Assembly (NCBI GenBank): GCA_028280615.1
Contig: JANQLK010000051.1
Span: 1-64,000 of the forward strand
Source: Woeseiaceae bacterium
GTDB taxonomy: Bacteria; Pseudomonadota; Gammaproteobacteria; Steroidobacterales; Woeseiaceae
Direction: 5' to 3'
DNA length: 64,000 nucleotides
The translations under genes and the position numbers were made by a program. The notes under the pieces are model-generated. The model searched no databases. It had not been told where the DNA came from and saw nothing but the letters and a program-made list of their open reading frames with translations. Every line of letters begins with the position of its first letter. Position 1 is the first letter of the stretch. Positions 1 to 64,000 of this stretch are shown here, piece by piece.

Positions 1-128
1 AATTCCTTGAACAATTCGCCGCGGATTTTTGTGGCTGGCAAGGCGCGGCGACGAGTCATAGCGGGCTATGGCGAGGAGCCGCAACGCCGCCAGACGCAAT
101 AAGGACGCGGCGAATGGTTCAACGAATT
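1..128. repeat. Long imperfect inverted repeat (palindromic intergenic element)
   Basis: Positions 1-23 and 106-128 are near-perfect reverse complements. The pairing continues inward with mismatches (about 24-60 against 66-105), so nearly the whole stretch could fold into one long hairpin with its apex near 'catagcgggctatg'. It sits upstream of the small secreted protein gene. It looks like a REP/MITE-type intergenic palindrome; it may start before the window. No coding capacity is claimed. Confidence 0.6.
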
Positions 129-170
129 GACCGGACAGGACACTCAGGTCCTGTAAACACGGAGTTTGCA

Positions 171-521
171 ATGCGAGCGACGATACTCATGCTGGCGATG
201 GTAACGATGGCGCTGATCGCGCCCGCCCATGCGGCATTCGACGTGGTCTCCAGGGCGTACGAAGTGAGCCCGCGGAATTTCACGATGCCCACGACGCCTA
301 ACGGCGGCCTCATCATGCGCGAGTGCAGCGCCTGCGACGCGCGGATGCTCCGCGTGACCAGCACGACGATCTATTCGTTTGACGGCCGGCAGATGTCGCT
401 CGACCGGTTCCGGGAAGCGTTGATGACGGCGCCGGCTGACGCCGTCACGATCGGCGTAACGCACCATCTGGAGTCTGACACGGTGCTGCGGGTTTCGGCA
501 ACGCTCAGCGTGGAGCCGTAG
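171..521 (+). CDS. Small secreted protein of the pilus locus, unknown function
   Basis: This 116-residue protein has a clear Sec signal peptide (hydrophobic core after MRAT, then a cleavage-like APAHA). I chose the ATG at 171 because GGAG lies 7 nt upstream and the signal peptide starts there; a longer reading from 114 would run through the palindromic repeat. The mature part carries a CSAC pair (around residues 46-49 of the precursor), which could bind metal or form a disulfide. Its stop is 2 nt before the pilY1 start, so the two are probably co-translated. I do not recognise the family; a role in pilus assembly or PilY1 handling is inferred only from position. Confidence 0.7.
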   Translation: MRATILMLAMVTMALIAPAHAAFDVVSRAYEVSPRNFTMPTTPNGGLIMRECSACDARMLRVTSTTIYSFDGRQMSLDRFREALMTAPADAVTIGVTHHLESDTVLRVSATLSVEP

Positions 522-523
522 CG

Positions 524-3500
524 ATGGGGCACAGCGTAGTCGGTATCCTCGAGCGTTGGGCCACGGCAGTTCGCCGGATGCTGGCCGGCAGCGCCCTGCT
601 CGTCAGCGCGGCAGCAGTCGCGGATGACACCGAAATCCTGCTGGTCGATCCCGAGCAGCCGCCAAAACCGAACGTGCTGTTCGTCCTGGACACGTCGATT
701 TCCATGAACTCGACCGTGTCGACGAACGATCCCTATGACGACGACACGGACTATGCCGGCGCCTGCGACAGTGACGCGCTGTACTGGTCCGACGTCGACG
801 CCATCCCGGATTGCAGCGCGACGCGCAACTACATCCGGAAGTCGGCGTTTGAATGCGATGCCGCGCTCGATTCGCTCGACCGAGTCGGCGGCTACACGAA
901 CACGTTTGCGCAGTATCGCGGCGGCGACAGGGACGGCGTCGGTTCGAGTCCCGAGCGCTGGCAAAACCTTGCGCCTGGCTACCACAACGCCGTCGTCGAG
1001 TGCCAGGCGGACTCCGGCATTCACGGCGACGGGCGCAGCAGTTTCCGCTACGCGGCGAGTGGAACGGCGCTGTCCGATCCGTTTACCGACCGGGCCGACG
1101 AGGAGCTTTCCTGGGGTAGCGCCCCGCGCAACGTCAGCTACACGGTATACGACGGCAACTACCTGAACTGGCAGGCACAGCCTGACAGCTCGACGACCAC
1201 GCTGACCGAGATCATGCAAACCGCGACCAAGGCCATCCTCGATGCGCAGGTCAACATGAACGTCGGAATCATGCGCTTCAACAATCGCGACGGCGGCCCG
1301 GTCATCTTCGGCCTCGCGGACCTGGAGAACAATCGTACGGCACTCGCCGAGATTATCGAAGAGCTGCCCGCGGACGGCTTCTCGCCGCTGTCCGAGACGC
1401 TGTACGAATCCGCACTCTACTGGCGCGGCGACAGCGCATTTTACGGAGAGCTGGTCAATGATATTCCGACCGATCCGAACGCGCTGGCCTCGACCGCCCC
1501 GGAGGTTTATCGGCAGCCGGCGTTCGGCTCGTGCTCCAAGAACTACGCCGTGCTGCTCACGGACGGCGCTCCCAGCGAAGACCTCGATACGCCGGCGCTG
1601 GCCGCGGGTCTGCCCGATTTCGCGGCGACACTCGGACGCACGGCCTGCGACGGCAGCGGCGAGGGACACTGCCTGGACGACATCGCCGAGTACCTCTCGA
1701 AGATCGACCTGGATCCGACGACACCCGGCGACCAGAGCGTCATCACGCACACGATCGGCTACAACGTCGATCTCGCGCTGCTCGAGGAAACGGCAGCCGA
1801 CTCGGGCGGTCGCTACTTCACGGCGGACGACATGCAGTCTCTGAGCCGCGCGTTCCAGGAAATCGTCGGTAACGTGACCGAACGCGGCGTATCGTTTGTT
1901 GCGCCGACGATCCCGGTCAATTCGTTCAATCGGACGCAGAACCTGGATGAACTCTATTACGCGGTGTTCGGCGTGCGGGCCAACGCGCGTTGGCCCGGCA
2001 ACCTGAAGCGCTACGCAATTCTCGACGGCGCCGTCGTCGACTCCCGCGACATCCCCGCCGTCGATCCGGCGACGGGCCAGTTCGCCGAAACGTCGAGGAG
2101 TTTCTGGTCGGCCGAAGACGACGGCAACTCTGTCGAACTCGGCGGCGCCGCGGGCCAGCTTCCGGATTCGTCCGCTCGCAACGTCTACACCAATATCTCC
2201 GGCGACTCGCTGACGTCGGCGGCAAACGCCGTGAGCGTAGCGAACGCAAACGCCTTCTCCAACGAGGATCTCGGGCTGACCGGAGCGAGCGGAGAGCCGT
2301 CCAGGGACGACCTTATCCGCTGGATCCGTGGCTTGGACGTCGATGCCGTTGTCAAAGGCCAGGTCGGGGGGACCGAACGCCGGTCGATGGGCGACCCGCT
2401 GCATTCGCAGCCGGCGGCCGTGGCATACGGTGGCACGCCTTCCGCCTCGAGGGTTGTCGTGTTCGTGGCCACCAATGACGGTTACCTGCACGCCGTGGAC
2501 GGCCGGACCGGTGTCGAACTCTGGTCGTTTATTCCGCGGGAGTTTCTGTCAAATATGACCCGCCTGTATTTCGACCCCGCCTCGCGCTACAAGACGTACG
2601 GCATCGACGGCAACATCGTCCCGGTCATCAAGGACGTGGACGGCGACGGCGAGATCGAGTCCTCGGACGGCGATTTCGTTTATCTGGTCTTCGGCCTGCG
2701 CCGCGGCGGTTCGAAGTATTACGCCCTCGATGTCACCAACCAAACGACGCCGCGCGTGCTCTGGACGGCGGACTTCCGGGAGTTCGGCGAATCCTGGTCG
2801 ACGCCGTCAGTCGCGAAGATCGACATCGCCGGCGTCTCGCAGAACGCCGACGACGCGGTCGTCGTCATTGGCGGCGGCTACGACACCGTTCACGATACCG
2901 CCGCCTTCAACAGCGATGCTGACGCGTCGGGCGCCGGCATCCACATGCTGGACCTCGTGACCGGGCAGCGCCTCTGGCGCGCCGGTCGGGACAACGCTGC
3001 GGACCTCGAATTGCCGTCGATGACCCGCGCGATACCCGCGAGCGTACGCGTCATCGACATCAACGGCGATACCTTTGCGGACCGGATGTACGCGTCGGAT
3101 CTGGGCGGGCAAATATGGCGCTTCGACGTCGTCAGCGGATCGTCGCGTTCGAATCTGGTAGCGGGCGGCGTTATCGCGCAGCTGGGCGCCGAAGGCACAG
3201 GCAACGAGGGTCCCGCCGATACGCGCCGCTTCTATAATACTCCTGATGTTTCGCTGGTCTCCGACCCATCGCAGCAAAGCCGCTTCCTGGCCGTCAGCAT
3301 CGGCTCGGGATATCGCGCACATCCGCTCGACTCGAGCGCCGCCGACCGCTTCTATTCACTCAGGGACGATGAGGTCTTTGGCCGGCTGACGCAGAACCAG
3401 TACGACAACTTCGACGTCATCGAGCAGGACGATCTCGTCGAAGTCAGCGGCCAGGTACAGACGATCGTTGGCGAAGCCGACCGCGGCTGGATGTTCACGC

Positions 3501-3892
3501 TGCCGCCTGACGAGAAGGTGCTGACCGATTCGGTCACGTTCAACAACGAACTGTTCTTTGTGTCGTATTCGCCGAACACCGACTCGCCGCCCGGCTGTTC
3601 GATCGCTCAGGGACGCAATACGCTGTATCGCATGTCGATCATCAATGGCGACCCGCTGTTCCCTAATCTCGAAACGCTGTCGGGCTCCGCGGCCGATGAT
3701 GAGCGCTCGGAGCCGCTTGCCCAGGGTGGTATCGCGGCGAATCCGGTTTTCGTCTTCCCGCCAAGGCCCACGGGTTGCTCCGACGCCAACTGCGTGCCGC
3801 CACCCATCGCCTGCGTCGGCGTCGAGTGTTTCGATCCGGGCTTCGTCAACAATCCCGTGCGAACGCTCTGGACCCAGGACGGTATAGACTAG
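524..3892 (+). CDS. pilY1: PilY1-like type IV pilus tip/assembly protein
   Basis: A 1122-residue secreted protein, close to usual PilY1 length. The N-terminus is a signal peptide (hydrophobic stretch about residues 20-33). A von Willebrand A-like domain follows, with the MIDAS start DTSIS at about residue 56. The C-terminal third is the PilY1 beta-propeller, with VFVATNDGYLHAVDG near residue 645 and a calcium-binding loop DVDGDGEIESSDGD near 704, equivalent to the loop that regulates pilus retraction in Pseudomonas. PilY1 proteins act at the pilus base or tip in adhesion and extension/retraction control. The gene follows a small secreted protein and is followed 5 nt later by pilE. The usual fimT/pilV/pilW/pilX genes would lie before the window. 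Confidence 0.93.
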   Translation: MGHSVVGILERWATAVRRMLAGSALLVSAAAVADDTEILLVDPEQPPKPNVLFVLDTSISMNSTVSTNDPYDDDTDYAGACDSDALYWSDVDAIPDCSATRNYIRKSAFECDAALDSLDRVGGYTNTFAQYRGGDRDGVGSSPERWQNLAPGYHNAVVECQADSGIHGDGRSSFRYAASGTALSDPFTDRADEELSWGSAPRNVSYTVYDGNYLNWQAQPDSSTTTLTEIMQTATKAILDAQVNMNVGIMRFNNRDGGPVIFGLADLENNRTALAEIIEELPADGFSPLSETLYESALYWRGDSAFYGELVNDIPTDPNALASTAPEVYRQPAFGSCSKNYAVLLTDGAPSEDLDTPALAAGLPDFAATLGRTACDGSGEGHCLDDIAEYLSKIDLDPTTPGDQSVITHTIGYNVDLALLEETAADSGGRYFTADDMQSLSRAFQEIVGNVTERGVSFVAPTIPVNSFNRTQNLDELYYAVFGVRANARWPGNLKRYAILDGAVVDSRDIPAVDPATGQFAETSRSFWSAEDDGNSVELGGAAGQLPDSSARNVYTNISGDSLTSAANAVSVANANAFSNEDLGLTGASGEPSRDDLIRWIRGLDVDAVVKGQVGGTERRSMGDPLHSQPAAVAYGGTPSASRVVVFVATNDGYLHAVDGRTGVELWSFIPREFLSNMTRLYFDPASRYKTYGIDGNIVPVIKDVDGDGEIESSDGDFVYLVFGLRRGGSKYYALDVTNQTTPRVLWTADFREFGESWSTPSVAKIDIAGVSQNADDAVVVIGGGYDTVHDTAAFNSDADASGAGIHMLDLVTGQRLWRAGRDNAADLELPSMTRAIPASVRVIDINGDTFADRMYASDLGGQIWRFDVVSGSSRSNLVAGGVIAQLGAEGTGNEGPADTRRFYNTPDVSLVSDPSQQSRFLAVSIGSGYRAHPLDSSAADRFYSLRDDEVFGRLTQNQYDNFDVIEQDDLVEVSGQVQTIVGEADRGWMFTLPPDEKVLTDSVTFNNELFFVSYSPNTDSPPGCSIAQGRNTLYRMSIINGDPLFPNLETLSGSAADDERSEPLAQGGIAANPVFVFPPRPTGCSDANCVPPPIACVGVECFDPGFVNNPVRTLWTQDGID

Positions 3893-3897
3893 CCACA

Positions 3898-4395
3898 GTG
3901 AACGCCAGGACGAACCACCGCTCTAGCAGGCAGTCGAAAAACCACGTTTTTCAACAGCCTGCCAGGACCTACCGCGGCCGCCGGACCTCTGCCGGTATCA
4001 CGCTGATCGAGCTCATGATCGTCGTCACGATCCTGGCATTCCTCGTGGTCGTTGCCTACCCGAACTACCGGGACGTGTCGGCTCGGGCGAAACGCAACGA
4101 GGCGAAGGCCACACTGCTGCAGATCGCGGCGCAGCAGGAACGCTGGTACCTCAACAACAACAGCTACACGCTCGACATGACGAACCTGGGTTTCGATGTG
4201 GCCGACGGCCACATCACGCCATCCGAGACCTACGTCGTCTCCGTAACGGAGGCCGACCCAAACAACTTCACGGCGATCGCGACCTACCGTCCTAACGACG
4301 CCGAAGCCGGTCGTTGCCGGACTTTTCAGATCGACGGGCGCGGCGAACGTATTTCGTGGCCGCAAACGGATTGCTGGACCCGGACTCGTCGCTGA
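3898..4395 (+). CDS. pilE: Type IV prepilin, PilE-like minor pilin
   Basis: A 165-residue prepilin. The class motif is complete: a basic stretch, then G|ITLIELMIVVTILAFLVVV, with the prepilin peptidase cut after Gly and the conserved Glu at +5; the residue after the cut is Ile rather than the usual Phe. The hydrophobic helix is followed by AYPNYRD and a globular part with a Cys pair (GRCRTF and TDCW) that could form the D-loop disulfide. The start is taken as GTG 3898, 5 nt after the pilY1 stop, because no other in-frame ATG/GTG/TTG lies between it and the motif. This gives an unusually long ~33-residue leader that contains a 17-bp hairpin repeat. It converges with lspA. Confidence 0.85.
   Translation: MNARTNHRSSRQSKNHVFQQPARTYRGRRTSAGITLIELMIVVTILAFLVVVAYPNYRDVSARAKRNEAKATLLQIAAQQERWYLNNNSYTLDMTNLGFDVADGHITPSETYVVSVTEADPNNFTAIATYRPNDAEAGRCRTFQIDGRGERISWPQTDCWTRTRR
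3926..3963 (+). repeat. 17-bp-stem hairpin repeat inside the pilE leader
   Basis: GCAGGC at the left arm pairs with GCCTGC at the right arm, and the inner CGAAAAAC pairs with GTTTTTCA, giving about 15 of 17 paired bases around a 3-nt loop. It resembles the small GAAAAAC/GTTTTTC palindromes scattered in gammaproteobacterial genomes. Here it lies between the pilE start codon and its prepilin cleavage site, so it is translated as part of the leader and could fold in the mRNA just after the start. Confidence 0.6.
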
Positions 4396-4445
4396 CGCGC
4401 GGTCCTGGAGCCTATCTCAAACCGGATTGGGTAATTGGGTAACGC

Positions 4446-5018
4446 TCAGTCTGCGTTACTCCGGTCCACCGTGGCGGCGGGTTGCCGTCCCGAAAAGAAC
4501 AGCGAGTCGACGATCAGGAGTGCCGCACCCATCGTAATGGCTGCATCCGCGACGTTGAATGACGGAAACGGGTCGAAAAACGGCACGCCTGAAAACCGGA
4601 CCTGGATGAAGTCGGTGACATAACCGAGCAGAATCCGATCGACGAGATTGCCGACGGCGCCGCCCAGCACGAGCGCCAGACCGGCCGACAGTACAACGAG
4701 CCCATCCCTGCGGATTCGCCAGAGCCAGACCGCAATGACGCCACTGACCGCCGTTGCGAGGACGACGAAGAACCAGCGTTGCCAGCCGCCCGCATCCGCG
4801 AGCAGGCTCCACGCGGCACCGTAGTTGCGCTGGTGGGTCAGAGCCAGCACGTTCGTCGAGTCGAACGGTATGGGCGGCTGACCGTAGTCGATCGCGCGGA
4901 TGACGAGGTACTTCGTAAACTGATCGACGATAACGACGAGGGTCGCGAGGCTCATCCACAGCGCGAAGCGTCGTTTGCCCAAGCCCGGTTTCTTCATGCT
5001 GTTCTGGTCGTCCGTCAT
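4446..5018 (-). CDS. lspA: Lipoprotein signal peptidase II
   Basis: A 190-residue inner-membrane aspartyl protease that removes signal peptides from diacylglyceryl-prolipoproteins. Four hydrophobic segments are visible. The two catalytic Asp boxes are present: GNLVDRI (Asp about 127) and FNVADAAI (Asp about 158), and the LTHQRNYGAAWSL segment matches the family's N-x-G-A-x-F/W-S motif. The start codon overlaps the ribF stop by 4 nt (ATGA), so it is translationally coupled to ribF. In most gammaproteobacteria ileS lies between these two genes; it is absent here. The window encodes many lipobox proteins that would be its substrates. Confidence 0.95.
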   Translation of the reverse strand: MTDDQNSMKKPGLGKRRFALWMSLATLVVIVDQFTKYLVIRAIDYGQPPIPFDSTNVLALTHQRNYGAAWSLLADAGGWQRWFFVVLATAVSGVIAVWLWRIRRDGLVVLSAGLALVLGGAVGNLVDRILLGYVTDFIQVRFSGVPFFDPFPSFNVADAAITMGAALLIVDSLFFSGRQPAATVDRSNAD

Positions 5019-5971
5019 GCCGCGGATTCGGCGAGTATCGAGCGGGCATTGTCGGCATCGATGTGCATTTGTGCAACCAGCGCGCCTACCTTGTCGTACT
5101 TGACCTGGTCGCGCAGCCTCGCGATGAAGTCCACGTGAATGTACTGACCGTAGATGTTCCGGTCGAAATCAAAAAGGTGCACCTCGAGCAACGGCTTCGT
5201 ACCGTTGAAAGTGGGCCTCGAACCCACGCTCGCGACGCCGTCGACCGTCCCCGGCCCGAGGCCGCTTACGCGCACCGCGAAGATCCCCATCACGGGGCTC
5301 TGTCGTCTGCGCAGGTCGACGTTGGCGGTCGGATAGCCGAGCTGCCGGCCGACCCGCTGCCCGCGGACGACTCGACCGGACATTCGGTACGGCCGTCCGA
5401 GCAGACGCGCCGCCTCGCGCATGTCGCCGGCGACACAGGCTTCGCGCACGGCGGTGCTGCTGACTCGAACGTTGCCGACGAACACGCTGCCCTGCCTCTC
5501 GACGTCGAATCCGAGCGCACGACCGGCGCGCTCGAGTTCCTCGAGTCCGCCTTCGCGGCGGCGTGCAAACCGGAAATCGTCGCCGATGATGACGCGCCGC
5601 GCGTTGAGACCGTGCACGAGTATGCGGCGTATGAAGTCGGCGGCGCTGATGTCGCGCATCGCGGCGGAAAAGCGTGGGCAATAGAAACAGTCGATGCCGA
5701 GCTCTTCCAGGGCCTCGTATTTCTCACGAAAACGCATCAGGCGCGCCGGCGGCCGTGCGGCCTGAAAGAACTCTTTCGGCGTCGGCTCGAAACTCATCAC
5801 CGCCGTGATCAGTCCTCCATCCGCCGCGGACCGGGTGGCCCGATCGAGCAGGCGGCGGTGACCGAGGTGCAAGCCGTCATAGGCCCCGATCGTGACGACG
5901 CTGCCGCATTCGAGGCGCTCGAACGGCAGGTCGCCCAGATGACGAACGAGTTGCATGCGAGTCGGAGGCAT
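5015..5971 (-). CDS. ribF: Bifunctional riboflavin kinase / FAD synthetase
   Basis: A 318-residue protein that phosphorylates riboflavin to FMN and adenylylates FMN to FAD in the cytoplasm. The N-terminal nucleotidyltransferase half shows GAYDGLHLGHRRLL (about residues 28-41; the GxxDGxHxGH ATP site) and later IIGDDFRFA. The C-terminal flavokinase half has GQRVGRQLGYPTANVD, the conserved GR..GxPTAN box, and a late E-V-H-L-F-D-F-D segment. Its start overlaps the murJ stop by one base and its stop overlaps the lspA start, so murJ-ribF-lspA form one compact unit. Length is normal for the family. Confidence 0.95.
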   Translation of the reverse strand: MPPTRMQLVRHLGDLPFERLECGSVVTIGAYDGLHLGHRRLLDRATRSAADGGLITAVMSFEPTPKEFFQAARPPARLMRFREKYEALEELGIDCFYCPRFSAAMRDISAADFIRRILVHGLNARRVIIGDDFRFARRREGGLEELERAGRALGFDVERQGSVFVGNVRVSSTAVREACVAGDMREAARLLGRPYRMSGRVVRGQRVGRQLGYPTANVDLRRRQSPVMGIFAVRVSGLGPGTVDGVASVGSRPTFNGTKPLLEVHLFDFDRNIYGQYIHVDFIARLRDQVKYDKVGALVAQMHIDADNARSILAESAA

Positions 5972-7587
5972 CAGCGTTTCAGGTAGAGCTGCGACGGTCT
6001 AAGGCCGAGCACGATCAGTGCGACAAAGTATATTCCGGCACCGGCCGCAACGCTCGCCGCGAGCCACGTGACTCGACCGGGCAGCCCGGCATCGAGCCAC
6101 CAGTCGAGGGGCTTTCCGAGCCAGTGCAACACGGCCCACATGGCAAGATTGGCGAACAGCATACGACCCAGCAGGCCCGGCCAGTCAGCCGCATGCGCGA
6201 GCACGCCGGAGTTCCGCAGCCCGCGATACAGCAGGACGGCGTTCAAAAGCGCCGCGGCGGACGTCGCGGCCGCGAGCCCCACGTGGGGTGCGGCGAATCC
6301 GCGGCTGGTCAGGTACCAGGCCGAGGCCGCGCTCAGGGTGGCGTTGACGCCAAGTGCCGCGATACCTACCCGCACCGGTGTCCTGGTGTCCTCTCGCGCG
6401 AAGAATGCCGGCGCAAGTACTTTGACGTAAGAAAATCCGACCAGCCCGACCGCATAGGCCTGAAGCGCCATCGCGGTCATCCTGACGTCGTGGGCATCGA
6501 AGATTCCACCGAAGAACAGCGTCACGACGAGCGGCTCCGCAAGCAGAATCAGACCCACCGCGGCGGGCACGGCGATCAGCGCCGTGATCTTCATCGACCA
6601 GTCGAGCGTCCCGGAGAACTCACGCACGGCGCCGCCGGTCCAAAGACGCGACAGGTATGGCAGCGTCACGGTGGCGAGAGCGATGCCGAACAGGCCTAGC
6701 GGAAACTCCATGAGCCGATCGGAGAAATACAGATAGCTGATACTGCCGACGCCGAGCATCGAAGCGATGATGCCGCCCAGGAGAACGTTGACCTGGGCTA
6801 CCGACGAGCCGAATATCGCCGGCACCATCAGTGCAAACGCGCGCTTCACACCCGGATGAGCGGGTCGCCATCGCGGCACACCCAGGACGCCGAGGCGCGC
6901 CAGAAACGGCAGCTGAAACAGGAGCTGGCAGACACCGGCTGCGAATACGGCGTAGGCCAACGACAGCACGGGTTGGTCTAGCCTGGGCGATAGCCAGACC
7001 GCCGCCCCGATCAGCACGATATTCAATATGACCGGAGTGAAGGCAGGCGCGGCGAAGCGCCCGTAGGTATTCAATACGCCGCCCGCGAATGCCGTCAGGG
7101 ACACGAAGAACAGGTAAGGAAACGTGAACCTGAGCATCATGGATGCGAGATTGAAGTCGCCGCCTTCGCCGACGAACCCGGGCGCGACGACCAGTACGAG
7201 TAGCGGCGCGGCGATGACGCCGGCCAGCGTCACGCCGAACAAAACGACGGCGAACGTTCCCGCCATCGAGTCGATGAACGCCTGGGCCTCGGCCCTGGTG
7301 GCGTTCTCCCGGAACCGGGCGAGCACCGGCACGAAGCCCGCCGAAAAGGCGCCTTCGGCAAAGAAGCGGCGCAGCATGTTCGGAATCCGGTTGGCGACGA
7401 GAAACGCGTCCATCACGAGGCCCGCGCCGAAATAGCGGGCGAACACGATGTCGCGCACCAGCCCGAGTATGCGCGAGACCATCGTCATGCCGCCGACGAT
7501 GGTGGTCTTCGCCGCGAGCCTGCGGCCGGTCACCTCGCCGACGGCGGGACGCTCTGGGAGGGGATCCGGGGGCGTAGCGGTGCTCAT
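5971..7587 (-). CDS. murJ: Lipid II flippase MurJ (MviN)
   Basis: A 538-residue MOP-superfamily membrane protein that moves lipid II across the inner membrane for peptidoglycan synthesis. The MurJ signature near the N-terminus is clear: MSRILGLVRDIVFARYFGAG, followed by DAFLVANRIPNMLRRFFAEGAFS at about residues 60-85, which contains the essential arginines. About 13-14 hydrophobic segments follow. It is divergent from rpsT, as in many gammaproteobacteria, and heads the murJ-ribF-lspA unit. ATG start at 7587; the protein begins with a short hydrophilic tail before the first membrane helix. Confidence 0.95.
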   Translation of the reverse strand: MSTATPPDPLPERPAVGEVTGRRLAAKTTIVGGMTMVSRILGLVRDIVFARYFGAGLVMDAFLVANRIPNMLRRFFAEGAFSAGFVPVLARFRENATRAEAQAFIDSMAGTFAVVLFGVTLAGVIAAPLLVLVVAPGFVGEGGDFNLASMMLRFTFPYLFFVSLTAFAGGVLNTYGRFAAPAFTPVILNIVLIGAAVWLSPRLDQPVLSLAYAVFAAGVCQLLFQLPFLARLGVLGVPRWRPAHPGVKRAFALMVPAIFGSSVAQVNVLLGGIIASMLGVGSISYLYFSDRLMEFPLGLFGIALATVTLPYLSRLWTGGAVREFSGTLDWSMKITALIAVPAAVGLILLAEPLVVTLFFGGIFDAHDVRMTAMALQAYAVGLVGFSYVKVLAPAFFAREDTRTPVRVGIAALGVNATLSAASAWYLTSRGFAAPHVGLAAATSAAALLNAVLLYRGLRNSGVLAHAADWPGLLGRMLFANLAMWAVLHWLGKPLDWWLDAGLPGRVTWLAASVAAGAGIYFVALIVLGLRPSQLYLKR

Positions 7588-7676
7588 ACTGGGCCAGAGT
7601 CTAGCGCAAAAAGATTCCTATAATCAGTGTTTTACGACCAAGCTGAACCGGCGCTGGCGGTTGCGTGCCGCCGCCA

Positions 7677-7705
7677 TTGACTTCCCCTGCCCGGAGCTGA
7701 ATAAT
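7677..7705 (+). promoter_or_regulatory. Sigma-70 type promoter for rpsT
   Basis: TTGACT (7677-7682) and AATAAT (7700-7705) are separated by 17 nt, each matching 5 of 6 consensus bases. The -10 ends about 35 nt before the rpsT GTG start, leaving a short leader as is usual for this gene. Confidence 0.65.
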
Positions 7706-7739
7706 ACGCGGCTGTTCAAATCCAGACACGGTTATTGCA

Positions 7740-8006
7740 GTGGCAAACATCAAGTCGGCTCAGAAGCGCGCCCGGCAGGCGGAGAAGACCCGCAAGCACA
7801 ACATGGGCCTCCGCTCGCGTATGCGCACCAAAATCAAAGACGTTCTGAAGGCCTGCGACGCCGGCGACAAAGACGCCGCCGTGGCTGCCTACAAGGATGC
7901 CGTGCCCGTCATCGACAGCATGGTCAACAAGGGCATCGTGACGAAGAACAAGGCTGCGCGGCACAAGAGCCGGCTCAACAAGCGAGTCAAGACACTCGCC
8001 GCCTGA
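7740..8006 (+). CDS. rpsT: 30S ribosomal protein S20
   Basis: An 88-residue S20, which binds 16S rRNA early in small-subunit assembly. The sequence starts MANIKSAQKRARQAEKTR and is Lys/Arg/Ala-rich throughout with the family ending LNKRVKTLA. The start codon is GTG with no obvious Shine-Dalgarno sequence; E. coli rpsT also uses a weak non-ATG (UUG) start linked to autoregulation, so the weak start here is probably functional. It is monocistronic: promoter at 7677-7705 and terminator at 8062-8088. Confidence 0.97.
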   Translation: MANIKSAQKRARQAEKTRKHNMGLRSRMRTKIKDVLKACDAGDKDAAVAAYKDAVPVIDSMVNKGIVTKNKAARHKSRLNKRVKTLAA

Positions 8007-8027
8007 GCCACGGCCGCAAGACAGCAG

Positions 8028-8061
8028 AAACCCGCGCCCTGCGCAAACCCGCGCCCTGCGC
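8028..8061 (+). repeat. Two tandem 17-bp units leading into the rpsT terminator
   Basis: The unit aaacccgcgccctgcgc occurs twice head to tail (8028-8044 and 8045-8061). A third, diverged copy begins at 8062 and forms the left arm of the terminator stem, so the terminator arm has been locally duplicated. Confidence 0.75.
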
Positions 8062-8088
8062 AAACCCGCGCCCCGCGCGGGTTTTTTT
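8062..8088 (+). terminator. Rho-independent terminator of rpsT
   Basis: AAACCCGCGC pairs with GCGCGGGTTT around a small CC-rich loop, followed by an uninterrupted run of seven T. It lies 55 nt after the rpsT stop and just before the convergent GGDEF/EAL gene end. Confidence 0.85.
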
Positions 8089-8099
8089 GTGCCCGCCGG

Positions 8100-10295
8100 T
8101 CAGCTGCCGTGCAGGGTCGACTTCGAAACGCGTCGAGGCCCCAGGCTGATCGGCGTCGAGTTGAACTCAGGTATCTTTGCCGGTCGGCCGACAAAATAAC
8201 CCTGCGCCATGTCGACACCGAGCTCCTCGAGTAAGGCAAGCGACTCGGCGTCCTGCACGTACTCGGCGATCGTCCTCATTCCGGCTTCCTTTGCGATATC
8301 GGCGATCAGCTTGATGACCTTCTGATCGACCGGATTCTGGGGCAGCCCGACGACGAAGGCGCCGTCGATCTTCAGGTAGTCGAAGTCGAGCTGCTGCAGG
8401 TAGCTGAATGAACTGTAGCCCGTGCCGAAGTCGTCGAGCGCGAGTTGGCAACCGAGCTCTCGGAGCCGCGCAATCTGGCGCTCGACATGGACAGGCCGCA
8501 GGATCGCAAGACTCTCCGTGATCTCGAAAATTATGCGCCCGGGATCGACACGGTGTTCCGCGAAGCGTTTCTCGACATAGCTCGGCAGGTCGTCGCTCTC
8601 GAAAGCGTTCGCCGAGATGTTGATTGCGAACTTCAGATTCGGATGGTTTTCGATGTGTTGCGCGTATGCCCTGGCGGCGTTGGAAATCACCCAAAGATCG
8701 ATCTCGGACATGAGGCCGAAGCGAATCGCCGATGGCAGAAAGGCGTCCGGCGACACGAGACTGCCGTCCTCGACCCGCACCCGAATCAGAACCTCGTGAT
8801 GCGTCGTACGGCCTGTGCGTATCTCGTTGATTGGCTGGAAGCGCAGCACGAAGCTGTCATTGTCGATCGCCGAGCGCAGGCGGTTCATCCAGCCGACGTC
8901 GGTATCGACGCGCTCTTCCACGTTGGCTTCGCCCTCGTAGAAGCGCCAGCGATTGCGTCCGGCCGCCTTGGCTTCGCGACACGCGATATCCGCCTGCGCG
9001 ACGAGCTCGTCGGGATCGAGATTGGTCTCGGCGGCGAGCGTAACGCCGATGCTGCAGTGCACGTGAAATATACGGTCGTTCTCGACATGGGCCAGACGGC
9101 GCATGCTGTTCAGGATTCCCTCGGCCGTATCCCGCGCACGCTGCTCATCAGCCTCCGGAATCAAGATGGCGAACTCGTCGCCGCCGAATCTCGATACCAT
9201 GGCGCCGCGATCGACACTCTGGCGCAGCTCGTCTGCGACTCTGCGGATCAGGCGGTCGCCGGCCGGATGCCCGCACAGGTCGTTCACGTATTTGAACTGG
9301 TCGAGGTCTACGAAGAACAGCGCGCTGCTGCCCCCCCGCCGCTGAATGCGGCGGAGATCCCGGCGGAGTTCCTCGGACAGGCGGCGGCGGTTGTACAGGC
9401 CGGTCAGGCTGTCGTGGTTGGCGAGTTCGACGAGTTCCGCGTTGCGCGCGCTCAGAGCCGAGGCCGTCGTCTCCAGAGCCTCGACGATGTCCGAGATTTC
9501 GCGATGGTCGGCCGTCTGGAATTCCACCTGCAGGTTGCCCTTGGCGAGCTCACGAATCGGCTCTTCGAGCTCCGAGAACGATCGGAGCGCGCGCTTGAGC
9601 GCCCGGTATCCGTACATCGACAGACCGACGAGCAGTACGACCAGCAGCAGACTTGCGCCGCGAATGTTCTTCACGAGCCGGTCATGATAGACATGGAAGT
9701 CGAGGCTGATCCCGACGACGCCGACGAGCCGGGTGGTCACGTCGTCCAGCAAGGCGTCAGGATCGAACGAAAACAGGTCGTCCTCGGCGATCGATTCGGT
9801 CCATACCGGCGCGAGAATGTCGAAGCGCCGGGCGTCGAGCAGATTGCCCTGGATGATATACGGTTCCTCGGAACCGACGAGCGCGGCGGCCTCTCCGAGT
9901 TGTTCCGGAGCCAGTGACTCGAGCGCCGCGGGATTGCCGAGGTTGTCAACCGCGAACAGCGGCTCGCCGGTATTCGTGTAGTAAGAGACGCGCTCGATCT
10001 CGGGGTAGCGTTCGACAAAGCTCTCCAGGCGTATCAGCGCCTCCCGGTCGTTCGACAGGTACAGCGGCGAGCCGAGTTCGTTGAGTTCATCGGTCCATTG
10101 CAAAGCCCAGCGGCTGTAGTTGTCTTTGAGAATCCACTGACCGCCCCAGTACAGAGTGGCGATAGCGAGCAGGCCGATGAAGCCGGCGCTCAGGATCTGA
10201 ATCGTGAGAATCTCGTGGACCAGCAGCCGCTTGCCAGGCGACCTGCGAGCCAGCAGCGTCATGCGGCCGCGCAGTGACTCGACGATTGTAGTCAA
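8100..10295 (-). CDS. Membrane-bound diguanylate cyclase/phosphodiesterase (GGDEF-EAL)
   Basis: A 731-residue cyclic-di-GMP protein. Two membrane helices (about residues 28-52 and 213-232) flank a ~160-residue periplasmic sensor domain; a HAMP-like linker follows. The GGDEF domain has an intact RFGGDEF site near residue 369. In the EAL domain the signature reads EVL instead of EAL (about residue 499), but the other catalytic residues are present: NIS, EITES, DDFGTGYS near 618 and KIDGAFV, so phosphodiesterase activity remains plausible. The start is TTG, overlapping the stop of the upstream substrate-binding-like lipoprotein (TTGA), so the two are coupled; the lipoprotein probably feeds a signal to the periplasmic domain. 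An internal ATG at 10262 is an alternative start. Confidence 0.9.
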   Translation of the reverse strand: MTTIVESLRGRMTLLARRSPGKRLLVHEILTIQILSAGFIGLLAIATLYWGGQWILKDNYSRWALQWTDELNELGSPLYLSNDREALIRLESFVERYPEIERVSYYTNTGEPLFAVDNLGNPAALESLAPEQLGEAAALVGSEEPYIIQGNLLDARRFDILAPVWTESIAEDDLFSFDPDALLDDVTTRLVGVVGISLDFHVYHDRLVKNIRGASLLLVVLLVGLSMYGYRALKRALRSFSELEEPIRELAKGNLQVEFQTADHREISDIVEALETTASALSARNAELVELANHDSLTGLYNRRRLSEELRRDLRRIQRRGGSSALFFVDLDQFKYVNDLCGHPAGDRLIRRVADELRQSVDRGAMVSRFGGDEFAILIPEADEQRARDTAEGILNSMRRLAHVENDRIFHVHCSIGVTLAAETNLDPDELVAQADIACREAKAAGRNRWRFYEGEANVEERVDTDVGWMNRLRSAIDNDSFVLRFQPINEIRTGRTTHHEVLIRVRVEDGSLVSPDAFLPSAIRFGLMSEIDLWVISNAARAYAQHIENHPNLKFAINISANAFESDDLPSYVEKRFAEHRVDPGRIIFEITESLAILRPVHVERQIARLRELGCQLALDDFGTGYSSFSYLQQLDFDYLKIDGAFVVGLPQNPVDQKVIKLIADIAKEAGMRTIAEYVQDAESLALLEELGVDMAQGYFVGRPAKIPEFNSTPISLGPRRVSKSTLHGS

Positions 10296-11326
10296 GGCCT
10301 TCGCCCGTCGGCGCCGGGTTCCCGGCTGGCGACCGCGGTCTGCTCCAGTTGCTGGTCGTTCGTTTCCACGACGATTTCCGTGAGCGGGGTAATAGCCGGC
10401 ACGTCGGCAAGTCTGCCGCTGTCGACCTCGATCACGATGTCGCGAATTCGCGCGGCGATGTCCGCCGCAACCGTGGAAACGCTGAGAGTCGCACCGATGG
10501 ACAGCATTGAGCTCGACGGTACGAGTACGGACACGGCGCGCCGGTTGGCCTGCGCAAGCATTTCCCTCAGAACCCTGCCGCTCAGGACTCGATTGTCGGG
10601 CAGCAGCCAGAAGCCGTCGATGTCCTGCACCATTCGCTTGAAATAGAACAGCGCTTCCTGGTCCGAACGGGCCACCTGAACGCTGAGTTCGACGCCGAGC
10701 CGGTCCGCGGCCAATTCCGCTTCTTCGAGCAAGGCTTCGTGCCCCGGGCCGATCAGCAGGCCCACATGCGACAGGCTGGGCTCGACGTCTTTCCAGGCAG
10801 CCAGCTGAGCATCGACAGGCGCGAACGCGGCGACACCCCGGCTGTCCGCGGTCAGCAACTCGTGCTCCCGGAAGTTGAATACCTGGCTGAAAACAACCGG
10901 CGGCGCCGCAAGCATCACGGATGCCATCGCGGCCTTGAGGCCAATCGCGACGACCGCGTCTGTTTCGCTGTCGTTGATCGATTCGAACGCCGTTTCCGGC
11001 GGCTGACTCTTGTCGGCAAGATCGTAAACGAGAAGGTCCGCGAAGTGCCGGGCGAGTGCTTCAGCGACCTGCTCGTAGGCGGGGCTGCGATTGGTCAGTA
11101 CGACGGCAACCGTCGGGGGTTCTGACGGAACCGCCGCCGGCCGTGGCTCCGGCGTCGGCTGAGGCGGCGGATCCGCCTTGATGATCGGTATCGGCCGCTC
11201 AGCCGGTATGTCGATGACCAGTTCCTCGAGCGGCGGCGACGAGGCGCAGCCGGAAAGGAGCCATCCCGCGACCACTGACAGCGTCGCGATGGCGCGAGTC
11301 GAACCTGATGAGTTTCGAAACCGCAA
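10292..11326 (-). CDS. Periplasmic-binding-like lipoprotein (ABC_sub_bind type), putative sensor partner
   Basis: A 344-residue lipoprotein with signal peptide and lipobox LLSGC (Cys about 27). A Pro-rich linker (about residues 45-72) leads to a two-lobed periplasmic-binding fold resembling the ABC_sub_bind (TrpX-like) family, for example VAVVLTNRSPAYEQVAEAL and VVAIGLKAAMASVMLAAPPVVFSQVFN split across two stretches. No permease or ATPase gene lies nearby. Its stop overlaps the start of the GGDEF/EAL gene, so I infer that it presents a ligand to that sensor rather than to a transporter. The start is TTG 11326 with AGGA upstream. The ligand is unknown. Confidence 0.75.
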   Translation of the reverse strand: MRFRNSSGSTRAIATLSVVAGWLLSGCASSPPLEELVIDIPAERPIPIIKADPPPQPTPEPRPAAVPSEPPTVAVVLTNRSPAYEQVAEALARHFADLLVYDLADKSQPPETAFESINDSETDAVVAIGLKAAMASVMLAAPPVVFSQVFNFREHELLTADSRGVAAFAPVDAQLAAWKDVEPSLSHVGLLIGPGHEALLEEAELAADRLGVELSVQVARSDQEALFYFKRMVQDIDGFWLLPDNRVLSGRVLREMLAQANRRAVSVLVPSSSMLSIGATLSVSTVAADIAARIRDIVIEVDSGRLADVPAITPLTEIVVETNDQQLEQTAVASREPGADGRRP

Positions 11327-11487
11327 ACCCGAAGTCCTTGAATTGCAGCGCGGCGAGACCGCCTAATCGTCCTCTTTTACAAGAATTCGCGGTCGCTGAC
11401 TGTGTACTGCGTCGCCCTATTGAGAACGGGTTCCGCTTGGCCGAAATGCCTAACAAATTCAGGGAACTACAGTTTTTGTTGCGGTGA

Positions 11488-12865
<1,378 letters not shown>

Positions 12866-12916
12866 TGTGCTGTACCTGTCCGTTTAACCCTGGGAAACAT
12901 ACCGGCCGGATTTCAA

Positions 12917-13429
12917 TCAATCCTTGCTCGGCGCCTTCTTGGCAGCCTTCTTCTTCGAGGCCGCCTTCTTTGCCGTCTTCTTGCTCGCCGTCTTCTTCGC
13001 GGCGGCTTTCTTCGCGGTCTTCTTTGCCGCCTTCTTGGCTACCTTCTTCTTCGCGGCCGGTTTCGACGGAGCGGCCGCGTCGCCGGACTCATCTTTCGGC
13101 GCCGTCTTCGTGCTGCCGCCGCCGGATATGCCGGTGATCTCGACCTCCGTGAAGAACTGCCGGTGTGAGCCCTGACGCAGATAGTTCTGGCGCCGCTTGA
13201 ATTTGACGACGGAAACCTTGCGCGACTTGCCCTGACGGACGACCTTACCGCTGACCGAGCCGCCGGAAACCAGCGGGCTGCCGACCTTGACGTCGCCGCC
13301 GTCGCCGACCAGCAGGACCTCGTCGAACTCGATCGTCGCGCCCTCGTCGGCCTCGATCTTCTCGAGCCGGACGACGTCGCCTTTGGCTGCACGGTATTGC
13401 TTACCGCCGCTGCGAAAAACCGCATACAT
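12917..13429 (-). CDS. rplU: 50S ribosomal protein L21 with long Lys/Ala-rich C-terminal tail
   Basis: A 170-residue L21; the family is usually about 103 residues. Residues 1-100 are a normal L21 domain (MYAVFRSGGKQYRA, then KFKRRQNYLRQGSHRQ, the 23S-binding part). From about residue 104 an acidic/Ser stretch leads to some 45 residues of repeated AAKK/TAKK/SKK units ending KKAPSKD, similar to histone-H1-like and other bacterial PAKKA tails. The tail is expected to be disordered and strongly cationic and to bind RNA or DNA. It is the first gene of rplU-rpmA-obgE. ATG start, promoter at 13551-13579. Confidence 0.95.
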   Translation of the reverse strand: MYAVFRSGGKQYRAAKGDVVRLEKIEADEGATIEFDEVLLVGDGGDVKVGSPLVSGGSVSGKVVRQGKSRKVSVVKFKRRQNYLRQGSHRQFFTEVEITGISGGGSTKTAPKDESGDAAAPSKPAAKKKVAKKAAKKTAKKAAAKKTASKKTAKKAASKKKAAKKAPSKD

Positions 13430-13550
13430 CGTTGCTTACTCCGTTGAGCGTGTTGCGCGCTACGCAACCCACTGAAATTCAAGTGCTTTCTTGCGCTCCG
13501 GCCAGTGCTGGCGAACGCCCGGTTCCGGGGATGTGCGCAAAAGAGCCGGA

Positions 13551-13579
13551 ATTCTATAGATTCCCGGCCACCGGGTCAA
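13551..13579 (-). promoter_or_regulatory. Sigma-70 type promoter for rplU-rpmA
   Basis: On the minus strand TTGACC (13579-13574) and TAGAAT (13556-13551) are separated by exactly 17 nt, each matching 5 of 6 consensus bases. This predicts a leader of about 115 nt before the rplU start. Confidence 0.6.
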
Positions 13580-13695
13580 CGCCGGCCGCGGTTGGAATAC
13601 CGGCTGTTTTCAACGGCTTGGGAAGCACGGACGGCGTGTCGAAGACAGTTCGGCGCCTCGCCTCGCGGCACGCTTTCAGGCATTATCCGGCTCAA

Positions 13696-14691
13696 ATGCA
13701 AGCGGTCGAAAAAACAGAGCGTCTTCCGAGTTTCGAGGACGTCATAGCCCTTAGCCACGACGATATGGCCGGTGTCGACCGGTTGATCGAGCAAAGTCTC
13801 GCCACCGACGTCGAACTCGTGTCCCAGGTCTCGCGATACATCGTGATGAGCGGCGGCAAGCGGCTGCGCCCGCTCATTGTCCTGCTCGCGGCGAGGGCAC
13901 TCGGCTATGACGGCGAGCAGCACTATCGCTCTGCCGCGATCATCGAATTCATCCACACTGCGACGCTACTGCACGACGACGTCGTCGACTCGTCCGCACG
14001 GCGCCGGGGCCGGGACTCCGCCAACGCCGTGTTCGGCAACCAGGCCAGCGTCCTGGTCGGCGACTTCCTCTACTCCCGCGCCTTCCAGATGATGGTCGAC
14101 ATGGACCGCATGCGCGTCATGCAAATCCTGGCCGATGCGACCAACACGATCGCCGCCGGCGAAGTGATGCAGCTCATGAACGTCGGAAACCCCGACCTGA
14201 CCGAGGCCGACTACGAGCAGGTCATATACCGGAAGACCGCCAAGCTGTTCGAGGCCGGCGCTCAGCTGGCAGCCGTGCTGGCGGACCGGGCCGACTTCGA
14301 GCGGGCCCTGGCCGACTACGGCAAGCATCTCGGCACGGCATTCCAGCTCGTCGACGACGCACTGGATTTCGACGCCTCCGCTGAAGAACTGGGCAAGAAC
14401 CTCGGGGACGATATCGCCGAGGGCAAACCGACGCTGCCAATCATCTACGCCATGCAGCATGCCGCAGCGGAGCAGCGCGAACTGCTACGTACGGCCGTTC
14501 TAGAGGGCGGCCTGGATCGTCTGGCTGGCGTTCAATCGATCATTGAATCCACGGGAGCCCTCCAGTACACTGCGGCGCGCGCTCAGGACGCGGCGGACAA
14601 GGCTATCGCAGCCATTGCCGAGCTTCCCGACTCGGACCACAAGCAGGCCCTGATCGCCATCGCGGATTTCGCGGTCCATCGCCGATCCTGA
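13696..14691 (+). CDS. ispB: Octaprenyl/polyprenyl diphosphate synthase
   Basis: A 331-residue trans-prenyltransferase making the quinone side chain from FPP and IPP. Both aspartate-rich motifs are present: HDDVVD (first, near residue 94) and VDDALD (second, near 219), along with GGKRLRP near 56. The open frame continues upstream to 13432, but the family N-terminus starts near MQAVEKTERLPSF, so the ATG at 13696 is preferred. It is divergent from rplU, the usual gammaproteobacterial arrangement, and is followed by tRNA-Pro. Confidence 0.94.
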   Translation: MQAVEKTERLPSFEDVIALSHDDMAGVDRLIEQSLATDVELVSQVSRYIVMSGGKRLRPLIVLLAARALGYDGEQHYRSAAIIEFIHTATLLHDDVVDSSARRRGRDSANAVFGNQASVLVGDFLYSRAFQMMVDMDRMRVMQILADATNTIAAGEVMQLMNVGNPDLTEADYEQVIYRKTAKLFEAGAQLAAVLADRADFERALADYGKHLGTAFQLVDDALDFDASAEELGKNLGDDIAEGKPTLPIIYAMQHAAAEQRELLRTAVLEGGLDRLAGVQSIIESTGALQYTAARAQDAADKAIAAIAELPDSDHKQALIAIADFAVHRRS

Positions 14692-14712
14692 CCCGCCGGA
14701 CACGGCTTCGAA

Positions 14713-14789
14713 CGGGGTATAGCTCAGCCTGGTAGAGCGCTATCTTCGGGAGGTAGAAGTCGCTGGTTCAAATCCAGTTACCCCGACCA
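14713..14789 (+). tRNA. tRNA-Pro (anticodon CGG)
   Basis: A 77-nt tRNA. The acceptor stem CGGGGTA pairs with TACCCCG and the CCA end is encoded. The D-arm is AGCTCAGCCTGGTAGAGC, the anticodon stem CTATC/GGTAG encloses the loop TTCGGGA (anticodon CGG, reading CCG), and the T-arm is GCTGG-TTCAAAT-CCAGT. The first base pair C1-G72 is typical of proline tRNAs. The 3' 18 nt are duplicated downstream at 14931. Confidence 0.95.
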
Positions 14790-14861
14790 ACTCAGGTGAA
14801 AAAATACCGCCTCCCTCACCCGCAGGGGGAGGCGGTTTTTTTTTGCCTGAGTTGGGCGGCT
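14772..14861 (+). repeat. Direct repeat copy 1: tRNA-Pro 3' end plus terminator
   Basis: Copy 1 of a ~90-bp direct repeat (copy 2 at 14931-15023). It begins in the T-arm of tRNA-Pro (atccagttaccccgacca), runs through a terminator hairpin and ends gagttgggcggct. Outer arms AACTCAGGT and GCCTGAGTT also pair. The copies differ mainly in the terminator loop and T-run length. Confidence 0.85.
14807..14844 (+). terminator. Rho-independent terminator of tRNA-Pro
   Basis: CCGCCTCCC pairs with GGGAGGCGG, followed by nine T. It lies 18 nt after the encoded CCA. Confidence 0.88.
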
Positions 14862-14930
14862 GCGATGGAACCAGCCCCCTGGTCACTCCGAGCGAGCGGA
14901 GCGAGCGACAGGCGGACGTCGAGTCCGCCC

Positions 14931-15023
14931 ATCCAGTTACCCCGACCAACTCAGGTAAAAAAATACCGCCTCCCTCACCCGTGGGGGGGGAGGCGGGTTT
15001 TTTTTTGCCTGAGTTGGGCGGCT
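14931..15023 (+). repeat. Direct repeat copy 2: orphan tRNA-Pro 3' end plus second terminator
   Basis: This repeats the last 18 nt of tRNA-Pro, the terminator (stem 14966-14974 / 14988-14996, then nine T to 15006) and the tail gagttgggcggct, with no tRNA 5' half. The 69 bp between the copies hold a GGCGGAC/GTCCGCC hairpin and no gene. A duplicated tRNA 3' end is the usual footprint of site-specific integration or of replication slippage. Confidence 0.8.
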
Positions 15024-15087
15024 ACGATCGCGCATTCTCGTCACGGCGCACTACCCGAGCTTTCCCGATCCCGGTAGCATCCGGGCC

Positions 15088-15729
15088 ATGAATCACCAAT
15101 CGATTGTTGCGGCCGCGCTGCTGCTCGTCTGCTCCGCTTCCCTCGCCCAGGACTACAACGTCGAGATCACGCCGTTTGGTGGCTATCGCTTCGGAGGAGA
15201 GTTCGATGCGGAATCGGACGGCGACGCCGTGTCCGCCGCCGATTCGGTCAAGCTCGTCGACTCAGGCTCCTACGGCCTGCTCGTGGATATCAGGCACAGC
15301 GACATCACGACCTATCAGTTCCTGTACAGCGAGCAGTCGACGGATGCCGAGATCAGAGGCACGGGCCTGGCGCTCGATGCGCTCGACACGACCGTCCGGG
15401 TTTTCCAGTTCGGCGGCACCTACCGTGGCCCGGGCGACGTCGTGCAGCCCTACCTGGCCGCCACGATTGGCGGCACGCACGTCCGCACGTCCGGCGGCGG
15501 TAGCCGGAGCGACACGTTTTTCTCGGGCTCCATCGGCGTCGGCATCAACGTCATGCCGACGAGCCGGATCGGTTTCAGGTTCGAGGCGCGTGGCTACGGG
15601 ACGCTGACGGATTCCGACACGGACTTGTTCTGCCGGACTGGACCCGACCTGAACGTCTGCGCCGTGCGCGTGCGGGGCACGATTCTCGGCCAGTTCGAGA
15701 CCTTTGCCGGGGTTACATTTCGCTTCTGA
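15088..15729 (+). CDS. Outer-membrane beta-barrel protein
   Basis: A 213-residue secreted protein: signal peptide ending SASLAQ, then alternating amphipathic strands (YNVEITPFGGYRFGGEF, FQFGGTYRG, FETFAGVTFRF) and a C-terminal Phe, the signature for BAM-mediated insertion. The size fits a small 8-strand OmpA/OmpX-type barrel. A Cys pair sits near the end (FCRTG..NVCAV). It stands alone between the tRNA repeat and an aminotransferase gene; function unknown. Confidence 0.75.
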   Translation: MNHQSIVAAALLLVCSASLAQDYNVEITPFGGYRFGGEFDAESDGDAVSAADSVKLVDSGSYGLLVDIRHSDITTYQFLYSEQSTDAEIRGTGLALDALDTTVRVFQFGGTYRGPGDVVQPYLAATIGGTHVRTSGGGSRSDTFFSGSIGVGINVMPTSRIGFRFEARGYGTLTDSDTDLFCRTGPDLNVCAVRVRGTILGQFETFAGVTFRF

Positions 15730-15878
15730 GCAGGCGGGTCACGTGCCGCTCAGGTGACAGTATCGGTCCGGAACACGCGTACGATTGACAGGACATCAAC
15801 GGGCCACGCCGACGCCGACCGTGCACGCCGCCGTACCGCGTTGACAGGATTACGGCGCCGGTGTCATGGTCGTTTGCA

Positions 15879-17042
15879 ATGACCGTAACAATCGACAGCA
15901 AGCTCCCGGACGTCGGCACGACGATCTTCACGATCATGAGCCAGCTCGCTGGTGAGCACGGCGCCATCAATCTGGCGCAGGGCTTCCCGAGCTTCGAGCC
16001 TCCCGACGAATTGAAACGGCGAATCGCGCACTACATCGACGTTGGCGCCAACCAGTACGCGCCGATGCCCGGAGTGCCCGCGCTGACGGAAGCCATCGCC
16101 GCCAAAGTAGAGCGGCTATACGGCGCCGCTGTGAATCCGGGTACGGAGGTGACGGTCTGCACGGGCGCTACCGAGGGGCTGTTCAGCACGATCCAGGCCG
16201 TCGTCCGGCCGGCCGACGAGGTCATCGTGTTCGACCCGGCCTACGATGCCTACGAGCCGGCGGTAACGCTGGCCGGCGGCGTCACGCGGCATGTCCCGCT
16301 TGCGATTGCCAACCACGGACACGAATTCGAGATCGACTGGAACCGCCTCGAGAGCGCTGTGACCGGCAAGACCCGGCTCATAGTCCTCAATTTTCCACAC
16401 AATCCGACCGGCGCCATTCTGTCCGTGGACGATCTCGAGCGCCTGGCTGCGATCGTCCGCGATACCGGCGTGTTCCTGATGAGCGACGAAGTCTACGAGC
16501 ACATCGTCTTCGGCGGCGAGACTCACCGAAGCCTGCTCTGCAACGACGAACTCCGCGAGCGCAGTTTCGTCATCTCGTCGTTCGGCAAGACGTTCCATGC
16601 GACGGGCTGGAAGGTCGGCTACTGCATCGCGCCGCCCGCACTTACGGCCGAGTTCCGGCGGGTACATCAGTTCACGACCTTCACGGTCGTCACACCGATC
16701 CAGTGCGCGCTGGCCGATTTCATGAACGAGAGCCCCGGATTCGCCGACGAGTTGTCCGCTTTCTATGAACGTAAGCGCGATACACTCTGCGAGCTGCTGG
16801 AAGGATCGCGGTTTCGCTTCGCGCCCGCCAGAAGCACGTTTTTTCAGGTGCTGGATTACTCGGCCGTCAGCGATGAAGCCGACACGGACCTCTCGGCACG
16901 CTGGACCCGCGAGATCGGCGTCGCGTCAATCCCGCTATCGGTCTTCTGCGAACAACCGTTTACGGGGCAGTTGCTGCGCTTTTGCTTCGCTAAGGACGAT
17001 GCGACGCTCGAGCAGGCGGCTCTGAAGCTCTGCGCGCTCTGA
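15879..17042 (+). CDS. PLP-dependent aminotransferase, methionine/YbdL type
   Basis: A 387-residue fold-type I aminotransferase. The N-terminus SKLPDVGTTIFTIMSQLA followed by AINLAQGFPSF is typical of the YbdL methionine (MtnE-like) group. The PLP lysine is in SSFGKTFHATGWKVGY (Lys about 236), the aspartate in VFDPAYDAYEP region and DEVYEH, and the C-terminal Arg in LLRFCFAK. It probably transaminates Met/Phe-type amino or 2-oxo acids in the cytoplasm. A GTG at 15861 is an alternative start with AGGA upstream. It converges with feoB. Confidence 0.88.
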   Translation: MTVTIDSKLPDVGTTIFTIMSQLAGEHGAINLAQGFPSFEPPDELKRRIAHYIDVGANQYAPMPGVPALTEAIAAKVERLYGAAVNPGTEVTVCTGATEGLFSTIQAVVRPADEVIVFDPAYDAYEPAVTLAGGVTRHVPLAIANHGHEFEIDWNRLESAVTGKTRLIVLNFPHNPTGAILSVDDLERLAAIVRDTGVFLMSDEVYEHIVFGGETHRSLLCNDELRERSFVISSFGKTFHATGWKVGYCIAPPALTAEFRRVHQFTTFTVVTPIQCALADFMNESPGFADELSAFYERKRDTLCELLEGSRFRFAPARSTFFQVLDYSAVSDEADTDLSARWTREIGVASIPLSVFCEQPFTGQLLRFCFAKDDATLEQAALKLCAL

Positions 17043-17059
17043 GCCGGGGCCGGGCGGCG

Positions 17060-19243
17060 TTACAGGAGCTGATTTGCGAGCAGCGCGCCCAGGTAGCCGA
17101 TCGCCGTCATGTAGCCCCACGCGAAGGCGGGCCAGCGCCAGCCGTTCGTTTCCCGTCGAATGACGGCGATCGTTGCCGCGCACTGCAGGCAGCAGGCGTA
17201 GAAGATCAGGAGGCCGATCACCATCGGCAGCGTGAATACGGGCGAGCCGTCCGGCCAGGCCGCCGCCTTCAAACGCCCGGACAGCGTCGCGTCGTCGGCC
17301 TCGTCGCCGACGGCGTACACGGTACCGAGAACGGCGACGACGACTTCGCGCGCCGGAAAGCCCGCGATGACGGCCGCGGATACGCGCCAGTCCCAGCCGA
17401 GCGGCCGGAATACGGGCTCGACGACCTGCCCGGCGCGGCCCAGAAAGCTCTGACGAAGCTGCATCGCCGCGGCGCGGTTGTCGATGTCGCCTAACGCTGC
17501 CTCGCGCTCCTCGGCCGAAAGCGTCGCCTCGACGCGCTGTTGCTCGGCCGCCACGAACGCATCGACCGAATCCGAGCGCGGAAAGTAAGCCAACGCCCAG
17601 ACCACGATGGCTACCATGAATATCACAGTACCCGCGCGGTAAAGAAACACCCGCGCCCGCCCCATGAGCTGAATCAGGACAGTGCGCAGGTTGGGGCGTC
17701 GGAATTCCGGCAGCATCAGCGCGAAGGGCGGTTTGGGTCCGCGCAGCGCCGTCTTGCGAATGAGCAGAGCGGTCAGTATCCCCATGACGATTCCGAACAG
17801 GTACAGACCGAACAGCACGAGGCCTTGCAGATTCATGAAGCCGACGTCGCGCTGTGGCACGAACGCGGCAATCAGCAGCGCATAGACGGGTAATCGCGCC
17901 GAACAGGTCATGAACGGCGCGGCGAGTATCGTCGCGATCCGGTCCCGGCGGTTGGGGATGACGCGGGTCGCCATGATGCCGGGCACGGCGCAGGCAAAAC
18001 TCGAAATCATCGGGATGATCGACTGCCCCGACAGGCCGACCGAGCGCATCGCGCGGTCCATGAGGTAGGCCGCGCGTGCCAGGTAACCGGAATCCTCGAG
18101 CAGGATGATGAACAGGAACAGGATCAGGATCTGCGGCAGGAAGATCACGACGCTGCCGACGCCGGCAATCACGCCGTCGGCGATGAGGCTCGAGAACGCC
18201 GTCTCGCCCATCGCGTCGACGACGGCGACGCCGAGTCCGGCCGCGGTCGCATCGATCAGGTCCATGAGCGGCGTCGCCCAGGCGAACACGGCCTGGAACA
18301 CGATCAGCATGACCAGGAACAGGCCAAGCGTGCCGGGCAATGGTCGATTGAGGAAATCGACGATGCGCTGCCGCCAGTTTGCAAGCCGGGTGCCGTCCCG
18401 TTGCACTTCCGCGAGCACGTCCCGCACCCAGGCATACCGAACGCGCGCCTCCGCGGCGAGCGGCGGGTCGCCGCCGAACACCGACGCCCGTAGCGCCGCG
18501 ATGTCGCCCGTGGCCGCTCCGCCGATGCGCGCGATGAGTTCGCCCGCCGAATCCGTGTTGCCATCGACGAGCAGCCGCTCGCCGGCGATTCTCTCGAGCA
18601 CGGGCGCGGACTCACCGACGAGGCTCGAGGCCGCGCGGGAAAGCGTCGGAAAAACATCGAGCGGCGGCGGGGCATCCAGTGCGGCTAGCCCGGCGATACC
18701 GGTGCGCAGGGCCTCGATACCCCTGCCCGTCGTCGCCACGACCGGGTAGACCGGACAGCCGCCCAGGCGCGTTGACAAGCGGTCGACGTCGATCTCGGTG
18801 CCTGCCGCCTCGGCCGCGTCCACCATGGTTAGCGCGACCGCGAGCGGCACGCCGAGGTCGACGAGCTGCTGGGCGAGGTACAGGCCCTGGTAGAGATTGC
18901 CGGCGTCGATGACGCACAGAATCGCGTCGGGCACACGCGTGCCTTCGACGCGCCCGAGAATCACGTCAATGGCAATTTGCTCTTCGAACGAATGCGCGCT
19001 CAGGCCATGCAGGCCGGGCAGATCGACGAGCTCGAGCTTCCGGTCACCGACCAGCAGCGTGCCGACGTGCTTCTCCACCGTAACGCCCGGGTAATTGCCG
19101 ATGCGCTGACGCAGGCCCGTCAGCCGATTGAACAGCGTGCTCTTGCCCGCGTTGGGCGTACCGACGACCGCGATGCTGACCTCGGCCTGCGTGCGTACGG
19201 AAATCTGGTTGACGGGTACCCGGGTTTCGGCGGTGCTAGTCAC
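17060..19243 (-). CDS. feoB: Ferrous iron transport protein B
   Basis: A 727-residue Fe(II) transporter of the inner membrane. The N-terminal G domain has G1 [16 protein letters not shown] (about residues 26-41), the GNYPGVTVEK switch and DLPGLHGL; a helical regulatory domain follows, then a membrane domain with the two Gate repeats, CAVPGIMATR and ..PAREVVVAVLGT. A CCLQCAATIAV segment lies near the end. The start is GTG 19243, inside the feoA stop region (GTGACTAG, 8-nt overlap), giving translational coupling; the longer ATG reading to 19309 would overlap feoA by 74 nt. No feoC was found. Confidence 0.95.
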   Translation of the reverse strand: MTSTAETRVPVNQISVRTQAEVSIAVVGTPNAGKSTLFNRLTGLRQRIGNYPGVTVEKHVGTLLVGDRKLELVDLPGLHGLSAHSFEEQIAIDVILGRVEGTRVPDAILCVIDAGNLYQGLYLAQQLVDLGVPLAVALTMVDAAEAAGTEIDVDRLSTRLGGCPVYPVVATTGRGIEALRTGIAGLAALDAPPPLDVFPTLSRAASSLVGESAPVLERIAGERLLVDGNTDSAGELIARIGGAATGDIAALRASVFGGDPPLAAEARVRYAWVRDVLAEVQRDGTRLANWRQRIVDFLNRPLPGTLGLFLVMLIVFQAVFAWATPLMDLIDATAAGLGVAVVDAMGETAFSSLIADGVIAGVGSVVIFLPQILILFLFIILLEDSGYLARAAYLMDRAMRSVGLSGQSIIPMISSFACAVPGIMATRVIPNRRDRIATILAAPFMTCSARLPVYALLIAAFVPQRDVGFMNLQGLVLFGLYLFGIVMGILTALLIRKTALRGPKPPFALMLPEFRRPNLRTVLIQLMGRARVFLYRAGTVIFMVAIVVWALAYFPRSDSVDAFVAAEQQRVEATLSAEEREAALGDIDNRAAAMQLRQSFLGRAGQVVEPVFRPLGWDWRVSAAVIAGFPAREVVVAVLGTVYAVGDEADDATLSGRLKAAAWPDGSPVFTLPMVIGLLIFYACCLQCAATIAVIRRETNGWRWPAFAWGYMTAIGYLGALLANQLL

Positions 19244-19559
19244 TTGCTCCCGCCGTTGCGAAGGAGAAGCAGCGGGCCTGTTCCTTCCGCAGCGACACGC
19301 CGCGGCCAAACAGCCGGAACTCGAGCGGATCGCCCCCGAGTGCCTTGCCCGCGAGTTCGATTTCGGCGCCTTCGACGAGGCCCAGCGTCATCAGGCGCTG
19401 CACCTCGGGGCTCCGCGCATCGACGGCGGAAATCGTGACGCGCTGCCCGCGTTCGAGCGCCGCGAGCGTTTGCCGATCGCGGAAACCCTCACTGTCTGGC
19501 TGGCGTTCAGGGGGGGCGGAGCCCGGCTCCGGGGCGCCTGGTGCGGCGTTCGTAGTCAT
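19236..19559 (-). CDS. feoA: Ferrous iron transport protein A
   Basis: A 107-residue cytoplasmic FeoA of the SH3-like fold, thought to interact with FeoB. The core TLAALERGQRVTISAVDA and RLMTLGLVEGAEIEL is preceded by ~28 Pro/Gly/Glu-rich residues not usual in FeoA (about 75-85 residues). The gene overlaps feoB by 8 nt. A Fur box lies immediately upstream, so iron repression is expected. Confidence 0.92.
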   Translation of the reverse strand: MTTNAAPGAPEPGSAPPERQPDSEGFRDRQTLAALERGQRVTISAVDARSPEVQRLMTLGLVEGAEIELAGKALGGDPLEFRLFGRGVSLRKEQARCFSFATAGASD

Positions 19560-19562
19560 TGA

Positions 19563-19583
19563 CGAATGATAATTATTCTCATT
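19563..19583 (-). promoter_or_regulatory. Fur box upstream of feoA
   Basis: On the minus strand the sequence AATGAGAATAATTATCATT fits the GATAATGATAATCATTATC Fur consensus in most positions and is nearly palindromic. It ends a few nt before the feoA ATG, covering the likely promoter. It also lies 90 nt upstream of the divergent 19675 operon, so it might influence that too. Confidence 0.8.
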
Positions 19584-19674
19584 AAGTGGCGCAAGCGGCC
19601 ACCGCGTTCAGCTTGTATTCATTGCGGTCGAGCTAGCTTGATCCGCAATCCCCAGGATCCCGAGGAGTGTGCCG

Positions 19675-20478
19675 ATGAAACCCGTCCCAAGCCTGATCGT
19701 CACGGTGCTGCTGTTCGGCGCTGCGCAGGCGCTCGCCGTGAGCCCGACGATCAAACTGTTCCCAACGACCGTGGTCGAGGATCTCAAGCAAACGGGCGAG
19801 GTCGCCCGCGACATGGAAACGGGCCTGCAGGAAGTCATCGGCCGCCTCGATCAGCAGCAGCAGCTCTACCAGCAAAGCAAATGCGACGGCGCGGACAACG
19901 ACCCCGGCTGCCAGCGCCTGGCCCGCCAGATAGGTGCTACCTACCTCGACATGCTCGGGATCATGGAAGAGCGGCTCCCGGACATGGAACACACCGTCAA
20001 CAACACGCGCTCGAGTCTCGAACGCGGCTTGAAGTCCGAACTCGGACGCAAGATGACGCCATGGACGCTGCAGGAAACGCTGCTCGGCGCAGGCGCCTCG
20101 GGCGGCGTGACACAGGCCGCTGAACCGACGCTCAGGGGCCGCACCGGAATGCGCCTGTCCGAACGCTTCAAACAGTATTACCAGCTCGTCGCATCATCCG
20201 GCACGCGTGGCGACCAGTCGCTGGCCGTGCTGGCATCGGACATCTATCTCGACATGGAGGAAACGAGCCTGCTGATCGCCCGTACCCGACAGGAAATTGC
20301 GCGCGCGACGCTCATGGAGCAGCTCAACCAGTCGTTCGGCATCATCACGCCCGAGATGATGGAAGTCGTCGGTGGCGTCAAGACCATTTTGTTCGGCGAC
20401 GAGGCAAGCCTCGAGACCGTCGCCGGCCCGCCCCCCGGAAGCGTCGAGCAGGCCTATCGCAGCCCGCTCGAGCAATAG
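19675..20478 (+). CDS. Secreted helical protein, first gene of an envelope operon
   Basis: A 267-residue protein with a signal peptide (LLFGAAQALA). The mature part is mostly predicted helix with coiled-coil character: TVVEDLKQTGEVARDMETGLQ, Gln-rich QQQQLYQQS, and ERLPDMEHTVNNTRSS. One Cys pair (KCDGADNDPGCQ). ATG 19675 is chosen over the GTG at 19669 because GAGGAG lies 7 nt before it. No known family recognised. It starts a seven-gene run on the plus strand that includes a TolQ/TolR-like pair and a lytic transglycosylase, so it probably acts in the periplasm with them. Confidence 0.75.
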   Translation: MKPVPSLIVTVLLFGAAQALAVSPTIKLFPTTVVEDLKQTGEVARDMETGLQEVIGRLDQQQQLYQQSKCDGADNDPGCQRLARQIGATYLDMLGIMEERLPDMEHTVNNTRSSLERGLKSELGRKMTPWTLQETLLGAGASGGVTQAAEPTLRGRTGMRLSERFKQYYQLVASSGTRGDQSLAVLASDIYLDMEETSLLIARTRQEIARATLMEQLNQSFGIITPEMMEVVGGVKTILFGDEASLETVAGPPPGSVEQAYRSPLEQ

Positions 20479-20499
20479 TTTCCCAACGGAGTGACGATC

Positions 20500-21072
20500 A
20501 TGACCACTGCCATTCACCATCGTGTCCTCAATTCCCGGCTGCTCAGTCGGCTCGCCACGCTGACGGCGCTTGCAACGACGCTTGTGCTGGCGTCCTGTGC
20601 GACTGCCCCGCCGAACTGTTCTTCGCCGTCGTCACGCAACCTGGACAGCGCAATCGCCGACGCACAAAAGAGTCTCATGGCAGGCTGCCAGGTGCATTTC
20701 GATCGCTATTACGACGACCTGCTGACGATCGCCGAAGGCGATCCCAAACCCGAGAACAAGCGCGCATTCTCCGAGTACCTGCTGTGGGCCTCGGATGAAG
20801 GTCTCTTGAGCCGCCGCCAGGCCGAGGATTACTACAACCGCTACTTCAACGTGAAGTTCATGTCGATGCGCGGTGACTACAACAACTGCTCGCATACCTG
20901 TCCGAACAAGCAGCGCGTGCTGAATCTCGTCGAAGACGAGCTTTCCGACAAGGAGCGCGGATTGCTCCGGGTCAGCCTCGACAACGATGGCTACTACCGC
21001 GCCGACAGGCTCTACCAGCAGCTCGAGCTTGTCCTGGAGGCGACCTGCACGGCCTGCACGGCGAGCCGGTAG
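20500..21072 (+). CDS. Cysteine-rich lipoprotein, unknown function
   Basis: A 190-residue lipoprotein with lipobox LASC (Cys about 31). The mature part has several Cys: APPNCSS, AGCQ, and paired NCSHTCPN and TCTACTAS, which could form disulfides or bind metal. The rest is helical. ATG 20500 has GGAG 8 nt upstream. It lies 21 nt after the previous gene and 6 nt before the TolQ-like gene. Family unknown; the operon context suggests an envelope-anchored subunit. Confidence 0.72.
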   Translation: MTTAIHHRVLNSRLLSRLATLTALATTLVLASCATAPPNCSSPSSRNLDSAIADAQKSLMAGCQVHFDRYYDDLLTIAEGDPKPENKRAFSEYLLWASDEGLLSRRQAEDYYNRYFNVKFMSMRGDYNNCSHTCPNKQRVLNLVEDELSDKERGLLRVSLDNDGYYRADRLYQQLELVLEATCTACTASR

Positions 21073-21078
21073 CGAGCG

Positions 21079-21711
21079 ATGAAGGAATCGCGGGAATTCC
21101 TGGGCGCACTCCTCAAGGGCCTCACGGCAACATTCGCCGCGGGTGCCGGGCTCGTCTATGTCCTCTCGAAGGCCAGCCTCGTAGACCTTGAGGCCTCTGC
21201 GGCTGGCAGCACCGGCGAAATCCTCTCCTGGGCCTATGACAACCTGGGCTCCTCCATTCCCGTATTCGCCGGGCTGCTGGCCGCGTTTTTCCTGACCCTT
21301 TCCCGCCTGCGACGAGGCCTCGAGCAAGACCGGAGCGTTGACCGCATCGTGCAGCTCGATCACCTGACCGACATCTGGACGACGCTGTTCTTCGGCACGG
21401 GCGTCATCTGGACGGCGATCGGGATGCGCAGCGCGCTGATCTTCGCGTTGGGCGACCGCGACGCGGCGCTCAGCGAGGGCGCGTTTGCGATGCTCGAACG
21501 CATGATCGACGGCGGCATCCTGCTAGCCCTTTCGACGACGATTTTCGGCGGCATCGGCGGCTACCTGATGCGCGTATACAAGACGATCACGGTCGGCATG
21601 CAGCTGCAGCGTTGCTACGACCGCGCCGCGAGGGCGGACACGTCGCATATGCGCGACAGTCTTGCGCGCATCGAGCGGCACCTTGGCCACGCGCCGGAGG
21701 CCGAGTCGTGA
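21079..21711 (+). CDS. TolQ/ExbB/MotA-like proton-channel protein
   Basis: A 210-residue inner-membrane protein with about four hydrophobic segments. The last two resemble the family's TM2-TM3 pair: WTTLFFGTGVIWTAIGMRSA (compare GLLGTVWGI) and GGILLALSTTIFGGIGGYL, with conserved small residues and Thr. A charged cytoplasmic tail ends EAES. The family forms pentameric channels that power envelope machines with the proton or sodium gradient. Its stop overlaps the GTG of a TolR/MotB-like gene, matching the usual partner order. It is divergent enough that which branch it belongs to is unclear. Confidence 0.7.
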   Translation: MKESREFLGALLKGLTATFAAGAGLVYVLSKASLVDLEASAAGSTGEILSWAYDNLGSSIPVFAGLLAAFFLTLSRLRRGLEQDRSVDRIVQLDHLTDIWTTLFFGTGVIWTAIGMRSALIFALGDRDAALSEGAFAMLERMIDGGILLALSTTIFGGIGGYLMRVYKTITVGMQLQRCYDRAARADTSHMRDSLARIERHLGHAPEAES

Positions 21712-22433
21712 GCCGTTCACCGCTCGCCTACCCGCTCAAGCGCAGCATAGACGGCGATGCCGGCGGCGCCGCCGACCTGCAGACCGACATCATGCGCTTC
21801 ATGGCGATTCTGTCGCTGTGCCTGGTCGCGATCTTCGCGCTCGTGCAGAGCCTGCCGATGGCACCCGTGCCTGCCGCGGCGAGCGCCGCGCCGCCAGACC
21901 CCGCACCGGTCGCAACGCCGCCGCAGCCGGCGCAGCGTCCGGACACCACGCCGCCGCCCGCGCGGCCCGCAGCGGATGTCATCGCGGCGAGGCCGGAGCC
22001 GGCGGCACCCGATGCGATCGCCGTTGCAGCGCCGCCGCAAGCGCCGCCGATTACCGCCGCGCCCGCGCAGGCGGACGAGGGATTCACGCTCAGGTTCGCT
22101 TCGGATCGTGCGCTCACGCGGCTCGTTGCACGCGGGGATGTTGCCCTTTTCGCGCTGAGCGATGGAGAGGCCCGTCAGCTCACCGTGCACCGAAGCCGCT
22201 TGAGTTTCTGGTCGAGCAGACAGCCGCCGGCGTTTCACGAGATGGAGCGATCCACGGTACCGGGTGCCGTGATCGACGCGCTCGGCCTCACGGGCCGGGA
22301 GCTCGAGGCCGTTCGCTGGGGCGTTACCCTGCCCGGCCGGCTGTCCTCCGATCTCGACCGGCTGATGCGCGAGCACGCCGCCGGTGCGCTGGTCATTGGC
22401 GCCGATGGGACGCTTCGGCTGGAGCCGTCGTGA
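21708..22433 (+). CDS. TolR/ExbD/MotB-like single-pass protein
   Basis: A 241-residue protein starting at GTG 21708 (GTGA overlap with the previous stop). One membrane helix (about residues 29-48, MRFMAILSLCLVAIFALVQS) is preceded by an acidic pair ADLQTD, similar to the Asp near the helix start in TolR/ExbD/MotB. A long Pro/Ala-rich periplasmic linker (about 50-120) leads to a ~115-residue C-terminal domain with no recognised signature. The layout (short cytoplasmic tail, one helix, linker, periplasmic domain) fits the stator partner of the TolQ-like protein. Confidence 0.6.
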   Translation: MSRSPLAYPLKRSIDGDAGGAADLQTDIMRFMAILSLCLVAIFALVQSLPMAPVPAAASAAPPDPAPVATPPQPAQRPDTTPPPARPAADVIAARPEPAAPDAIAVAAPPQAPPITAAPAQADEGFTLRFASDRALTRLVARGDVALFALSDGEARQLTVHRSRLSFWSSRQPPAFHEMERSTVPGAVIDALGLTGRELEAVRWGVTLPGRLSSDLDRLMREHAAGALVIGADGTLRLEPS

Positions 22434-23887
22434 ACACGCCGATGAGATCCTGTCTGCTCGCCTCAGGCCTCATGCTGCTTGCGGCGTTCGACGCCGAGGC
22501 GCGCGGCGTGCCGCTGGATACCTGGGTCGAAGCGACACTGCTTCCCGGCGTCCATCAGGCACTGTCCGAGCAACCGCGGTTCAAGGGCCAGAGGATTCGT
22601 TTCGTCGTCTTCGAGGACGGCGCCCGGGCCGCGGCGAGCAACGCGCTTGCAATCGGCATGCGTGATCGCCTGGTCGATGCGGCAATCGCCAAAGGCGGCG
22701 TTCGCATCGCGTCCTCGGCGGGCGCCGCGGCGCCGGGACAACGCATTGATTGCGCAGAGCGCGATGCCGACTACCTGGTCGGCATCGAACTTTCGCCCGG
22801 CGCCGGCCGAACGGCCGCGGTCGTCGTCCGCGCGCAGGATCTTCACGAGCACACCTGGGTCAGCGGTCTCGACATTCGCTGGCGCGGCGCGCTGAGCTCG
22901 AGCGAACAGCGTGCGCTGCGGACGCCCATGACCGACGCCGAGCTTCGCGGCGCACGCGACGCACCGTTCGAGGCACACCAGACAGACCTGCTTGCGCTCA
23001 AGCTTGCGCGCGTCATGGCCTGTCAGCTGCTCAAGTCGGCTTCAGCGGACTACATGCTCGCGCGCGCGTCCGACGAGGATGCGGAACAGGATGCTCTGTG
23101 GACCAAGACCCTCGATATCGCGAGCCGGCACGTCGCGTCGCTCACTTCCATCGAACTGGCGTTGAACGACGCGGTCAGCACCGCGACGCTCCATGGGACG
23201 GCTCATGAAATCGACGACGGCCTCTATCAGTACTGGCTGACCGTGGAACCGATCGACACGGGCGATGGGCTCGAGACGCTCAGCGCGAGCGCCTATGTGC
23301 GTCGCGGCCCCGCGGCGTCGGCGAACCCCGTCGCGACGACGTCGGTGCATGGGCCGTCGCAGACAGGCGCGAGCCACGTGCCTGAAATCCTGATCGTGCC
23401 TGGCGCATTCGGCAACGACGCGCTTGGCCCGCTGCGGGTCGCCGAGCTGCGGCGAGGCAATGTACTGCGAACCGCGATCCGCTCCGACGTGATCGTGTTC
23501 TTTCTGCAGTACCAGCCGGGAATCGGCCTCATGCGACTCGGCGATCGCGACTGCCAGTCGCGAACCATCGCCCGCGTCGCCCGGGCAGGCGATCTGCTCG
23601 CCTTTCCGATCGCCGCTCACGGCAGCGTCGATACTGTCGGCGAAATCTCGCGATGGCAGGTCGATCCGCAGCACAACACCTACTTCGCGGTCGCAAGCCG
23701 CGACTCCGGACTCGCACGTCGCCTCGCTGCCCACGTCGACCTGCTTCCCATGCGCTGCGGCACGGCGACGCCTCCCGGCTTAAAGGACCATGCGCTCGAG
23801 GTCTGGCTCGACGACTTCCTGAGCCTGGTCGACGATCGCCCGCGCGAGGTCGCGTGGCGGGCGATACAGACGAGGGAACGGCTGTGA
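22430..23887 (+). CDS. Periplasmic protein of the envelope operon, unknown family
   Basis: A 485-residue protein starting at GTG 22430 (GTGA overlap); ATG 22442 is an alternative. The signal peptide is MRSCLLASGLMLLAAFDAEA. An N-terminal part, IRFVVFEDGARAAASNALAIG, resembles domains that gather accessory lipoprotein-like repeats in envelope assembly factors, but I cannot name a family. A central stretch with alternating strands (YQYWLTVEPIDTGDG) and a C-terminal part with VIVFFLQYQPGIGLMR follow. No catalytic motif seen. Tight coupling on both sides implies that it is a subunit of the same complex. Confidence 0.65.
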   Translation: MNTPMRSCLLASGLMLLAAFDAEARGVPLDTWVEATLLPGVHQALSEQPRFKGQRIRFVVFEDGARAAASNALAIGMRDRLVDAAIAKGGVRIASSAGAAAPGQRIDCAERDADYLVGIELSPGAGRTAAVVVRAQDLHEHTWVSGLDIRWRGALSSSEQRALRTPMTDAELRGARDAPFEAHQTDLLALKLARVMACQLLKSASADYMLARASDEDAEQDALWTKTLDIASRHVASLTSIELALNDAVSTATLHGTAHEIDDGLYQYWLTVEPIDTGDGLETLSASAYVRRGPAASANPVATTSVHGPSQTGASHVPEILIVPGAFGNDALGPLRVAELRRGNVLRTAIRSDVIVFFLQYQPGIGLMRLGDRDCQSRTIARVARAGDLLAFPIAAHGSVDTVGEISRWQVDPQHNTYFAVASRDSGLARRLAAHVDLLPMRCGTATPPGLKDHALEVWLDDFLSLVDDRPREVAWRAIQTRERL

Positions 23888-24432
23888 TTCGCCTGCTCGG
23901 CACCCTCATCGGCTCTGCACTCGCGATCGCGCTGCTGCTGCTCATGATCGGGATTCCGCAGTTTCGCGCGCCGAATGCGGACACGGAATCCGCGATCGTC
24001 AAGCTGCCGCTCAGGAGCGCAACAGTCGATGCCCGGGTTGCCGCCCCGAGTGGCAACGTGATGGACGCCAACCCGGAGGTCAGCGAGCGGCCGGCCGATA
24101 TGCCTGTCCTCGCCGATAGCGGCAGCGCAGAGCCCGCGGAGCCCGCCGTCGGCGATCCGCCGTCCGACTCTCTGCTGCCCGGTACCGACCCCGACGTTGC
24201 CGCTGCCGCAGCGACGCCAGGGTGGTATACGTTCTGGAGCCCGTTCCGGAGCGAGATCGCCGCGAAGGGATTCGTCGCCCGGCTGCAGAGTGTCACGGGC
24301 CTCGACTATCGCATCGACAGACTCGAACCCGGTCGATACGAAGTCGCGTTCGCCTACGCGGATGAGCAGGAGATTCCTTCCAAGCTCGCCGCGATCACCG
24401 CCGCTACCGGCCTCGAACTCGCGAGTCGCTGA
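23884..24432 (+). CDS. Membrane-anchored SPOR-like protein
   Basis: A 182-residue protein from GTG 23884 (GTGA overlap). One N-terminal membrane helix (LLGTLIGSALAIALLLLMIG) is followed by an acidic, Pro/Ala-rich periplasmic linker. The last ~65 residues (GWYTFWSPFRSEIAAKGFVA and later DYRIDRLEPGRYEVAFAYAD) have the beta-alpha-beta spacing of SPOR domains, which bind denuded septal peptidoglycan. This assignment is by pattern only. It precedes a lytic transglycosylase, which makes glycan strands of the kind SPOR domains recognise. Confidence 0.6.
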   Translation: MIRLLGTLIGSALAIALLLLMIGIPQFRAPNADTESAIVKLPLRSATVDARVAAPSGNVMDANPEVSERPADMPVLADSGSAEPAEPAVGDPPSDSLLPGTDPDVAAAAATPGWYTFWSPFRSEIAAKGFVARLQSVTGLDYRIDRLEPGRYEVAFAYADEQEIPSKLAAITAATGLELASR

Positions 24433-24433
24433 C

Positions 24434-25222
24434 GTGCTTCGCCGAATTCACGTAGCCTTCGCCGTCGCCTGCATGCTGCTCGGCTCGGGCCTCGCGTCAG
24501 GGCGCATCGCGGAAGCCGATCTGGATATCGCCTGGCAGCGCTATCTCGACACGGCGGCATCCACCGAGCCGGGTATGACTTTCCCGCACTCGACCTGCTT
24601 CAACGTCGCCGCACTCGAGTACGGCCTGCCGAAAACGCTGCTGCTGGCCGTCGCTCGCGGCGAGAGCGACTTCGACGTGACCGCGCGCTCGCGGGCCAAC
24701 GCGCACGGTGTGATGCAGATTCAGTGGCCAGGCACGGCACGGCATCTCGGCATCTATCGCCTTAGCGAACTGTACGAGCCCTGCACCAACATCGATGCGG
24801 GCGCTCGGTACCTCAGGGAACTGCTCGACCGCTACGGCGGCAACCTGCATCTGGCGCTCGCCGCGTACAACTACGGCCCGTCGCGCATTCGCGATGACGG
24901 CACGCCGATTCCGTCCGGGGCGAACTGGTACTCGGGCTACATCTACCGTCACCTGGGCTACGTGCTCGGCGGCAGTCGTCCGTCGGGCATTCCGTCGAGC
25001 ACGCTGTACTCGAGCGTCGGCCAGTCGACGCTCATCACGTTCGCCGAGCCCTACCGCGCCGTGGCGTTCATCGAACGGCTGGAGGCGCGCGCTCCCGGCG
25101 TCGACCTCGACTGGTTCCGCCGGGGCACGGGCGAGTTCGAAGTCGTCATGACCTACGAAGACAGGGCCGCTTTCGACCGAAGTGCCGGCCTGTTGCAGAA
25201 CGCGGGCTTCCGCGTCGACTGA
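24434..25222 (+). CDS. Lytic transglycosylase (SLT domain)
   Basis: A 262-residue secreted enzyme cleaving peptidoglycan glycan strands. The SLT domain (about residues 50-165) has the catalytic Glu in ARGESDFD (about residue 76), then GVMQIQWPGTARHLGI, INAGARYLREL-like DAGARYLRELL and LAAYNYGPSRI, all family motifs. A ~90-residue C-terminal part (TLITFAEPYRAVAFIERL and FEVVMTYED) looks SPOR-like. The start is GTG 24434, one base after the previous stop; no ATG is better placed. It ends the operon, 5 nt before the convergent kinase gene. Confidence 0.85.
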   Translation: MLRRIHVAFAVACMLLGSGLASGRIAEADLDIAWQRYLDTAASTEPGMTFPHSTCFNVAALEYGLPKTLLLAVARGESDFDVTARSRANAHGVMQIQWPGTARHLGIYRLSELYEPCTNIDAGARYLRELLDRYGGNLHLALAAYNYGPSRIRDDGTPIPSGANWYSGYIYRHLGYVLGGSRPSGIPSSTLYSSVGQSTLITFAEPYRAVAFIERLEARAPGVDLDWFRRGTGEFEVVMTYEDRAAFDRSAGLLQNAGFRVD

Positions 25223-25227
25223 GCGGG

Positions 25228-25863
25228 CTAACAGGTCGGCCGGCCGATTTCTTCGGGCAAGAGATCCTCGATGCGCTGCATAACGTCGAGCCGATGCACG
25301 AGATCGTGAACGTAGTCGAGATCGTCGGTCTCGAGCACGAGCACGTCGCTCATCGTGTAACCGTCGATCCACTCGTCATACAGTCGTTCGAGGCGCTTGA
25401 GATACGACAGCGGCACATCTCGTTCCATCGCCCGGCCGCGCAGGCGAATACGCCTGCGCAGCGTGCGCATCGAACATCTTAGGTAGATCATGAGGTCGGG
25501 CGGGCGGATCGCATCGAGAATCGCCGCGTACAGGGCTCGGTAGGTTTCCCAGTCGCGCTTCGAAATCTTGCGCATCTGGTGCAGCGCCGTCGCGAATATC
25601 TCGGCGTCCTCGAAGATCGTACGGTCGAGCGCGACGACGCCGGGCTGGCGATCGAGTTCCTGGTGCAGGCGAAACTTGCTGCTCAGGAAATACAGCTGCG
25701 ACTGATACGCCCAGCGGCGCATGTCCCGATAGAAATCCTCGAGATAGGGATTGTCGTCGTTCGGCTCGTAGAACGGCGCGATGCCGTACGTCCGGCACAG
25801 GAAATCGACCAGCGTCGACTTGCCCGAACCCATGTTCCCGGCTATGGCGATCGTCCGTTTCAT
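25228..25863 (-). CDS. Deoxynucleoside kinase family protein
   Basis: A 211-residue P-loop kinase, GNMGSGKST (about residues 8-16), with the dNK-family DRTIFEDAEIFA (compare DRSIYEDRYIFA) and a LID-like RRRIRLRGRAMER. It likely phosphorylates deoxynucleosides for salvage. The start is the ATG at 25863 rather than the in-frame TTG at 25872. It is divergent from hpt, another salvage gene, 81 nt away. Confidence 0.88.
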   Translation of the reverse strand: MKRTIAIAGNMGSGKSTLVDFLCRTYGIAPFYEPNDDNPYLEDFYRDMRRWAYQSQLYFLSSKFRLHQELDRQPGVVALDRTIFEDAEIFATALHQMRKISKRDWETYRALYAAILDAIRPPDLMIYLRCSMRTLRRRIRLRGRAMERDVPLSYLKRLERLYDEWIDGYTMSDVLVLETDDLDYVHDLVHRLDVMQRIEDLLPEEIGRPTC

Positions 25864-25944
25864 CGCGTCCAACGATACCCTATTCGCGGTTGCGATCGCC
25901 TCGACGATTGACCTATGCTGCCGCTGGCTTGACGAGGAGCATTC

Positions 25945-26475
25945 ATGACGCTACCGCCGGTATTGATCAGCGAGGCGGACATCGACGCGCGGGTTCAAGA
26001 ACTCGGCGCCGAGATTTCCGCCGACTATGCGGACAAGGACAGCATCGTCCTCGTGGGCGTCCTGAAAGGGGCGTTCATCTTCCTCGCCGACCTGTCCCGC
26101 CGGCTGACGGTGCCGCGCACGATCGAATTCATCGCGGTGTCCAGCTACGGCAAGGGAAGCCGCTCGACGGGCGCCGTGCGCCTGGACCTCGACGTTCGCG
26201 GCAACATCGAAAACCGGCACGTCCTGATTGTCGAGGACATCGTCGACACCGGCCATACGCTGAATTACCTGATCGGTATTCTGAAATCGCACCGGCCCGC
26301 CTCGATTCGCACGGCCACGCTGTTGCACAAGACCGAGGCCGCCGAGGTCGACGTGCATATCGACTACGTCGGGTTCGGAATCGGCAGCGAGTGGGTGGTC
26401 GGCTACGGGCTCGACTTCGCGGAGCGCGATCGGACCTTGCCGTACATCGGCATCGTCCAGCCGGGCGACGGTTAG
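25945..26475 (+). CDS. hpt: Hypoxanthine phosphoribosyltransferase
   Basis: A 176-residue type I phosphoribosyltransferase that converts hypoxanthine or guanine and PRPP to IMP or GMP. The PRPP loop is VLIVEDIVDTGHTL (about residues 93-106), and GVLKGAFIF and SSYGKGSRSTG are the expected upstream loops. The length is normal. SD GAGGAG precedes the ATG. The stop is 12 nt from the end of the convergent CDF gene. Confidence 0.95.
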   Translation: MTLPPVLISEADIDARVQELGAEISADYADKDSIVLVGVLKGAFIFLADLSRRLTVPRTIEFIAVSSYGKGSRSTGAVRLDLDVRGNIENRHVLIVEDIVDTGHTLNYLIGILKSHRPASIRTATLLHKTEAAEVDVHIDYVGFGIGSEWVVGYGLDFAERDRTLPYIGIVQPGDG

Positions 26476-26487
26476 TGTACTGAGCTA

Positions 26488-27366
26488 CTAGCCGTGGTCC
26501 GCGCAGTCGTCGACCTCGATTTCGATCGTCGAGTGCCCGATGCCGTATTCGGCATGCAGCAGGGCTTTCGTGCGGCGAATGATATCGGTTGGATTACCGG
26601 CCGGGCCCGCCAGCTTCACGTGCATCGTCAGCATCAGGTGCTGTGGCGTCAGGCCCCAGACGTGAACGTGATGAATATCCGAGATTTCCGGTACCGAGGC
26701 GACGAGCTGCTCGCGCATCGCGTCCACGTCCAGCCAGTCCGGCGCACCTTCGAGCAAGACATGCGCGCTCTTGCGAATCAGGGTCCAGGCACTCCTGAGA
26801 ATGAGCGCGGCAACCGCGACGGACAGCAACGGATCGATCGCAAGCCAGCCCGTATAGATGATGACGAGCGCGGCGACGATCGCAGCAACCGATCCCAGCA
26901 GGTCGCCGGCCACGTGCAGCGCGGCACCGCGTATGTTGAGGTTTTGCTGGTCGCCGCCGTGCAGTATGGCGAATGAGGCCACGTTGACGAGCAGCCCGGC
27001 CGCCGCCACCGCCAGCATCAGCGGCCCGGCGACATCCGGCGGGTCGAGCAGCCGCCCCGCCGCCTCGACGAGGATCCAGCCGACGATGAACAGCAGCGTC
27101 AGCCCGTTCACGAAGGCCGCGAGAATCTGCGACCGCTGGTAGCCGAACGTGCGCCGCTGGTCGGCGGGACGCTTGCTGACATGGAAAGCCAGCGCTGCAA
27201 GCCCGAGCGCCATCGAGTCGGTCAGCATGTGACCGGCATCCGCAAGCAGTGCGAGCGAGCCCGACAGCAGCCCGCCAGCGACTTCGACGAGCATGAACAC
27301 GCTCGTGATGACCAGCGCGAATACGACCCGGCGCTGGTTCGAATCGTCGCTCTCGTGATCGTGCAT
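26488..27366 (-). CDS. Cation diffusion facilitator (CzcD/ZitB-type)
   Basis: A 292-residue inner-membrane Zn/Co/Cd exporter using proton antiport. Six membrane helices are visible; the metal site pairs are ADAGHMLTD (HxxxD in TM2) and HVAGDLLGS (HxxxD in TM5), the Zn-type pattern. The C-terminal cytoplasmic domain has DIHHVHVWGLTPQHLMLTMH and ends with a short Asp/His tail. The N-terminal MHDHESDD could be a small metal-binding tail. It is transcribed with nothing obvious upstream; the M20 peptidase gene follows on the same strand in the other direction of reading (27409 onward is upstream). Confidence 0.92.
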   Translation of the reverse strand: MHDHESDDSNQRRVVFALVITSVFMLVEVAGGLLSGSLALLADAGHMLTDSMALGLAALAFHVSKRPADQRRTFGYQRSQILAAFVNGLTLLFIVGWILVEAAGRLLDPPDVAGPLMLAVAAAGLLVNVASFAILHGGDQQNLNIRGAALHVAGDLLGSVAAIVAALVIIYTGWLAIDPLLSVAVAALILRSAWTLIRKSAHVLLEGAPDWLDVDAMREQLVASVPEISDIHHVHVWGLTPQHLMLTMHVKLAGPAGNPTDIIRRTKALLHAEYGIGHSTIEIEVDDCADHG

Positions 27367-27408
27367 TGCTGCGGCTCCTCAACCGGCTCGACGGGACAAT
27401 CCCGCTGG

Positions 27409-28716
27409 CTAATCCTGGTGCGATTCCTGGCTCAGTCGGTAGATCAGGATCGCGGCGCGCTTGATGGCCAGCGGCATGCTCGTAAGATCAAGCGTTTCGT
27501 TCGGCGTGTGACCGCCCGTGCCGATTGCGCCGAGACCTGCCAGCGCATCGGTCATCGGCGCCACGAACGAGATATCCGCCGCGCCGCGCCGTGACGGATC
27601 GAGCGCCGGCATCTCCCCGCGCCCAAGATCCCGGTTGACGTCGGACAGCAGCAGCTGCAGCCGCTGGTTGCCCTCCGTCGGCGCCATCGGCGGATAGCGG
27701 TCCTCGAACGCTATGCTCGCACTCGTGTGCGGCAGGCTGTCGGCGACGACGGCGCGCATCCTGTCGCGGGCACGCTCGAGCTGCTGCTGCGATATCGTGC
27801 GCATGCCGCCGTGCACGACAACCGTATTCGGAACAACGTTGGTCTTGCCGAAGGTCGTGCCACGATTCTGCTCCGGCTCATACTCGACGCTCGTGCCACC
27901 CTGGATCGTGCCCGCGTTGAAGGTCAGGTATTCCTCGCCGCGGACCTCCTCGTAGAACGCATTCAGGATACGCGCCGCCTCGAAGATGGCGCCAGCGCCG
28001 ACCTCTTCGCTGAACACGCCCGACGAGTGGGCCTGTCGGCCGCGCACGGTGAGCATCCACGATGACGAGCTGCGTCGCGCGATCGTCGCCCAGTCCGTGC
28101 CGCCGTCGTGTACGCCCGACTCGAAGCCCAGCGCGATATCGGCCCACTCGCCGGCTTCGATCAGGTGCTTGCGTGACAAGGACAGCGGCGCACCGGTCTT
28201 TTCTTCGTCCCCTGTATAGGCGACCACGACCGACACGTCGTCGAGCACGCCCGCAGCCCGCAACGCCTTGAGCGCATAGACGATGATGACGTTGCCGGAC
28301 TTCATGTCGTCGACGCCCGGGCCGATCGCGGTGTCGCCGTCTCGCTTGAAGGACTGAAACGCGTCGTCTGCCTCGAACACGGTGTCAAGGTGGCCGATCA
28401 TCAGGATCCGCGGACCGCGGCCGGAGTGACGGCGCCCGAACAGGTGCCCTGCCCGGTTGACCTCGGCAGGCATATCGATCCACTCGGTCTCGAGGCCGAT
28501 GGCGTCGAGCTCGCGGCGCATGACGGCACCGACCGCGCGAACGCCGTCGTGGTTCATCGTGCCGCTGCCGATGTTGACGGTCTCCGCGAGCAGGTCGATC
28601 GCGTTCTCGGCGTTCGCGTCCACCCATTCGGCGATCCGCCGCTCGGTGGCGTCCATGTCCGCGAGGGTGGGCAGGCTGATTGCGGTAAGCGCGACCGCCG
28701 TCAGCGCGCGGATCAT
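27409..28716 (-). CDS. Secreted M20-family metallopeptidase
   Basis: A 435-residue zinc peptidase of the glutamate-carboxypeptidase/ArgE group with a signal peptide (ALTAVALTAISLPTLA), so it acts outside the cytoplasm. Metal ligands and catalytic residues are recognisable: IGHLDTVF, GPGVDDMKSG, YTGDEEKTG (catalytic Glu then ligand) and a late GTGGHTPNETLD His. The dimerisation domain is present. It lies 14 nt downstream of a symporter gene, suggesting that products of peptide hydrolysis are taken up. Start is ATG 28716; the open frame upstream is overlap with the symporter and is not used. Confidence 0.88.
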   Translation of the reverse strand: MIRALTAVALTAISLPTLADMDATERRIAEWVDANAENAIDLLAETVNIGSGTMNHDGVRAVGAVMRRELDAIGLETEWIDMPAEVNRAGHLFGRRHSGRGPRILMIGHLDTVFEADDAFQSFKRDGDTAIGPGVDDMKSGNVIIVYALKALRAAGVLDDVSVVVAYTGDEEKTGAPLSLSRKHLIEAGEWADIALGFESGVHDGGTDWATIARRSSSSWMLTVRGRQAHSSGVFSEEVGAGAIFEAARILNAFYEEVRGEEYLTFNAGTIQGGTSVEYEPEQNRGTTFGKTNVVPNTVVVHGGMRTISQQQLERARDRMRAVVADSLPHTSASIAFEDRYPPMAPTEGNQRLQLLLSDVNRDLGRGEMPALDPSRRGAADISFVAPMTDALAGLGAIGTGGHTPNETLDLTSMPLAIKRAAILIYRLSQESHQD

Positions 28717-28730
28717 GCGGGTCTGAGAGA

Positions 28731-30506
28731 TCAATGTGCTCCCTCCTCGAGCTGTCGCGGGACCCTGATGTTTTCGACCATGTGCTGAATGCGCTCCGGC
28801 GGCGGTGACGTCAGATAGCTGACGACGACGGCCACGACGAGATTGATGCACATCCCAATGACGCCGATACCCTCGGGCGATATTCCGAACAGCCATTGCT
28901 CGGACGTGTTGGCGCCCCAGGGAGAGCCGGCCCACTTGAGAAACAGCCCGCGGAAGTACTCGATGTACGCGTAAGTGAATACGAGCCCGGCGAGCATGCC
29001 AGCGATCGCGCCCTCGCGGTTGATGCGCTTGAAAAAGATGCCCAGCAGAATCACCGGGAACAGCGACGCGGCGGCGAGGCCGAAGGCGAAGGCCACGACC
29101 TGCGCGACCCATCCCGGAGGATCGTGACCCAGGTAGCCCGCGACGAGAATGGCTGCGAACGCGGCGACCCGGCCGAACATGAGCTCCTGGCGATCGGAGA
29201 TCTTCGGCAGGAAAATGCCCTTTATCAGGTCGTGTGACACGGCTGCCGAGATGACGAGCAGCAGGCCCGCCGCCGTCGACAGCGCCGCAGCTATGCCGCC
29301 CGCGGCGACCAGCGCGATGACCCAGTTCGGCAGGTCTGCGATTTCCGGGTTGGCGAGGACCATGATGTCGCGGTCCACTGAAAGTTCGTTGCCCGCCCAG
29401 CCGTATTCGCTCGCCGCCGCCGCGAAGGCCGGGTTCGTATCGTCGTAATACTGGATACGCCCATCGCCGTTCCGGTCGTCGAACGACAGAAGTCCCGTAG
29501 CCTCCCACGTCGACATCCACGGCGGCCGATCGGCATACACGAGGTTGCCGTCCGCCGCGCCGACGTCACCGGGCTGCACGGTGTTGATCAGGTTGTAGCG
29601 CGCCATTGCGCCGACGGCCGGTGCCGTCGTGTACAGGATGGCGATGAACAACAGCGCGTAGCCGGCGGAAATACGCGCGTCGCGCACCCGCCGCACCGTA
29701 AAAAAACGAACGATCACGTGTGGCAGGCCGGCGGTACCGACCATGAGGGCCATCGTGATACAGAAAACGTCGATCGTGCTCTTGGTGCCGGAAGTGTACT
29801 GGTCGAAGCCGAGCGACGTGACGATATCGTCGAGCTTATCGAGCAGCGGCGTACCCCCGCCCACGACCTCGCTGCCGAAAGCCAGCTGCGGCAGCGGCTG
29901 CCCCGTGATCTGGATCGCAATGAAGACCGCGGGCACCGTATAGGCGAAGATCAGAACGCAATACTGGGCAACCTGGGTGTAGGTTATGCCTTTCATTCCG
30001 CCGAGCACCGCATAGATGAAGACGATCGTCATGCCGACGACCAGACCCAAGTCCACGCTGACCTCGAGGAAGCGTGAGAAAACGATTCCGACGCCGCGCA
30101 TCTGCCCGGCCACGTAGGTGAAGGAGATGAATATCAGGCAAATGACGGCGACGATGCGCGCCGCCCTGGAATAGTAGCGCTCCGCGATGAACTCGGGCAC
30201 GGTGAACTTGCCGAACTTGCGAAGATACGGCGCCAGCAACAGCGCCAGCAGCACGTAACCGCCCGTCCATCCCATGAGATAGACCGAGCCGTCGTAGCCG
30301 ACCAGCGCGATGATGCCGGCCATCGAGATGAACGATGCCGCGCTCATCCAGTCGGCCGCGGTGGCCATGCCGTTCGCCACGGGGGAAACGCCCTTGCCCG
30401 CGATGTAGAAATCCCCGGTCGAGTGGGCGCGCGACCAGATCGCGATGCCGACGTACAGCGCGAAGCTCATGCCCACCACGAAATACGTCAGTAACTTGAG
30501 ACTCAC
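28731..30506 (-). CDS. Sodium:solute symporter, VC_2705/ActP type
   Basis: A 591-residue SSS-family transporter with about 13 membrane helices. GKGVSPVANGMATAADWMSAASF is the family's Na-site region (shown here in part: GMATAADWMSAASF). A hydrophilic loop after the seventh helix contains DDRNGDGRIQYYDD (about residues 343-356), an EF-hand-like Ca loop found in the VC_2705 subgroup. It is the large subunit; the DUF4212 gene upstream ends on the same base at which it starts. The substrate is probably a small organic acid (acetate or lactate type), but cannot be read from sequence. Confidence 0.9.
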   Translation of the reverse strand: MSLKLLTYFVVGMSFALYVGIAIWSRAHSTGDFYIAGKGVSPVANGMATAADWMSAASFISMAGIIALVGYDGSVYLMGWTGGYVLLALLLAPYLRKFGKFTVPEFIAERYYSRAARIVAVICLIFISFTYVAGQMRGVGIVFSRFLEVSVDLGLVVGMTIVFIYAVLGGMKGITYTQVAQYCVLIFAYTVPAVFIAIQITGQPLPQLAFGSEVVGGGTPLLDKLDDIVTSLGFDQYTSGTKSTIDVFCITMALMVGTAGLPHVIVRFFTVRRVRDARISAGYALLFIAILYTTAPAVGAMARYNLINTVQPGDVGAADGNLVYADRPPWMSTWEATGLLSFDDRNGDGRIQYYDDTNPAFAAAASEYGWAGNELSVDRDIMVLANPEIADLPNWVIALVAAGGIAAALSTAAGLLLVISAAVSHDLIKGIFLPKISDRQELMFGRVAAFAAILVAGYLGHDPPGWVAQVVAFAFGLAAASLFPVILLGIFFKRINREGAIAGMLAGLVFTYAYIEYFRGLFLKWAGSPWGANTSEQWLFGISPEGIGVIGMCINLVVAVVVSYLTSPPPERIQHMVENIRVPRQLEEGAH

Positions 30507-30763
30507 TAGTCTTCGTGCACGTCGAAGCGGCGGTCGAGCCGGTTCATTCGCCAGGCGTAAAAGAAGATCAATGCGACGAATACGTAGATCGAACCCTGCT
30601 GTGCAAACCAGAATCCGAGCTTGAAGCCGCCGAGCCGCACCTGGTTGAGTTCATCGACGAGAAGCACACCGAATCCGTAGGAACAAACGAACCAGATCGT
30701 CAGGCACAGGCCGACGAGCCTGAGGTTGGCGCGCCAGTAGGCGAGGCGGTTGGAAGGATGCAT
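30506..30763 (-). CDS. DUF4212 symporter small subunit
   Basis: An 85-residue protein with two membrane helices, starting MHPSNRLAYWRANLRLV. This DUF4212 family is always paired with VC_2705-type symporters. The ATG at 30763 is preferred to the longer frame from 30814 because the family starts with a short tail before AYWRANLRL, and CGGGGG... a GGGG stretch precedes it. Its stop overlaps the symporter start by one base. Confidence 0.88.
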   Translation of the reverse strand: MHPSNRLAYWRANLRLVGLCLTIWFVCSYGFGVLLVDELNQVRLGGFKLGFWFAQQGSIYVFVALIFFYAWRMNRLDRRFDVHED

Positions 30764-30845
30764 CGAACCCCCGGGGATGGCCCTCGTTTGTGACGCATCA
30801 ATGTAACAAAGCATAATCCAAGAATCAGCCGCGTAAGGAGTCCCG

Positions 30846-31730
30846 ATGCAGACCGCCGCCGAACTCGAGAAGAAATTCCTAAGTGTGAACGGCAGGCGGA
30901 TGGCCTACGTCGAAGCTGGCAGCGGCGAGCCGATCCTTTTCCAGCACGGCAACCCGACCTCGTCCTACCTGTGGCGGAACATCATGCCGGCGCTCGCCGA
31001 CCGCGGTCGCTGCATCGCCGTCGACCTGATCGGAATGGGCGACTCCGACAAACTCGACGACTCCGGCCCCGGGCGCTATCGATTCGTGGAGCAGCGCGAG
31101 CACCTTTTCGCGGCCTGGGATCTGCTCGATCTGGGCGACCGCGTAACACTCGTACTGCACGACTGGGGCTCGGCGCTCGGCTTCGACTGGGCCCGCCGGC
31201 ACGCGGACCGGGTTGCCGGGATTGCCTACATGGAGGGCATTGTGACGCCGATGGACTGGCACGACTGGCCCGAGGCGGCGCGCACGATATTCGAGGGCTT
31301 CCGCTCCGAGGCCGGCGAATCCATGGTCCTCGACAAGAACCTGTTCGTGGAGCGGGTCCTGCCCGGCTCCGTGCTGCGCGAACTCACCGAGGCCGATATG
31401 GACGAGTATCGGCGCCCGTTTCGCGACCCGGGCGAAGGCCGGCGGCCGACACTGTCCTGGCCGCGCGAGATACCGATCGGCGGCGAGCCGGCCGATGTCG
31501 TTGAGATCGTCACGCAATACGCCGACTGGCTGAGCACGTCGAACGTGCCGAAACTGTTCGTCAACGCGGATCCCGGGGCCATCCTGACCGGTCGTCAGCG
31601 CGAGTTTTGCCGTCGGTTTCCGAACCAGCGCGAGGTGACCGTGGCAGGCCTGCACTTCATTCAGGAAGACTCGCCTGAAGAAATCGCAGCCGCGATCGCG
31701 AGCTGGTACGACGAGTGTGTGCGGCGTTGA
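30846..31730 (+). CDS. dhaA: Haloalkane dehalogenase (alpha/beta hydrolase)
   Basis: A 294-residue alpha/beta hydrolase of the HLD-II group. [14 protein letters not shown] holds the oxyanion/halide Asn; the nucleophile Asp is in LVLHDWGS (about 105) followed by the halide Trp; the acid Glu is in YMEGI (about 130) and the base His in [10 protein letters not shown] (about 269). This Asp-His-Glu triad with Asn and Trp distinguishes dehalogenases from esterases. It would hydrolyse haloalkanes to alcohol and halide; physiological substrate unknown. AAGGAG lies 5 nt before the ATG. It is monocistronic. Confidence 0.9.
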
Positions 31731-31764
31731 CCAGGAACGGCCGGGGCGAGGAAACACGGGCAAA

Positions 31765-31793
31765 AAGAAAGGCGGTTCCTTGCGGAACCGCCC
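31765..31793 (-). terminator. Minus-strand rho-independent terminator
   Basis: On the minus strand GGCGGTTCC pairs with GGAACCGCC across a GCAA loop and is followed by TTTCTTTTT. No plus-strand T-run exists, so it does not serve dhaA. It lies about 220 nt beyond the end of the FAH-family gene and may instead end a small RNA from the region between. Confidence 0.75.
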
Positions 31794-32011
31794 CGTTACC
31801 GACGTGTTGTACGCGGTATCTGGCCCCCTGAGTCCCCCGCCAGTCCGTACCCGAAGGTGTCTTTCTTCCGATCGGTCGTCTGGAGTTGTTGCTCACAGGC
31901 GACGAATCGTCGTACAGGAAGTTCTCAGAACTCCCCCGGTTTGTCAATCTTTTGGACTCGTCTAAAACCGAATTGGACGAGACCCTCCAAATGTGTTGCA
32001 AAATAGCCACA
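31794..32011 (-). ncRNA. Possible small structured RNA (unassigned)
   Basis: This gene-free stretch ends (minus strand) at the terminator 31765-31793. It holds a TTGACA near 31945 and several short inverted repeats: CTCGTC/GACGAG, GGAGTTCT/AGAACTTCC, GACGA/TCGTC and CTGGC/GCCAG. I could not assign it to a known family; a faint resemblance of its GC-rich part to 6S RNA was not convincing. It could also just be the 3' UTR of the FAH-family gene. Confidence 0.3.
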
Positions 32012-32863
32012 TCATGAAGCGGCCTCGCCGACGATTGGGTTTTCGAGACAGCCCACGGGGCCCAGGTCGACTTCCAGCCTGTCGCCGGGCCGGAGCCACA
32101 CCGGTGGTTTCCGCGCGGCGCCGACGCCGGGCGGCGTGCCCGTTGCGATGATGTCGCCAGGCTCAAGCACCGTAAACGTCGAGCAATAGGCGATGAGCGC
32201 CGCAACGTCGAACATCATGTCCGCGGCGCTGCCCTCCTGCATGACCACGCCGTTGAGCCGCGTTCGGACGGGAATCCCGGCCACGTCGGGAACTTCGTCG
32301 ATGGTTACGATCGCGGGCCCCATCGAGCCGCTGCGATCGAAATTCTTGCCGGCCGTGAACTGCGACGTGTGGCGCTGCCAGTCGCGCACGGAGCCGTCCA
32401 TGAAGGCCGAGTAGCCCGCAACGACAGCCATCGCGGCACCGCGCGTGACATGGCGGGCCCGTCGACCGATGACGACGGCGAGCTCGCCCTCGAAATCGAA
32501 CTGCCCGGACGCCTGCGGGGCCACAATAGGCTTCGAGTGGGCAACCAGGCTGTCCGCGAAACGCACGAACATCATCGGATAGTCGGGCACCTCGTTGCCG
32601 AGTTCCTCGGCGTGTGAGCGGTAGTTGCGGCCGACGCAGAGGATTTTGCCCGGGTTTGGCACCGGCAGCAGGAAGTCGACCTCGCTAGTGTCGATCGCCG
32701 CCGGCTCGACCGCGGCGGCGAGCTCGCCGAGCACGTCGCCCGCGATGACGCTCTTGAGGTCCGGGTAGCGGGCGCGGAAGTCGGCGCCGGCGGGATGCAC
32801 GCCGTCCTCCGTGAGAACGCCGTACCCGGGCTCGCCGCGATGCTCGAAGCTCAGTGCTTTCAG
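32012..32863 (-). CDS. Fumarylacetoacetate hydrolase family protein
   Basis: The FAH domain shows KILCVGRNYRSHAEELG, DFEGELAVVIGR (metal Glu), AFMDGSVRDWQR, FTAGKNFDRSGSMGP and GDIIATGTPPGVG, the usual set for Mg-dependent hydrolases/decarboxylases of acylpyruvate type. The first canonical start is GTG 32800, but the frame stays homologous upstream (LSFEHRGEPGYGVLTEDGV), the normal family N-terminus. The only fitting codon is CTG 32863, with AGG upstream, so I extend to there (283 residues); the exact start is uncertain. It is divergent from an amidohydrolase gene. Confidence 0.82.
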   Translation of the reverse strand: MKALSFEHRGEPGYGVLTEDGVHPAGADFRARYPDLKSVIAGDVLGELAAAVEPAAIDTSEVDFLLPVPNPGKILCVGRNYRSHAEELGNEVPDYPMMFVRFADSLVAHSKPIVAPQASGQFDFEGELAVVIGRRARHVTRGAAMAVVAGYSAFMDGSVRDWQRHTSQFTAGKNFDRSGSMGPAIVTIDEVPDVAGIPVRTRLNGVVMQEGSAADMMFDVAALIAYCSTFTVLEPGDIIATGTPPGVGAARKPPVWLRPGDRLEVDLGPVGCLENPIVGEAAS

Positions 32864-32912
32864 TGTATTTGCCTTACACTTGGCGGACTGTTCATGTTAC
32901 CGCAGGTGTCTC

Positions 32913-34574
32913 TTGAAGCGCTCGATTATCCTCTCTACGTGTTGCGTGGCCCTGGGCCTCGCAGCCGCGGCCGCGACGGCGGACACGGTCATCCATAACA
33001 TCACGGGCTACACGTCTTCCGGCGACGGAATCGTGGAGTTCTCGGCGCTGGCCTTCGACGACGCCGGCCGGGTGCTCGCGACCGGCGACGACGCGCTCGT
33101 CGAGCGCTACGACGATGCCGCAAGCATCGACGGCGGTGGACGTGTCATGCTGCCCGGACTCGTCGATGCGCACGCACACCTGTCCAGCCAGGGATTCCTC
33201 GAGATCAGCCTCGATCTCGCCGGCACGCCGTCGCTCGAAGAAGCCGTCGCCGGGATTCGGGCGTTCGCGGCCGACAATCCGCGCCGCGCCTGGCTGACCG
33301 GCCGCGGCTGGAACCAGGTGCTGTGGCCGGTCAAGGCATTCCCGACCGCGGCCGACATCGATGCCGTCGTGAGCGATCGGCCCGTCTGGCTCAGGCGCAT
33401 CGACGGTCACGCCGCCTGGGCCAACAGCAGGGCAATGGAGATCGCGGGCATCGACGACGATACGCCCGACCCGATCGGCGGCAGGATTCTGCGCGACGAC
33501 AACGGCAAAGCAACCGGCGTCTTTATCGACAAGGCAATGGGACTCGTCGAGCGGCACGTTCCCAAGCCCACGAAGGAGGATATCCGGCAGGCCTACCTTG
33601 TCGCGATCGACTCGCTGACGGCGCTCGGCATGACCGGGATGCACGATGCGGGGATCAGCGTCACCGACGCCGAAGTCCTGCTCGCGATGGCCGACAACGA
33701 CGAGCTCGATATGCGGGTCTACGCGATGATCAGCGACGCCGGCGAGAACCTCGACGCCATCGCGGAGCCGATCGTCGCCTACGGCAAGGACCGGCTCGAC
33801 ATTCGCTCGGTCAAACTCTACTCCGACGGCGCGCTCGGCAGCCGCGGCGCCGCGATGCTAGAGCCCTACTCCGACGACACCGAGAACCGCGGCCTGCCGT
33901 TCTGGACACAGGACGAACTCGACGGCTTCGTCGAGAAGGCCAACGGCATGGGGTTCCAGGTCGGCATTCATGCGATCGGCGACCTCGGTAACCGCATGGC
34001 GCTGGATTCTTTCGAGCGCGCCCAGGGCGGCAAGCCGTCCCCCTTGAGAAATCGCGTCGAACACGCGCAGATCATCGCCCCCGGCGACATCCCGCGCTTC
34101 GCCGAACTCGGCGTCATCGCCTCGATGCAGCCGATTCATGCGACCAGCGACAAGAACATGGCCGAAGACCGGATCGGACCGGAACGCATCAAGGGCGGCT
34201 ATGCGTGGCGGCGATTGCTCGATACGGGCGCCGTGATCTCGGCAGGCTCCGACTTCCCGGTCGAGCTGCCGAACCCGTTTCTCGGCCTGTACGCGGCCGT
34301 CACGCGCACGGACCGCGACGGCGAGCCCGCCGGCGGCTGGTATCCGGACCAGGCGCTGACGCGCGCCGAGGCCCTGCACGCATTTACGCTCGGCGCCGCC
34401 TACGGCGCGCTCCGGGAAGATCGTCTCGGCAGCCTCGAACCCGGCAAGTGGGCCGACTTCATCATCGTCGATCGCGACTACTTCGAGATACCGGCGTCAC
34501 AGATCGACGACATCCGGGTCCTCGAGACCTGGGTCGGCGGCGAGCGCGTCTACGACGCGGCAGACGCGGATTAA
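32913..34574 (+). CDS. Secreted amidohydrolase (YtcJ-like, amidohydrolase_3)
   Basis: A 553-residue metal-dependent hydrolase with a signal peptide (IILSTCCVALGLAAAAATA). Metal ligands: GLVDAHAHLSSQG (HxH), a Lys/Glu region VKLYSDGALGSRGAAM, HAIGDLGNRMALD, NRVEHAQII and GSDFPVE (Asp). The C-terminal part, LGSLEPGKWADFIIVDRDYF, is the composite beta-sandwich. Start is TTG 32913 with AGGTG upstream; the longer ATG frame from 32811 runs into the divergent gene and lacks a signal start. The substrate is unknown (amide or imide type). gloB follows after 3 nt. Confidence 0.88.
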   Translation: MKRSIILSTCCVALGLAAAAATADTVIHNITGYTSSGDGIVEFSALAFDDAGRVLATGDDALVERYDDAASIDGGGRVMLPGLVDAHAHLSSQGFLEISLDLAGTPSLEEAVAGIRAFAADNPRRAWLTGRGWNQVLWPVKAFPTAADIDAVVSDRPVWLRRIDGHAAWANSRAMEIAGIDDDTPDPIGGRILRDDNGKATGVFIDKAMGLVERHVPKPTKEDIRQAYLVAIDSLTALGMTGMHDAGISVTDAEVLLAMADNDELDMRVYAMISDAGENLDAIAEPIVAYGKDRLDIRSVKLYSDGALGSRGAAMLEPYSDDTENRGLPFWTQDELDGFVEKANGMGFQVGIHAIGDLGNRMALDSFERAQGGKPSPLRNRVEHAQIIAPGDIPRFAELGVIASMQPIHATSDKNMAEDRIGPERIKGGYAWRRLLDTGAVISAGSDFPVELPNPFLGLYAAVTRTDRDGEPAGGWYPDQALTRAEALHAFTLGAAYGALREDRLGSLEPGKWADFIIVDRDYFEIPASQIDDIRVLETWVGGERVYDAADAD

Positions 34575-34577
34575 GCC

Positions 34578-35369
34578 ATGCTCGTCGAGCAGATCTGGAC
34601 CGGCAACGCGCTCAGGAACTTCAACTACCTGGTTGCCTGCCCCGAAACCGGCGAGGCGCTCGCCATCGATCCGCTCGAGTTCGATCGCTGCCTTGCGGTC
34701 GCCAATGACCGCGGCTACACGATCACCCAGATCCTCAACACGCACGAGCATCGCGATCACATCGGCGGCAACTCAGGCATGGTCAAGGCGACGGGTGCCA
34801 AGCTCATCGCGCACAAAAACGCGAAGAATCGCATTCGCAATATAGACCGCGGCGTCGGCGCGAGCGACGTCATCAAGGTCGGCAAGACCGTCGAGTTCGA
34901 ATGCCTCGACACGCCTGGGCACACGATGAGCCACATCTGCCTGCTGTCACACACCGACCAGCCGGCGCTGTTCAGCGGCGACACGCTGTTCAACGCGGGC
35001 GCGGGCAATTGCCACAACGGCGGGCACCCCGAGGAACTCTACGAGACTTTCGAGAATCAGCTCTCGAAGCTCGACGACGACACGCTGATCTACCCGGGCC
35101 ACGACTACCTCGTCAATAACCTCCAGTTCACGCTGGACCGCGAGCCGGACAACGACGACGCACGCGATATGCTGACCCGCCTCGCAAACCACGATCCGGC
35201 CAACGCGCCTGTCACGACGCTCGCCGACGAACGAAGGATCAACACGTTCTTCCGCCTAGACAGCTCCGGCGTCATCGCGACGCTTACGCGCGAGTTCCCG
35301 GAGATCGGGGATGCACCGAATGCCCGCACGGTGTTTCTCAAGCTCAGGGAGTTGCGTAACAGCTGGTGA
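34578..35369 (+). CDS. gloB: Hydroxyacylglutathione hydrolase (glyoxalase II)
   Basis: A 263-residue metallo-beta-lactamase-fold enzyme hydrolysing S-lactoylglutathione. The dinuclear metal motif is THEHRDHIGGN (about residues 54-64), with DTPGHTMSH, FSGDTLFNAGAGNC and PGHDYLVNN. The C-terminal helical domain ends FLKLRELRNSW. Start ATG 34578, 3 nt after the amidohydrolase stop. The last 69 nt are found again, diverged mainly at synonymous sites, at 37468-37536 next to an IS30 remnant. Confidence 0.94.
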   Translation: MLVEQIWTGNALRNFNYLVACPETGEALAIDPLEFDRCLAVANDRGYTITQILNTHEHRDHIGGNSGMVKATGAKLIAHKNAKNRIRNIDRGVGASDVIKVGKTVEFECLDTPGHTMSHICLLSHTDQPALFSGDTLFNAGAGNCHNGGHPEELYETFENQLSKLDDDTLIYPGHDYLVNNLQFTLDREPDNDDARDMLTRLANHDPANAPVTTLADERRINTFFRLDSSGVIATLTREFPEIGDAPNARTVFLKLRELRNSW

Positions 35370-35543
35370 GGCGTGCGCCGGGCGGAACCATATCTCCGGC
35401 AATACACTACATGCGAAACCTAAAGTGAATTCTAGAAACGTTTCAGCGGTAACGTGAGTTTCCGCTATCCCCGGAACCGGTCGTTTTGAGGCTGCTGTAA
35501 TTAGCTGGCCAGGCAGCCGCAGAGTGTGTCTCGAAAGAAAAAG
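35370..35543. other. Gene-free stretch at the start of the accessory region
   Basis: No gene is seen. The segment around 35437-35460 (acgtttcagcggtaacgtga) shares GTTTC.GCGGTAACGT with the 80-bp repeat copy at 42107, and CTGGCCAGGCAGCCGC near 35512 resembles sequence beside the copy at 36496. It may be a third, decayed copy. Confidence 0.3.
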
Positions 35544-36434
35544 TCAGCCTGCAAATTCGTAGCGCAGGTTACTTAGGCGACCACGCCAGTAAGACCGAAG
35601 TCCATCTGGCAACTCCCAAAAGACTTCTCCCCGAACGGGTACGACCATCCCGCTATGTTGCTCATACTGATCAAAACGGCCGATCCATGGTGTCCGAACG
35701 GTATCGCCACTCACCAGACGCAATCGATCCATTTTGATGGACTCAATCAGTCCTTGATCGTCAAAATGAAAATCACCAGTAAACGTGCACGCCCCATCCG
35801 TAAACGTTGCTTTTGCGGATCGCTCATCGATACCTTCCCAGTGGACATGTTCTCCGGGCAACAACATCGTCGGATACCAGGCAGCTTCCGCGAAAAAGCG
35901 CATTAGCTCGCCTTCGGCTGCTTCCGGCGTTCCTCTGAATTCCGCGACCTTGAAGAAGCCCAAGAGCCTGGCGAAAAGGATGCCTTCGCCCGCGACATAC
36001 GCGTCACAGACATGAGCGGCAATTCCAGGCGCTATGTGGATCCGGGCATCCCAAATGAATCCGAGACGCCAGGTCGAAACGTCCTGCGTCGCTCGGAACG
36101 GTTTCCAACTCTCCTTTGGGCTTGCACCACTTCCAAGACCCATATCGAAAAAGCCGAATTGCTCAACGCGCACACTGGAAATTTTCGCTTGCCCATCATT
36201 CAGCACGATGCGGAAATAGCGCTGTACTGGCCTTGGCAACCCAACCAGTTGTTTGAAATCGACGGTCTTCTGGGCTTCAGCCGCTCCAGATGCGGAGATC
36301 ATGGAGTTGTAAAGCCGTGCGATATCCGATCTCCAACGCCATTCGCCCAAGGCCGTGACACCCACGATCAGGACCACCAAAGCGATCAAGATCCAAAAGA
36401 CGTTGAACACGATCAAACAGTCCTTAACAGGCAA
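35544..36434 (-). CDS. DUF6544/DUF6920-like protein, membrane-anchored
   Basis: About 290 residues. An N-terminal helix (FWILIALVVLIVGVTAL) anchors a beta-rich domain resembling DUF6544: GLPRPVQRYFRIVLNDG, FIWDARIHI, RFFAEAAWYPTMLLP, and PWIGRFDQYEQHSGMVVPV. The family is uncharacterised. Starts possible are TTG 36434 or GTG 36410; the latter has AAGGA 10 nt upstream and begins right at the membrane helix, so it may be the real one. It is the first gene of the accessory region after gloB and lies on the opposite strand; the 80-bp repeat lies just upstream of it. Confidence 0.7.
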   Translation of the reverse strand: MPVKDCLIVFNVFWILIALVVLIVGVTALGEWRWRSDIARLYNSMISASGAAEAQKTVDFKQLVGLPRPVQRYFRIVLNDGQAKISSVRVEQFGFFDMGLGSGASPKESWKPFRATQDVSTWRLGFIWDARIHIAPGIAAHVCDAYVAGEGILFARLLGFFKVAEFRGTPEAAEGELMRFFAEAAWYPTMLLPGEHVHWEGIDERSAKATFTDGACTFTGDFHFDDQGLIESIKMDRLRLVSGDTVRTPWIGRFDQYEQHSGMVVPVRGEVFWELPDGLRSYWRGRLSNLRYEFAG

Positions 36435-36495
36435 TAGCCTCGTGGGTCAGAAATAGGCCAGATGAGTCCTTTCATAAATCCGCCTTGCGTCAACA

Positions 36496-36575
36496 CCAGC
36501 CGCCCAACTGATACTGCGCCGAAGGGCTGCCGTGCAAAGTATACCGGCCGGTCAACGATGTTCACGTGGTAACGT
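36496..36575 (-). repeat. 80-bp dispersed repeat, copy A
   Basis: About 90% identical (72 of 80 by eye) to copy B at 42107-42186, in the same orientation. On the minus strand both lie between the 3' end of one gene and the start of the next minus-strand gene, cassette-like. It includes ACCGGCCGGT (a palindrome) and, on the minus strand, an imperfect stem around TTCGGCGCAGT. In one frame it could encode NIVDRPVYFARQPFGA, which is interrupted by a stop in copy B. Confidence 0.8.
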
Positions 36576-36621
36576 GCCGGCCAGGCGACCGCAACCGGCC
36601 GGAAGCAGCCAGTCGTTGACG

Positions 36622-37299
36622 CTAGCAGACTATCTGACTTGCGTGGAGAACGCGGACTTCGTCCGGCGCAAGGAGCACTTGCACGGAAACGCCGGAACAT
36701 TCCCCCGACATGTATCGAACGGCGTAGACCGGCCCATGTTCGATATCGAAGCGAAGGTCAATTTCACTTAGCTTGGCTCTCGATGCCACGGTCTCCTTCG
36801 ATTCGGTCAAACTCAGACGCTCTTGCGCCGATTGGACAATGTGGCTCTGCTCGGCCTTGATTCGCTCGAGTGTCGCAATGTCCAGCAGTGTCCGAAGGAC
36901 GATGGCAGACTCCGGATCGACTTGGTCGCATCGCTGAAACCAGAATCGGTATTGCGGCCTGGTCGAGTCGTCGAATTTCCAAGACCACGTTTGTCCTTCG
37001 GACAATTCGCCCGCGATCCATGCGTAAGGGGCAATGCAGTAATCATGTGTACTTGCCGGGTGAAAGACCACTAGCCCTTGTGCTTTGGCCTTGCCATTCC
37101 AGGCTACGGCGCCTGATTCGATATACCAAACGTCGCGGCCCGATACTCGCGATGCATAGCCCTCAAGCTCCGTTTTGTCGGGATCGTCCAGGACTATTCG
37201 ATCCGTCGCGCTGACCGGCGCGACGTCAAGAGCAAGTAGCAATGCCAGGAGCGCTGCTTTTTGAGGCGAGGAAGTCACGAATAGGATGCCTGCGGCCAA
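36622..37299 (-). CDS. Secreted hypothetical protein
   Basis: About 225 residues with a signal peptide (ALLALLLALDVAPVSA). No domain recognised. Visible are a Trp/aromatic-rich middle (VWYIESGAVAWNGKAKAQG, GQTWSWKFDDSTRPQYRFW) and two widely spaced Cys (DYCIAPY, RCDQVD). The start is TTG 37299 or GTG 37278; the signal peptide fits either. It lies in the accessory stretch between gloB and the IS30 remnant, followed by repeat copy A. Unknown function. Confidence 0.6.
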   Translation of the reverse strand: MAAGILFVTSSPQKAALLALLLALDVAPVSATDRIVLDDPDKTELEGYASRVSGRDVWYIESGAVAWNGKAKAQGLVVFHPASTHDYCIAPYAWIAGELSEGQTWSWKFDDSTRPQYRFWFQRCDQVDPESAIVLRTLLDIATLERIKAEQSHIVQSAQERLSLTESKETVASRAKLSEIDLRFDIEHGPVYAVRYMSGECSGVSVQVLLAPDEVRVLHASQIVC

Positions 37300-37383
37300 T
37301 AATACGAGTGTCCGCTTTGGGTTGCGGATTCAATCGGTGGTTGCAACACCTAAGCTCAGACTATAGAGCAGGAGGTGTCGTTG

Positions 37384-37475
37384 ATGAAGCAGAGAGCGAG
37401 GATCTAGCACACACAGTCGCAGATTGCTCAGATGTGGGATTGCTGGCGAGAAGGCGTCTCGCTGAACGAGATCGG
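37384..37475 (+). pseudogene. IS30-family transposase remnant (N-terminus only)
   Basis: A strong SD (AGGAGGTG) precedes ATG 37384. Translation reads MKQRARI, a stop codon, then HTQSQIAQMWDCWREGVSLN-E-I, which aligns with the N-terminal helix-turn-helix of IS30 transposases (MKQRxRIYYTExQKxxMWDRWxxGESLxxIA). The stop (TAG) replaces the usual Tyr codon. After about 31 codons the sequence switches at GAGATCGG into the gloB 3' end, so all the catalytic part is lost. The upstream 40-50 bp with ggttgcaacacc may hold the left inverted repeat. Confidence 0.65.
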
Positions 37476-37536
37476 TGACGACCCCGACCCTGAAACCGTG
37501 TTCCTCAAGCTCCGGGAGCTGCGCAACAGCTGGTAA
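37468..37536 (+). pseudogene. Orphan copy of the gloB 3' end
   Basis: These 69 nt encode EIGDDPDPETVFLKLRELRN-SW and a stop, matching the last 22 codons of gloB at 35301-35369. Differences are largely synonymous (for example ttt/ttc, agg/cgg, ttg/ctg, cgt/cgc), which points to an origin in a related functional gloB rather than recent duplication. No gloB sequence precedes it; the left border is the IS30 remnant, with GAGATCGG shared at the junction. Confidence 0.8.
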
Positions 37537-37586
37537 ACGCGCCATGGCAGTGGCCTCGCGCCAACCCGTGGCGTAGTCCGCGGACC

Positions 37587-40073
37587 CTAGCGGGAGCTGA
37601 TAGCGCGATCGCCCGAATGGATATCGAGCACATTCAGACTGCGCCCCTCGTCATCATTGGCGTAGTACAAACGGTTGTGAACGGCGTCGATGGCGATCGC
37701 GGCGTCCTGGTCGAAAAAACTCAGTGCGGGACCGCGCCCTGTCGACTCACCGGACACTTCGCGCCGGTCACCAGTAAGCACGTCGATAGCTAACACCCGC
37801 GGCGTGGCATGGGGGGTCGCGGCAGCGTAGGCCGTCTGGCTATCCGGATCGTACGTCAACAAGGTAACGCCTCCCATGGACGGGCCGCTACCGCGTTCGT
37901 CTGAGGCCAGCAGCGTCACCATCCCGGTTTCGAGATCGACGGCCAACAGTTTTGAAGTCGCCAGCACGAGCGCCCGGTTGTTCGCGGCGTCGAACGCCAA
38001 AGCAGTCATGAACTGCAGGCTGAACTCGGGCTGGCTCGATGCGGTGACCGCGACCCGACGATCGCCGGTCTCGAGATCAAATTCCATTATCGCGTCCGAG
38101 TCCGCATCGAAGGCGATCGCTCGCAAGCCGTCGGGGCTCGCGGCGCCGAACTCGAGGTCTCGCAGATTGGGGCCCTCACCACGATCCTCGCCGCTCAACA
38201 ACGTTCGCTCGCCCGTCGCGACATCGATTGCGATAATCGAGAAACTGCTGATGACATTGAATGCGAACCAGATCACGCGATCTCCGGAGTTGACAGCAGA
38301 GATCGACTTGAGCTGCGTTGGCCACGGCACGCCGCCGCCTACGTCTTCGCTCGATACGAGTGCCCTGTCGCCCGATGCGGGATCAATCCGTACCAGACGA
38401 TAGTTCCTGCCGCGATCCTGTGCGGCGAACACGGCTCCTCCCCCGACTGCGATCTGCTCAAAGATGATACCGCGCTCGCCGTCTCCGACGAGGTTGCTCG
38501 AAACCAGCGTGCGATCGCCATTGGCCGGATTGACGCCGACAATCGCGCCTCCCCGGTCAGACACGATCAGGCTTTCGCCGGATGGAGCCCATTCGACACT
38601 GTAGGGCTCGATGAAATCCGGGCCGGCGCCAACTCCTTCGCCCGACAGAGTTGTCCTGTCACCGCTCGCAAGGTCAATCGCGATCAGCGATGGCGGATTC
38701 TGAAGCGGAACCACCGCTCGCGAGCGCGCTTCGTCGTAGAGCACGCTGGCTGCGGACCCGAAACGGGGGCCCGAATTGGCGGACTGATTCGAGATCAACG
38801 TGCGGTTGCCGTTGGCGAGGTTCACCGAGAACAAGTTGGCCCAGTCGATCACCAGGGCCTGATTGTCGCCCTGCAGGCCGATCGCAGTCGGATTCAGCAT
38901 GGTTTGCCCGCTGCCCACGCTATCGCTGGACAGCGTCGTCCGGTTACCCGTGCCCCCATCGATACCTAAGACACGGTCAAAGCCGCGGTCCACCATCAGA
39001 ACTCTGCCGGAGGCAGGATCCACATCCATGTCCCAGACGGAGAAATCCGACGGCCCCGAACCGAGCGAATTACTCGAGAACTCGGAACGGTTTCCTGTTG
39101 CAAGATCGACCGCGTAGACGGAGTGTCTAGACTGCGAAACCAGAAGCCGTCGACGAACGGAATCGACGACGCCGACAAACGGCATACGAAGATCTTCGCC
39201 GGCGCCTACGCCATCGCCGGAGGCAACGGTTCTGAGGCCCGTATCGAGGTCAACGCCTATGATCACGCCGCGGCTGTTTGCAACGAAAGTTCGATTCGAG
39301 GCGGGGTCGACTGCCGTGAAAATCACGGGCAAATCGACCTGATTGGTGACGGAGAAGGACACCTCAACGTCGTCACCTCTGGCTGGCCGCGCCAAGGCAG
39401 TGAGCTGCGTTCGACCGTTCGGCAGAGCAACAACAGCGGACCATCGCGACGGATCCGTGAGGTCGCGGGACGCCATGATCCCGTTTACATCGATGAACTG
39501 CAGGTCCTCGGACAGCAGCTCGCCGTCCTCGGAATCGGCCACCGTCCCCGCAACCGTGATTTCACGGACGCTGTCACGAAACTCGGCGTTGAGCGTCGGG
39601 AATGTAACCTCGAACTCGAGCGTACTAACGTCGGTGACCGTGATAGTTACGTCGCGGCTCGCAACGCCGCCGCGACCGTCACTCACGGACAGCGTCACTT
39701 CATAGACGTTATCCGAATCGGAGTCGCGCGCATTCTCGAAATCAGGAGCGTTCCGAAAAGACAGCGTGCCGGCTCTCGCGTCGATATCGAACTGCGAGGC
39801 ATCGGCTCCGCCGTCGACGGAATATGTCAGTGTATCGCTCCGGTTGGCGTCGGTTGCAATGGCAGCGTAGGCGAACAAGCGATTCTCAGGCGTGGAAACG
39901 GCAGCATTCGAGATGAACACGGGGTTCTGATTGGGGCCCTCATCCCTGGCGGTATCATCTCCGCCGCCACCGCCTCCGCATGACACCAGACCCACCAGCG
40001 CGCACAGCAACGGCGTCCTGCCGGCTACGCCGTGGCTGCCGTGGCTCCGGCTCATTTCAGCCAGTCGTCTCAT
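37587..40073 (-). CDS. Lipoprotein with cadherin-like domain and beta-propeller repeats
   Basis: An 828-residue protein (or 822 from the ATG at 40055). Lipobox LVSCGGGGGG suggests an outer-membrane-anchored lipoprotein with a flexible Gly tail. Residues ~50-150 are a cadherin-like repeat (ENRLFAYAAIATDAN, LTVSVSDGRGGVASRDVTITV type). From ~240 to the end are repeated blades built on DLATGNRTxLSxxxxGxGP, about 12 copies, typical of an NHL/YVTN-type propeller. It is probably a surface adhesion or binding protein; ligand unknown. Composition is closer to the host than that of the next genes. Confidence 0.75.
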   Translation of the reverse strand: MRRLAEMSRSHGSHGVAGRTPLLCALVGLVSCGGGGGGDDTARDEGPNQNPVFISNAAVSTPENRLFAYAAIATDANRSDTLTYSVDGGADASQFDIDARAGTLSFRNAPDFENARDSDSDNVYEVTLSVSDGRGGVASRDVTITVTDVSTLEFEVTFPTLNAEFRDSVREITVAGTVADSEDGELLSEDLQFIDVNGIMASRDLTDPSRWSAVVALPNGRTQLTALARPARGDDVEVSFSVTNQVDLPVIFTAVDPASNRTFVANSRGVIIGVDLDTGLRTVASGDGVGAGEDLRMPFVGVVDSVRRRLLVSQSRHSVYAVDLATGNRSEFSSNSLGSGPSDFSVWDMDVDPASGRVLMVDRGFDRVLGIDGGTGNRTTLSSDSVGSGQTMLNPTAIGLQGDNQALVIDWANLFSVNLANGNRTLISNQSANSGPRFGSAASVLYDEARSRAVVPLQNPPSLIAIDLASGDRTTLSGEGVGAGPDFIEPYSVEWAPSGESLIVSDRGGAIVGVNPANGDRTLVSSNLVGDGERGIIFEQIAVGGGAVFAAQDRGRNYRLVRIDPASGDRALVSSEDVGGGVPWPTQLKSISAVNSGDRVIWFAFNVISSFSIIAIDVATGERTLLSGEDRGEGPNLRDLEFGAASPDGLRAIAFDADSDAIMEFDLETGDRRVAVTASSQPEFSLQFMTALAFDAANNRALVLATSKLLAVDLETGMVTLLASDERGSGPSMGGVTLLTYDPDSQTAYAAATPHATPRVLAIDVLTGDRREVSGESTGRGPALSFFDQDAAIAIDAVHNRLYYANDDEGRSLNVLDIHSGDRAISSR

Positions 40074-40273
40074 GCGCGTTCTGTTCCGAATTGTTCCCGA
40101 AGATGGTGCTGCGGCGAGACCGGTCGCTTACCGATGCCGGCAGTCTAGCTGAGACCGCGGCGAGCAATCCACCACGTCGATTCTTGAGAACGCCGTGCCG
40201 GCCAGGATAGTCTGGCCTGCGCCTTGATGCGCTTGACATAAGTCGCGATGACAACAGATATATAGCCACATGT
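40074..40273. other. Gene-free stretch
   Basis: No gene seen. GC falls toward the EVE-like gene end (agatatatagccacatgttcattt). A TTGACA at about 40226 faces the plus strand without a convincing -10. Confidence 0.4.
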
Positions 40274-40702
40274 TCATTTGCAGCATGCCGCACAGAATGA
40301 CTGGAGATAGACACCGACGCTCGCCTCAACGCCGCCGATCTTGTTCGTCGACTGTCGATAGAACATAGAATTGAGTTCGGTTTCGGGGCGGCCATCGTTC
40401 CAGTCGTCGTAGTGTTTGAGTTCAAACCTGCCGAGTCGCCTGACGGCCCTCGACGTGACCAGGATTTCGACGCTGACGCGAGGCGTCCACCTGTCGACAC
40501 CGGACGGCTTCGGCAGTGCCCTGGCTGCGGTCACGACGCCGGCGGCGACCAGCCCCTGCCCACCCTGGGTTTCACTCGCGAAGATGTAGATTTTGTGGCC
40601 TGCGGTAATCTTCTTACCGCCGTACATGGTTTTCTGGGCATCGAAGCGCATCGTTTCGGCCGACGGGTCGCTGACTTCCGTCTTGATTACGTATGCCTTC
40701 AT
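40274..40702 (-). CDS. EVE/PUA-like domain protein, copy a
   Basis: A 142-residue protein, roughly 70% identical over its first 120 residues to the gene at 42275 (shared FDAQKTMYGGKKI, FASETQGGQGLVA.GVV, GVDRWTPRV, DGRPETE, FYRQ.TNKIGG). The pattern of a small beta barrel with a GD/GH-x-IYVFASE strand and a final FYRQ...GG resembles EVE/PUA-like domains that bind modified bases; this is by pattern only. Its last ~20 residues (VGVYLQSFCAACCK) differ from the paralogue and are in lower-GC sequence, as though the 3' end had been replaced. Last gene of the candidate nuclease cluster. Confidence 0.7.
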   Translation of the reverse strand: MKAYVIKTEVSDPSAETMRFDAQKTMYGGKKITAGHKIYIFASETQGGQGLVAAGVVTAARALPKPSGVDRWTPRVSVEILVTSRAVRRLGRFELKHYDDWNDGRPETELNSMFYRQSTNKIGGVEASVGVYLQSFCAACCK

Positions 40703-40741
40703 TGGCGCTCAAGACGTTCCGCAGATCCACTATCAATGAAA

Positions 40742-40834
40742 TCACTTCTTCGGAATGAGGCTCAAATCAAATTCAAATGCACCAGCTCGCTCAAGTATCT
40801 CCTTCTCGTTAAACGCTAGTTGCTCGTACGTCAC
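40742..40834 (-). CDS. Possible 30-residue coupled ORF
   Basis: GTG 40834 overlaps the stop of the GIY-YIG gene (GTGA) and opens a 30-codon frame ending at 40742: MTYEQLAFNEKEILERAG, then AFEFDLSLIPKK. The product would be an acidic-basic amphipathic helix with a short tail. The stop/start overlap and in-operon position are the only support; it could also be a decayed remnant. Confidence 0.35.
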   Translation of the reverse strand: MTYEQLAFNEKEILERAGAFEFDLSLIPKK

Positions 40835-41280
40835 CTGACGATTCCTGCCGAATTATCGGTAGTTGATAGATTCGCGATCAAGTATTCCTCCAGGGCGGCC
40901 GCCTCGAACCTTAGCTCATCGAGCATGCGGACTGTGGCGACGTATCTTGGGCTGCCTCTCCATGATTGTGGGTGCTTGATCTTGCATTTCCTCTCCTTAT
41001 CAAACACGAAATATGAACTTAGTCTGATACCAATGGAACTGTTCATCGAAGCCTTTCCGATGTACACAAGATTCAAGCCCGTATCGAGAATGGCATATAC
41101 ACCTGCGGATTCGCCGCCAGGCCACGAATCTGGCCAAACATAGTCGGCATGGCTGTCCCCCAGTTCGGGAAAGAGGTCATACAGTCCACTTACCTCCAGT
41201 GGTTCAAGATCCGGGTGCCTGAATCGGAAGTGATACGCGCCTACGAGGTCTCGAAACTCCGCGAGAGTCGACTGAGTCAC
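40831..41280 (-). CDS. GIY-YIG-type nuclease domain protein
   Basis: A 149-residue protein. The GIY-YIG core is present: GVYAIL (60-65), YIGKAS (73-78), an Arg in IGIRLSSYF (86), and the metal-binding Glu in AALEEYLI (131/132) followed by Asn (TTDN, 143). The ~55 residues before the core are not part of the usual fold. GTG 41280 is chosen because GGGAGG lies 5 nt upstream; GTG 41286 would overlap that SD. GC is clearly lower than in housekeeping neighbours. It lies between a PD-(D/E)XK nuclease and an EVE-like gene on the same strand. Confidence 0.75.
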   Translation of the reverse strand: MTQSTLAEFRDLVGAYHFRFRHPDLEPLEVSGLYDLFPELGDSHADYVWPDSWPGGESAGVYAILDTGLNLVYIGKASMNSSIGIRLSSYFVFDKERKCKIKHPQSWRGSPRYVATVRMLDELRFEAAALEEYLIANLSTTDNSAGIVR

Positions 41281-41433
41281 TATCACCTCCCAGATGCATT
41301 ATCGCGTCAAACATTTGTGGTCGGAAAACCAGGAGCCAAACCCTACGACCCAAAGCCGCCACTAATCATTGTCCTATTAGTGCTTAGACAGGGCGCGGCA
41401 ATTCATTGCAGTTCAATGAGATTCACAGCGGAA

Positions 41434-42057
41434 CTACTGATCGAGAACGACGATCCTTCCTTCAATCGAAACGAAGACTATCGATATCTTTGTTCTGGAC
41501 TTAGCTAGGGCAGGAAGTCGATCCCAAAGGCCGCGATACTGTGGAAGGTCCGGTAGAGCGATTGAGTATCTGGCCGCAGAATCATCCATTCGCTGTAGAG
41601 TCTCACCTAGTATTCCGATGAAGTAATTCACTCTCATTGGCTGTCGTGACCCCGGTCCTTTTACTTCAATAATCCAACGCTCGGATCCCCTGCGGGCGTC
41701 GATATCGATTCCTTTAGCTCTGCCCCATGCAACTTCGGCCTCCCAACCTTCCTTCGTCAGCCATTCGTGAAGAACACGCTTTATCTCATCCTCCGACAGA
41801 GCATCGACGTCGTGATTCTTGCTTGCTGATGTCTGTATATCGGAATCTGGTTGGTAATCACCGATAGGAAAATTCCCGATCAAACCATCCGTCCTGCGTC
41901 TGCGCTGCAGAAGTCTTTTGGACTCGAGCAGTCGAGCAGCCTGATTAACGGGTTGCTGATTGTCAGATGGAGTCTTAATGGTATTTGTGACCTCTCGATC
42001 AGTTAGACCTGGACGAGACGCAATCAGGTTCAGTATTTCCTGCTGGAGAGTTGGCAT
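41434..42057 (-). CDS. Winged-helix plus PD-(D/E)XK nuclease protein
   Basis: A 207-residue protein. Residues 1-65 look like a winged helix (ILNLIASRPGLTDREVTNTI, VNQAARLLESKRLLQRRR). The C-terminal half has a restriction-endonuclease-like core: helix EIKRVLHEWLTKEGWEAEVAW, then GIDIDARRG (Asp 118) and RWIIEVKG (Glu131-x-Lys133), followed by a helix-rich end. This D...ExK layout is that of Mrr-type and related nucleases. ATG 42057 is preferred over the longer frame to 42123 because the extra 22 codons come from the 80-bp repeat. Lower GC than the chromosome average here. Confidence 0.75.
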   Translation of the reverse strand: MPTLQQEILNLIASRPGLTDREVTNTIKTPSDNQQPVNQAARLLESKRLLQRRRRTDGLIGNFPIGDYQPDSDIQTSASKNHDVDALSEDEIKRVLHEWLTKEGWEAEVAWGRAKGIDIDARRGSERWIIEVKGPGSRQPMRVNYFIGILGETLQRMDDSAARYSIALPDLPQYRGLWDRLPALAKSRTKISIVFVSIEGRIVVLDQ

Positions 42058-42106
42058 TTGGTCGCAATCCTCGCCGGACTGGCGAGAGTCCGCTTTGTGG
42101 TCCACG

Positions 42107-42186
42107 CCAGCCGCCCAACTCAAACTGCGCCGAAGGGCGGCTATGCAAAGTATACCGGCCGGTCAACGATGTTTCCGCGGTAACGT
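42107..42186 (-). repeat. 80-bp dispersed repeat, copy B
   Basis: Partner of copy A (36496-36575). On the minus strand AGCCGCCC and GGGCGGCT form a perfect 8-bp stem around ttcggcgcagtttgagtt. The 3' part GAGTTGGGCGGCT is also found after both tRNA-Pro terminator copies (14849-14861 and 15011-15023). Confidence 0.8.
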
Positions 42187-42214
42187 CGCCGTATATTCCA
42201 TTCGGCGGCAGCGC

Positions 42215-42276
42215 AGCCGGGAGAGTATTCCTGATTCGCCGATCGAAATCGCCTCACAGTCAGAATGCTCCCGGCT
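42215..42276. repeat. Inverted repeat after the EVE-like copy b gene
   Basis: AGCCGGGAG (42215-42223) and CTCCCGGCT (42268-42276) are perfect 9-bp arms, with partial pairing continuing inward (TATTCCTGA against TCAGAAT). The right arm overlaps the stop codon of the EVE-like gene. No T-run follows, so a simple terminator is unlikely. Confidence 0.55.
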
Positions 42277-42685
42277 AGAAAAACTCGTCGAGAAACCCGG
42301 CCGCCTCCGGCGACAGTCCACCGATCTTGTTCGTCGCCTGGCGATAGAACTTGAAGTTGATCTCGGTCTCGGGGCGGCCATCGTCCCAGTCGTCGAAGGC
42401 TTTGAGTTCCGCCCGTCCGAGCCGGCGCGTCGGCCTCGCCGTCACGCGAAGCTCGACGTTGACGCGCGGCGTCCACCTGTCAACTCCCGGCGGCCTCGTG
42501 ACGGCCGAGGTATTCGTGACGACGCCGCGCGCGACCAGGCCCTGCCCGCCCTGGGTCTCGCTCGCGAAGACGTAGATCGTGTCGCCTTCAGCGATTTTCT
42601 TGCCGCCGTACATGGTCTTTTGCGCATCGAAGCGCATCTTCTCGGCGCCTGGATTCCTGACTTCCGTTTTGATCACGAATGACAT
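42275..42685 (-). CDS. EVE/PUA-like domain protein, copy b
   Basis: A 136-residue protein, complete version of the paralogue at 40274. It begins SFVIKTEV and carries FDAQKTMYGGKKIAEGDTIYV in part, ASETQGGQGLVARGVV, RWTPRVNVEL and a C-terminal FYRQATNKIGGLSPEAAGFL, the last resembling the closing helix of EVE domains (x-L-S-x-E). EVE domains bind modified bases and are often fused to or encoded beside restriction nucleases. It is the first gene of the cluster in transcription order and is followed by the repeat copy B. GC is near the genomic level, unlike the two nuclease genes. Confidence 0.72.
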   Translation of the reverse strand: MSFVIKTEVRNPGAEKMRFDAQKTMYGGKKIAEGDTIYVFASETQGGQGLVARGVVTNTSAVTRPPGVDRWTPRVNVELRVTARPTRRLGRAELKAFDDWDDGRPETEINFKFYRQATNKIGGLSPEAAGFLDEFF

Positions 42686-42712
42686 GGTCTCTGTGCCCGA
42701 TTTGGATGTCGC

Positions 42713-43252
42713 TCAGTCGCCTACCGGCGCTGCGACGTCGATTGCAACGGCCTTGTAGTGAATCGTGTCGCCGAACGGGGATTGGTCGTCGTTGGCAGCC
42801 GATGCGGCTATCAGGAATTCGATGCAATCGGCCTCTGCGTCGGGCGCCTGCCATTCGATATGCCAGCGAAGCTCTCCACCGACGGGTCGAGGTGATGTCG
42901 AGCGCCCCGCAGCGCCGACAACTTCGACGTCCTCGTCACGGGTCACGAGCATGCCGTTATCCTTGCCAGCGCCGCGGATCGTCAGCTGGAAACCCGAGGT
43001 CACGGCCGTATCCGATGCAAAGGCCAGCGCCAGTCGGTATCGCCGGCCCGGCGTAGCGATCTCAGGCAGACCTTCGACGCTGAGCGCAGCCGAATCCATG
43101 ACCGGTTCGTAGTCGTAGTGGCAGCTCGCGCAGGACTCCGTGGCATCGGGGTCCGAGGCGCCCCAGGGCGCGCCGTCCGGATAGGCGCCGGCGCCGCCGG
43201 CCGCCAGTAAGAGCGCGGCGGCCACGAGAGCGCTGCTATTTGTCGGGCTCAA
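42713..43252 (-). CDS. Secreted CxxCH protein with Reeler/choice-of-anchor-V-like domain
   Basis: A 179-residue protein beginning with TTG 43252 inside the end of the upstream gene (16-nt overlap). Signal peptide ALVAAALLLAAGGAGA. ESCASCHYDYEP contains one CxxCH haem c site right after the signal. A single beta-sandwich follows: LPEIATPGRRYRLALAF, TSGFQLTIRGAG, LRWHIEWQAPDAE and GDTIHYKAVAI, resembling the choice-of-anchor V / Reeler domains of secreted cytochrome-like proteins. Probably a periplasmic haem protein; partner unknown, though tight coupling links it to the Vgb-like propeller. Confidence 0.72.
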   Translation of the reverse strand: MSPTNSSALVAAALLLAAGGAGAYPDGAPWGASDPDATESCASCHYDYEPVMDSAALSVEGLPEIATPGRRYRLALAFASDTAVTSGFQLTIRGAGKDNGMLVTRDEDVEVVGAAGRSTSPRPVGGELRWHIEWQAPDAEADCIEFLIAASAANDDQSPFGDTIHYKAVAIDVAAPVGD

Positions 43253-44243
43253 CGATCGCGCGGCCGATATAGTTCGTGTCGGTGCCGAACCAGACGGCGC
43301 CGGACGGTTCGTGATAGTGCATGTGCCGGATCGTGCCGCCGCCCGAGCCGATCTCGGTCGCATCGATGAATTCGCGCGTCTCAGGGTCGAAGCCGATGAA
43401 CACGTTGGGCTGCACGCCTGAAGCAACCATCCACAGCCGGCCGCTCGAATCCGAGGCCATTCCGTAGGGCCGCGCGCCCTCGCCCTGCGGCATCTGCCAT
43501 TCCTCGAATCCGTCTTCGTCGGGGTCGTAGACGCCCAGCATGCCCTTCGCATAGTCGACGTACCAGACCCGGCCATCATCCGTTACCTCGAGTCTGCGCG
43601 GTCGCGCCTCGGCGCGCGGCAGCTCGATTTCGACGTGCTCGAGCGTCTCGGGATCGACGTGCGCGAGCTTGTTCGTGCCGAACAGCACGACCCAGACCGA
43701 GCCGTCGGGCGCCATCTTGATGCCGTAGGGCCGCGAGCGTTCGGTCGTCGACTCGATCAGGTCCACCTTGCGCGTCGCGATGTTGAGCCGCCCCATGCGG
43801 TTGCCGCCCTGCACCGTGAACCAGATGTTCTCCTCGCCCGCGTCGAACACCAGCGTGTGCGGATCGCGCGCCGCCTCGTCGGGCATCATGACCTCTTCGA
43901 CGTCGCCGCTATCGGGGTCGTAGCGGCCGATGAGCCGCGTACGGTTGCCGGCGTACCAGACGATGCCGTCCGAGCCGACGATCAGGTTATGCGGGCCGGA
44001 ACCCTCCTTGAGGTCGACCTTCGTGAATTCTCCCGACTCGGCATCGAGGTGCGCCAGGTAGCCCGACCGCTGGCCGACGAACCAGACCGAGGTAGCGCTT
44101 TCGGCGAACGGGTCGCGCGGGCGGGAGTTCTCGTAGGGCACCTGCCACTCGCGGACGTCGAGTGGCTCGGCGCCGGCGAGACAGGGAGTGAGCAGCGCCG
44201 AGGCAATTGCCACCAGCACCGCGCCGGACAAACGGATGTTCAT
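43236..44243 (-). CDS. Secreted Vgb-like beta-propeller protein
   Basis: A 335-residue protein with a signal peptide (LVAIASALLTPCLAGA). Seven repeated blades with VWFVGQRSGYLAHLD, IVWYAGNRTRLIGRYD, IWFTVQGGNRMGRL, SVWVVLFGTNKLAHVD and VWYVDYAKGMLGVYD make it a virginiamycin-B-lyase/NHL-like propeller. True Vgb lyases are cytoplasmic with a catalytic His; here a streptogramin lyase role is not claimed. ATG 44243 has GAGGAG 7 nt upstream and begins the signal peptide. The next gene overlaps its end. Confidence 0.8.
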   Translation of the reverse strand: MNIRLSGAVLVAIASALLTPCLAGAEPLDVREWQVPYENSRPRDPFAESATSVWFVGQRSGYLAHLDAESGEFTKVDLKEGSGPHNLIVGSDGIVWYAGNRTRLIGRYDPDSGDVEEVMMPDEAARDPHTLVFDAGEENIWFTVQGGNRMGRLNIATRKVDLIESTTERSRPYGIKMAPDGSVWVVLFGTNKLAHVDPETLEHVEIELPRAEARPRRLEVTDDGRVWYVDYAKGMLGVYDPDEDGFEEWQMPQGEGARPYGMASDSSGRLWMVASGVQPNVFIGFDPETREFIDATEIGSGGGTIRHMHYHEPSGAVWFGTDTNYIGRAIVEPDK

Positions 44244-44315
44244 CGGTCGCCTCCTCAAATCATCGAATCGCGTCAACAGGGTCGTCAACGCTATCACAGC
44301 CTGCCTGCCCGGCAA

Positions 44316-46160
44316 TCAGCCGCTCGCCTTGACGTCGGCGATCCAGTTCTCGACGCGCCGCTCGAGCAGCGTCAGCGGCATGGCGCCGCCGCCCAGCACG
44401 GTGTCGTGGAAGCCGCGGATGTCGAATTCCTCGCCGAGCGCCTGCTCGGCCTTCGCACGCAGTTCGAGAATCTTGATCATGCCGATCTTGTAAGACGTCG
44501 CCTGGCCCGCGAATACGATGTAGCGGCGGACCTCCGACTCCACGCTCGGCCTGGGCTCAGCCGAGTTCTGCATCATGAACTCGACGGCCTGCTGCTGCGT
44601 CCAGCCCTTGCTGTGCAGCCCCGTATCGACAACCAGGCGCAGCGCGCGCCACATCTCGCTCGACAGGCGGCCGAACTCCGAGTACGGGTCCTCGTACGCG
44701 CCCATCTGTTTCGCGAGCAGCTCGGCGTACAGGCCCCAGCCCTCGCCGTAGGCGCCGAAGTTGGCCTGGGTGCGAAACGTCGGCGTGTCCTCGAGCTCGA
44801 GCGCGATCGAGTTCTGCATGTGATGGCCCGGGTTGCCCTCGTGGTAGGCAATGACCTCGAGCTGCGGCACGGGCATCGCGCTCATGTCCGACAGGTGCAT
44901 GTAGTACACGCCCGGACGCGAGCCGTCGGGCGTGCCGGGCATGTAGTGCTGCGCGGCGCCGTCCTGTTCGCGGTAAGGCTCGACCCGCCGCACCTCGAGC
45001 TCGGCCTTCGGCAGGAGTCCGAAATACTCGGGCAGGCGCGCGTTGATGAAGTCCATGTGGTCTTCGACGGCGTCCATGTAAGCCTGCCGGCCGCCGTCGT
45101 CGTCCGGGAAGAAGAACTGCTCGTCCTCGCGCACGAAGGCGAAGAACTCCTGCAGGCTGCCCTCGAAGCCCACCTCGCGCTTGACGGCCTCCATCTCGGC
45201 GCGCAGGCGCTCGACCTCGGCGAGCCCGAGCTCGTGAATCTCGTCTGCAGTCATCGAGGTCGTCGTAAAGGTTGCGAGCCGGCGATTGTAGTAGGCCTTG
45301 CCGTCCGGCAACGCGTCCACGCCGTGGGCCTCGGCAGACGTGTTCTCGCGGTCCGCTTCGAGGAACTCAACGAGCCGCTCGTAGGCCGGCCGCAGATGCT
45401 CGACCAGGGCCTCGTCGATGCTTGCCCTGTAGCGGTCGCCTTCCTCGGCCGCGATCTCGCCAGACTCGACGAGTCCGTCGATCTTGCGATAGGCATCCGC
45501 CTGCAGCGACGACGGGCCGTCGCCGTCGTCGAACGGCGCACCCGACACGACGGCGAGCGACTGCTCGATAACGCCGTCGTACGCGAAGCGCGGCGGCCGC
45601 GCGCCCATCTCCGCATACTTCTCCGCGCGGTCGATGAGCTGGTTCAGTCCGCGGCCGAAGCCCTCGATGCGGGACAGGTAGTCGTCCATGTCGGCCGCGC
45701 CGTCCACGTTGTGGAAATTGGCCATGAGCATAGGGACCATGACGTGTGGGCCGAAGAAGTCCGTGAAGATGTAGTCGTTGGCCCGGAATTCGGCGTTGAG
45801 AGCCGCATCCTCGTACTGGAATTTCCAGATGTCGTAGCTGATCCGGGCCTCGGGCGAGAGCTTGTCGTAATCGAATTCGCGCTCCATCTCTTCGACCGTC
45901 GCGCGCCGCCATGCAAGCTGCCGGTCTTCCTCCGCCTCGGAGAAATCGTCCACTTCGCCGTAGCGGTCCTTGCGGCCGACGAACATCAGGTTGATGGGGC
46001 TCTGCATGAGTTCTTCTTCGTAGCGCGCTTCGAACCAGACGTTCAGACGTTCGGTTTCGGTCTGGGCGCTGTCGGCGGCCGCCGTCGTCGCCGGGTCCTG
46101 GGCGGGGCCGCCACAGGCCGCGAGGACCAGGAAGAATGTCAGCTTGACTACTGTGCGCAT
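44316..46160 (-). CDS. DUF885 family lipoprotein (putative metallopeptidase)
   Basis: A 614-residue lipoprotein, lipobox VLAACGG (Cys about 16), so the enzyme is probably envelope-anchored. DUF885 hallmark AYHEGNPGHHMQ (about residue 438) looks like an HExxH-like metal site, supported by GEGWGLYAE downstream. Such proteins are distant M32-like peptidases, none firmly characterised. ATG 46160 begins the signal peptide; the upstream in-frame ATG at 46202 does not. It is 61 nt downstream of the penicillin-acylase-like gene, in a run of minus-strand secreted hydrolases. Confidence 0.82.
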   Translation of the reverse strand: MRTVVKLTFFLVLAACGGPAQDPATTAAADSAQTETERLNVWFEARYEEELMQSPINLMFVGRKDRYGEVDDFSEAEEDRQLAWRRATVEEMEREFDYDKLSPEARISYDIWKFQYEDAALNAEFRANDYIFTDFFGPHVMVPMLMANFHNVDGAADMDDYLSRIEGFGRGLNQLIDRAEKYAEMGARPPRFAYDGVIEQSLAVVSGAPFDDGDGPSSLQADAYRKIDGLVESGEIAAEEGDRYRASIDEALVEHLRPAYERLVEFLEADRENTSAEAHGVDALPDGKAYYNRRLATFTTTSMTADEIHELGLAEVERLRAEMEAVKREVGFEGSLQEFFAFVREDEQFFFPDDDGGRQAYMDAVEDHMDFINARLPEYFGLLPKAELEVRRVEPYREQDGAAQHYMPGTPDGSRPGVYYMHLSDMSAMPVPQLEVIAYHEGNPGHHMQNSIALELEDTPTFRTQANFGAYGEGWGLYAELLAKQMGAYEDPYSEFGRLSSEMWRALRLVVDTGLHSKGWTQQQAVEFMMQNSAEPRPSVESEVRRYIVFAGQATSYKIGMIKILELRAKAEQALGEEFDIRGFHDTVLGGGAMPLTLLERRVENWIADVKASG

Positions 46161-46221
46161 GGCGGATGCTCCGCTTCCTACGAGGGGAGCGAAGTGTACC
46201 ATCGCCGCTCGGCGAGGCGCG

Positions 46222-48408
46222 TCAGTCGCCCGGGCGGTAGCTTCGAACCGCGCGCGCGTCGACGTCCTCGCGGTAGAAGGCGACGTCCTTGAATTGAGCC
46301 GCTGCGTAGCGCTCGGCCTGATCGTCGAAGTGTGGCGACGCGGGATCGCCGCTCTGGCCGCCAGCCAGCAACGACTTCGCGCGGACCCTGTCGCCGAATT
46401 CGACGACCGCCACGAAGCTGTTGCCCGAGGTCCCGTAGATGCGTTTTGTGCCCGGATAACGCTTTGCCCGGAACGACGCGAGCGCGCCCCAGTCGCCGGA
46501 CGCCATGCCGACGGCCAAGCTCGCGGCGCTGTCGTCGTAGTCGAGATCGACGTCCCCGCTCAGACGCTGGAATCGATTGACCTCACCCCAGGGCGTGTCC
46601 CAGCGGCCGAAGTCGGCTTCGAGCATCGCGACCGTCCTGGCGAAGATCTCGAGGCGCTCGTCATCCGGCGAAGACACGGCGAAATGATCGATGAGCGCCT
46701 TGCCGCGCAGGCTCAGCGGATTCCGGCCCTCGTCGCGGTAACGCATGCCATAGAAGTGCGCAAGCGTCATCGGCACAGAGTCTACGTGCACGCTGAAGTC
46801 CCAGCCCCTGAGCGCATCGATGGCCGGCGCGAGCGCGGGGTGCTCGTCCCCGGAGCGGCCGTAGGCGGCGACGAGCGCCGGGATCAGCTGCTCGAACCCC
46901 GGCAGGTAGGGGTCGTAGGCGATATCGATCAGCCCGTCGAGCGTGAGGTCGTCGATACCCGCAAGGACGCGCTGCGCATGCACGCCGCGGAAGTTCTCGG
47001 GGTCGGGCGCCATGTAGGCCGGATAGTCGTCGGCCCTCGGACTGAACTCGGCGGCCGACGTAAACGGCGTCGAGTTGCAGTTCTGAATCCATCCGTTCGG
47101 CGGATTGAACACGGTCACGGTCTCGTCAACGGTATGCAGACCATCCCAGTCCGTGGCGGGGTTGCTGCCGTCGACGGGCCTCGAGTAGTCGAACGACGGG
47201 TCGCGCTTCGGCACGAAGTTGCCGTGGTAGTAGGCGATGTTGCCCGACGAGTCGGCGTACACGGTGTTGTTCGACGAGTTCGTGCGGATGTCCATCATCC
47301 GCCGGAAGCCCTCGTGGCCGTCCTGCCTGGTGCGGATGTAGGACTGCGTCAGCGCGTTGACCGGGTCCCAGTTGATTTTCGTGGCGACCCACTTGCCGTC
47401 GATCATGTGCGTGATCGGCCCGTGGTGCGTGTGGTACATCGGAAAGGTCCTTTCCGACATAGCGTCGCCGTCGCGATACTTGAGCGTCACTTCCGACTCG
47501 CCGACCGGCCGCAGTTCGTCGCCGTAGCGGTAGTAGCGTTCGCCGTCCTGCTCGACGATGTCCTCGACGAACTCATCGAGGAAGTCGACGTAGGTCGAGG
47601 TGTGCATCCAGCCCGTGTGCTCATTGAAGCCCTGGTAGACGAAGAACTGGCCCCAGGTGACGGCGCCATAGGCGTTCAGCCCCTCCTCGCTCACGACGTG
47701 GACCTCGCCGCGGAAAAAGAAGGTCGTATGCGGGTTGATCAGCAGCATCGCATTGCCGGACTCGGTCAGATCACCCGCAATCGCGAAGCCGTTCGAGCCA
47801 AGGTGCCGTTCGTAGCCGAGCCGAGGCGCCCGGGCCGCATCGAGGTCGGCCACGCCGACCGACTCGCCGCGGCCGTAGAAGGCCGTGATGCCTTCGAGCG
47901 GAATCTGCTCGATGTCGCCGCCGATCGAACCCTCGAAGAAGTACATCGGCATCCACGGCTCGAAGCGCGTGATAACTTTGGGCGTTACGTCGGGGTGCGT
48001 GGCAAGGTAGTAGTTCAGGCCGTCGGCGAACGCGATGCACAGCTCCCTGAGCCAGTCGGGTGCGGCGGCATACGCCGCTCGCGCCTCTTCCTCTGTCATG
48101 TAGAGCCGCGCGCGCAGGTCGCTCATGAGCGCGCTCTCGCCCTCGACCTCGGCCAGCCGGCCCAGCGCCCAGTAGTAGTTGCGCTCGACGCGAGGAAAAT
48201 CGTCCTCGGCCTGCGCGTACAGCAGCCCGAACACGGCGTCGGCGTCGGTCTTGCCGTAGATGTGCGGCACGCCGAAGTCGTCGCGGACGATCGTGACGTT
48301 CTGAGCGCGCGCCGCGAGCCGCTCGAGCTCGGGGTCGGCGGGCGCACCGCCCCTGTCGCTCGAGCAGGCGCCGGCGACGACGAGCGCCAGCGCCAGCCAG
48401 CGCCTCAT
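46222..48408 (-). CDS. Penicillin acylase family lipoprotein (Ntn hydrolase)
   Basis: A 728-residue precursor. Lipobox VVAGACSS. Alpha chain motif VTIVRDDFGVPHIYG is followed by the self-cleavage site LGSNGFAIAG, in which the Ser at about 205 would become the N-terminal nucleophile of the beta chain. NPHTTF and later SSNNTVYADSSGNIAYYHG also match the family. Members hydrolyse N-acyl bonds (beta-lactams, acyl-homoserine lactones, acyl-amino acids); which applies is unknown. Its start overlaps the stop of the upstream propeller gene by 4 nt (ATGA). Confidence 0.88.
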   Translation of the reverse strand: MRRWLALALVVAGACSSDRGGAPADPELERLAARAQNVTIVRDDFGVPHIYGKTDADAVFGLLYAQAEDDFPRVERNYYWALGRLAEVEGESALMSDLRARLYMTEEEARAAYAAAPDWLRELCIAFADGLNYYLATHPDVTPKVITRFEPWMPMYFFEGSIGGDIEQIPLEGITAFYGRGESVGVADLDAARAPRLGYERHLGSNGFAIAGDLTESGNAMLLINPHTTFFFRGEVHVVSEEGLNAYGAVTWGQFFVYQGFNEHTGWMHTSTYVDFLDEFVEDIVEQDGERYYRYGDELRPVGESEVTLKYRDGDAMSERTFPMYHTHHGPITHMIDGKWVATKINWDPVNALTQSYIRTRQDGHEGFRRMMDIRTNSSNNTVYADSSGNIAYYHGNFVPKRDPSFDYSRPVDGSNPATDWDGLHTVDETVTVFNPPNGWIQNCNSTPFTSAAEFSPRADDYPAYMAPDPENFRGVHAQRVLAGIDDLTLDGLIDIAYDPYLPGFEQLIPALVAAYGRSGDEHPALAPAIDALRGWDFSVHVDSVPMTLAHFYGMRYRDEGRNPLSLRGKALIDHFAVSSPDDERLEIFARTVAMLEADFGRWDTPWGEVNRFQRLSGDVDLDYDDSAASLAVGMASGDWGALASFRAKRYPGTKRIYGTSGNSFVAVVEFGDRVRAKSLLAGGQSGDPASPHFDDQAERYAAAQFKDVAFYREDVDARAVRSYRPGD

Positions 48409-51400
48409 TCCTCGTCCTCGACGGCGATGAGGTCAAGGTCGGCGAGCGCGCGATTGAGGGCCGGTACGTCGTCGGCGAACACCTGGTCGAGCTTTGCGAG
48501 CTCCGCCTCGATGCCGCTGGCCAGTTCATCGCGTACGGCGATCATCGATGCGGTCGGCGCCGCCTCGCTCTGCGAGGCCAGAAGGAGCACGTAAGACAGC
48601 TTGTTGTTGAGCCGGATCGGGAAATTCAATGGGTCCTGGCGGCTCTCGTTCTTGGTCTGATAGAGCGTCTCCTCGATGGCCGTCAGCGTGTCGAGCGTCG
48701 CCTGGACGCTGGACGCTGCCTCGGACTCCTCGTCGACGCGGCCCTGTGCACGCTCGAGTTGGGCCTTGAGCGATCGAATCCGCCTGATGCCCGCGTGTAT
48801 ACGCGAGACGAGATCCCGTGTCTCGATGGCAAACGCGTAGCGGGCCTCGTAGTCGGCGGGGCTCAGCGTCGTGCGCGGATCGGCAACGACGTCGAAGCGC
48901 GTTTCGCGAACCTCGTTATCGACGGTCAGCCGCGCACAGTAGCTGCCCGGCGGGATGCTCGGGCCGCTCCGTGCGTCGATCCACAGGATCAGGTCGTCGA
49001 AGCGCTCGAAGCCCGGCGTTTCGAGGTTCCAGCTGTGCTTGTTGAGACCGGCCTCGGCCGGCAGCACGTCGGTGCGCGGCGGCGCATTGCGGCCGACGTC
49101 CTCGTCATCGTCGTCGCTTCCAGGCTCGCGGGTCCAGGTCCAGAGCGCGTCGTCGCCGTCGAGGACCTCGAGCTGGACGTCGGCGTCGTCGGCGAGGTTG
49201 TCGGGCAGGCTGTAGTAGAAGGTCACGCCCGGATACGGATTCGTGCCCGCGCTGCCCGGTTCGTCGCTGCGGCCACCGCCCGCGGTCATGAGCAGGGCCG
49301 GCTCGGGTGTGTACAGCCTGAGGACATTGCCGTCCGCATCGTGCTGGTGCAGGACCGCCAGGTCGTCGAGTATCCAATAACCCCGACCCTGGGTCGCGGC
49401 AATCAGCTGGCGGTTCTTGATAGCAAGGTCGGTGACCGACACGAGCGGCAGATTGAGCTGTAGCGAGCGCCAGCTGCGGCCGTCGTCGAACGACACGTAG
49501 ATGCCGAACTCGGTGCCGGCGTACAGCAGCCCCTCGCGATCCGGGTCGGCGCGCAGGGCGCGCGTAAAGTGCGTGTCCGGGATGCCGCGCGTGATCTTGC
49601 GCCAGCTCCTGCCCCAATTATCCGTATGGTAGAGATAGGGCGCGAAATCGTCCGACTTGTAGCGGGTCGCGGCGAGGTACGCGCCGGCCGGGTCGAACGG
49701 GTCGATCTCGAGCGAGTTCACCTGTGCCCATTCGGGCAGGCCCGATGGGGTCACGTCTTCCCAGTTGTCGCCGCCGTCACGCGTCAGGTGCACGAGGCCG
49801 TCGTCGGAACCGGCCCAGATGACGCCCTCTTCGTGCGGCGACTCGGCGAGCGCGAAGATCGTGCCGTAGTATTCGACGCCCGTATTGTCCTTCGTGATCG
49901 GTCCGCCCGATGGGCCCATGCGCGATTTGTCGTTGCGTGTCAGATCCGGGCTCATGACCTCCCAGGTCGCGCCCATGTCCTCGCTCTTGAACAGCGCGTC
50001 GGCCGCAACGTACAGGACGTCGGGGTCGTGAACCGAGAACGCGATCGGGAAATTCCACTGAAAGCGATATTTGAGTTCCGCGGCGCCCCAGCCCATCGGG
50101 TTGTCGGGCCAGACGTCGATGGCGCGCTCGGCGCCCGTCTTGTGATTGACGACGGTCAGGTAGCCGCCGTAGGAACCGCCGACGACGATGTCGGGATCGT
50201 CTGGCTTCGCGACGATGTGGCCGCTCTCACCGCCCGCCGTGGGCTCCCAGTCGCGGCGCGTGATCGACGAGCCCATCGCCGAGCGGGAGCGAATGCGCAC
50301 GGCCGAATTGTCCTGCTGGCCGCCGAGCAGTCGGTAAGGAAAGTCGTTGTCGGTCGAGACGCGGTACATCTGCGCCGTCGGCTGGTTGCTCTGTACGGAC
50401 CAGGTCTCGCCGCCGTCGTAGCTGACGTTGCCGCCGCCGTCGTTGGACTGGATCATACGCTTGGGGTCGTTCGGGTCGATCCAGAGGTCGTGATTGTCGC
50501 CATGAGGCGTCCAGATCTCGCCGAAGCTCCTGCCGCCGTCCTTGGAATGGTGGAAGCGCACGTTGAGCACGTATACCGAGTCTTCGTCGGCCGGGTCGGC
50601 GTAGATGCGCGAGTAGTACCACGCACGCTGGCGCAGGTTGCGATCCTCGCTGACCAGCGCCCAGGTTTCGCCGCCGTCGCTGGAGCGCAGCACGCCGCCC
50701 TCCTCGGCCTCGACGATCGCATACAGGTTCTGGTTGTTGCTCGGCGACACCGTGATGCCGATGATGCCGAGCGGGCCGGTCGGGAAGCCCTCCTTGTCGG
50801 AAAGCAGTTCCCAGCTGTCGCCGCCGTCCTTGCTCTTGTAGAGACCCGAGCCCTCGCCGCCGCTTTCGAGGCTGTACGGCGTCCGCTTCACGCGCCAGAA
50901 GCTCGCATACAGGATGCGCGGGTTGGTCGGGTCCATCGCGAGATCGACCGCGCCCGTTGCGCTGTTCACGAACAGGATATTCTCCCAGGTCCTGCCGCCA
51001 TCCATCGACCGGAACACGCCGCGCTCGTCGTTCTCGCCGAACAGGTGGCCCATGGCCGCGACATAGACGTGGTCGGGGTTTTTCGGATGAATGCGAATGC
51101 GCGAGATGTGCTGCGTCTCCTCGAGGCCCAGTTTGTCCCACGTGTCGCCCGCATCGTTCGAGCGCCAGATGCCGTCGCCGGGCGAGACGTTGCCACGGAC
51201 GGTTTTCTCGCCCAGGCCCGCGTACACGACGTTCGGGTCCCAGTCGGAGACCGCGACGGCGCCCACCGAACCGCCGAAGTAGCCGTCCGAGACGTTGCTC
51301 CAGGTCGAGCCGCCGTTCGTGGTCTTCCACACGCCGCCGCCCGTTGTGCCCATGTAGTAGGTCTCGCGATCCGAGGCCAGCCCCGTTACGGCCGCCGAGC

Positions 51401-51548
51401 GGCCGCCGCGGTACGGCCCGATCTCGCGCCACTCGAGCGCGCGGATATCGGCGGGGAAGGTCTCGGGGTCGATATCGGCAAAGGCTTGCGGCAGCCAGGC
51501 GAGGCAAAGCAGTGCCAGCCACGAAAGGTGGAAACGGGTCGGGACCAT
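48405..51548 (-). CDS. Secreted sortilin/BNR-type beta-propeller protein, paralogue 1
   Basis: A 1047-residue secreted protein (signal peptide WLALLCLAWLPQAFA). It has many BNR/Asp-box blades (SxDGGxTW, e.g. STNDGGxTWxNV-type TTNGGSTWSNV, RSNDAGDTWDKL, SKDGGDSWELL) forming a ten-bladed sortilin-like propeller in ~1-750. The C-terminal third contains YYSLPDNLADDADVQLEVLD and a helical end. Its function is unknown; such proteins are typical of marine Bacteroidetes and Woeseia-like gammaproteobacteria and are often linked with peptidases. ATG 51548 has AAGGAG 6 nt upstream, better than ATG 51563. The penicillin acylase gene overlaps its end. Confidence 0.82.
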   Translation of the reverse strand: MVPTRFHLSWLALLCLAWLPQAFADIDPETFPADIRALEWREIGPYRGGRSAAVTGLASDRETYYMGTTGGGVWKTTNGGSTWSNVSDGYFGGSVGAVAVSDWDPNVVYAGLGEKTVRGNVSPGDGIWRSNDAGDTWDKLGLEETQHISRIRIHPKNPDHVYVAAMGHLFGENDERGVFRSMDGGRTWENILFVNSATGAVDLAMDPTNPRILYASFWRVKRTPYSLESGGEGSGLYKSKDGGDSWELLSDKEGFPTGPLGIIGITVSPSNNQNLYAIVEAEEGGVLRSSDGGETWALVSEDRNLRQRAWYYSRIYADPADEDSVYVLNVRFHHSKDGGRSFGEIWTPHGDNHDLWIDPNDPKRMIQSNDGGGNVSYDGGETWSVQSNQPTAQMYRVSTDNDFPYRLLGGQQDNSAVRIRSRSAMGSSITRRDWEPTAGGESGHIVAKPDDPDIVVGGSYGGYLTVVNHKTGAERAIDVWPDNPMGWGAAELKYRFQWNFPIAFSVHDPDVLYVAADALFKSEDMGATWEVMSPDLTRNDKSRMGPSGGPITKDNTGVEYYGTIFALAESPHEEGVIWAGSDDGLVHLTRDGGDNWEDVTPSGLPEWAQVNSLEIDPFDPAGAYLAATRYKSDDFAPYLYHTDNWGRSWRKITRGIPDTHFTRALRADPDREGLLYAGTEFGIYVSFDDGRSWRSLQLNLPLVSVTDLAIKNRQLIAATQGRGYWILDDLAVLHQHDADGNVLRLYTPEPALLMTAGGGRSDEPGSAGTNPYPGVTFYYSLPDNLADDADVQLEVLDGDDALWTWTREPGSDDDDEDVGRNAPPRTDVLPAEAGLNKHSWNLETPGFERFDDLILWIDARSGPSIPPGSYCARLTVDNEVRETRFDVVADPRTTLSPADYEARYAFAIETRDLVSRIHAGIRRIRSLKAQLERAQGRVDEESEAASSVQATLDTLTAIEETLYQTKNESRQDPLNFPIRLNNKLSYVLLLASQSEAAPTASMIAVRDELASGIEAELAKLDQVFADDVPALNRALADLDLIAVEDEE

Positions 51549-51825
51549 CGGAAACTCCTTCATCGGCCGGTTCTCGTCCGGCTGTTCGTTTTGTCGGCGT
51601 AGTCTTTCACAAAGAAAAGCGGCGAGGCAATTCCGGGTAGGCGGACGTCGGGGATAACGACCGACCTGGAGTGCCTGTAGGGTTCGCGGGCCGGCGCTGA
51701 TATGATCCCGGAGCCGCCCGACCGACGACGCTCTGGACGACATCATCAACCTCCGCTTCTCAACAAGGACTCTCGTCTCGCTGGCGCTGCTGCTCGCATG
51801 TTCACGGGCTCCCACCGCAGGTACC
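51549..51825. other. Intergenic region between divergent propeller and TonB receptor genes
   Basis: No gene seen. The part from 51733 encodes, in frame with the receptor, the likely signal peptide TRTLVSLALLLACSRAPTAG without an ATG, GTG or TTG start; see the receptor entry. A promoter could not be assigned. Confidence 0.4.
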
Positions 51826-53805
51826 TTGTCGGCCGCGATCGCGATCGAGGAGGTCGTCGTCCTCGCAAAGCGCCGTGAGACGACGACCCGCGACATCTCG
51901 GCGGCGGTCAGCGTCGCCGGCAGGGCGGCGATCCAGGACAAGAAGCTCGTCACCGACGCGCTCAAGGAGGCGACCGGCGTCTTCGTCCAACAGACGACGC
52001 CCGGCCAGGGCGCCGCGATCATCCGCGGCTTGAGGGGCTCCGCGATACTCCACCTGGTCGACGGCATGCGCCTGAATAACGCGATCTTCCGGTCCTCGCC
52101 GACGCAGTACTTCGCGCTGGTGCCGGTCGGCGCCGTCGAGCATATTGAGACGCTGCGCGGCACGCCGACGTCGCTGTATGGCAGCGACGCCGTTGGCGGC
52201 GCCGTGCAGGTCGTGACCCGAGTGCCGGCCTTCGATGACCCGGCTACCCGGTATGCCGGCGAAGCCTACGCCGGATGGGACTCCGCGGAACTCGGAAGAC
52301 GCCTCGGGGCATCGCTCGACGTCGGCAACCGGGCGCTGGCCGCCACGGCATCTGTCGAGTATCTGGAGACCGGCGACCGCCGGATCGGCGGCGGCGAGCG
52401 CGTCGCGCCGAGCGGCTACGAGTCGATGGCCGGTCGCTTTGCGCTGGCTTACACGCCGGACGAATTCAGCCGCTGGTATGTCGACCTGCACTATCTCGAG
52501 CAGCCGTCGACGCCCCGCGTCGACGAACTCGTGCCGGGCTTCGGTCAGACCGACCCGTCCTCGTCCGAGTTCGAGTTCGAACCCAATCGGAGGACATTCG
52601 CGCACCTGCGCTATGACCGCCGGGAGGGTCCGCTGGATCTCGACTGGCGCTTCGATCTCGCCTGGCAGCGTGTCGATGACGATCGCAGGACCCGCAATTT
52701 CGGCTCGACCGAGCGCCGGCTCGAGGACAACCGCAGCGACCTCCACGGCGCAATGCTGACCGTGTCGAGCGAGCGGGATCGGTCGTTCTGGCTGCTCGGG
52801 GCCGAGGTCTATTCCGACCGGGTCTCGAGCACCCGGACCTCCGTCGACATCCCGACCGGCGCGACGGCGGCGCTCTTGCCGCGCTTCCCGGACGGCTCGC
52901 GGCTCGATCAGGCGGCCGTCTTTTTCAATACCGAATTTCAGCTGTCGCCCCGCCATGCCCTGAGCGGAGGTTTGCGATTCAACGCCGTCGACGTCGACGT
53001 CGCGGAAACACCCGCGTCGGAGGCCGCGAACGTGGACGTCGCCGATCTGAGCGGCGACCTCGGCTGGCGCTACGACGTCACCGACGAATGGCAGCTCCTC
53101 GCGAACTTCGGTGCCGGTTTCCGCGCCCCGAACGTATTCGACCTGGGCACGCTCGGTGCCCGTCCGGGCAATCGCTTCAACATCCCGAACACGTCGCTCG
53201 ACTCGGAGAGCGTCGTGCAGCTCGATGCCGGCGTGCGGCGAAACGGCGACGACTGGCAGTTCGAGTTCGTCGTTTTCGCGCTCGACTACGACGACCGCAT
53301 TACGTCGGTCTCGACTGGGGACACGACGTCGGACGGCCGCGACGTCGTGCAGAGCGTCAATGCCGCGGAGTCGCGCATCCACGGCTTCGAAGCGGGTTTC
53401 GACTGGCTGCTCGGCGAGCGTTTCGACATACTCGCGAACCTGCGCTACACCCGCGGCGAGCAGTCCGTCGGCGGCATCGACGAGCCGGCCGACCGTATCC
53501 CGCCGCTCAGCGGACGCCTGAGCGTCAACTACGCGACCGGCGGCCCGTTGAGCGCGACGGCGTGGGTCGAGTTCGCCGATGCTCAGGAGCGCTTGAGCGC
53601 GCGTGACGTGGAGGACGTTCGAATCGACCCGAACGGCACGCCGGGCTGGGCATCGTTCGGACTGCGCGCAGACTGGACGAGCCGCAGCAACTGGAACCTC
53701 ACGCTCGGCCTCGACAACCTGTTCGACAGGCGATTCCGCTACCACGGCTCCGGCATCGACGCGCCCGGGCGCAATTTTTCGATCGAAGTCAGGAAACGCT
53801 GGTAG
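51826..53805 (+). CDS. TonB-dependent outer-membrane receptor
   Basis: At least 659 residues. TonB box-like EEVVVLAKR near the N-terminus, plug domain with ALKEATGVFVQ and RGLRGSAILHLVDGMRLNN, GTPTSLYGSDAVGGAVQVVT, and a barrel ending FSIEVRKRW. It is on the small side for a TonB receptor (usually 650-900), close to BtuB/heme-type. TTG 51826 is the first canonical start, but a clear signal peptide is encoded just upstream without one; the nearest in-frame candidates are CTG 51733 or ATC 51742/51745, so the true start is probably there or a base was lost. It sits between two sortilin-like propeller genes. Substrate unknown. Confidence 0.85.
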   Translation: MSAAIAIEEVVVLAKRRETTTRDISAAVSVAGRAAIQDKKLVTDALKEATGVFVQQTTPGQGAAIIRGLRGSAILHLVDGMRLNNAIFRSSPTQYFALVPVGAVEHIETLRGTPTSLYGSDAVGGAVQVVTRVPAFDDPATRYAGEAYAGWDSAELGRRLGASLDVGNRALAATASVEYLETGDRRIGGGERVAPSGYESMAGRFALAYTPDEFSRWYVDLHYLEQPSTPRVDELVPGFGQTDPSSSEFEFEPNRRTFAHLRYDRREGPLDLDWRFDLAWQRVDDDRRTRNFGSTERRLEDNRSDLHGAMLTVSSERDRSFWLLGAEVYSDRVSSTRTSVDIPTGATAALLPRFPDGSRLDQAAVFFNTEFQLSPRHALSGGLRFNAVDVDVAETPASEAANVDVADLSGDLGWRYDVTDEWQLLANFGAGFRAPNVFDLGTLGARPGNRFNIPNTSLDSESVVQLDAGVRRNGDDWQFEFVVFALDYDDRITSVSTGDTTSDGRDVVQSVNAAESRIHGFEAGFDWLLGERFDILANLRYTRGEQSVGGIDEPADRIPPLSGRLSVNYATGGPLSATAWVEFADAQERLSARDVEDVRIDPNGTPGWASFGLRADWTSRSNWNLTLGLDNLFDRRFRYHGSGIDAPGRNFSIEVRKRW

Positions 53806-53820
53806 CCGCGGCGACGCGAC

Positions 53821-56800
53821 TCAGCGGCGATCCGACCACAGCGGAATCCGGCCCGGCGTGTGCGGGGCGCCCATTCTCTCGAGCCGCGTCTCCAGCGCGG
53901 CGAGGTCGGACTCGAGCGCCGTGAGCGCCGCCAGTACGTCCTCGAACTCGCTGGCCGCTACATCGTAGGAGGCCTCGTACAGTCCGGGCACGGGCGAGCG
54001 CGTATCCAGCAGCCACTGGTAGACAGTCGCGACACGGCGAGCCACGGGCCAGGGCACGGACTCGTTCCGCGACGCGACCGTCGAGTCGCCCGAGAGCTCG
54101 ACGTCAACGTCTGCGAGCCGTGCCTCGATGGCGCGAACGGCCTCGGCCTCGGCCTCGGTAGCCGCCGGCGTCGCTGCAATGCCCGCCTTCAGGTGGGCGA
54201 TCCGGTTTGCCATCTCGGCCGACAGCGCTTTGGCGCCGTCCACGGCCCGGTACAGCTCCGCCGCCTTGCGCTGGAACGCAAGCACGGCCTCGGGGTCGCT
54301 CGCCGTCTCCGGCGACTGCGGCAGCGACTTGAGCACGAAGGCGACCGGCTCGGCGACCTGGCGCAGCTCTCCGTCAGACCGCGCCATGAGCGTCATCGAG
54401 TATTCACCCGGCGTCGCCAGCGGTCCGCGCGGCCGCGGATCCCACGGCGCAATCCAGCCGGTCGGCTGCTCGAGTGATACGGCGTCCGGAGCGGGCAGGC
54501 GCATGTCCCAGGCCGTGCGGTGCAGGCCCCTGGACGTGTCGCCGGGTACGCGGGCGACGACCTGTCCGTCGCCGTCGCGAATGACGAGCACGACCGATGG
54601 CTTTTCCTCGCGGTCCTCCCGCCGGAGCGTCTCCCAGTCCGGATACGGGTTGTCCTCGCCGGCCTCCGCCTGCTCGCGCTCCGCCTTTTTTCGCGTCTCG
54701 GCGCGCGTCTCGAGGTCTTCGGGCAGGTAATAGGTGAACACGGCGCCGTACGGCGGGTTGGGCGCCGTGAAGAAGCTCTCGCCGAGGAAGGCCTTCTCCT
54801 GCATGCCCCACAGGTCGCCCTCGATGTAGATCCAGCTGTCGCGCGGCTCGAAGGCATGCGCGTCGCCGTCGGTCAGGTCGGCGAGCGGCGTCCGGAGCGG
54901 CGAGTAGTCGTCGAGGATGTAGACGCCGCGGCCAAACGTGCCGACGATCAGGTCATTCTCGCGGCGCTGGATCTCGACGTCGCGGACCGCGATCGTCGGG
55001 AAATTGGTCTTGAGCTCGTGCCACGTTCCGCCGCCGTCCTGGGTGAAGAACAGTCCGAACTCGGTGCCGACGAACAGGAGGTCCGGATCGACGTGGTCCT
55101 CGACGATCGTATGCGCCGAGCCGCGCTCGGGCAGGTCGCCCGAGATCGAGGACCAGCTACGGCCGCGATTCGTGGATTTGAGCACGTAGGGCTTGTAGTC
55201 GCCGCGCTTGTGGTTGTCGATGACCGCGTAGACCGTGTCGACGTCGTGCATCGACGCCTGCACGTCCTCGATCAGCGACATGTCCGGCACGCCGCGAAAG
55301 CTCGTGGTCTGCCGCCAGGTCGCGCCGCCGTCCTCGGTGACGTTCATGACGCCGTCGTCGGTGCCGACGTAGATGAGCCCCTCGACCAGCGTGCTCTCGG
55401 ACAGGCCGATGGCCGCGCCGTAGATCGAGGTAGCCGTGTTCTTTGCGACCGAGTCGACGCTCCAGACGCGGCCCATGACCTCGAGCTCGTTGCGATCGAC
55501 ATCGCGCGTCAGGTCGCCGCTGACCGCCCGCCAGGTATTGCCGCGGTCGTCGGACCTGAACAGCTGCTCGGACGCGTAGTAGATGCGCTCGCGATCGTGC
55601 GGACTGATGATAATCGGCGTGTTCCAGTTCCAGTTGTAGGCGTTCTCGCCGCTGCCCGGGTGCGGCGCGATGAAGACACGCTCCTGGGTGCGCTTGTCGT
55701 AGCGCGCGAGGCCGCCGTACTGGTACTGGGTGTAGACAATGTTCGGGTCTTCGGGGTCGATCTGCGGCTCGTAGCCGTCTCCAAGCAGGATAATGTTCCA
55801 GTCGGAATTCGTCACGCCGTGCACGGCCGTGGTTCGCGATGGTCCGCACAGCGAATTGTTGTCCTGGGTGCCGCCGCAGACGTTGTAGAACGGCTCGGCG
55901 TTGTCGGGCTGGACGCGATAGAACTGGGCGATCGACAGGTTGTCGACGAAGCGCCAGTTCTTGCCGCGATCGAAGGTCTCGTAGATGCCGCCGTCGCCGC
56001 CGATATACAGGTGATCGGTGTCGTCGGGATCGATCCACAGCGCGTGGTCGTCGACGTGCCGCCACTGCTGGCCGAGCGGCGCGAACGACTCGCCGCCGTC
56101 CTCGCTGACCACCGTGATCGTCGCGACCGCGTAGACGCGCTCGGGGTTGTGCGGGTCGACTATCAGCTCGTTGTAGTACTGCGGGCTGTTGGTGACATAG
56201 TCCGAGCGCTTTTCCCAGGTGTTGCCGAAGTCGGTCGAGCGGAACGTGCCGCCCTCGCCGTCCGCGGCCTCGATGATCGCGTAGATCAGGTTCGGCTTCG
56301 ACGGCGCCGCGGCGAGTCCGATGCGGCCCATTTCGACGTCGGGGAGTCCGCTCGTGATCTCGGTCCAGGTTTCGCCGCCGTCGGTGGTCTTGTGGATGCC
56401 GCTGCCGGGACCGCCGTGGATCAGTGTCCAGACGTGCCGACGGCGCTGGTGGGAGGACGCCACGATGACGTTGCTGTCGCCGGGGTCGACGACGAACTCG
56501 TTGACGCCCGTGTGCTCGTCGATCGCGAGGATCGCCTCCCAGGACTCGCCTCCGTCGGTACTCCGGTACAGACCGCGGTCGCCGCCGGCGCTCCACAGCG
56601 GACCCTGGGCCGCGACCAGCACGGTGTCCGAGTCGTCGGGATCGATCCAGATCTGGCTGATATGGTCCGACTCCGTAAGGCCCATGTTGCTCCAGGACTT
56701 GCCGCCGTCGGTCGATCTGTAGACGCCATCACCGTACGCGACGCTGCGCTGCGCGTTGTTCTCGCCCGATCCCACCCAGATCACATTCGGGTCGTTCGGG

Positions 56801-57093
56801 TCGAGCTCGACGACGCCGAACGAGTAGCTCGCCTCCCCGTCCATGAGCGGCTGCCAGGTGATGCCGTTGTTCTCGGTCTTCCAGAGATTGCCCGACGCCG
56901 TCGCGACATAGAACTCGTACTTGCGCTCCGGGTGGAACGCGAAATCCGAGATCCGGCCGGACGTGATGGCCGGGCCGATTGGCCGGAGCGCAAGCGTCGC
57001 GAGCGGATTGTCATCGGCGACGGCGGCCGTCGCGGAAATAAACAGGCTGGCCGCGACGGCTGCCACGAAGACAGAGCGAAGAACGGTCGGCAT
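53821..57093 (-). CDS. Secreted sortilin/BNR-type beta-propeller protein, paralogue 2
   Basis: A 1090-residue protein with a signal peptide (AVAASLFISATAAVA). Multiple Asp-box blades (RSTDGGKSWSNMG, KTTDGGETWTEI, RSDDRGNTWRAV, TEDGGATWRQT) and YVGTDDGV, GTFGRGVYILDDYSPLR mark the sortilin-like family; a C-terminal ~250 residues form a beta and helical region with ...GLHRTAWDMRLPAP. It is similar throughout to the next gene (57104) and less so to 48405. Minus-strand neighbours 53821 and 57104 are 10 nt apart, so they are probably co-transcribed. Function unknown. Confidence 0.82.
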   Translation of the reverse strand: MPTVLRSVFVAAVAASLFISATAAVADDNPLATLALRPIGPAITSGRISDFAFHPERKYEFYVATASGNLWKTENNGITWQPLMDGEASYSFGVVELDPNDPNVIWVGSGENNAQRSVAYGDGVYRSTDGGKSWSNMGLTESDHISQIWIDPDDSDTVLVAAQGPLWSAGGDRGLYRSTDGGESWEAILAIDEHTGVNEFVVDPGDSNVIVASSHQRRRHVWTLIHGGPGSGIHKTTDGGETWTEITSGLPDVEMGRIGLAAAPSKPNLIYAIIEAADGEGGTFRSTDFGNTWEKRSDYVTNSPQYYNELIVDPHNPERVYAVATITVVSEDGGESFAPLGQQWRHVDDHALWIDPDDTDHLYIGGDGGIYETFDRGKNWRFVDNLSIAQFYRVQPDNAEPFYNVCGGTQDNNSLCGPSRTTAVHGVTNSDWNIILLGDGYEPQIDPEDPNIVYTQYQYGGLARYDKRTQERVFIAPHPGSGENAYNWNWNTPIIISPHDRERIYYASEQLFRSDDRGNTWRAVSGDLTRDVDRNELEVMGRVWSVDSVAKNTATSIYGAAIGLSESTLVEGLIYVGTDDGVMNVTEDGGATWRQTTSFRGVPDMSLIEDVQASMHDVDTVYAVIDNHKRGDYKPYVLKSTNRGRSWSSISGDLPERGSAHTIVEDHVDPDLLFVGTEFGLFFTQDGGGTWHELKTNFPTIAVRDVEIQRRENDLIVGTFGRGVYILDDYSPLRTPLADLTDGDAHAFEPRDSWIYIEGDLWGMQEKAFLGESFFTAPNPPYGAVFTYYLPEDLETRAETRKKAEREQAEAGEDNPYPDWETLRREDREEKPSVVLVIRDGDGQVVARVPGDTSRGLHRTAWDMRLPAPDAVSLEQPTGWIAPWDPRPRGPLATPGEYSMTLMARSDGELRQVAEPVAFVLKSLPQSPETASDPEAVLAFQRKAAELYRAVDGAKALSAEMANRIAHLKAGIAATPAATEAEAEAVRAIEARLADVDVELSGDSTVASRNESVPWPVARRVATVYQWLLDTRSPVPGLYEASYDVAASEFEDVLAALTALESDLAALETRLERMGAPHTPGRIPLWSDRR

Positions 57094-57103
57094 CGCGGTG
57101 TCC

Positions 57104-60100
57104 CTAATCCTGGATTCCGCGGCCCGGTGTCCACGGCACCTTCGCCGTGTCCATCGCCGCCTTGAGCGCGGCGTACTCGCGTTCCAGCGTATTCAGGCTC
57201 GCGACCGTGTCGTCGTACAGCTCACGCGCAATCCTCAAGGATTCGCGCTGTGCCGGCGTCGGTCCATAGGCGCCGCCCGTCGGCGTGAAGCGCGCGTGCC
57301 ACAGGCGGGCCTGGAGCGTCATCTCGCCGAGTTCCTTGAAGTTCGCGCGGGCAGCGTTGTCGCTCAGCCGGTCGCGCTGCTCGAGGAGGCGCTGCCGGAT
57401 CGAGTTGGCGATCTCGTACAGCGAACCGTCCGTCGTCGCGCGTTCGAGCGTCTCCTTGACCGCGTCGAGCTCCTCGACGATCTCGTCGATCGCGGCGACG
57501 GTGCCGTCGCCGGCGCGGATCAGCTCGTCGGCCTGCATCTCGAAAACGACGCGCTGCTCCTGCGTGCTGCCGGGCAGCGTGGGCTCCGGCCGAACCGACG
57601 TCACCTGGAACGATTGCGCGGGCGCGACATCCGACGGCACGCCGTCAATGCGCTCCTGCATCGTGACCGAGAACGTCCCGGGCGCGACGAGCACGCCGCC
57701 GCTGCCGAAGAACGATTCTTCGCTCTCCGGCGACCAGGGCTGCAAAGCGGGGTAACGCAGGTCCCAGGCGACACGATGGAAGCCGGCCTCGGCCGGCGCC
57801 TCGATCTGGCGGACGATGTCGCCGCCCGAATTGCGGATCGTGAACACGATCGCCGGTGCGTCTTCGCGCGACTCGTCGAGGATCGTCGACCAGTCCGCGA
57901 ACTCGACGTCCTCGTTCTCCTTCTCGAGTTCCTTCTCGCCCTCGCGGCGCGCGTCCTTCGCCGTTTTGAGTCCCTCGGCGAGGTAGTAGGTGAATACGGC
58001 GCCGAAAGGCGGGTTGTCGGCGACGTAGTAGCTGTTGCCCTGGCTTGCCTGGCAGCCGGGCTCTCCGCAGCCGAGCAGGCGCTTGGGTACATACCACTTG
58101 GCCTCCCGAACCGGAAACAGCACCTTGCCTTCGGTAAGCAGTTCCTCGGTCACGCTGCGGAGCGGCGTGTAGTCGTCGAGGACATAGAAACTGCGGCCGA
58201 AGGTCGCGCCGACCAGATCGTTCTCGCGCGTCTGGATCGCGAGATCGCGGAACGGGATGTTCGGCGCGCCGCCCTTGAGCTTGGTCCAGCTGTCGCCGGC
58301 GTCGACGGTGAAGAACACGCCGAACTCGGTGCCCAGGAACAGGAGCTCACGCTTGGCATGGTCCTGCACAACCCGCCACAGTATGTGCCTGTCGGGCAGG
58401 TTCGATGAGATGCTTTTCCAGCTGCGGCCGCGGTTTTCGCTCTTCAGGATGTACGGCGAGAAGTCGCCGTTCTTGTGGTCGTCGACGACGACGTAGACCG
58501 TGTCCGGGTCGTGCAGGTCGGCTTTGATGTCGTTGACGAAAAAGCGCTCGGGTACGCCCGGCAGGCGGTCTATTCGGCGCCAGTTGCGGCCGCCGTCCTC
58601 GGTGACCTGGATCAGCCCGTCGTCGGTGCCGGCGTAGATCAGGCCCTCGACGAGCGGCGACTCCGAGATGTTGACGATCGTGTTGAAATCGGACATCGCG
58701 TACATGTCCCACGGCGCGTCGTAGCTCCAGGTGCGGCCCATGATCGGCATGCGGGTGCGACTTTCGTTGCGGGTCAGGTCGCCCGAGATCGGGGTCCAGC
58801 TGTCGCCGTGATCGTCGCTCTGCCAGACGCGCTGGGTGGCGACGTAGATTCGGCTCGAGTCGTGCGGACTGATCAGGATCGGCGCGTCCCAGTTGTGCCG
58901 TTCGGGGGGCTCGCCCTCGCCCGCCTGCGGCTTGACGTAGGTAATCTCGCCCGTCTTCCGGTCGAAGCGGGCCACGTTGCCCTGCTGCCATTCGGCGTAA
59001 ATGATGTCGGGATTGTCCGGATTGACGGCCGACTGGTGGCCGTCGCCGAACAGCGTGACGAACCAGTCGGAGCTCTGAATGCCGGCAATGTCCCAGCTGC
59101 GCGACGGGCCGCCCTGGCTGTTGTTGTCCTGCGTGCCGCCGTAGATGTTGTAGAACGGCTCGTCGTAGTCGACCGCGACCTTGTAGAACTGCGTGATCGG
59201 CAGATTCGGCGCATACAGCCAGGTCTCACCCTTGTCGTAGCTCGAGTAGACGCCGCCGTCGGTGCCCAGCAGGATGAAGTTCTCGTCGTCCGGGTCGAAT
59301 GCCATCGCGTGGTGGTCGCCGTGCTTGGCCTCGTGCGGCATCGGCGAGAAGGTCTCGCCGCCGTCGTGGGTCACATGCATCGTCGCGTCCATCTGGTACA
59401 CCAGGCCCTCGGTGTGCGGACTTGCGAAAATCTCCTGGTAATAGTGCGGGCCCGTGCCGCCGGACAGGTAGTCGTTCTTCTTCTCCCAGGTCTCGCCGCC
59501 GTCTTCCGAGCGCCAGAAACCGCCCGTGCGGTTGGCAAGTTCGATCGTCGCGTAGATGACATCCGGATTCTGCGGGCTGATCGCGAGACCGGTCTTGCCG
59601 CGGTTTTCGTCGGGCAGGCCTTCGCTCAGCTCGCGCCAGCTCTCGCCGCCGTCCTCGGACTTGTGAATCCCGGTGCCGGGGCCGCCGTCCAGCAGAACGC
59701 CGACGCTGCGCATGCGCTGCCAGGACACGGCGTACATGACATCGGGGTCGCGCGGATCCAGGTGGACTTCGGAAACGCCCGTGTATCGGTCGTCGTCATC
59801 GGTGTTGCCGAGACCGTCGCCGAGCACCTTCGACCAGTTCTCGCCGCCGTCGGTCGACTTGTACAGGCCGCGCTCGCCGCCGCCGGACCACAGCGGCCCC
59901 TGCGCCGCGACGAAGATCGTGTTCGAGTCGCGCGGATCGATGCGGATCATGCCGATGCGTTCCGACGCCTCGAGGCCCATGTTCTCCCAGTTTGCGCCGC
60001 CGTCGCGGCTACGGTAGACGCCGTCGCCGTAGCCGACGTGCCGGCCGCTGACGTTCTCGCCCGTACCGACCCAGATCGTGTCGGGGTCGTTCGGGTCGAT

Positions 60101-60394
60101 CGTGACGCAGCCGATCGAGTAGGAACCCTCGTCATCGAAAACCGGCGTCCAGGTCGTCCCCCGGTTGTCGGTTTTCCAGACGCCGCCCGAGCCGACCGCT
60201 ACGTACCAGCGATTGCTGTTGGTCGGGTCGATCGCGAGGTCGGCGATACGGCCGGACATGAATGCCGGGCCGACGCTGCGCATCTCGAGTCCCTTGAACG
60301 TGGCTTCATTGAAGCCCGGCTCGGCGTCGTCGGCGGCATGCGCGACGGGAAAAAGGCAAAGGATGACGAACAGGAATCGCCTGCAGTTCCGCAT
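57104..60394 (-). CDS. Secreted sortilin/BNR-type beta-propeller protein, paralogue 3
   Basis: A 1096-residue protein with a short signal peptide (FLFVILCLFPVAHA). Blades follow the same pattern (RSRDGGANWENMG, KSEDGGESWREL, TEDGGRNWRRID), with IYAGTDDGLIQ, GATFGRSFYVLDDYTPLR and a C-terminal ...GFHRVAWDLRYPAL like paralogue 2. A Cys pair GCGEPGCQ lies before the C-terminal domain. ATG 60394 begins the signal peptide; the longer frame to 60916 overlaps the kinase gene and is not used. Recent-looking tandem duplication with 53821. Confidence 0.82.
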   Translation of the reverse strand: MRNCRRFLFVILCLFPVAHAADDAEPGFNEATFKGLEMRSVGPAFMSGRIADLAIDPTNSNRWYVAVGSGGVWKTDNRGTTWTPVFDDEGSYSIGCVTIDPNDPDTIWVGTGENVSGRHVGYGDGVYRSRDGGANWENMGLEASERIGMIRIDPRDSNTIFVAAQGPLWSGGGERGLYKSTDGGENWSKVLGDGLGNTDDDDRYTGVSEVHLDPRDPDVMYAVSWQRMRSVGVLLDGGPGTGIHKSEDGGESWRELSEGLPDENRGKTGLAISPQNPDVIYATIELANRTGGFWRSEDGGETWEKKNDYLSGGTGPHYYQEIFASPHTEGLVYQMDATMHVTHDGGETFSPMPHEAKHGDHHAMAFDPDDENFILLGTDGGVYSSYDKGETWLYAPNLPITQFYKVAVDYDEPFYNIYGGTQDNNSQGGPSRSWDIAGIQSSDWFVTLFGDGHQSAVNPDNPDIIYAEWQQGNVARFDRKTGEITYVKPQAGEGEPPERHNWDAPILISPHDSSRIYVATQRVWQSDDHGDSWTPISGDLTRNESRTRMPIMGRTWSYDAPWDMYAMSDFNTIVNISESPLVEGLIYAGTDDGLIQVTEDGGRNWRRIDRLPGVPERFFVNDIKADLHDPDTVYVVVDDHKNGDFSPYILKSENRGRSWKSISSNLPDRHILWRVVQDHAKRELLFLGTEFGVFFTVDAGDSWTKLKGGAPNIPFRDLAIQTRENDLVGATFGRSFYVLDDYTPLRSVTEELLTEGKVLFPVREAKWYVPKRLLGCGEPGCQASQGNSYYVADNPPFGAVFTYYLAEGLKTAKDARREGEKELEKENEDVEFADWSTILDESREDAPAIVFTIRNSGGDIVRQIEAPAEAGFHRVAWDLRYPALQPWSPESEESFFGSGGVLVAPGTFSVTMQERIDGVPSDVAPAQSFQVTSVRPEPTLPGSTQEQRVVFEMQADELIRAGDGTVAAIDEIVEELDAVKETLERATTDGSLYEIANSIRQRLLEQRDRLSDNAARANFKELGEMTLQARLWHARFTPTGGAYGPTPAQRESLRIARELYDDTVASLNTLEREYAALKAAMDTAKVPWTPGRGIQD

Positions 60395-60458
60395 GATTGG
60401 GGCCCTCGAGTGTGTTTTTCTTGACACGCTATGCTGCGCTTCGATGGCGCAGAGGTTA

Positions 60459-61235
60459 TCAGATTCGGCCGCGTGACTCCCGCCACAGCCAGGCGAGCGC
60501 CTCGTAGAGTCCTTCCTGCACCGCGAGCGCGTCCATCCACCGCGATCCGTCGCCGTCGAAGTAGGCATCGAGCAGCCTTGCGGCCTGTTCCGTGGACAGC
60601 CGGTTGTCCGCGACGATCGTTGCCAGGTCGAACATCGGATCGTTGTCGCAGGCAAACTCCCAGTCGATGAATCGGAGTCCGCCGACGTCCACGATGTTGG
60701 CAGCCACGAGGTCGTTGTGACAGAGGCTGAGATTCTGAGGAGCCGGCGTGTCCAGCACCGTCTTGAGGTGACATTCGGCGACGACGGCATCCGAGTCGCC
60801 CAGATTGTCGAAGTAGAGCGTGGCCGCCTGGCGCGCGTCGAAGGTCCGTCCCGACAGCAGCAGGCGGTGAAGCCGACGCAGCGCGCGGGCCAGTTCGGCC
60901 AGCTGCTCGTCGTCACGCAGTCGCCCCGCGCTCAGGAACTCGCCCTCGACGTACTCCGATAGCAGCGTCGACTCCCCGACGTGCAGCACCCTTGCCGCCA
61001 GGCCGTCGGCCGCGGCGAGGGCCTGCAGTGCGCCCTCCGCCGAGCGGGAATTGTAGGGCGACGACCGCGGCGCCGTATCGAACTTGAGTACCGCGCGCCG
61101 GCCCTCCCGATCGACGAGCCACGCGGAGTGACTCGAACCGCCGTCGAGCCGTGCAAGCGACGCCCCGGCCCATCCCGGGATTGCCGCCACTGCGCGCTCG
61201 GCCGCGAGCCGCTCCCGGCCCCCGTGTGCGTTCAC
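60459..61235 (-). CDS. APH/choline-kinase-fold phosphotransferase, possible thiamine kinase
   Basis: A 258-residue kinase with the catalytic loop LCHNDLVAANIV (HxDxxxxN, about residue 171) and metal-binding RFIDWEFACDNDPMFDLA. This is the layout of aminoglycoside phosphotransferase and ThiK-type kinases. Position in a YkoF-PnuC-TonB operon suggests that it phosphorylates thiamine after import, but choline or nicotinamide riboside cannot be excluded. GTG 61235 overlaps the upstream PnuC stop (4 nt); the far longer frame to 61928 is overlap with the PnuC gene. Confidence 0.72.
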   Translation of the reverse strand: MNAHGGRERLAAERAVAAIPGWAGASLARLDGGSSHSAWLVDREGRRAVLKFDTAPRSSPYNSRSAEGALQALAAADGLAARVLHVGESTLLSEYVEGEFLSAGRLRDDEQLAELARALRRLHRLLLSGRTFDARQAATLYFDNLGDSDAVVAECHLKTVLDTPAPQNLSLCHNDLVAANIVDVGGLRFIDWEFACDNDPMFDLATIVADNRLSTEQAARLLDAYFDGDGSRWMDALAVQEGLYEALAWLWRESRGRI

Positions 61236-61849
61236 GCCGCGGCCTCGGCTGTATTCGACAGCGAGCGACGCCAGTTTACGTAGCCGAACGGGATCAACAC
61301 GAGATACACGACGTACAGGAGCGCGGTCAGCTCGAGGCCACGCATGGCAAAGAGCACGACCAGCACGGCATCGATGACGAGCCAGTACCACCAGTTCTCG
61401 AGCACCTTGCGCGCAACCAGGAACGTCGCCCACAGCGCGGCCCAGGTCGTGGCCGAGTCGACGTACGGGAAAGCGGCGTCGGTGTGCATCGACAGCAGCA
61501 TGCCGGAGCCCGCGCTCAAGCATACGATGGCCAGGAGCGCAAGCGCATGCAGCGTGCCGTCCCAGCGCGTCACGCCGAGCGCGCGGCGCCGCTGTCCACC
61601 GCCGGTCCAGCTCCACCAGCCGTATACGGCCATGGCAAAGTAGAAGAGGCTCAGCGCGGATTCCATGTACAGGCGTGCGCCGAACAGAATGTAGACGTAC
61701 AGCGCTGAGCTCAAGGCCGCGAAATACCAGCAGGCCTTTTGCTGGCGAATCGCAAGCACGAGGTACAGCACCGCGGCCGCGACGGCGATGCCCTCGATGC
61801 CCGCGAGCGCTCGCGCCTCGGCAGCGAGATCCGCGAGCAGCGCCGACAT
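61232..61849 (-). CDS. PnuC-family vitamin transporter (PnuC or PnuT)
   Basis: A 205-residue membrane protein with about seven helices. PnuC hallmarks: FYFAMAVYGWWSW (aromatic cluster), NWWYWLVIDAVLV, and a C-terminal YVVYLVLIPFGYVNWRRS. Members import nicotinamide riboside (PnuC) or thiamine (PnuT) by facilitated diffusion with trapping by a kinase; the adjacent APH-fold kinase and YkoF-like protein point to thiamine. It overlaps both neighbours by 1-4 nt. Confidence 0.88.
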   Translation of the reverse strand: MSALLADLAAEARALAGIEGIAVAAAVLYLVLAIRQQKACWYFAALSSALYVYILFGARLYMESALSLFYFAMAVYGWWSWTGGGQRRRALGVTRWDGTLHALALLAIVCLSAGSGMLLSMHTDAAFPYVDSATTWAALWATFLVARKVLENWWYWLVIDAVLVVLFAMRGLELTALLYVVYLVLIPFGYVNWRRSLSNTAEAAA

Positions 61850-62103
61850 CAGTCGTTACGTGCGACGGGGTTGTTGAGGATCCGAATCGTGAACACGCCT
61901 TTTGGCAGCTGTTCGAAGGTCCTGCCAATCTCCTGTTTCAGGGCATCCATGACGACGTCGAACTCGCCCAGCAGCTGGGTGCTCATGGCGTTGGTCCAGA
62001 CTTCGATGTCGTCGTGCGCACTGAGCCGCGCGATCACGTCCTTGATCGGCGGTATGAAGTCTCTGTCGAGCGGGTACAGGCTGATATCGACGGCTACCTT
62101 CAT
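61849..62103 (-). CDS. YkoF-like (HMP/thiamine-binding type) small protein
   Basis: An 84-residue protein. VAVDISLYPLDRDFIPPIKD, then a middle DIEVWTNAMSTQLLGEFDVV and FEQLPKGVFTIRIL, match the alpha/beta ferredoxin-like fold of YkoF/MTH1187 thiamine-binding proteins. No signal peptide is seen, so it acts in the cytoplasm. It lies between a TonB receptor gene and the PnuC gene with no gap. Its ligand would be thiamine or HMP; inferred from family. Confidence 0.72.
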   Translation of the reverse strand: MKVAVDISLYPLDRDFIPPIKDVIARLSAHDDIEVWTNAMSTQLLGEFDVVMDALKQEIGRTFEQLPKGVFTIRILNNPVARND

Positions 62104-62105
62104 CT

Positions 62106-64000
62106 TTAGAATCTCCTGTCAAACGAAATGCCCAGCTGGCGCGGATCACCGAGCCGGGTATAAAGCGTATCCGTAAATTCCGGCGGCTCGTTGCCGAAGA
62201 AGAAACCGCGCACGGCGTAGGTCTCGTCGAAGGCATTTCTGAGCCACAGCTCCGCGCCCCAGTGCGGCGCATCATAGCCGAGTCTCAGGTTGGTCAGGGT
62301 GTACGCGTCCGAACGCTGGTCGTGGCTGACGTCGAAGTAGAAGGCGTCGCGCGCCGTCGTATCGATGCGCGCATAGAAACCCGAAGGATGCCGCCAGGCG
62401 CCGCCGGCGGCCAGCGTGTAGTTGGGTGCATGCGCCTGGTCGCGCCCGGACAGGTCGCCCTGCGGCGCCTGGTATTCGTCGAACGTGGCGTCGAGCAGAC
62501 CAACGCTCGCATAAAACTCCAGCGTATCGCCGGGGAGCCAGCGCAGGTCGGCCTCGAAGCCGTAGCTGTCGCCGGTCGCCGCATTGCCGGTCAGAAATAC
62601 GAACGTCGTCGGATCGCCCGGATCGAGCTGGAACGACGCGCGCACCTGCTGGTCGTCGCGGCGGTTCACGAATAGCGAGGCATTGATGCTCAGCGTGTCG
62701 TCGAGCCACGTCGAGCGAACGCCCAGTTCCGCATTCCAGAGCGCTTCGGCGCCGAACTCGCGCTCAGCTTCGGGAATACCCGGGCCCAGGTTGAAACCGC
62801 CGGCCTTGTAGCCACGGGACACGCTGAGATAGCCGGACAGGTCCCGGGAGAAATCGTGCTTCAGTGCCAGCTCACCGCCCGTCATTGATTCCGACGGGCC
62901 GGCCACGAGCCCGTCCGAATCCACGTAGTCGGTGTTTCGGCGCTCCACCCGGAGTCCGACCTCGAGGCGCGTTGCGCTGCCCACGGCGAAGCCGAACTGG
63001 CCGAACGCGGCAAGGTTCTCTGCCTCGTAGTCGCTCGTGAAGCGGGCATCGAGTATGTCCGGCTCGCCGCCGAAGCCCGGATCGAACAACTCACCCTGGT
63101 CGAGAGTCGACAGTCCGTCGTCGAGTCTTAGCGCGTAGAGCCCCAGCAGATAGTCGAAACGGGCATCGCGATCCGACACCAGCCTGAACTCCTGGCTCAG
63201 CGTTCGGCGGTCCCGTTCGCGGATCGACACGAAATCGTAGGTGATCGGCGCCCAGCTGTCGTCGTTGCCCCAGTCGGCGTCGAAGCCGTAAACGATATCG
63301 GAGTCCGCCGCAGACGTAATCGATGTCAGCGTGTGGCCGGGAATTCCGGACCAGTCGATGCGCAGCGAACCGCCAAGACTCTGCTGGGCATCCTGCCCGG
63401 GCCTGTCGGACAGGGTCTCGAAACCGTTGTCCAGAGCGAAGGCATCGTATCCGTTGTCGACGTCGGCATAGAGGAGCGCAATCCTGATATCGACCTCGTC
63501 GCCGGGCTCGAACTCGAAGCGGCCCTTGAGCGTCGTCTCCTCTCGACCGTTCGTGTCCGTCCGGCCGAGAAACGGATTGTCGCGAAAACCATCGCTCGAG
63601 TGGCGATGTGCGCTGACGCGATAGCGCGCCCGGCCGTCGTCGCTTAACGCGCCGCCGAAAGCGAGCCCGCCGGCAAGCATGTCGTCGCTACCGACGCTCA
63701 ATCGCAACAGGCCGTTGCGTTCCCCGGTGGCTGACGCGCTTTGCACGTAGATGAGCCCGGCGAGCGCGTTGGCGCCGTAGCGGCTGCCCTGCGGTCCGCG
63801 CAGCACCTCGACGCGCTCGACGTCGAATAGCGTGGCAATCGTGCCGATGCCCGAAAAATCGATATCGTCTATCAGAAATCCGACCGACGGATTCGGCGCG
63901 CCCTGATACTGCTCGAGCTCGCCGACGCCACGAATCTGGAAATAACGCGAGCGGTGCCCGTCCCCCGACCAGTTCAGGTTCGGGACGCTTTGGACAAGCT
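62106..64000 (-). CDS. TonB-dependent outer-membrane receptor (partial, 5' end beyond window)
   Basis: About 631 residues are in the window; the N-terminus is beyond base 64000. Visible plug: NLNWSGDGHRSRYFQIRGVG, NPSVGFLIDDIDFSGIGTIA, VERVEVLRGPQGSRYGANALA. The barrel runs to a C-terminal ...GISFDRRF with terminal Phe. Followed 2 nt later by the YkoF-like gene, then PnuC and the APH-fold kinase, so a thiamine (or related vitamin) receptor is likely. If that is right, a TPP riboswitch may precede it outside the window. Confidence 0.88.
   Translation of the reverse strand, partial: LVQSVPNLNWSGDGHRSRYFQIRGVGELEQYQGAPNPSVGFLIDDIDFSGIGTIATLFDVERVEVLRGPQGSRYGANALAGLIYVQSASATGERNGLLRLSVGSDDMLAGGLAFGGALSDDGRARYRVSAHRHSSDGFRDNPFLGRTDTNGREETTLKGRFEFEPGDEVDIRIALLYADVDNGYDAFALDNGFETLSDRPGQDAQQSLGGSLRIDWSGIPGHTLTSITSAADSDIVYGFDADWGNDDSWAPITYDFVSIRERDRRTLSQEFRLVSDRDARFDYLLGLYALRLDDGLSTLDQGELFDPGFGGEPDILDARFTSDYEAENLAAFGQFGFAVGSATRLEVGLRVERRNTDYVDSDGLVAGPSESMTGGELALKHDFSRDLSGYLSVSRGYKAGGFNLGPGIPEAEREFGAEALWNAELGVRSTWLDDTLSINASLFVNRRDDQQVRASFQLDPGDPTTFVFLTGNAATGDSYGFEADLRWLPGDTLEFYASVGLLDATFDEYQAPQGDLSGRDQAHAPNYTLAAGGAWRHPSGFYARIDTTARDAFYFDVSHDQRSDAYTLTNLRLGYDAPHWGAELWLRNAFDETYAVRGFFFGNEPPEFTDTLYTRLGDPRQLGISFDRRF

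Follow-up and report, generated by a model that had tools for sequence, protein, structure and literature searches.

Organization of the locus

Five open reading frames were found on the minus strand between positions 40274 and 42685 of the window (the whole 64,000-nucleotide stretch of Woeseiaceae bacterium DNA that was analyzed), at about the coordinates proposed in an initial annotation. In the direction of transcription, the order is EVE1 (42275-42685), the second copy of a direct repeat (42089-42191), PDX (41434-42057), GIY (40831-41286), a 30-aa ORF (40742-40834), and EVE2 (40274-40702). EVE1 encodes a 136-aa EVE-fold protein, and EVE2 encodes a 142-aa paralogue of it. The 207-aa product of PDX contains a predicted winged helix (about residues 1-78) followed by a PD-(D/E)XK domain (about residues 88-207), while GIY, which starts with GTG, encodes a small GIY-YIG protein of 151 aa. 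EVE1 and PDX are separated by 217 bp, and PDX and GIY by 147 bp. The end of GIY overlaps the 30-aa ORF by 4 bp, and EVE2 follows this ORF after 39 bp, a tight spacing of the three that looks operonic. The status of the 30-aa ORF is uncertain; no homologue was found by tblastn in the comparison loci, and none was seen by eye downstream of five GIY relatives. A promoter and terminator scan was unhelpful, giving 3 and 5 sites compared with 1.6 and 3.0 in shuffled sequences.

As the annotation had noted, the nuclease genes are poorer in GC than their flanks. The GC content was 0.50 for PDX and 0.52 for GIY, in comparison with 0.63 for EVE1, 0.59 for EVE2, and 0.64 for the window; that of the 30-aa ORF was 0.45. 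Third-position GC was 0.83 in EVE1, as in neighbouring genes, 0.74 in EVE2, 0.57 in GIY, and 0.49 in PDX (counted from 42123). With 114.1 bits, a gene at 43236-44315 scored above the cut of 50 for the virginiamycin B lyase family.

The EVE-fold family and its probable duplication

The structure of EVE1 was predicted as an EVE fold (pLDDT 92.9, pTM 0.88), with THYN1 and related proteins as its nearest neighbours, which bore out the earlier EVE-like (EVE/PUA-like) call. Neither EVE1 nor EVE2 matched Pfam EVE (PF01878), and only one of 36 aligned family members did so, at E 0.079. Alignment of the family with three EVE proteins of the genus using hhalign was non-significant (E 0.17, probability 0.4%). 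Since the family did not reach the curated Pfam score and the profile comparison gave E 0.17, it is classed here as EVE-fold and not as a Pfam EVE member. Residues Q21, K22, T23, M24, and Y25 were invariant across the 36 aligned members, and in the weak, non-significant alignment this stretch fell opposite a different motif of the genus's normal EVE proteins. The genome of the window also encodes a normal EVE protein elsewhere (215.5 bits). A useful by-product of the analysis is thus a sizeable EVE-fold family lying below the Pfam EVE threshold.

In one scan, 237 relatives of the EVE-fold family were confirmed, and the neighbourhoods of the best 80 of these were used. The best 80 of the 237 came from Pseudomonadota, Verrucomicrobiota, Acidobacteriota, Planctomycetota, Actinomycetota, and Vulcanimicrobiota, and pairwise identity among 34 aligned members of the 80 was 61-83% (median 71). 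All 80 loci carried a single copy of the family and neither nuclease family. In 13 of them a gene of one family, an aldose epimerase by eye, ended 4-69 bp upstream. The family had no match among 72,556 plasmid records and two matches in viral contigs; among 149 genomes (the window's own and its relatives), it was found at E 0.001 in the window's genome only. The data suggest that this is a chromosomal, slow-evolving gene. Bell et al. (PMC7641849) distinguished two kinds of EVE proteins, those that evolve slowly in a conserved chromosomal context and those that evolve fast in a defence context; the family of the window resembles the former kind. Its members are like stand-alone EVE proteins and THYN1 in fold, size, single-domain build, slow evolution, and lack of a plasmid match, but are too distant from them in sequence for Pfam EVE.

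The view of the second EVE-like gene as a paralogue of the first held. The two proteins are 68% identical, and EVE1 and EVE2 were sisters against 80 others with an SH-aLRT of 97 in a quick tree made without bootstrap, in which 50 of 79 inner branches were open and EVE2 was flagged as a long branch of unsure placement. The end branch of EVE2 (0.57) was about four times longer than that of EVE1 (0.15). Of 65 columns conserved in 34 other members, EVE1 departed from 4 and EVE2 from 10. The pairwise dS was 0.92 and dN/dS was 0.23, a value that does not separate the two branches. From the sequences, we read the pair as a probable local duplication in which EVE2 is less constrained.

The predicted winged-helix PD-(D/E)XK protein

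The reading frame of PDX extends back to a TTG at 42123, and the residue numbering D118 and E131-x-K133 fits the ATG at 42057. Counted from this ATG, these previously proposed residues were confirmed, and E89 was also in place. A model built from a 5-row alignment (pLDDT 79.2, pTM 0.54) showed a winged helix and a nuclease core containing D118 and E131-x-K133, which supports the winged-helix and PD-(D/E)XK assignment at moderate confidence. The winged helix matched the structures of MarR- and ArsR-type regulators, and the nuclease part matched XisH (2inb and 2okf) and, equally closely, AF2093 (2ph7). In the model, PDX is like XisH and Mrr-like PD-(D/E)XK domains in fold and catalytic pattern, but it differs from them in scoring below the curated cuts (16.3 bits with Pfam Mrr_cat, cut 21) and in its added winged helix. 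The NCBIfam/PADLOC search gave a weak match to ZorD (10.3 bits). A PDB sequence search with the single PDX protein gave no match, and with the alignment only weak rows were obtained.

One relative of PDX was found among 368 other genomes of the class and one among 195 other genomes of the order. The one match among 298 other genomes of the phylum (299 with the window's own), in G519, was dropped from the counts as too weak (21.6 bits, without a tblastn match). Genome G269 contained a broken copy, with 74% identity across the nuclease domain. In another species of the same genus (L195, 4011-7090), a full-length relative adjoins an IS110 gene with an N6_N4 DNA methyltransferase gene beyond, and Thr is aligned with the catalytic Glu in this protein.

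PDX matched 27 plasmid records, four of which were opened for their neighbourhoods. On a Nocardioides plasmid, an McrC-family gene was located 2.8 kb from the PDX relative; further plasmid places were an Enterobacter plasmid and a 3-kb E. coli plasmid. Four viral contigs carried relatives when the alignment was the query, while scanning the viral contigs with the single protein gave none, and no match was found in phage records (E limit 0.1).

The putative small GIY-YIG protein

GIY contains GVY at residues 62-64, YIG at 75-77, R88, E133/E134, and N145. The GVY, YIG, and Glu of the annotation are thus present, but its Glu131/132 was two positions off and corresponds to E133/E134. GIY scored 15.9 bits with Pfam GIY-YIG, below the cut of 22.6, and in NCBIfam and PADLOC it gave only weak profile matches, to UvrC (18.5 bits) and UzuA (13.4 bits). 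The motifs, which are kept in two aligned relatives, and the weak profile matches suggest that GIY is a GIY-YIG nuclease. The PDB sequence search gave no match with the single protein and only weak rows with the alignment.

Relatives of GIY were found at seven places: in 2 of 368 other genomes of the class, in 3 of 298 other genomes of the phylum (by profile), and on two viral contigs. The profile matched 70 of the 299 phylum genomes, of which the window's own genome, G537, G770, and G418 were kept. The other 66 were dropped (19-25 bits), most matches lying in frames of 550-900 residues that were read as UvrC and three in shorter frames (369, 106, and 72). The two viral relatives were obtained with the alignment query, and scanning the viral contigs with the single protein gave none. 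No match was found in plasmid records or in phage records (E limit 1 for the latter).

One relative follows a type III restriction gene at a distance of 139 bp. Another has a type I restriction gene 3.4 kb away, with a tyrosine recombinase (by eye) between, and a third has AbiEii and RES genes as neighbours, along with an AbiEi match that is below threshold. Two relatives are near viral contig ends, and the remaining two of the seven (L192 and L194) had no defence-type neighbour by eye. In comparison with the UvrC N-terminal domain and small GIY-YIG nucleases, GIY has the same GIY, YIG, Arg, Glu, and Asn motifs but is a stand-alone protein of 151 aa, and three of its seven relatives are near restriction or toxin-antitoxin genes.

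Co-occurrence of the three families

The annotation had proposed a mobile cassette of four genes, with the EVE proteins sensing modified DNA and the two nucleases cutting it. Outside the window, two of the three families were together at none of 98 places (82 EVE, 9 PDX, and 7 GIY); these places are a sample, not a census, with up to about 8 kb of flanking sequence and next to none at contig ends. Within this sample, the outcome is the one that the annotation had named as refuting its proposal. A reader and a nuclease fused or recurrently adjacent, in the style of a Type IV restriction system, were not seen in this 98-place sample. The PDX and GIY families were found separately, with neighbours that ranged from restriction, toxin-antitoxin, phage, and plasmid genes to unremarkable ones. 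Together with the chromosomal appearance of the EVE-fold family, the absence of co-occurrence in the 98 places speaks against the cassette, while the likeness of both nucleases to restriction nucleases was upheld. In the literature searched, no title or abstract start named this gene set.

The nearest thing to support for a PDX-type nuclease with an EVE-like partner is a hint from viral contig L106 (3859-5366), where the gene for a 367-aa EVE-like protein and a PDX-family gene share a 4-bp overlap. The N-terminus of this protein gave a weak EVE match (12.5 bits, cut 23), and its C-terminal part had matches in 173 plasmid records, where the annotation in some cases is type II restriction endonuclease. 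A gene near this pair is a serine recombinase by eye.

Repeats and possible insertion-site traces

The repeat had been reported as 80 bp long. It is present but longer, with 103 alignment columns at 86% identity (87 bp at 89% in another comparison). Copy 2 (42089-42191, minus strand) lies 31 bp upstream of the PDX ATG, and copy 1 (36479-36579, minus strand) lies 5.6 kb away in the same orientation between two other ORFs. A core of 26-44 bp, which contains GTTACCGCGGAAAC, occurs at four further places of the genome on four other contigs. The repeat was considered as an integron attC site, but of the two boxes sought by eye only one was seen, and this reading was dropped. It was also considered as a cassette end and rejected as such. 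Because copy 1 is 5.6 kb off beside other ORFs and the core occurs at four further places, the sequence resembles a repeat dispersed over intergenic regions.

The 3' end of a gloB-like gene (34578-35369, named by eye), at 35301-35367, recurs 2.2 kb downstream at 37468-37534, the two copies being 75% identical over 67 bp and 87.5% over 40 bp. None of 13 relatives examined had a second such 3' end downstream, and the duplicate resembles a displaced gene end of the kind that an integrating element leaves behind. In 18 loci of the genus around the gloB-like gene, no window genes from 35544 rightward were found, apart from weak TonB matches in three, and two loci around the nearest DUF885 relatives contained no other window gene, so that these loci gave no clean empty site.

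Interpretation of the locus

The locus is probably a composite and not a system, formed when the EVE-fold gene was duplicated in tandem and one or two solitary nucleases of restriction type came to lie between its two copies. We infer the order of events, ligand, target, and nuclease activity as follows. The lineage would have acquired an EVE-fold gene of a chromosomal family that evolves slowly, and this gene would then have been duplicated in tandem, EVE1 keeping its sequence and EVE2 drifting faster. One or two solitary nuclease genes, the winged-helix PD-(D/E)XK gene and the small GIY-YIG gene, would have been inserted between the copies; the nucleases look as if they were acquired and are together with the EVE copies by chance. 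With their EVE pocket, the EVE-fold proteins may bind a modified nucleotide of the cell's RNA or DNA, and both nucleases may act independently as cargo DNases on incoming DNA, with PDX positioned by its winged helix.

Several observations stand against the composite explanation. The spacing of GIY, the 30-aa ORF, and EVE2 (-4 and 39 bp) looks operonic, L106 hints at a PDX-type nuclease with an EVE-like protein, and L192 and L194 are GIY places without a defence-type neighbour by eye. The relative of PDX in the genus has Thr at the catalytic Glu. The quick tree had many open forks and an unsure long branch for EVE2, and co-occurrence was tested at 98 places, some of them truncated by contig ends, for which 80 of the 237 EVE relatives and 4 of the 27 plasmid records with PDX matches were used. 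In addition, Bell et al. (PMC7641849) report that in archaea a predicted restriction system is repeatedly accompanied by stand-alone EVE proteins, so that a stand-alone reader is possible in principle.

The other explanations are not mutually exclusive. PDX alone may be an N6-methyladenine-sensing type IV enzyme with a winged helix, with GIY and the EVE copies as bystanders; this is unlikely, and it is compatible with the composite explanation. The predicted winged helix and PD-(D/E)XK architecture of PDX is consistent with it. A Chloroflexota plasmid (L085, 4016-4687) encodes a winged helix related to that of PDX (32.5% identity over 115 residues, E 2e-5) in one protein with a GIY-YIG-like domain, which is annotated as GIY-YIG but matches Pfam GIY_YIG_2 at E 0.033 only. 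This protein was left out of the 9 PDX places, having the winged helix alone in common. A second useful by-product is this occurrence of related winged helices on a PD-(D/E)XK and a GIY-YIG protein, which fits the published sharing among restriction nucleases. Helbrecht et al. (2024, PMC11037411) describe wH-GIY-YIG and PD-(D/E)XK-wH enzymes that are m6A-dependent. PDX is like these fusion endonucleases in combining a winged helix with such a nuclease fold, but its winged helix is N-terminal to the PD-(D/E)XK domain, the reverse of the PD-(D/E)XK-wH order, and GIY has no winged helix. Moreover, the winged helix of PDX itself had no Pfam match, MarR_2 being matched below its cut by the relatives of PDX, and none of the families listed was named DpnI. 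The relative in the genus is near a DNA methyltransferase gene, as expected for an ordinary restriction enzyme.

It is quite unlikely that the locus works as a modification-dependent restriction cassette, with the EVE proteins as in-trans readers of modified bases and both nucleases as the cutting enzymes. Predicted EVE and PD-(D/E)XK folds are both present, GIY, the 30-aa ORF, and EVE2 are closely spaced, and a PDX gene overlaps an EVE-like gene on L106. The long branch of EVE2 is also consistent with the fast evolution that Bell et al. (PMC7641849) ascribe to defence EVE domains, and the archaeal stand-alone EVE proteins of that paper likewise count in favour. Against this, two of the three families shared none of the 98 places, the EVE family had no plasmid match and neither nuclease in its best 80 loci, and among the EVE restriction proteins covered in section 9 of PMC7641849 many are fusions. 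A variant in which EVE2 was recruited after duplication as an in-trans modified-base reader for newly arrived PDX and GIY, giving a split and young modification-dependent restriction system, is very unlikely; if true, it would show a housekeeping EVE-fold reader being turned to defence.

Finally, an XisH-like accessory function in mobile elements, in place of restriction, is most improbable for PDX. A genome search for the XisH family is uninformative, as it gave no match anywhere, including 14 controls. The XisH profile gave no match in PDX up to E 1, and the XisH chains, of 128-129 residues, aligned to the nuclease domain only.
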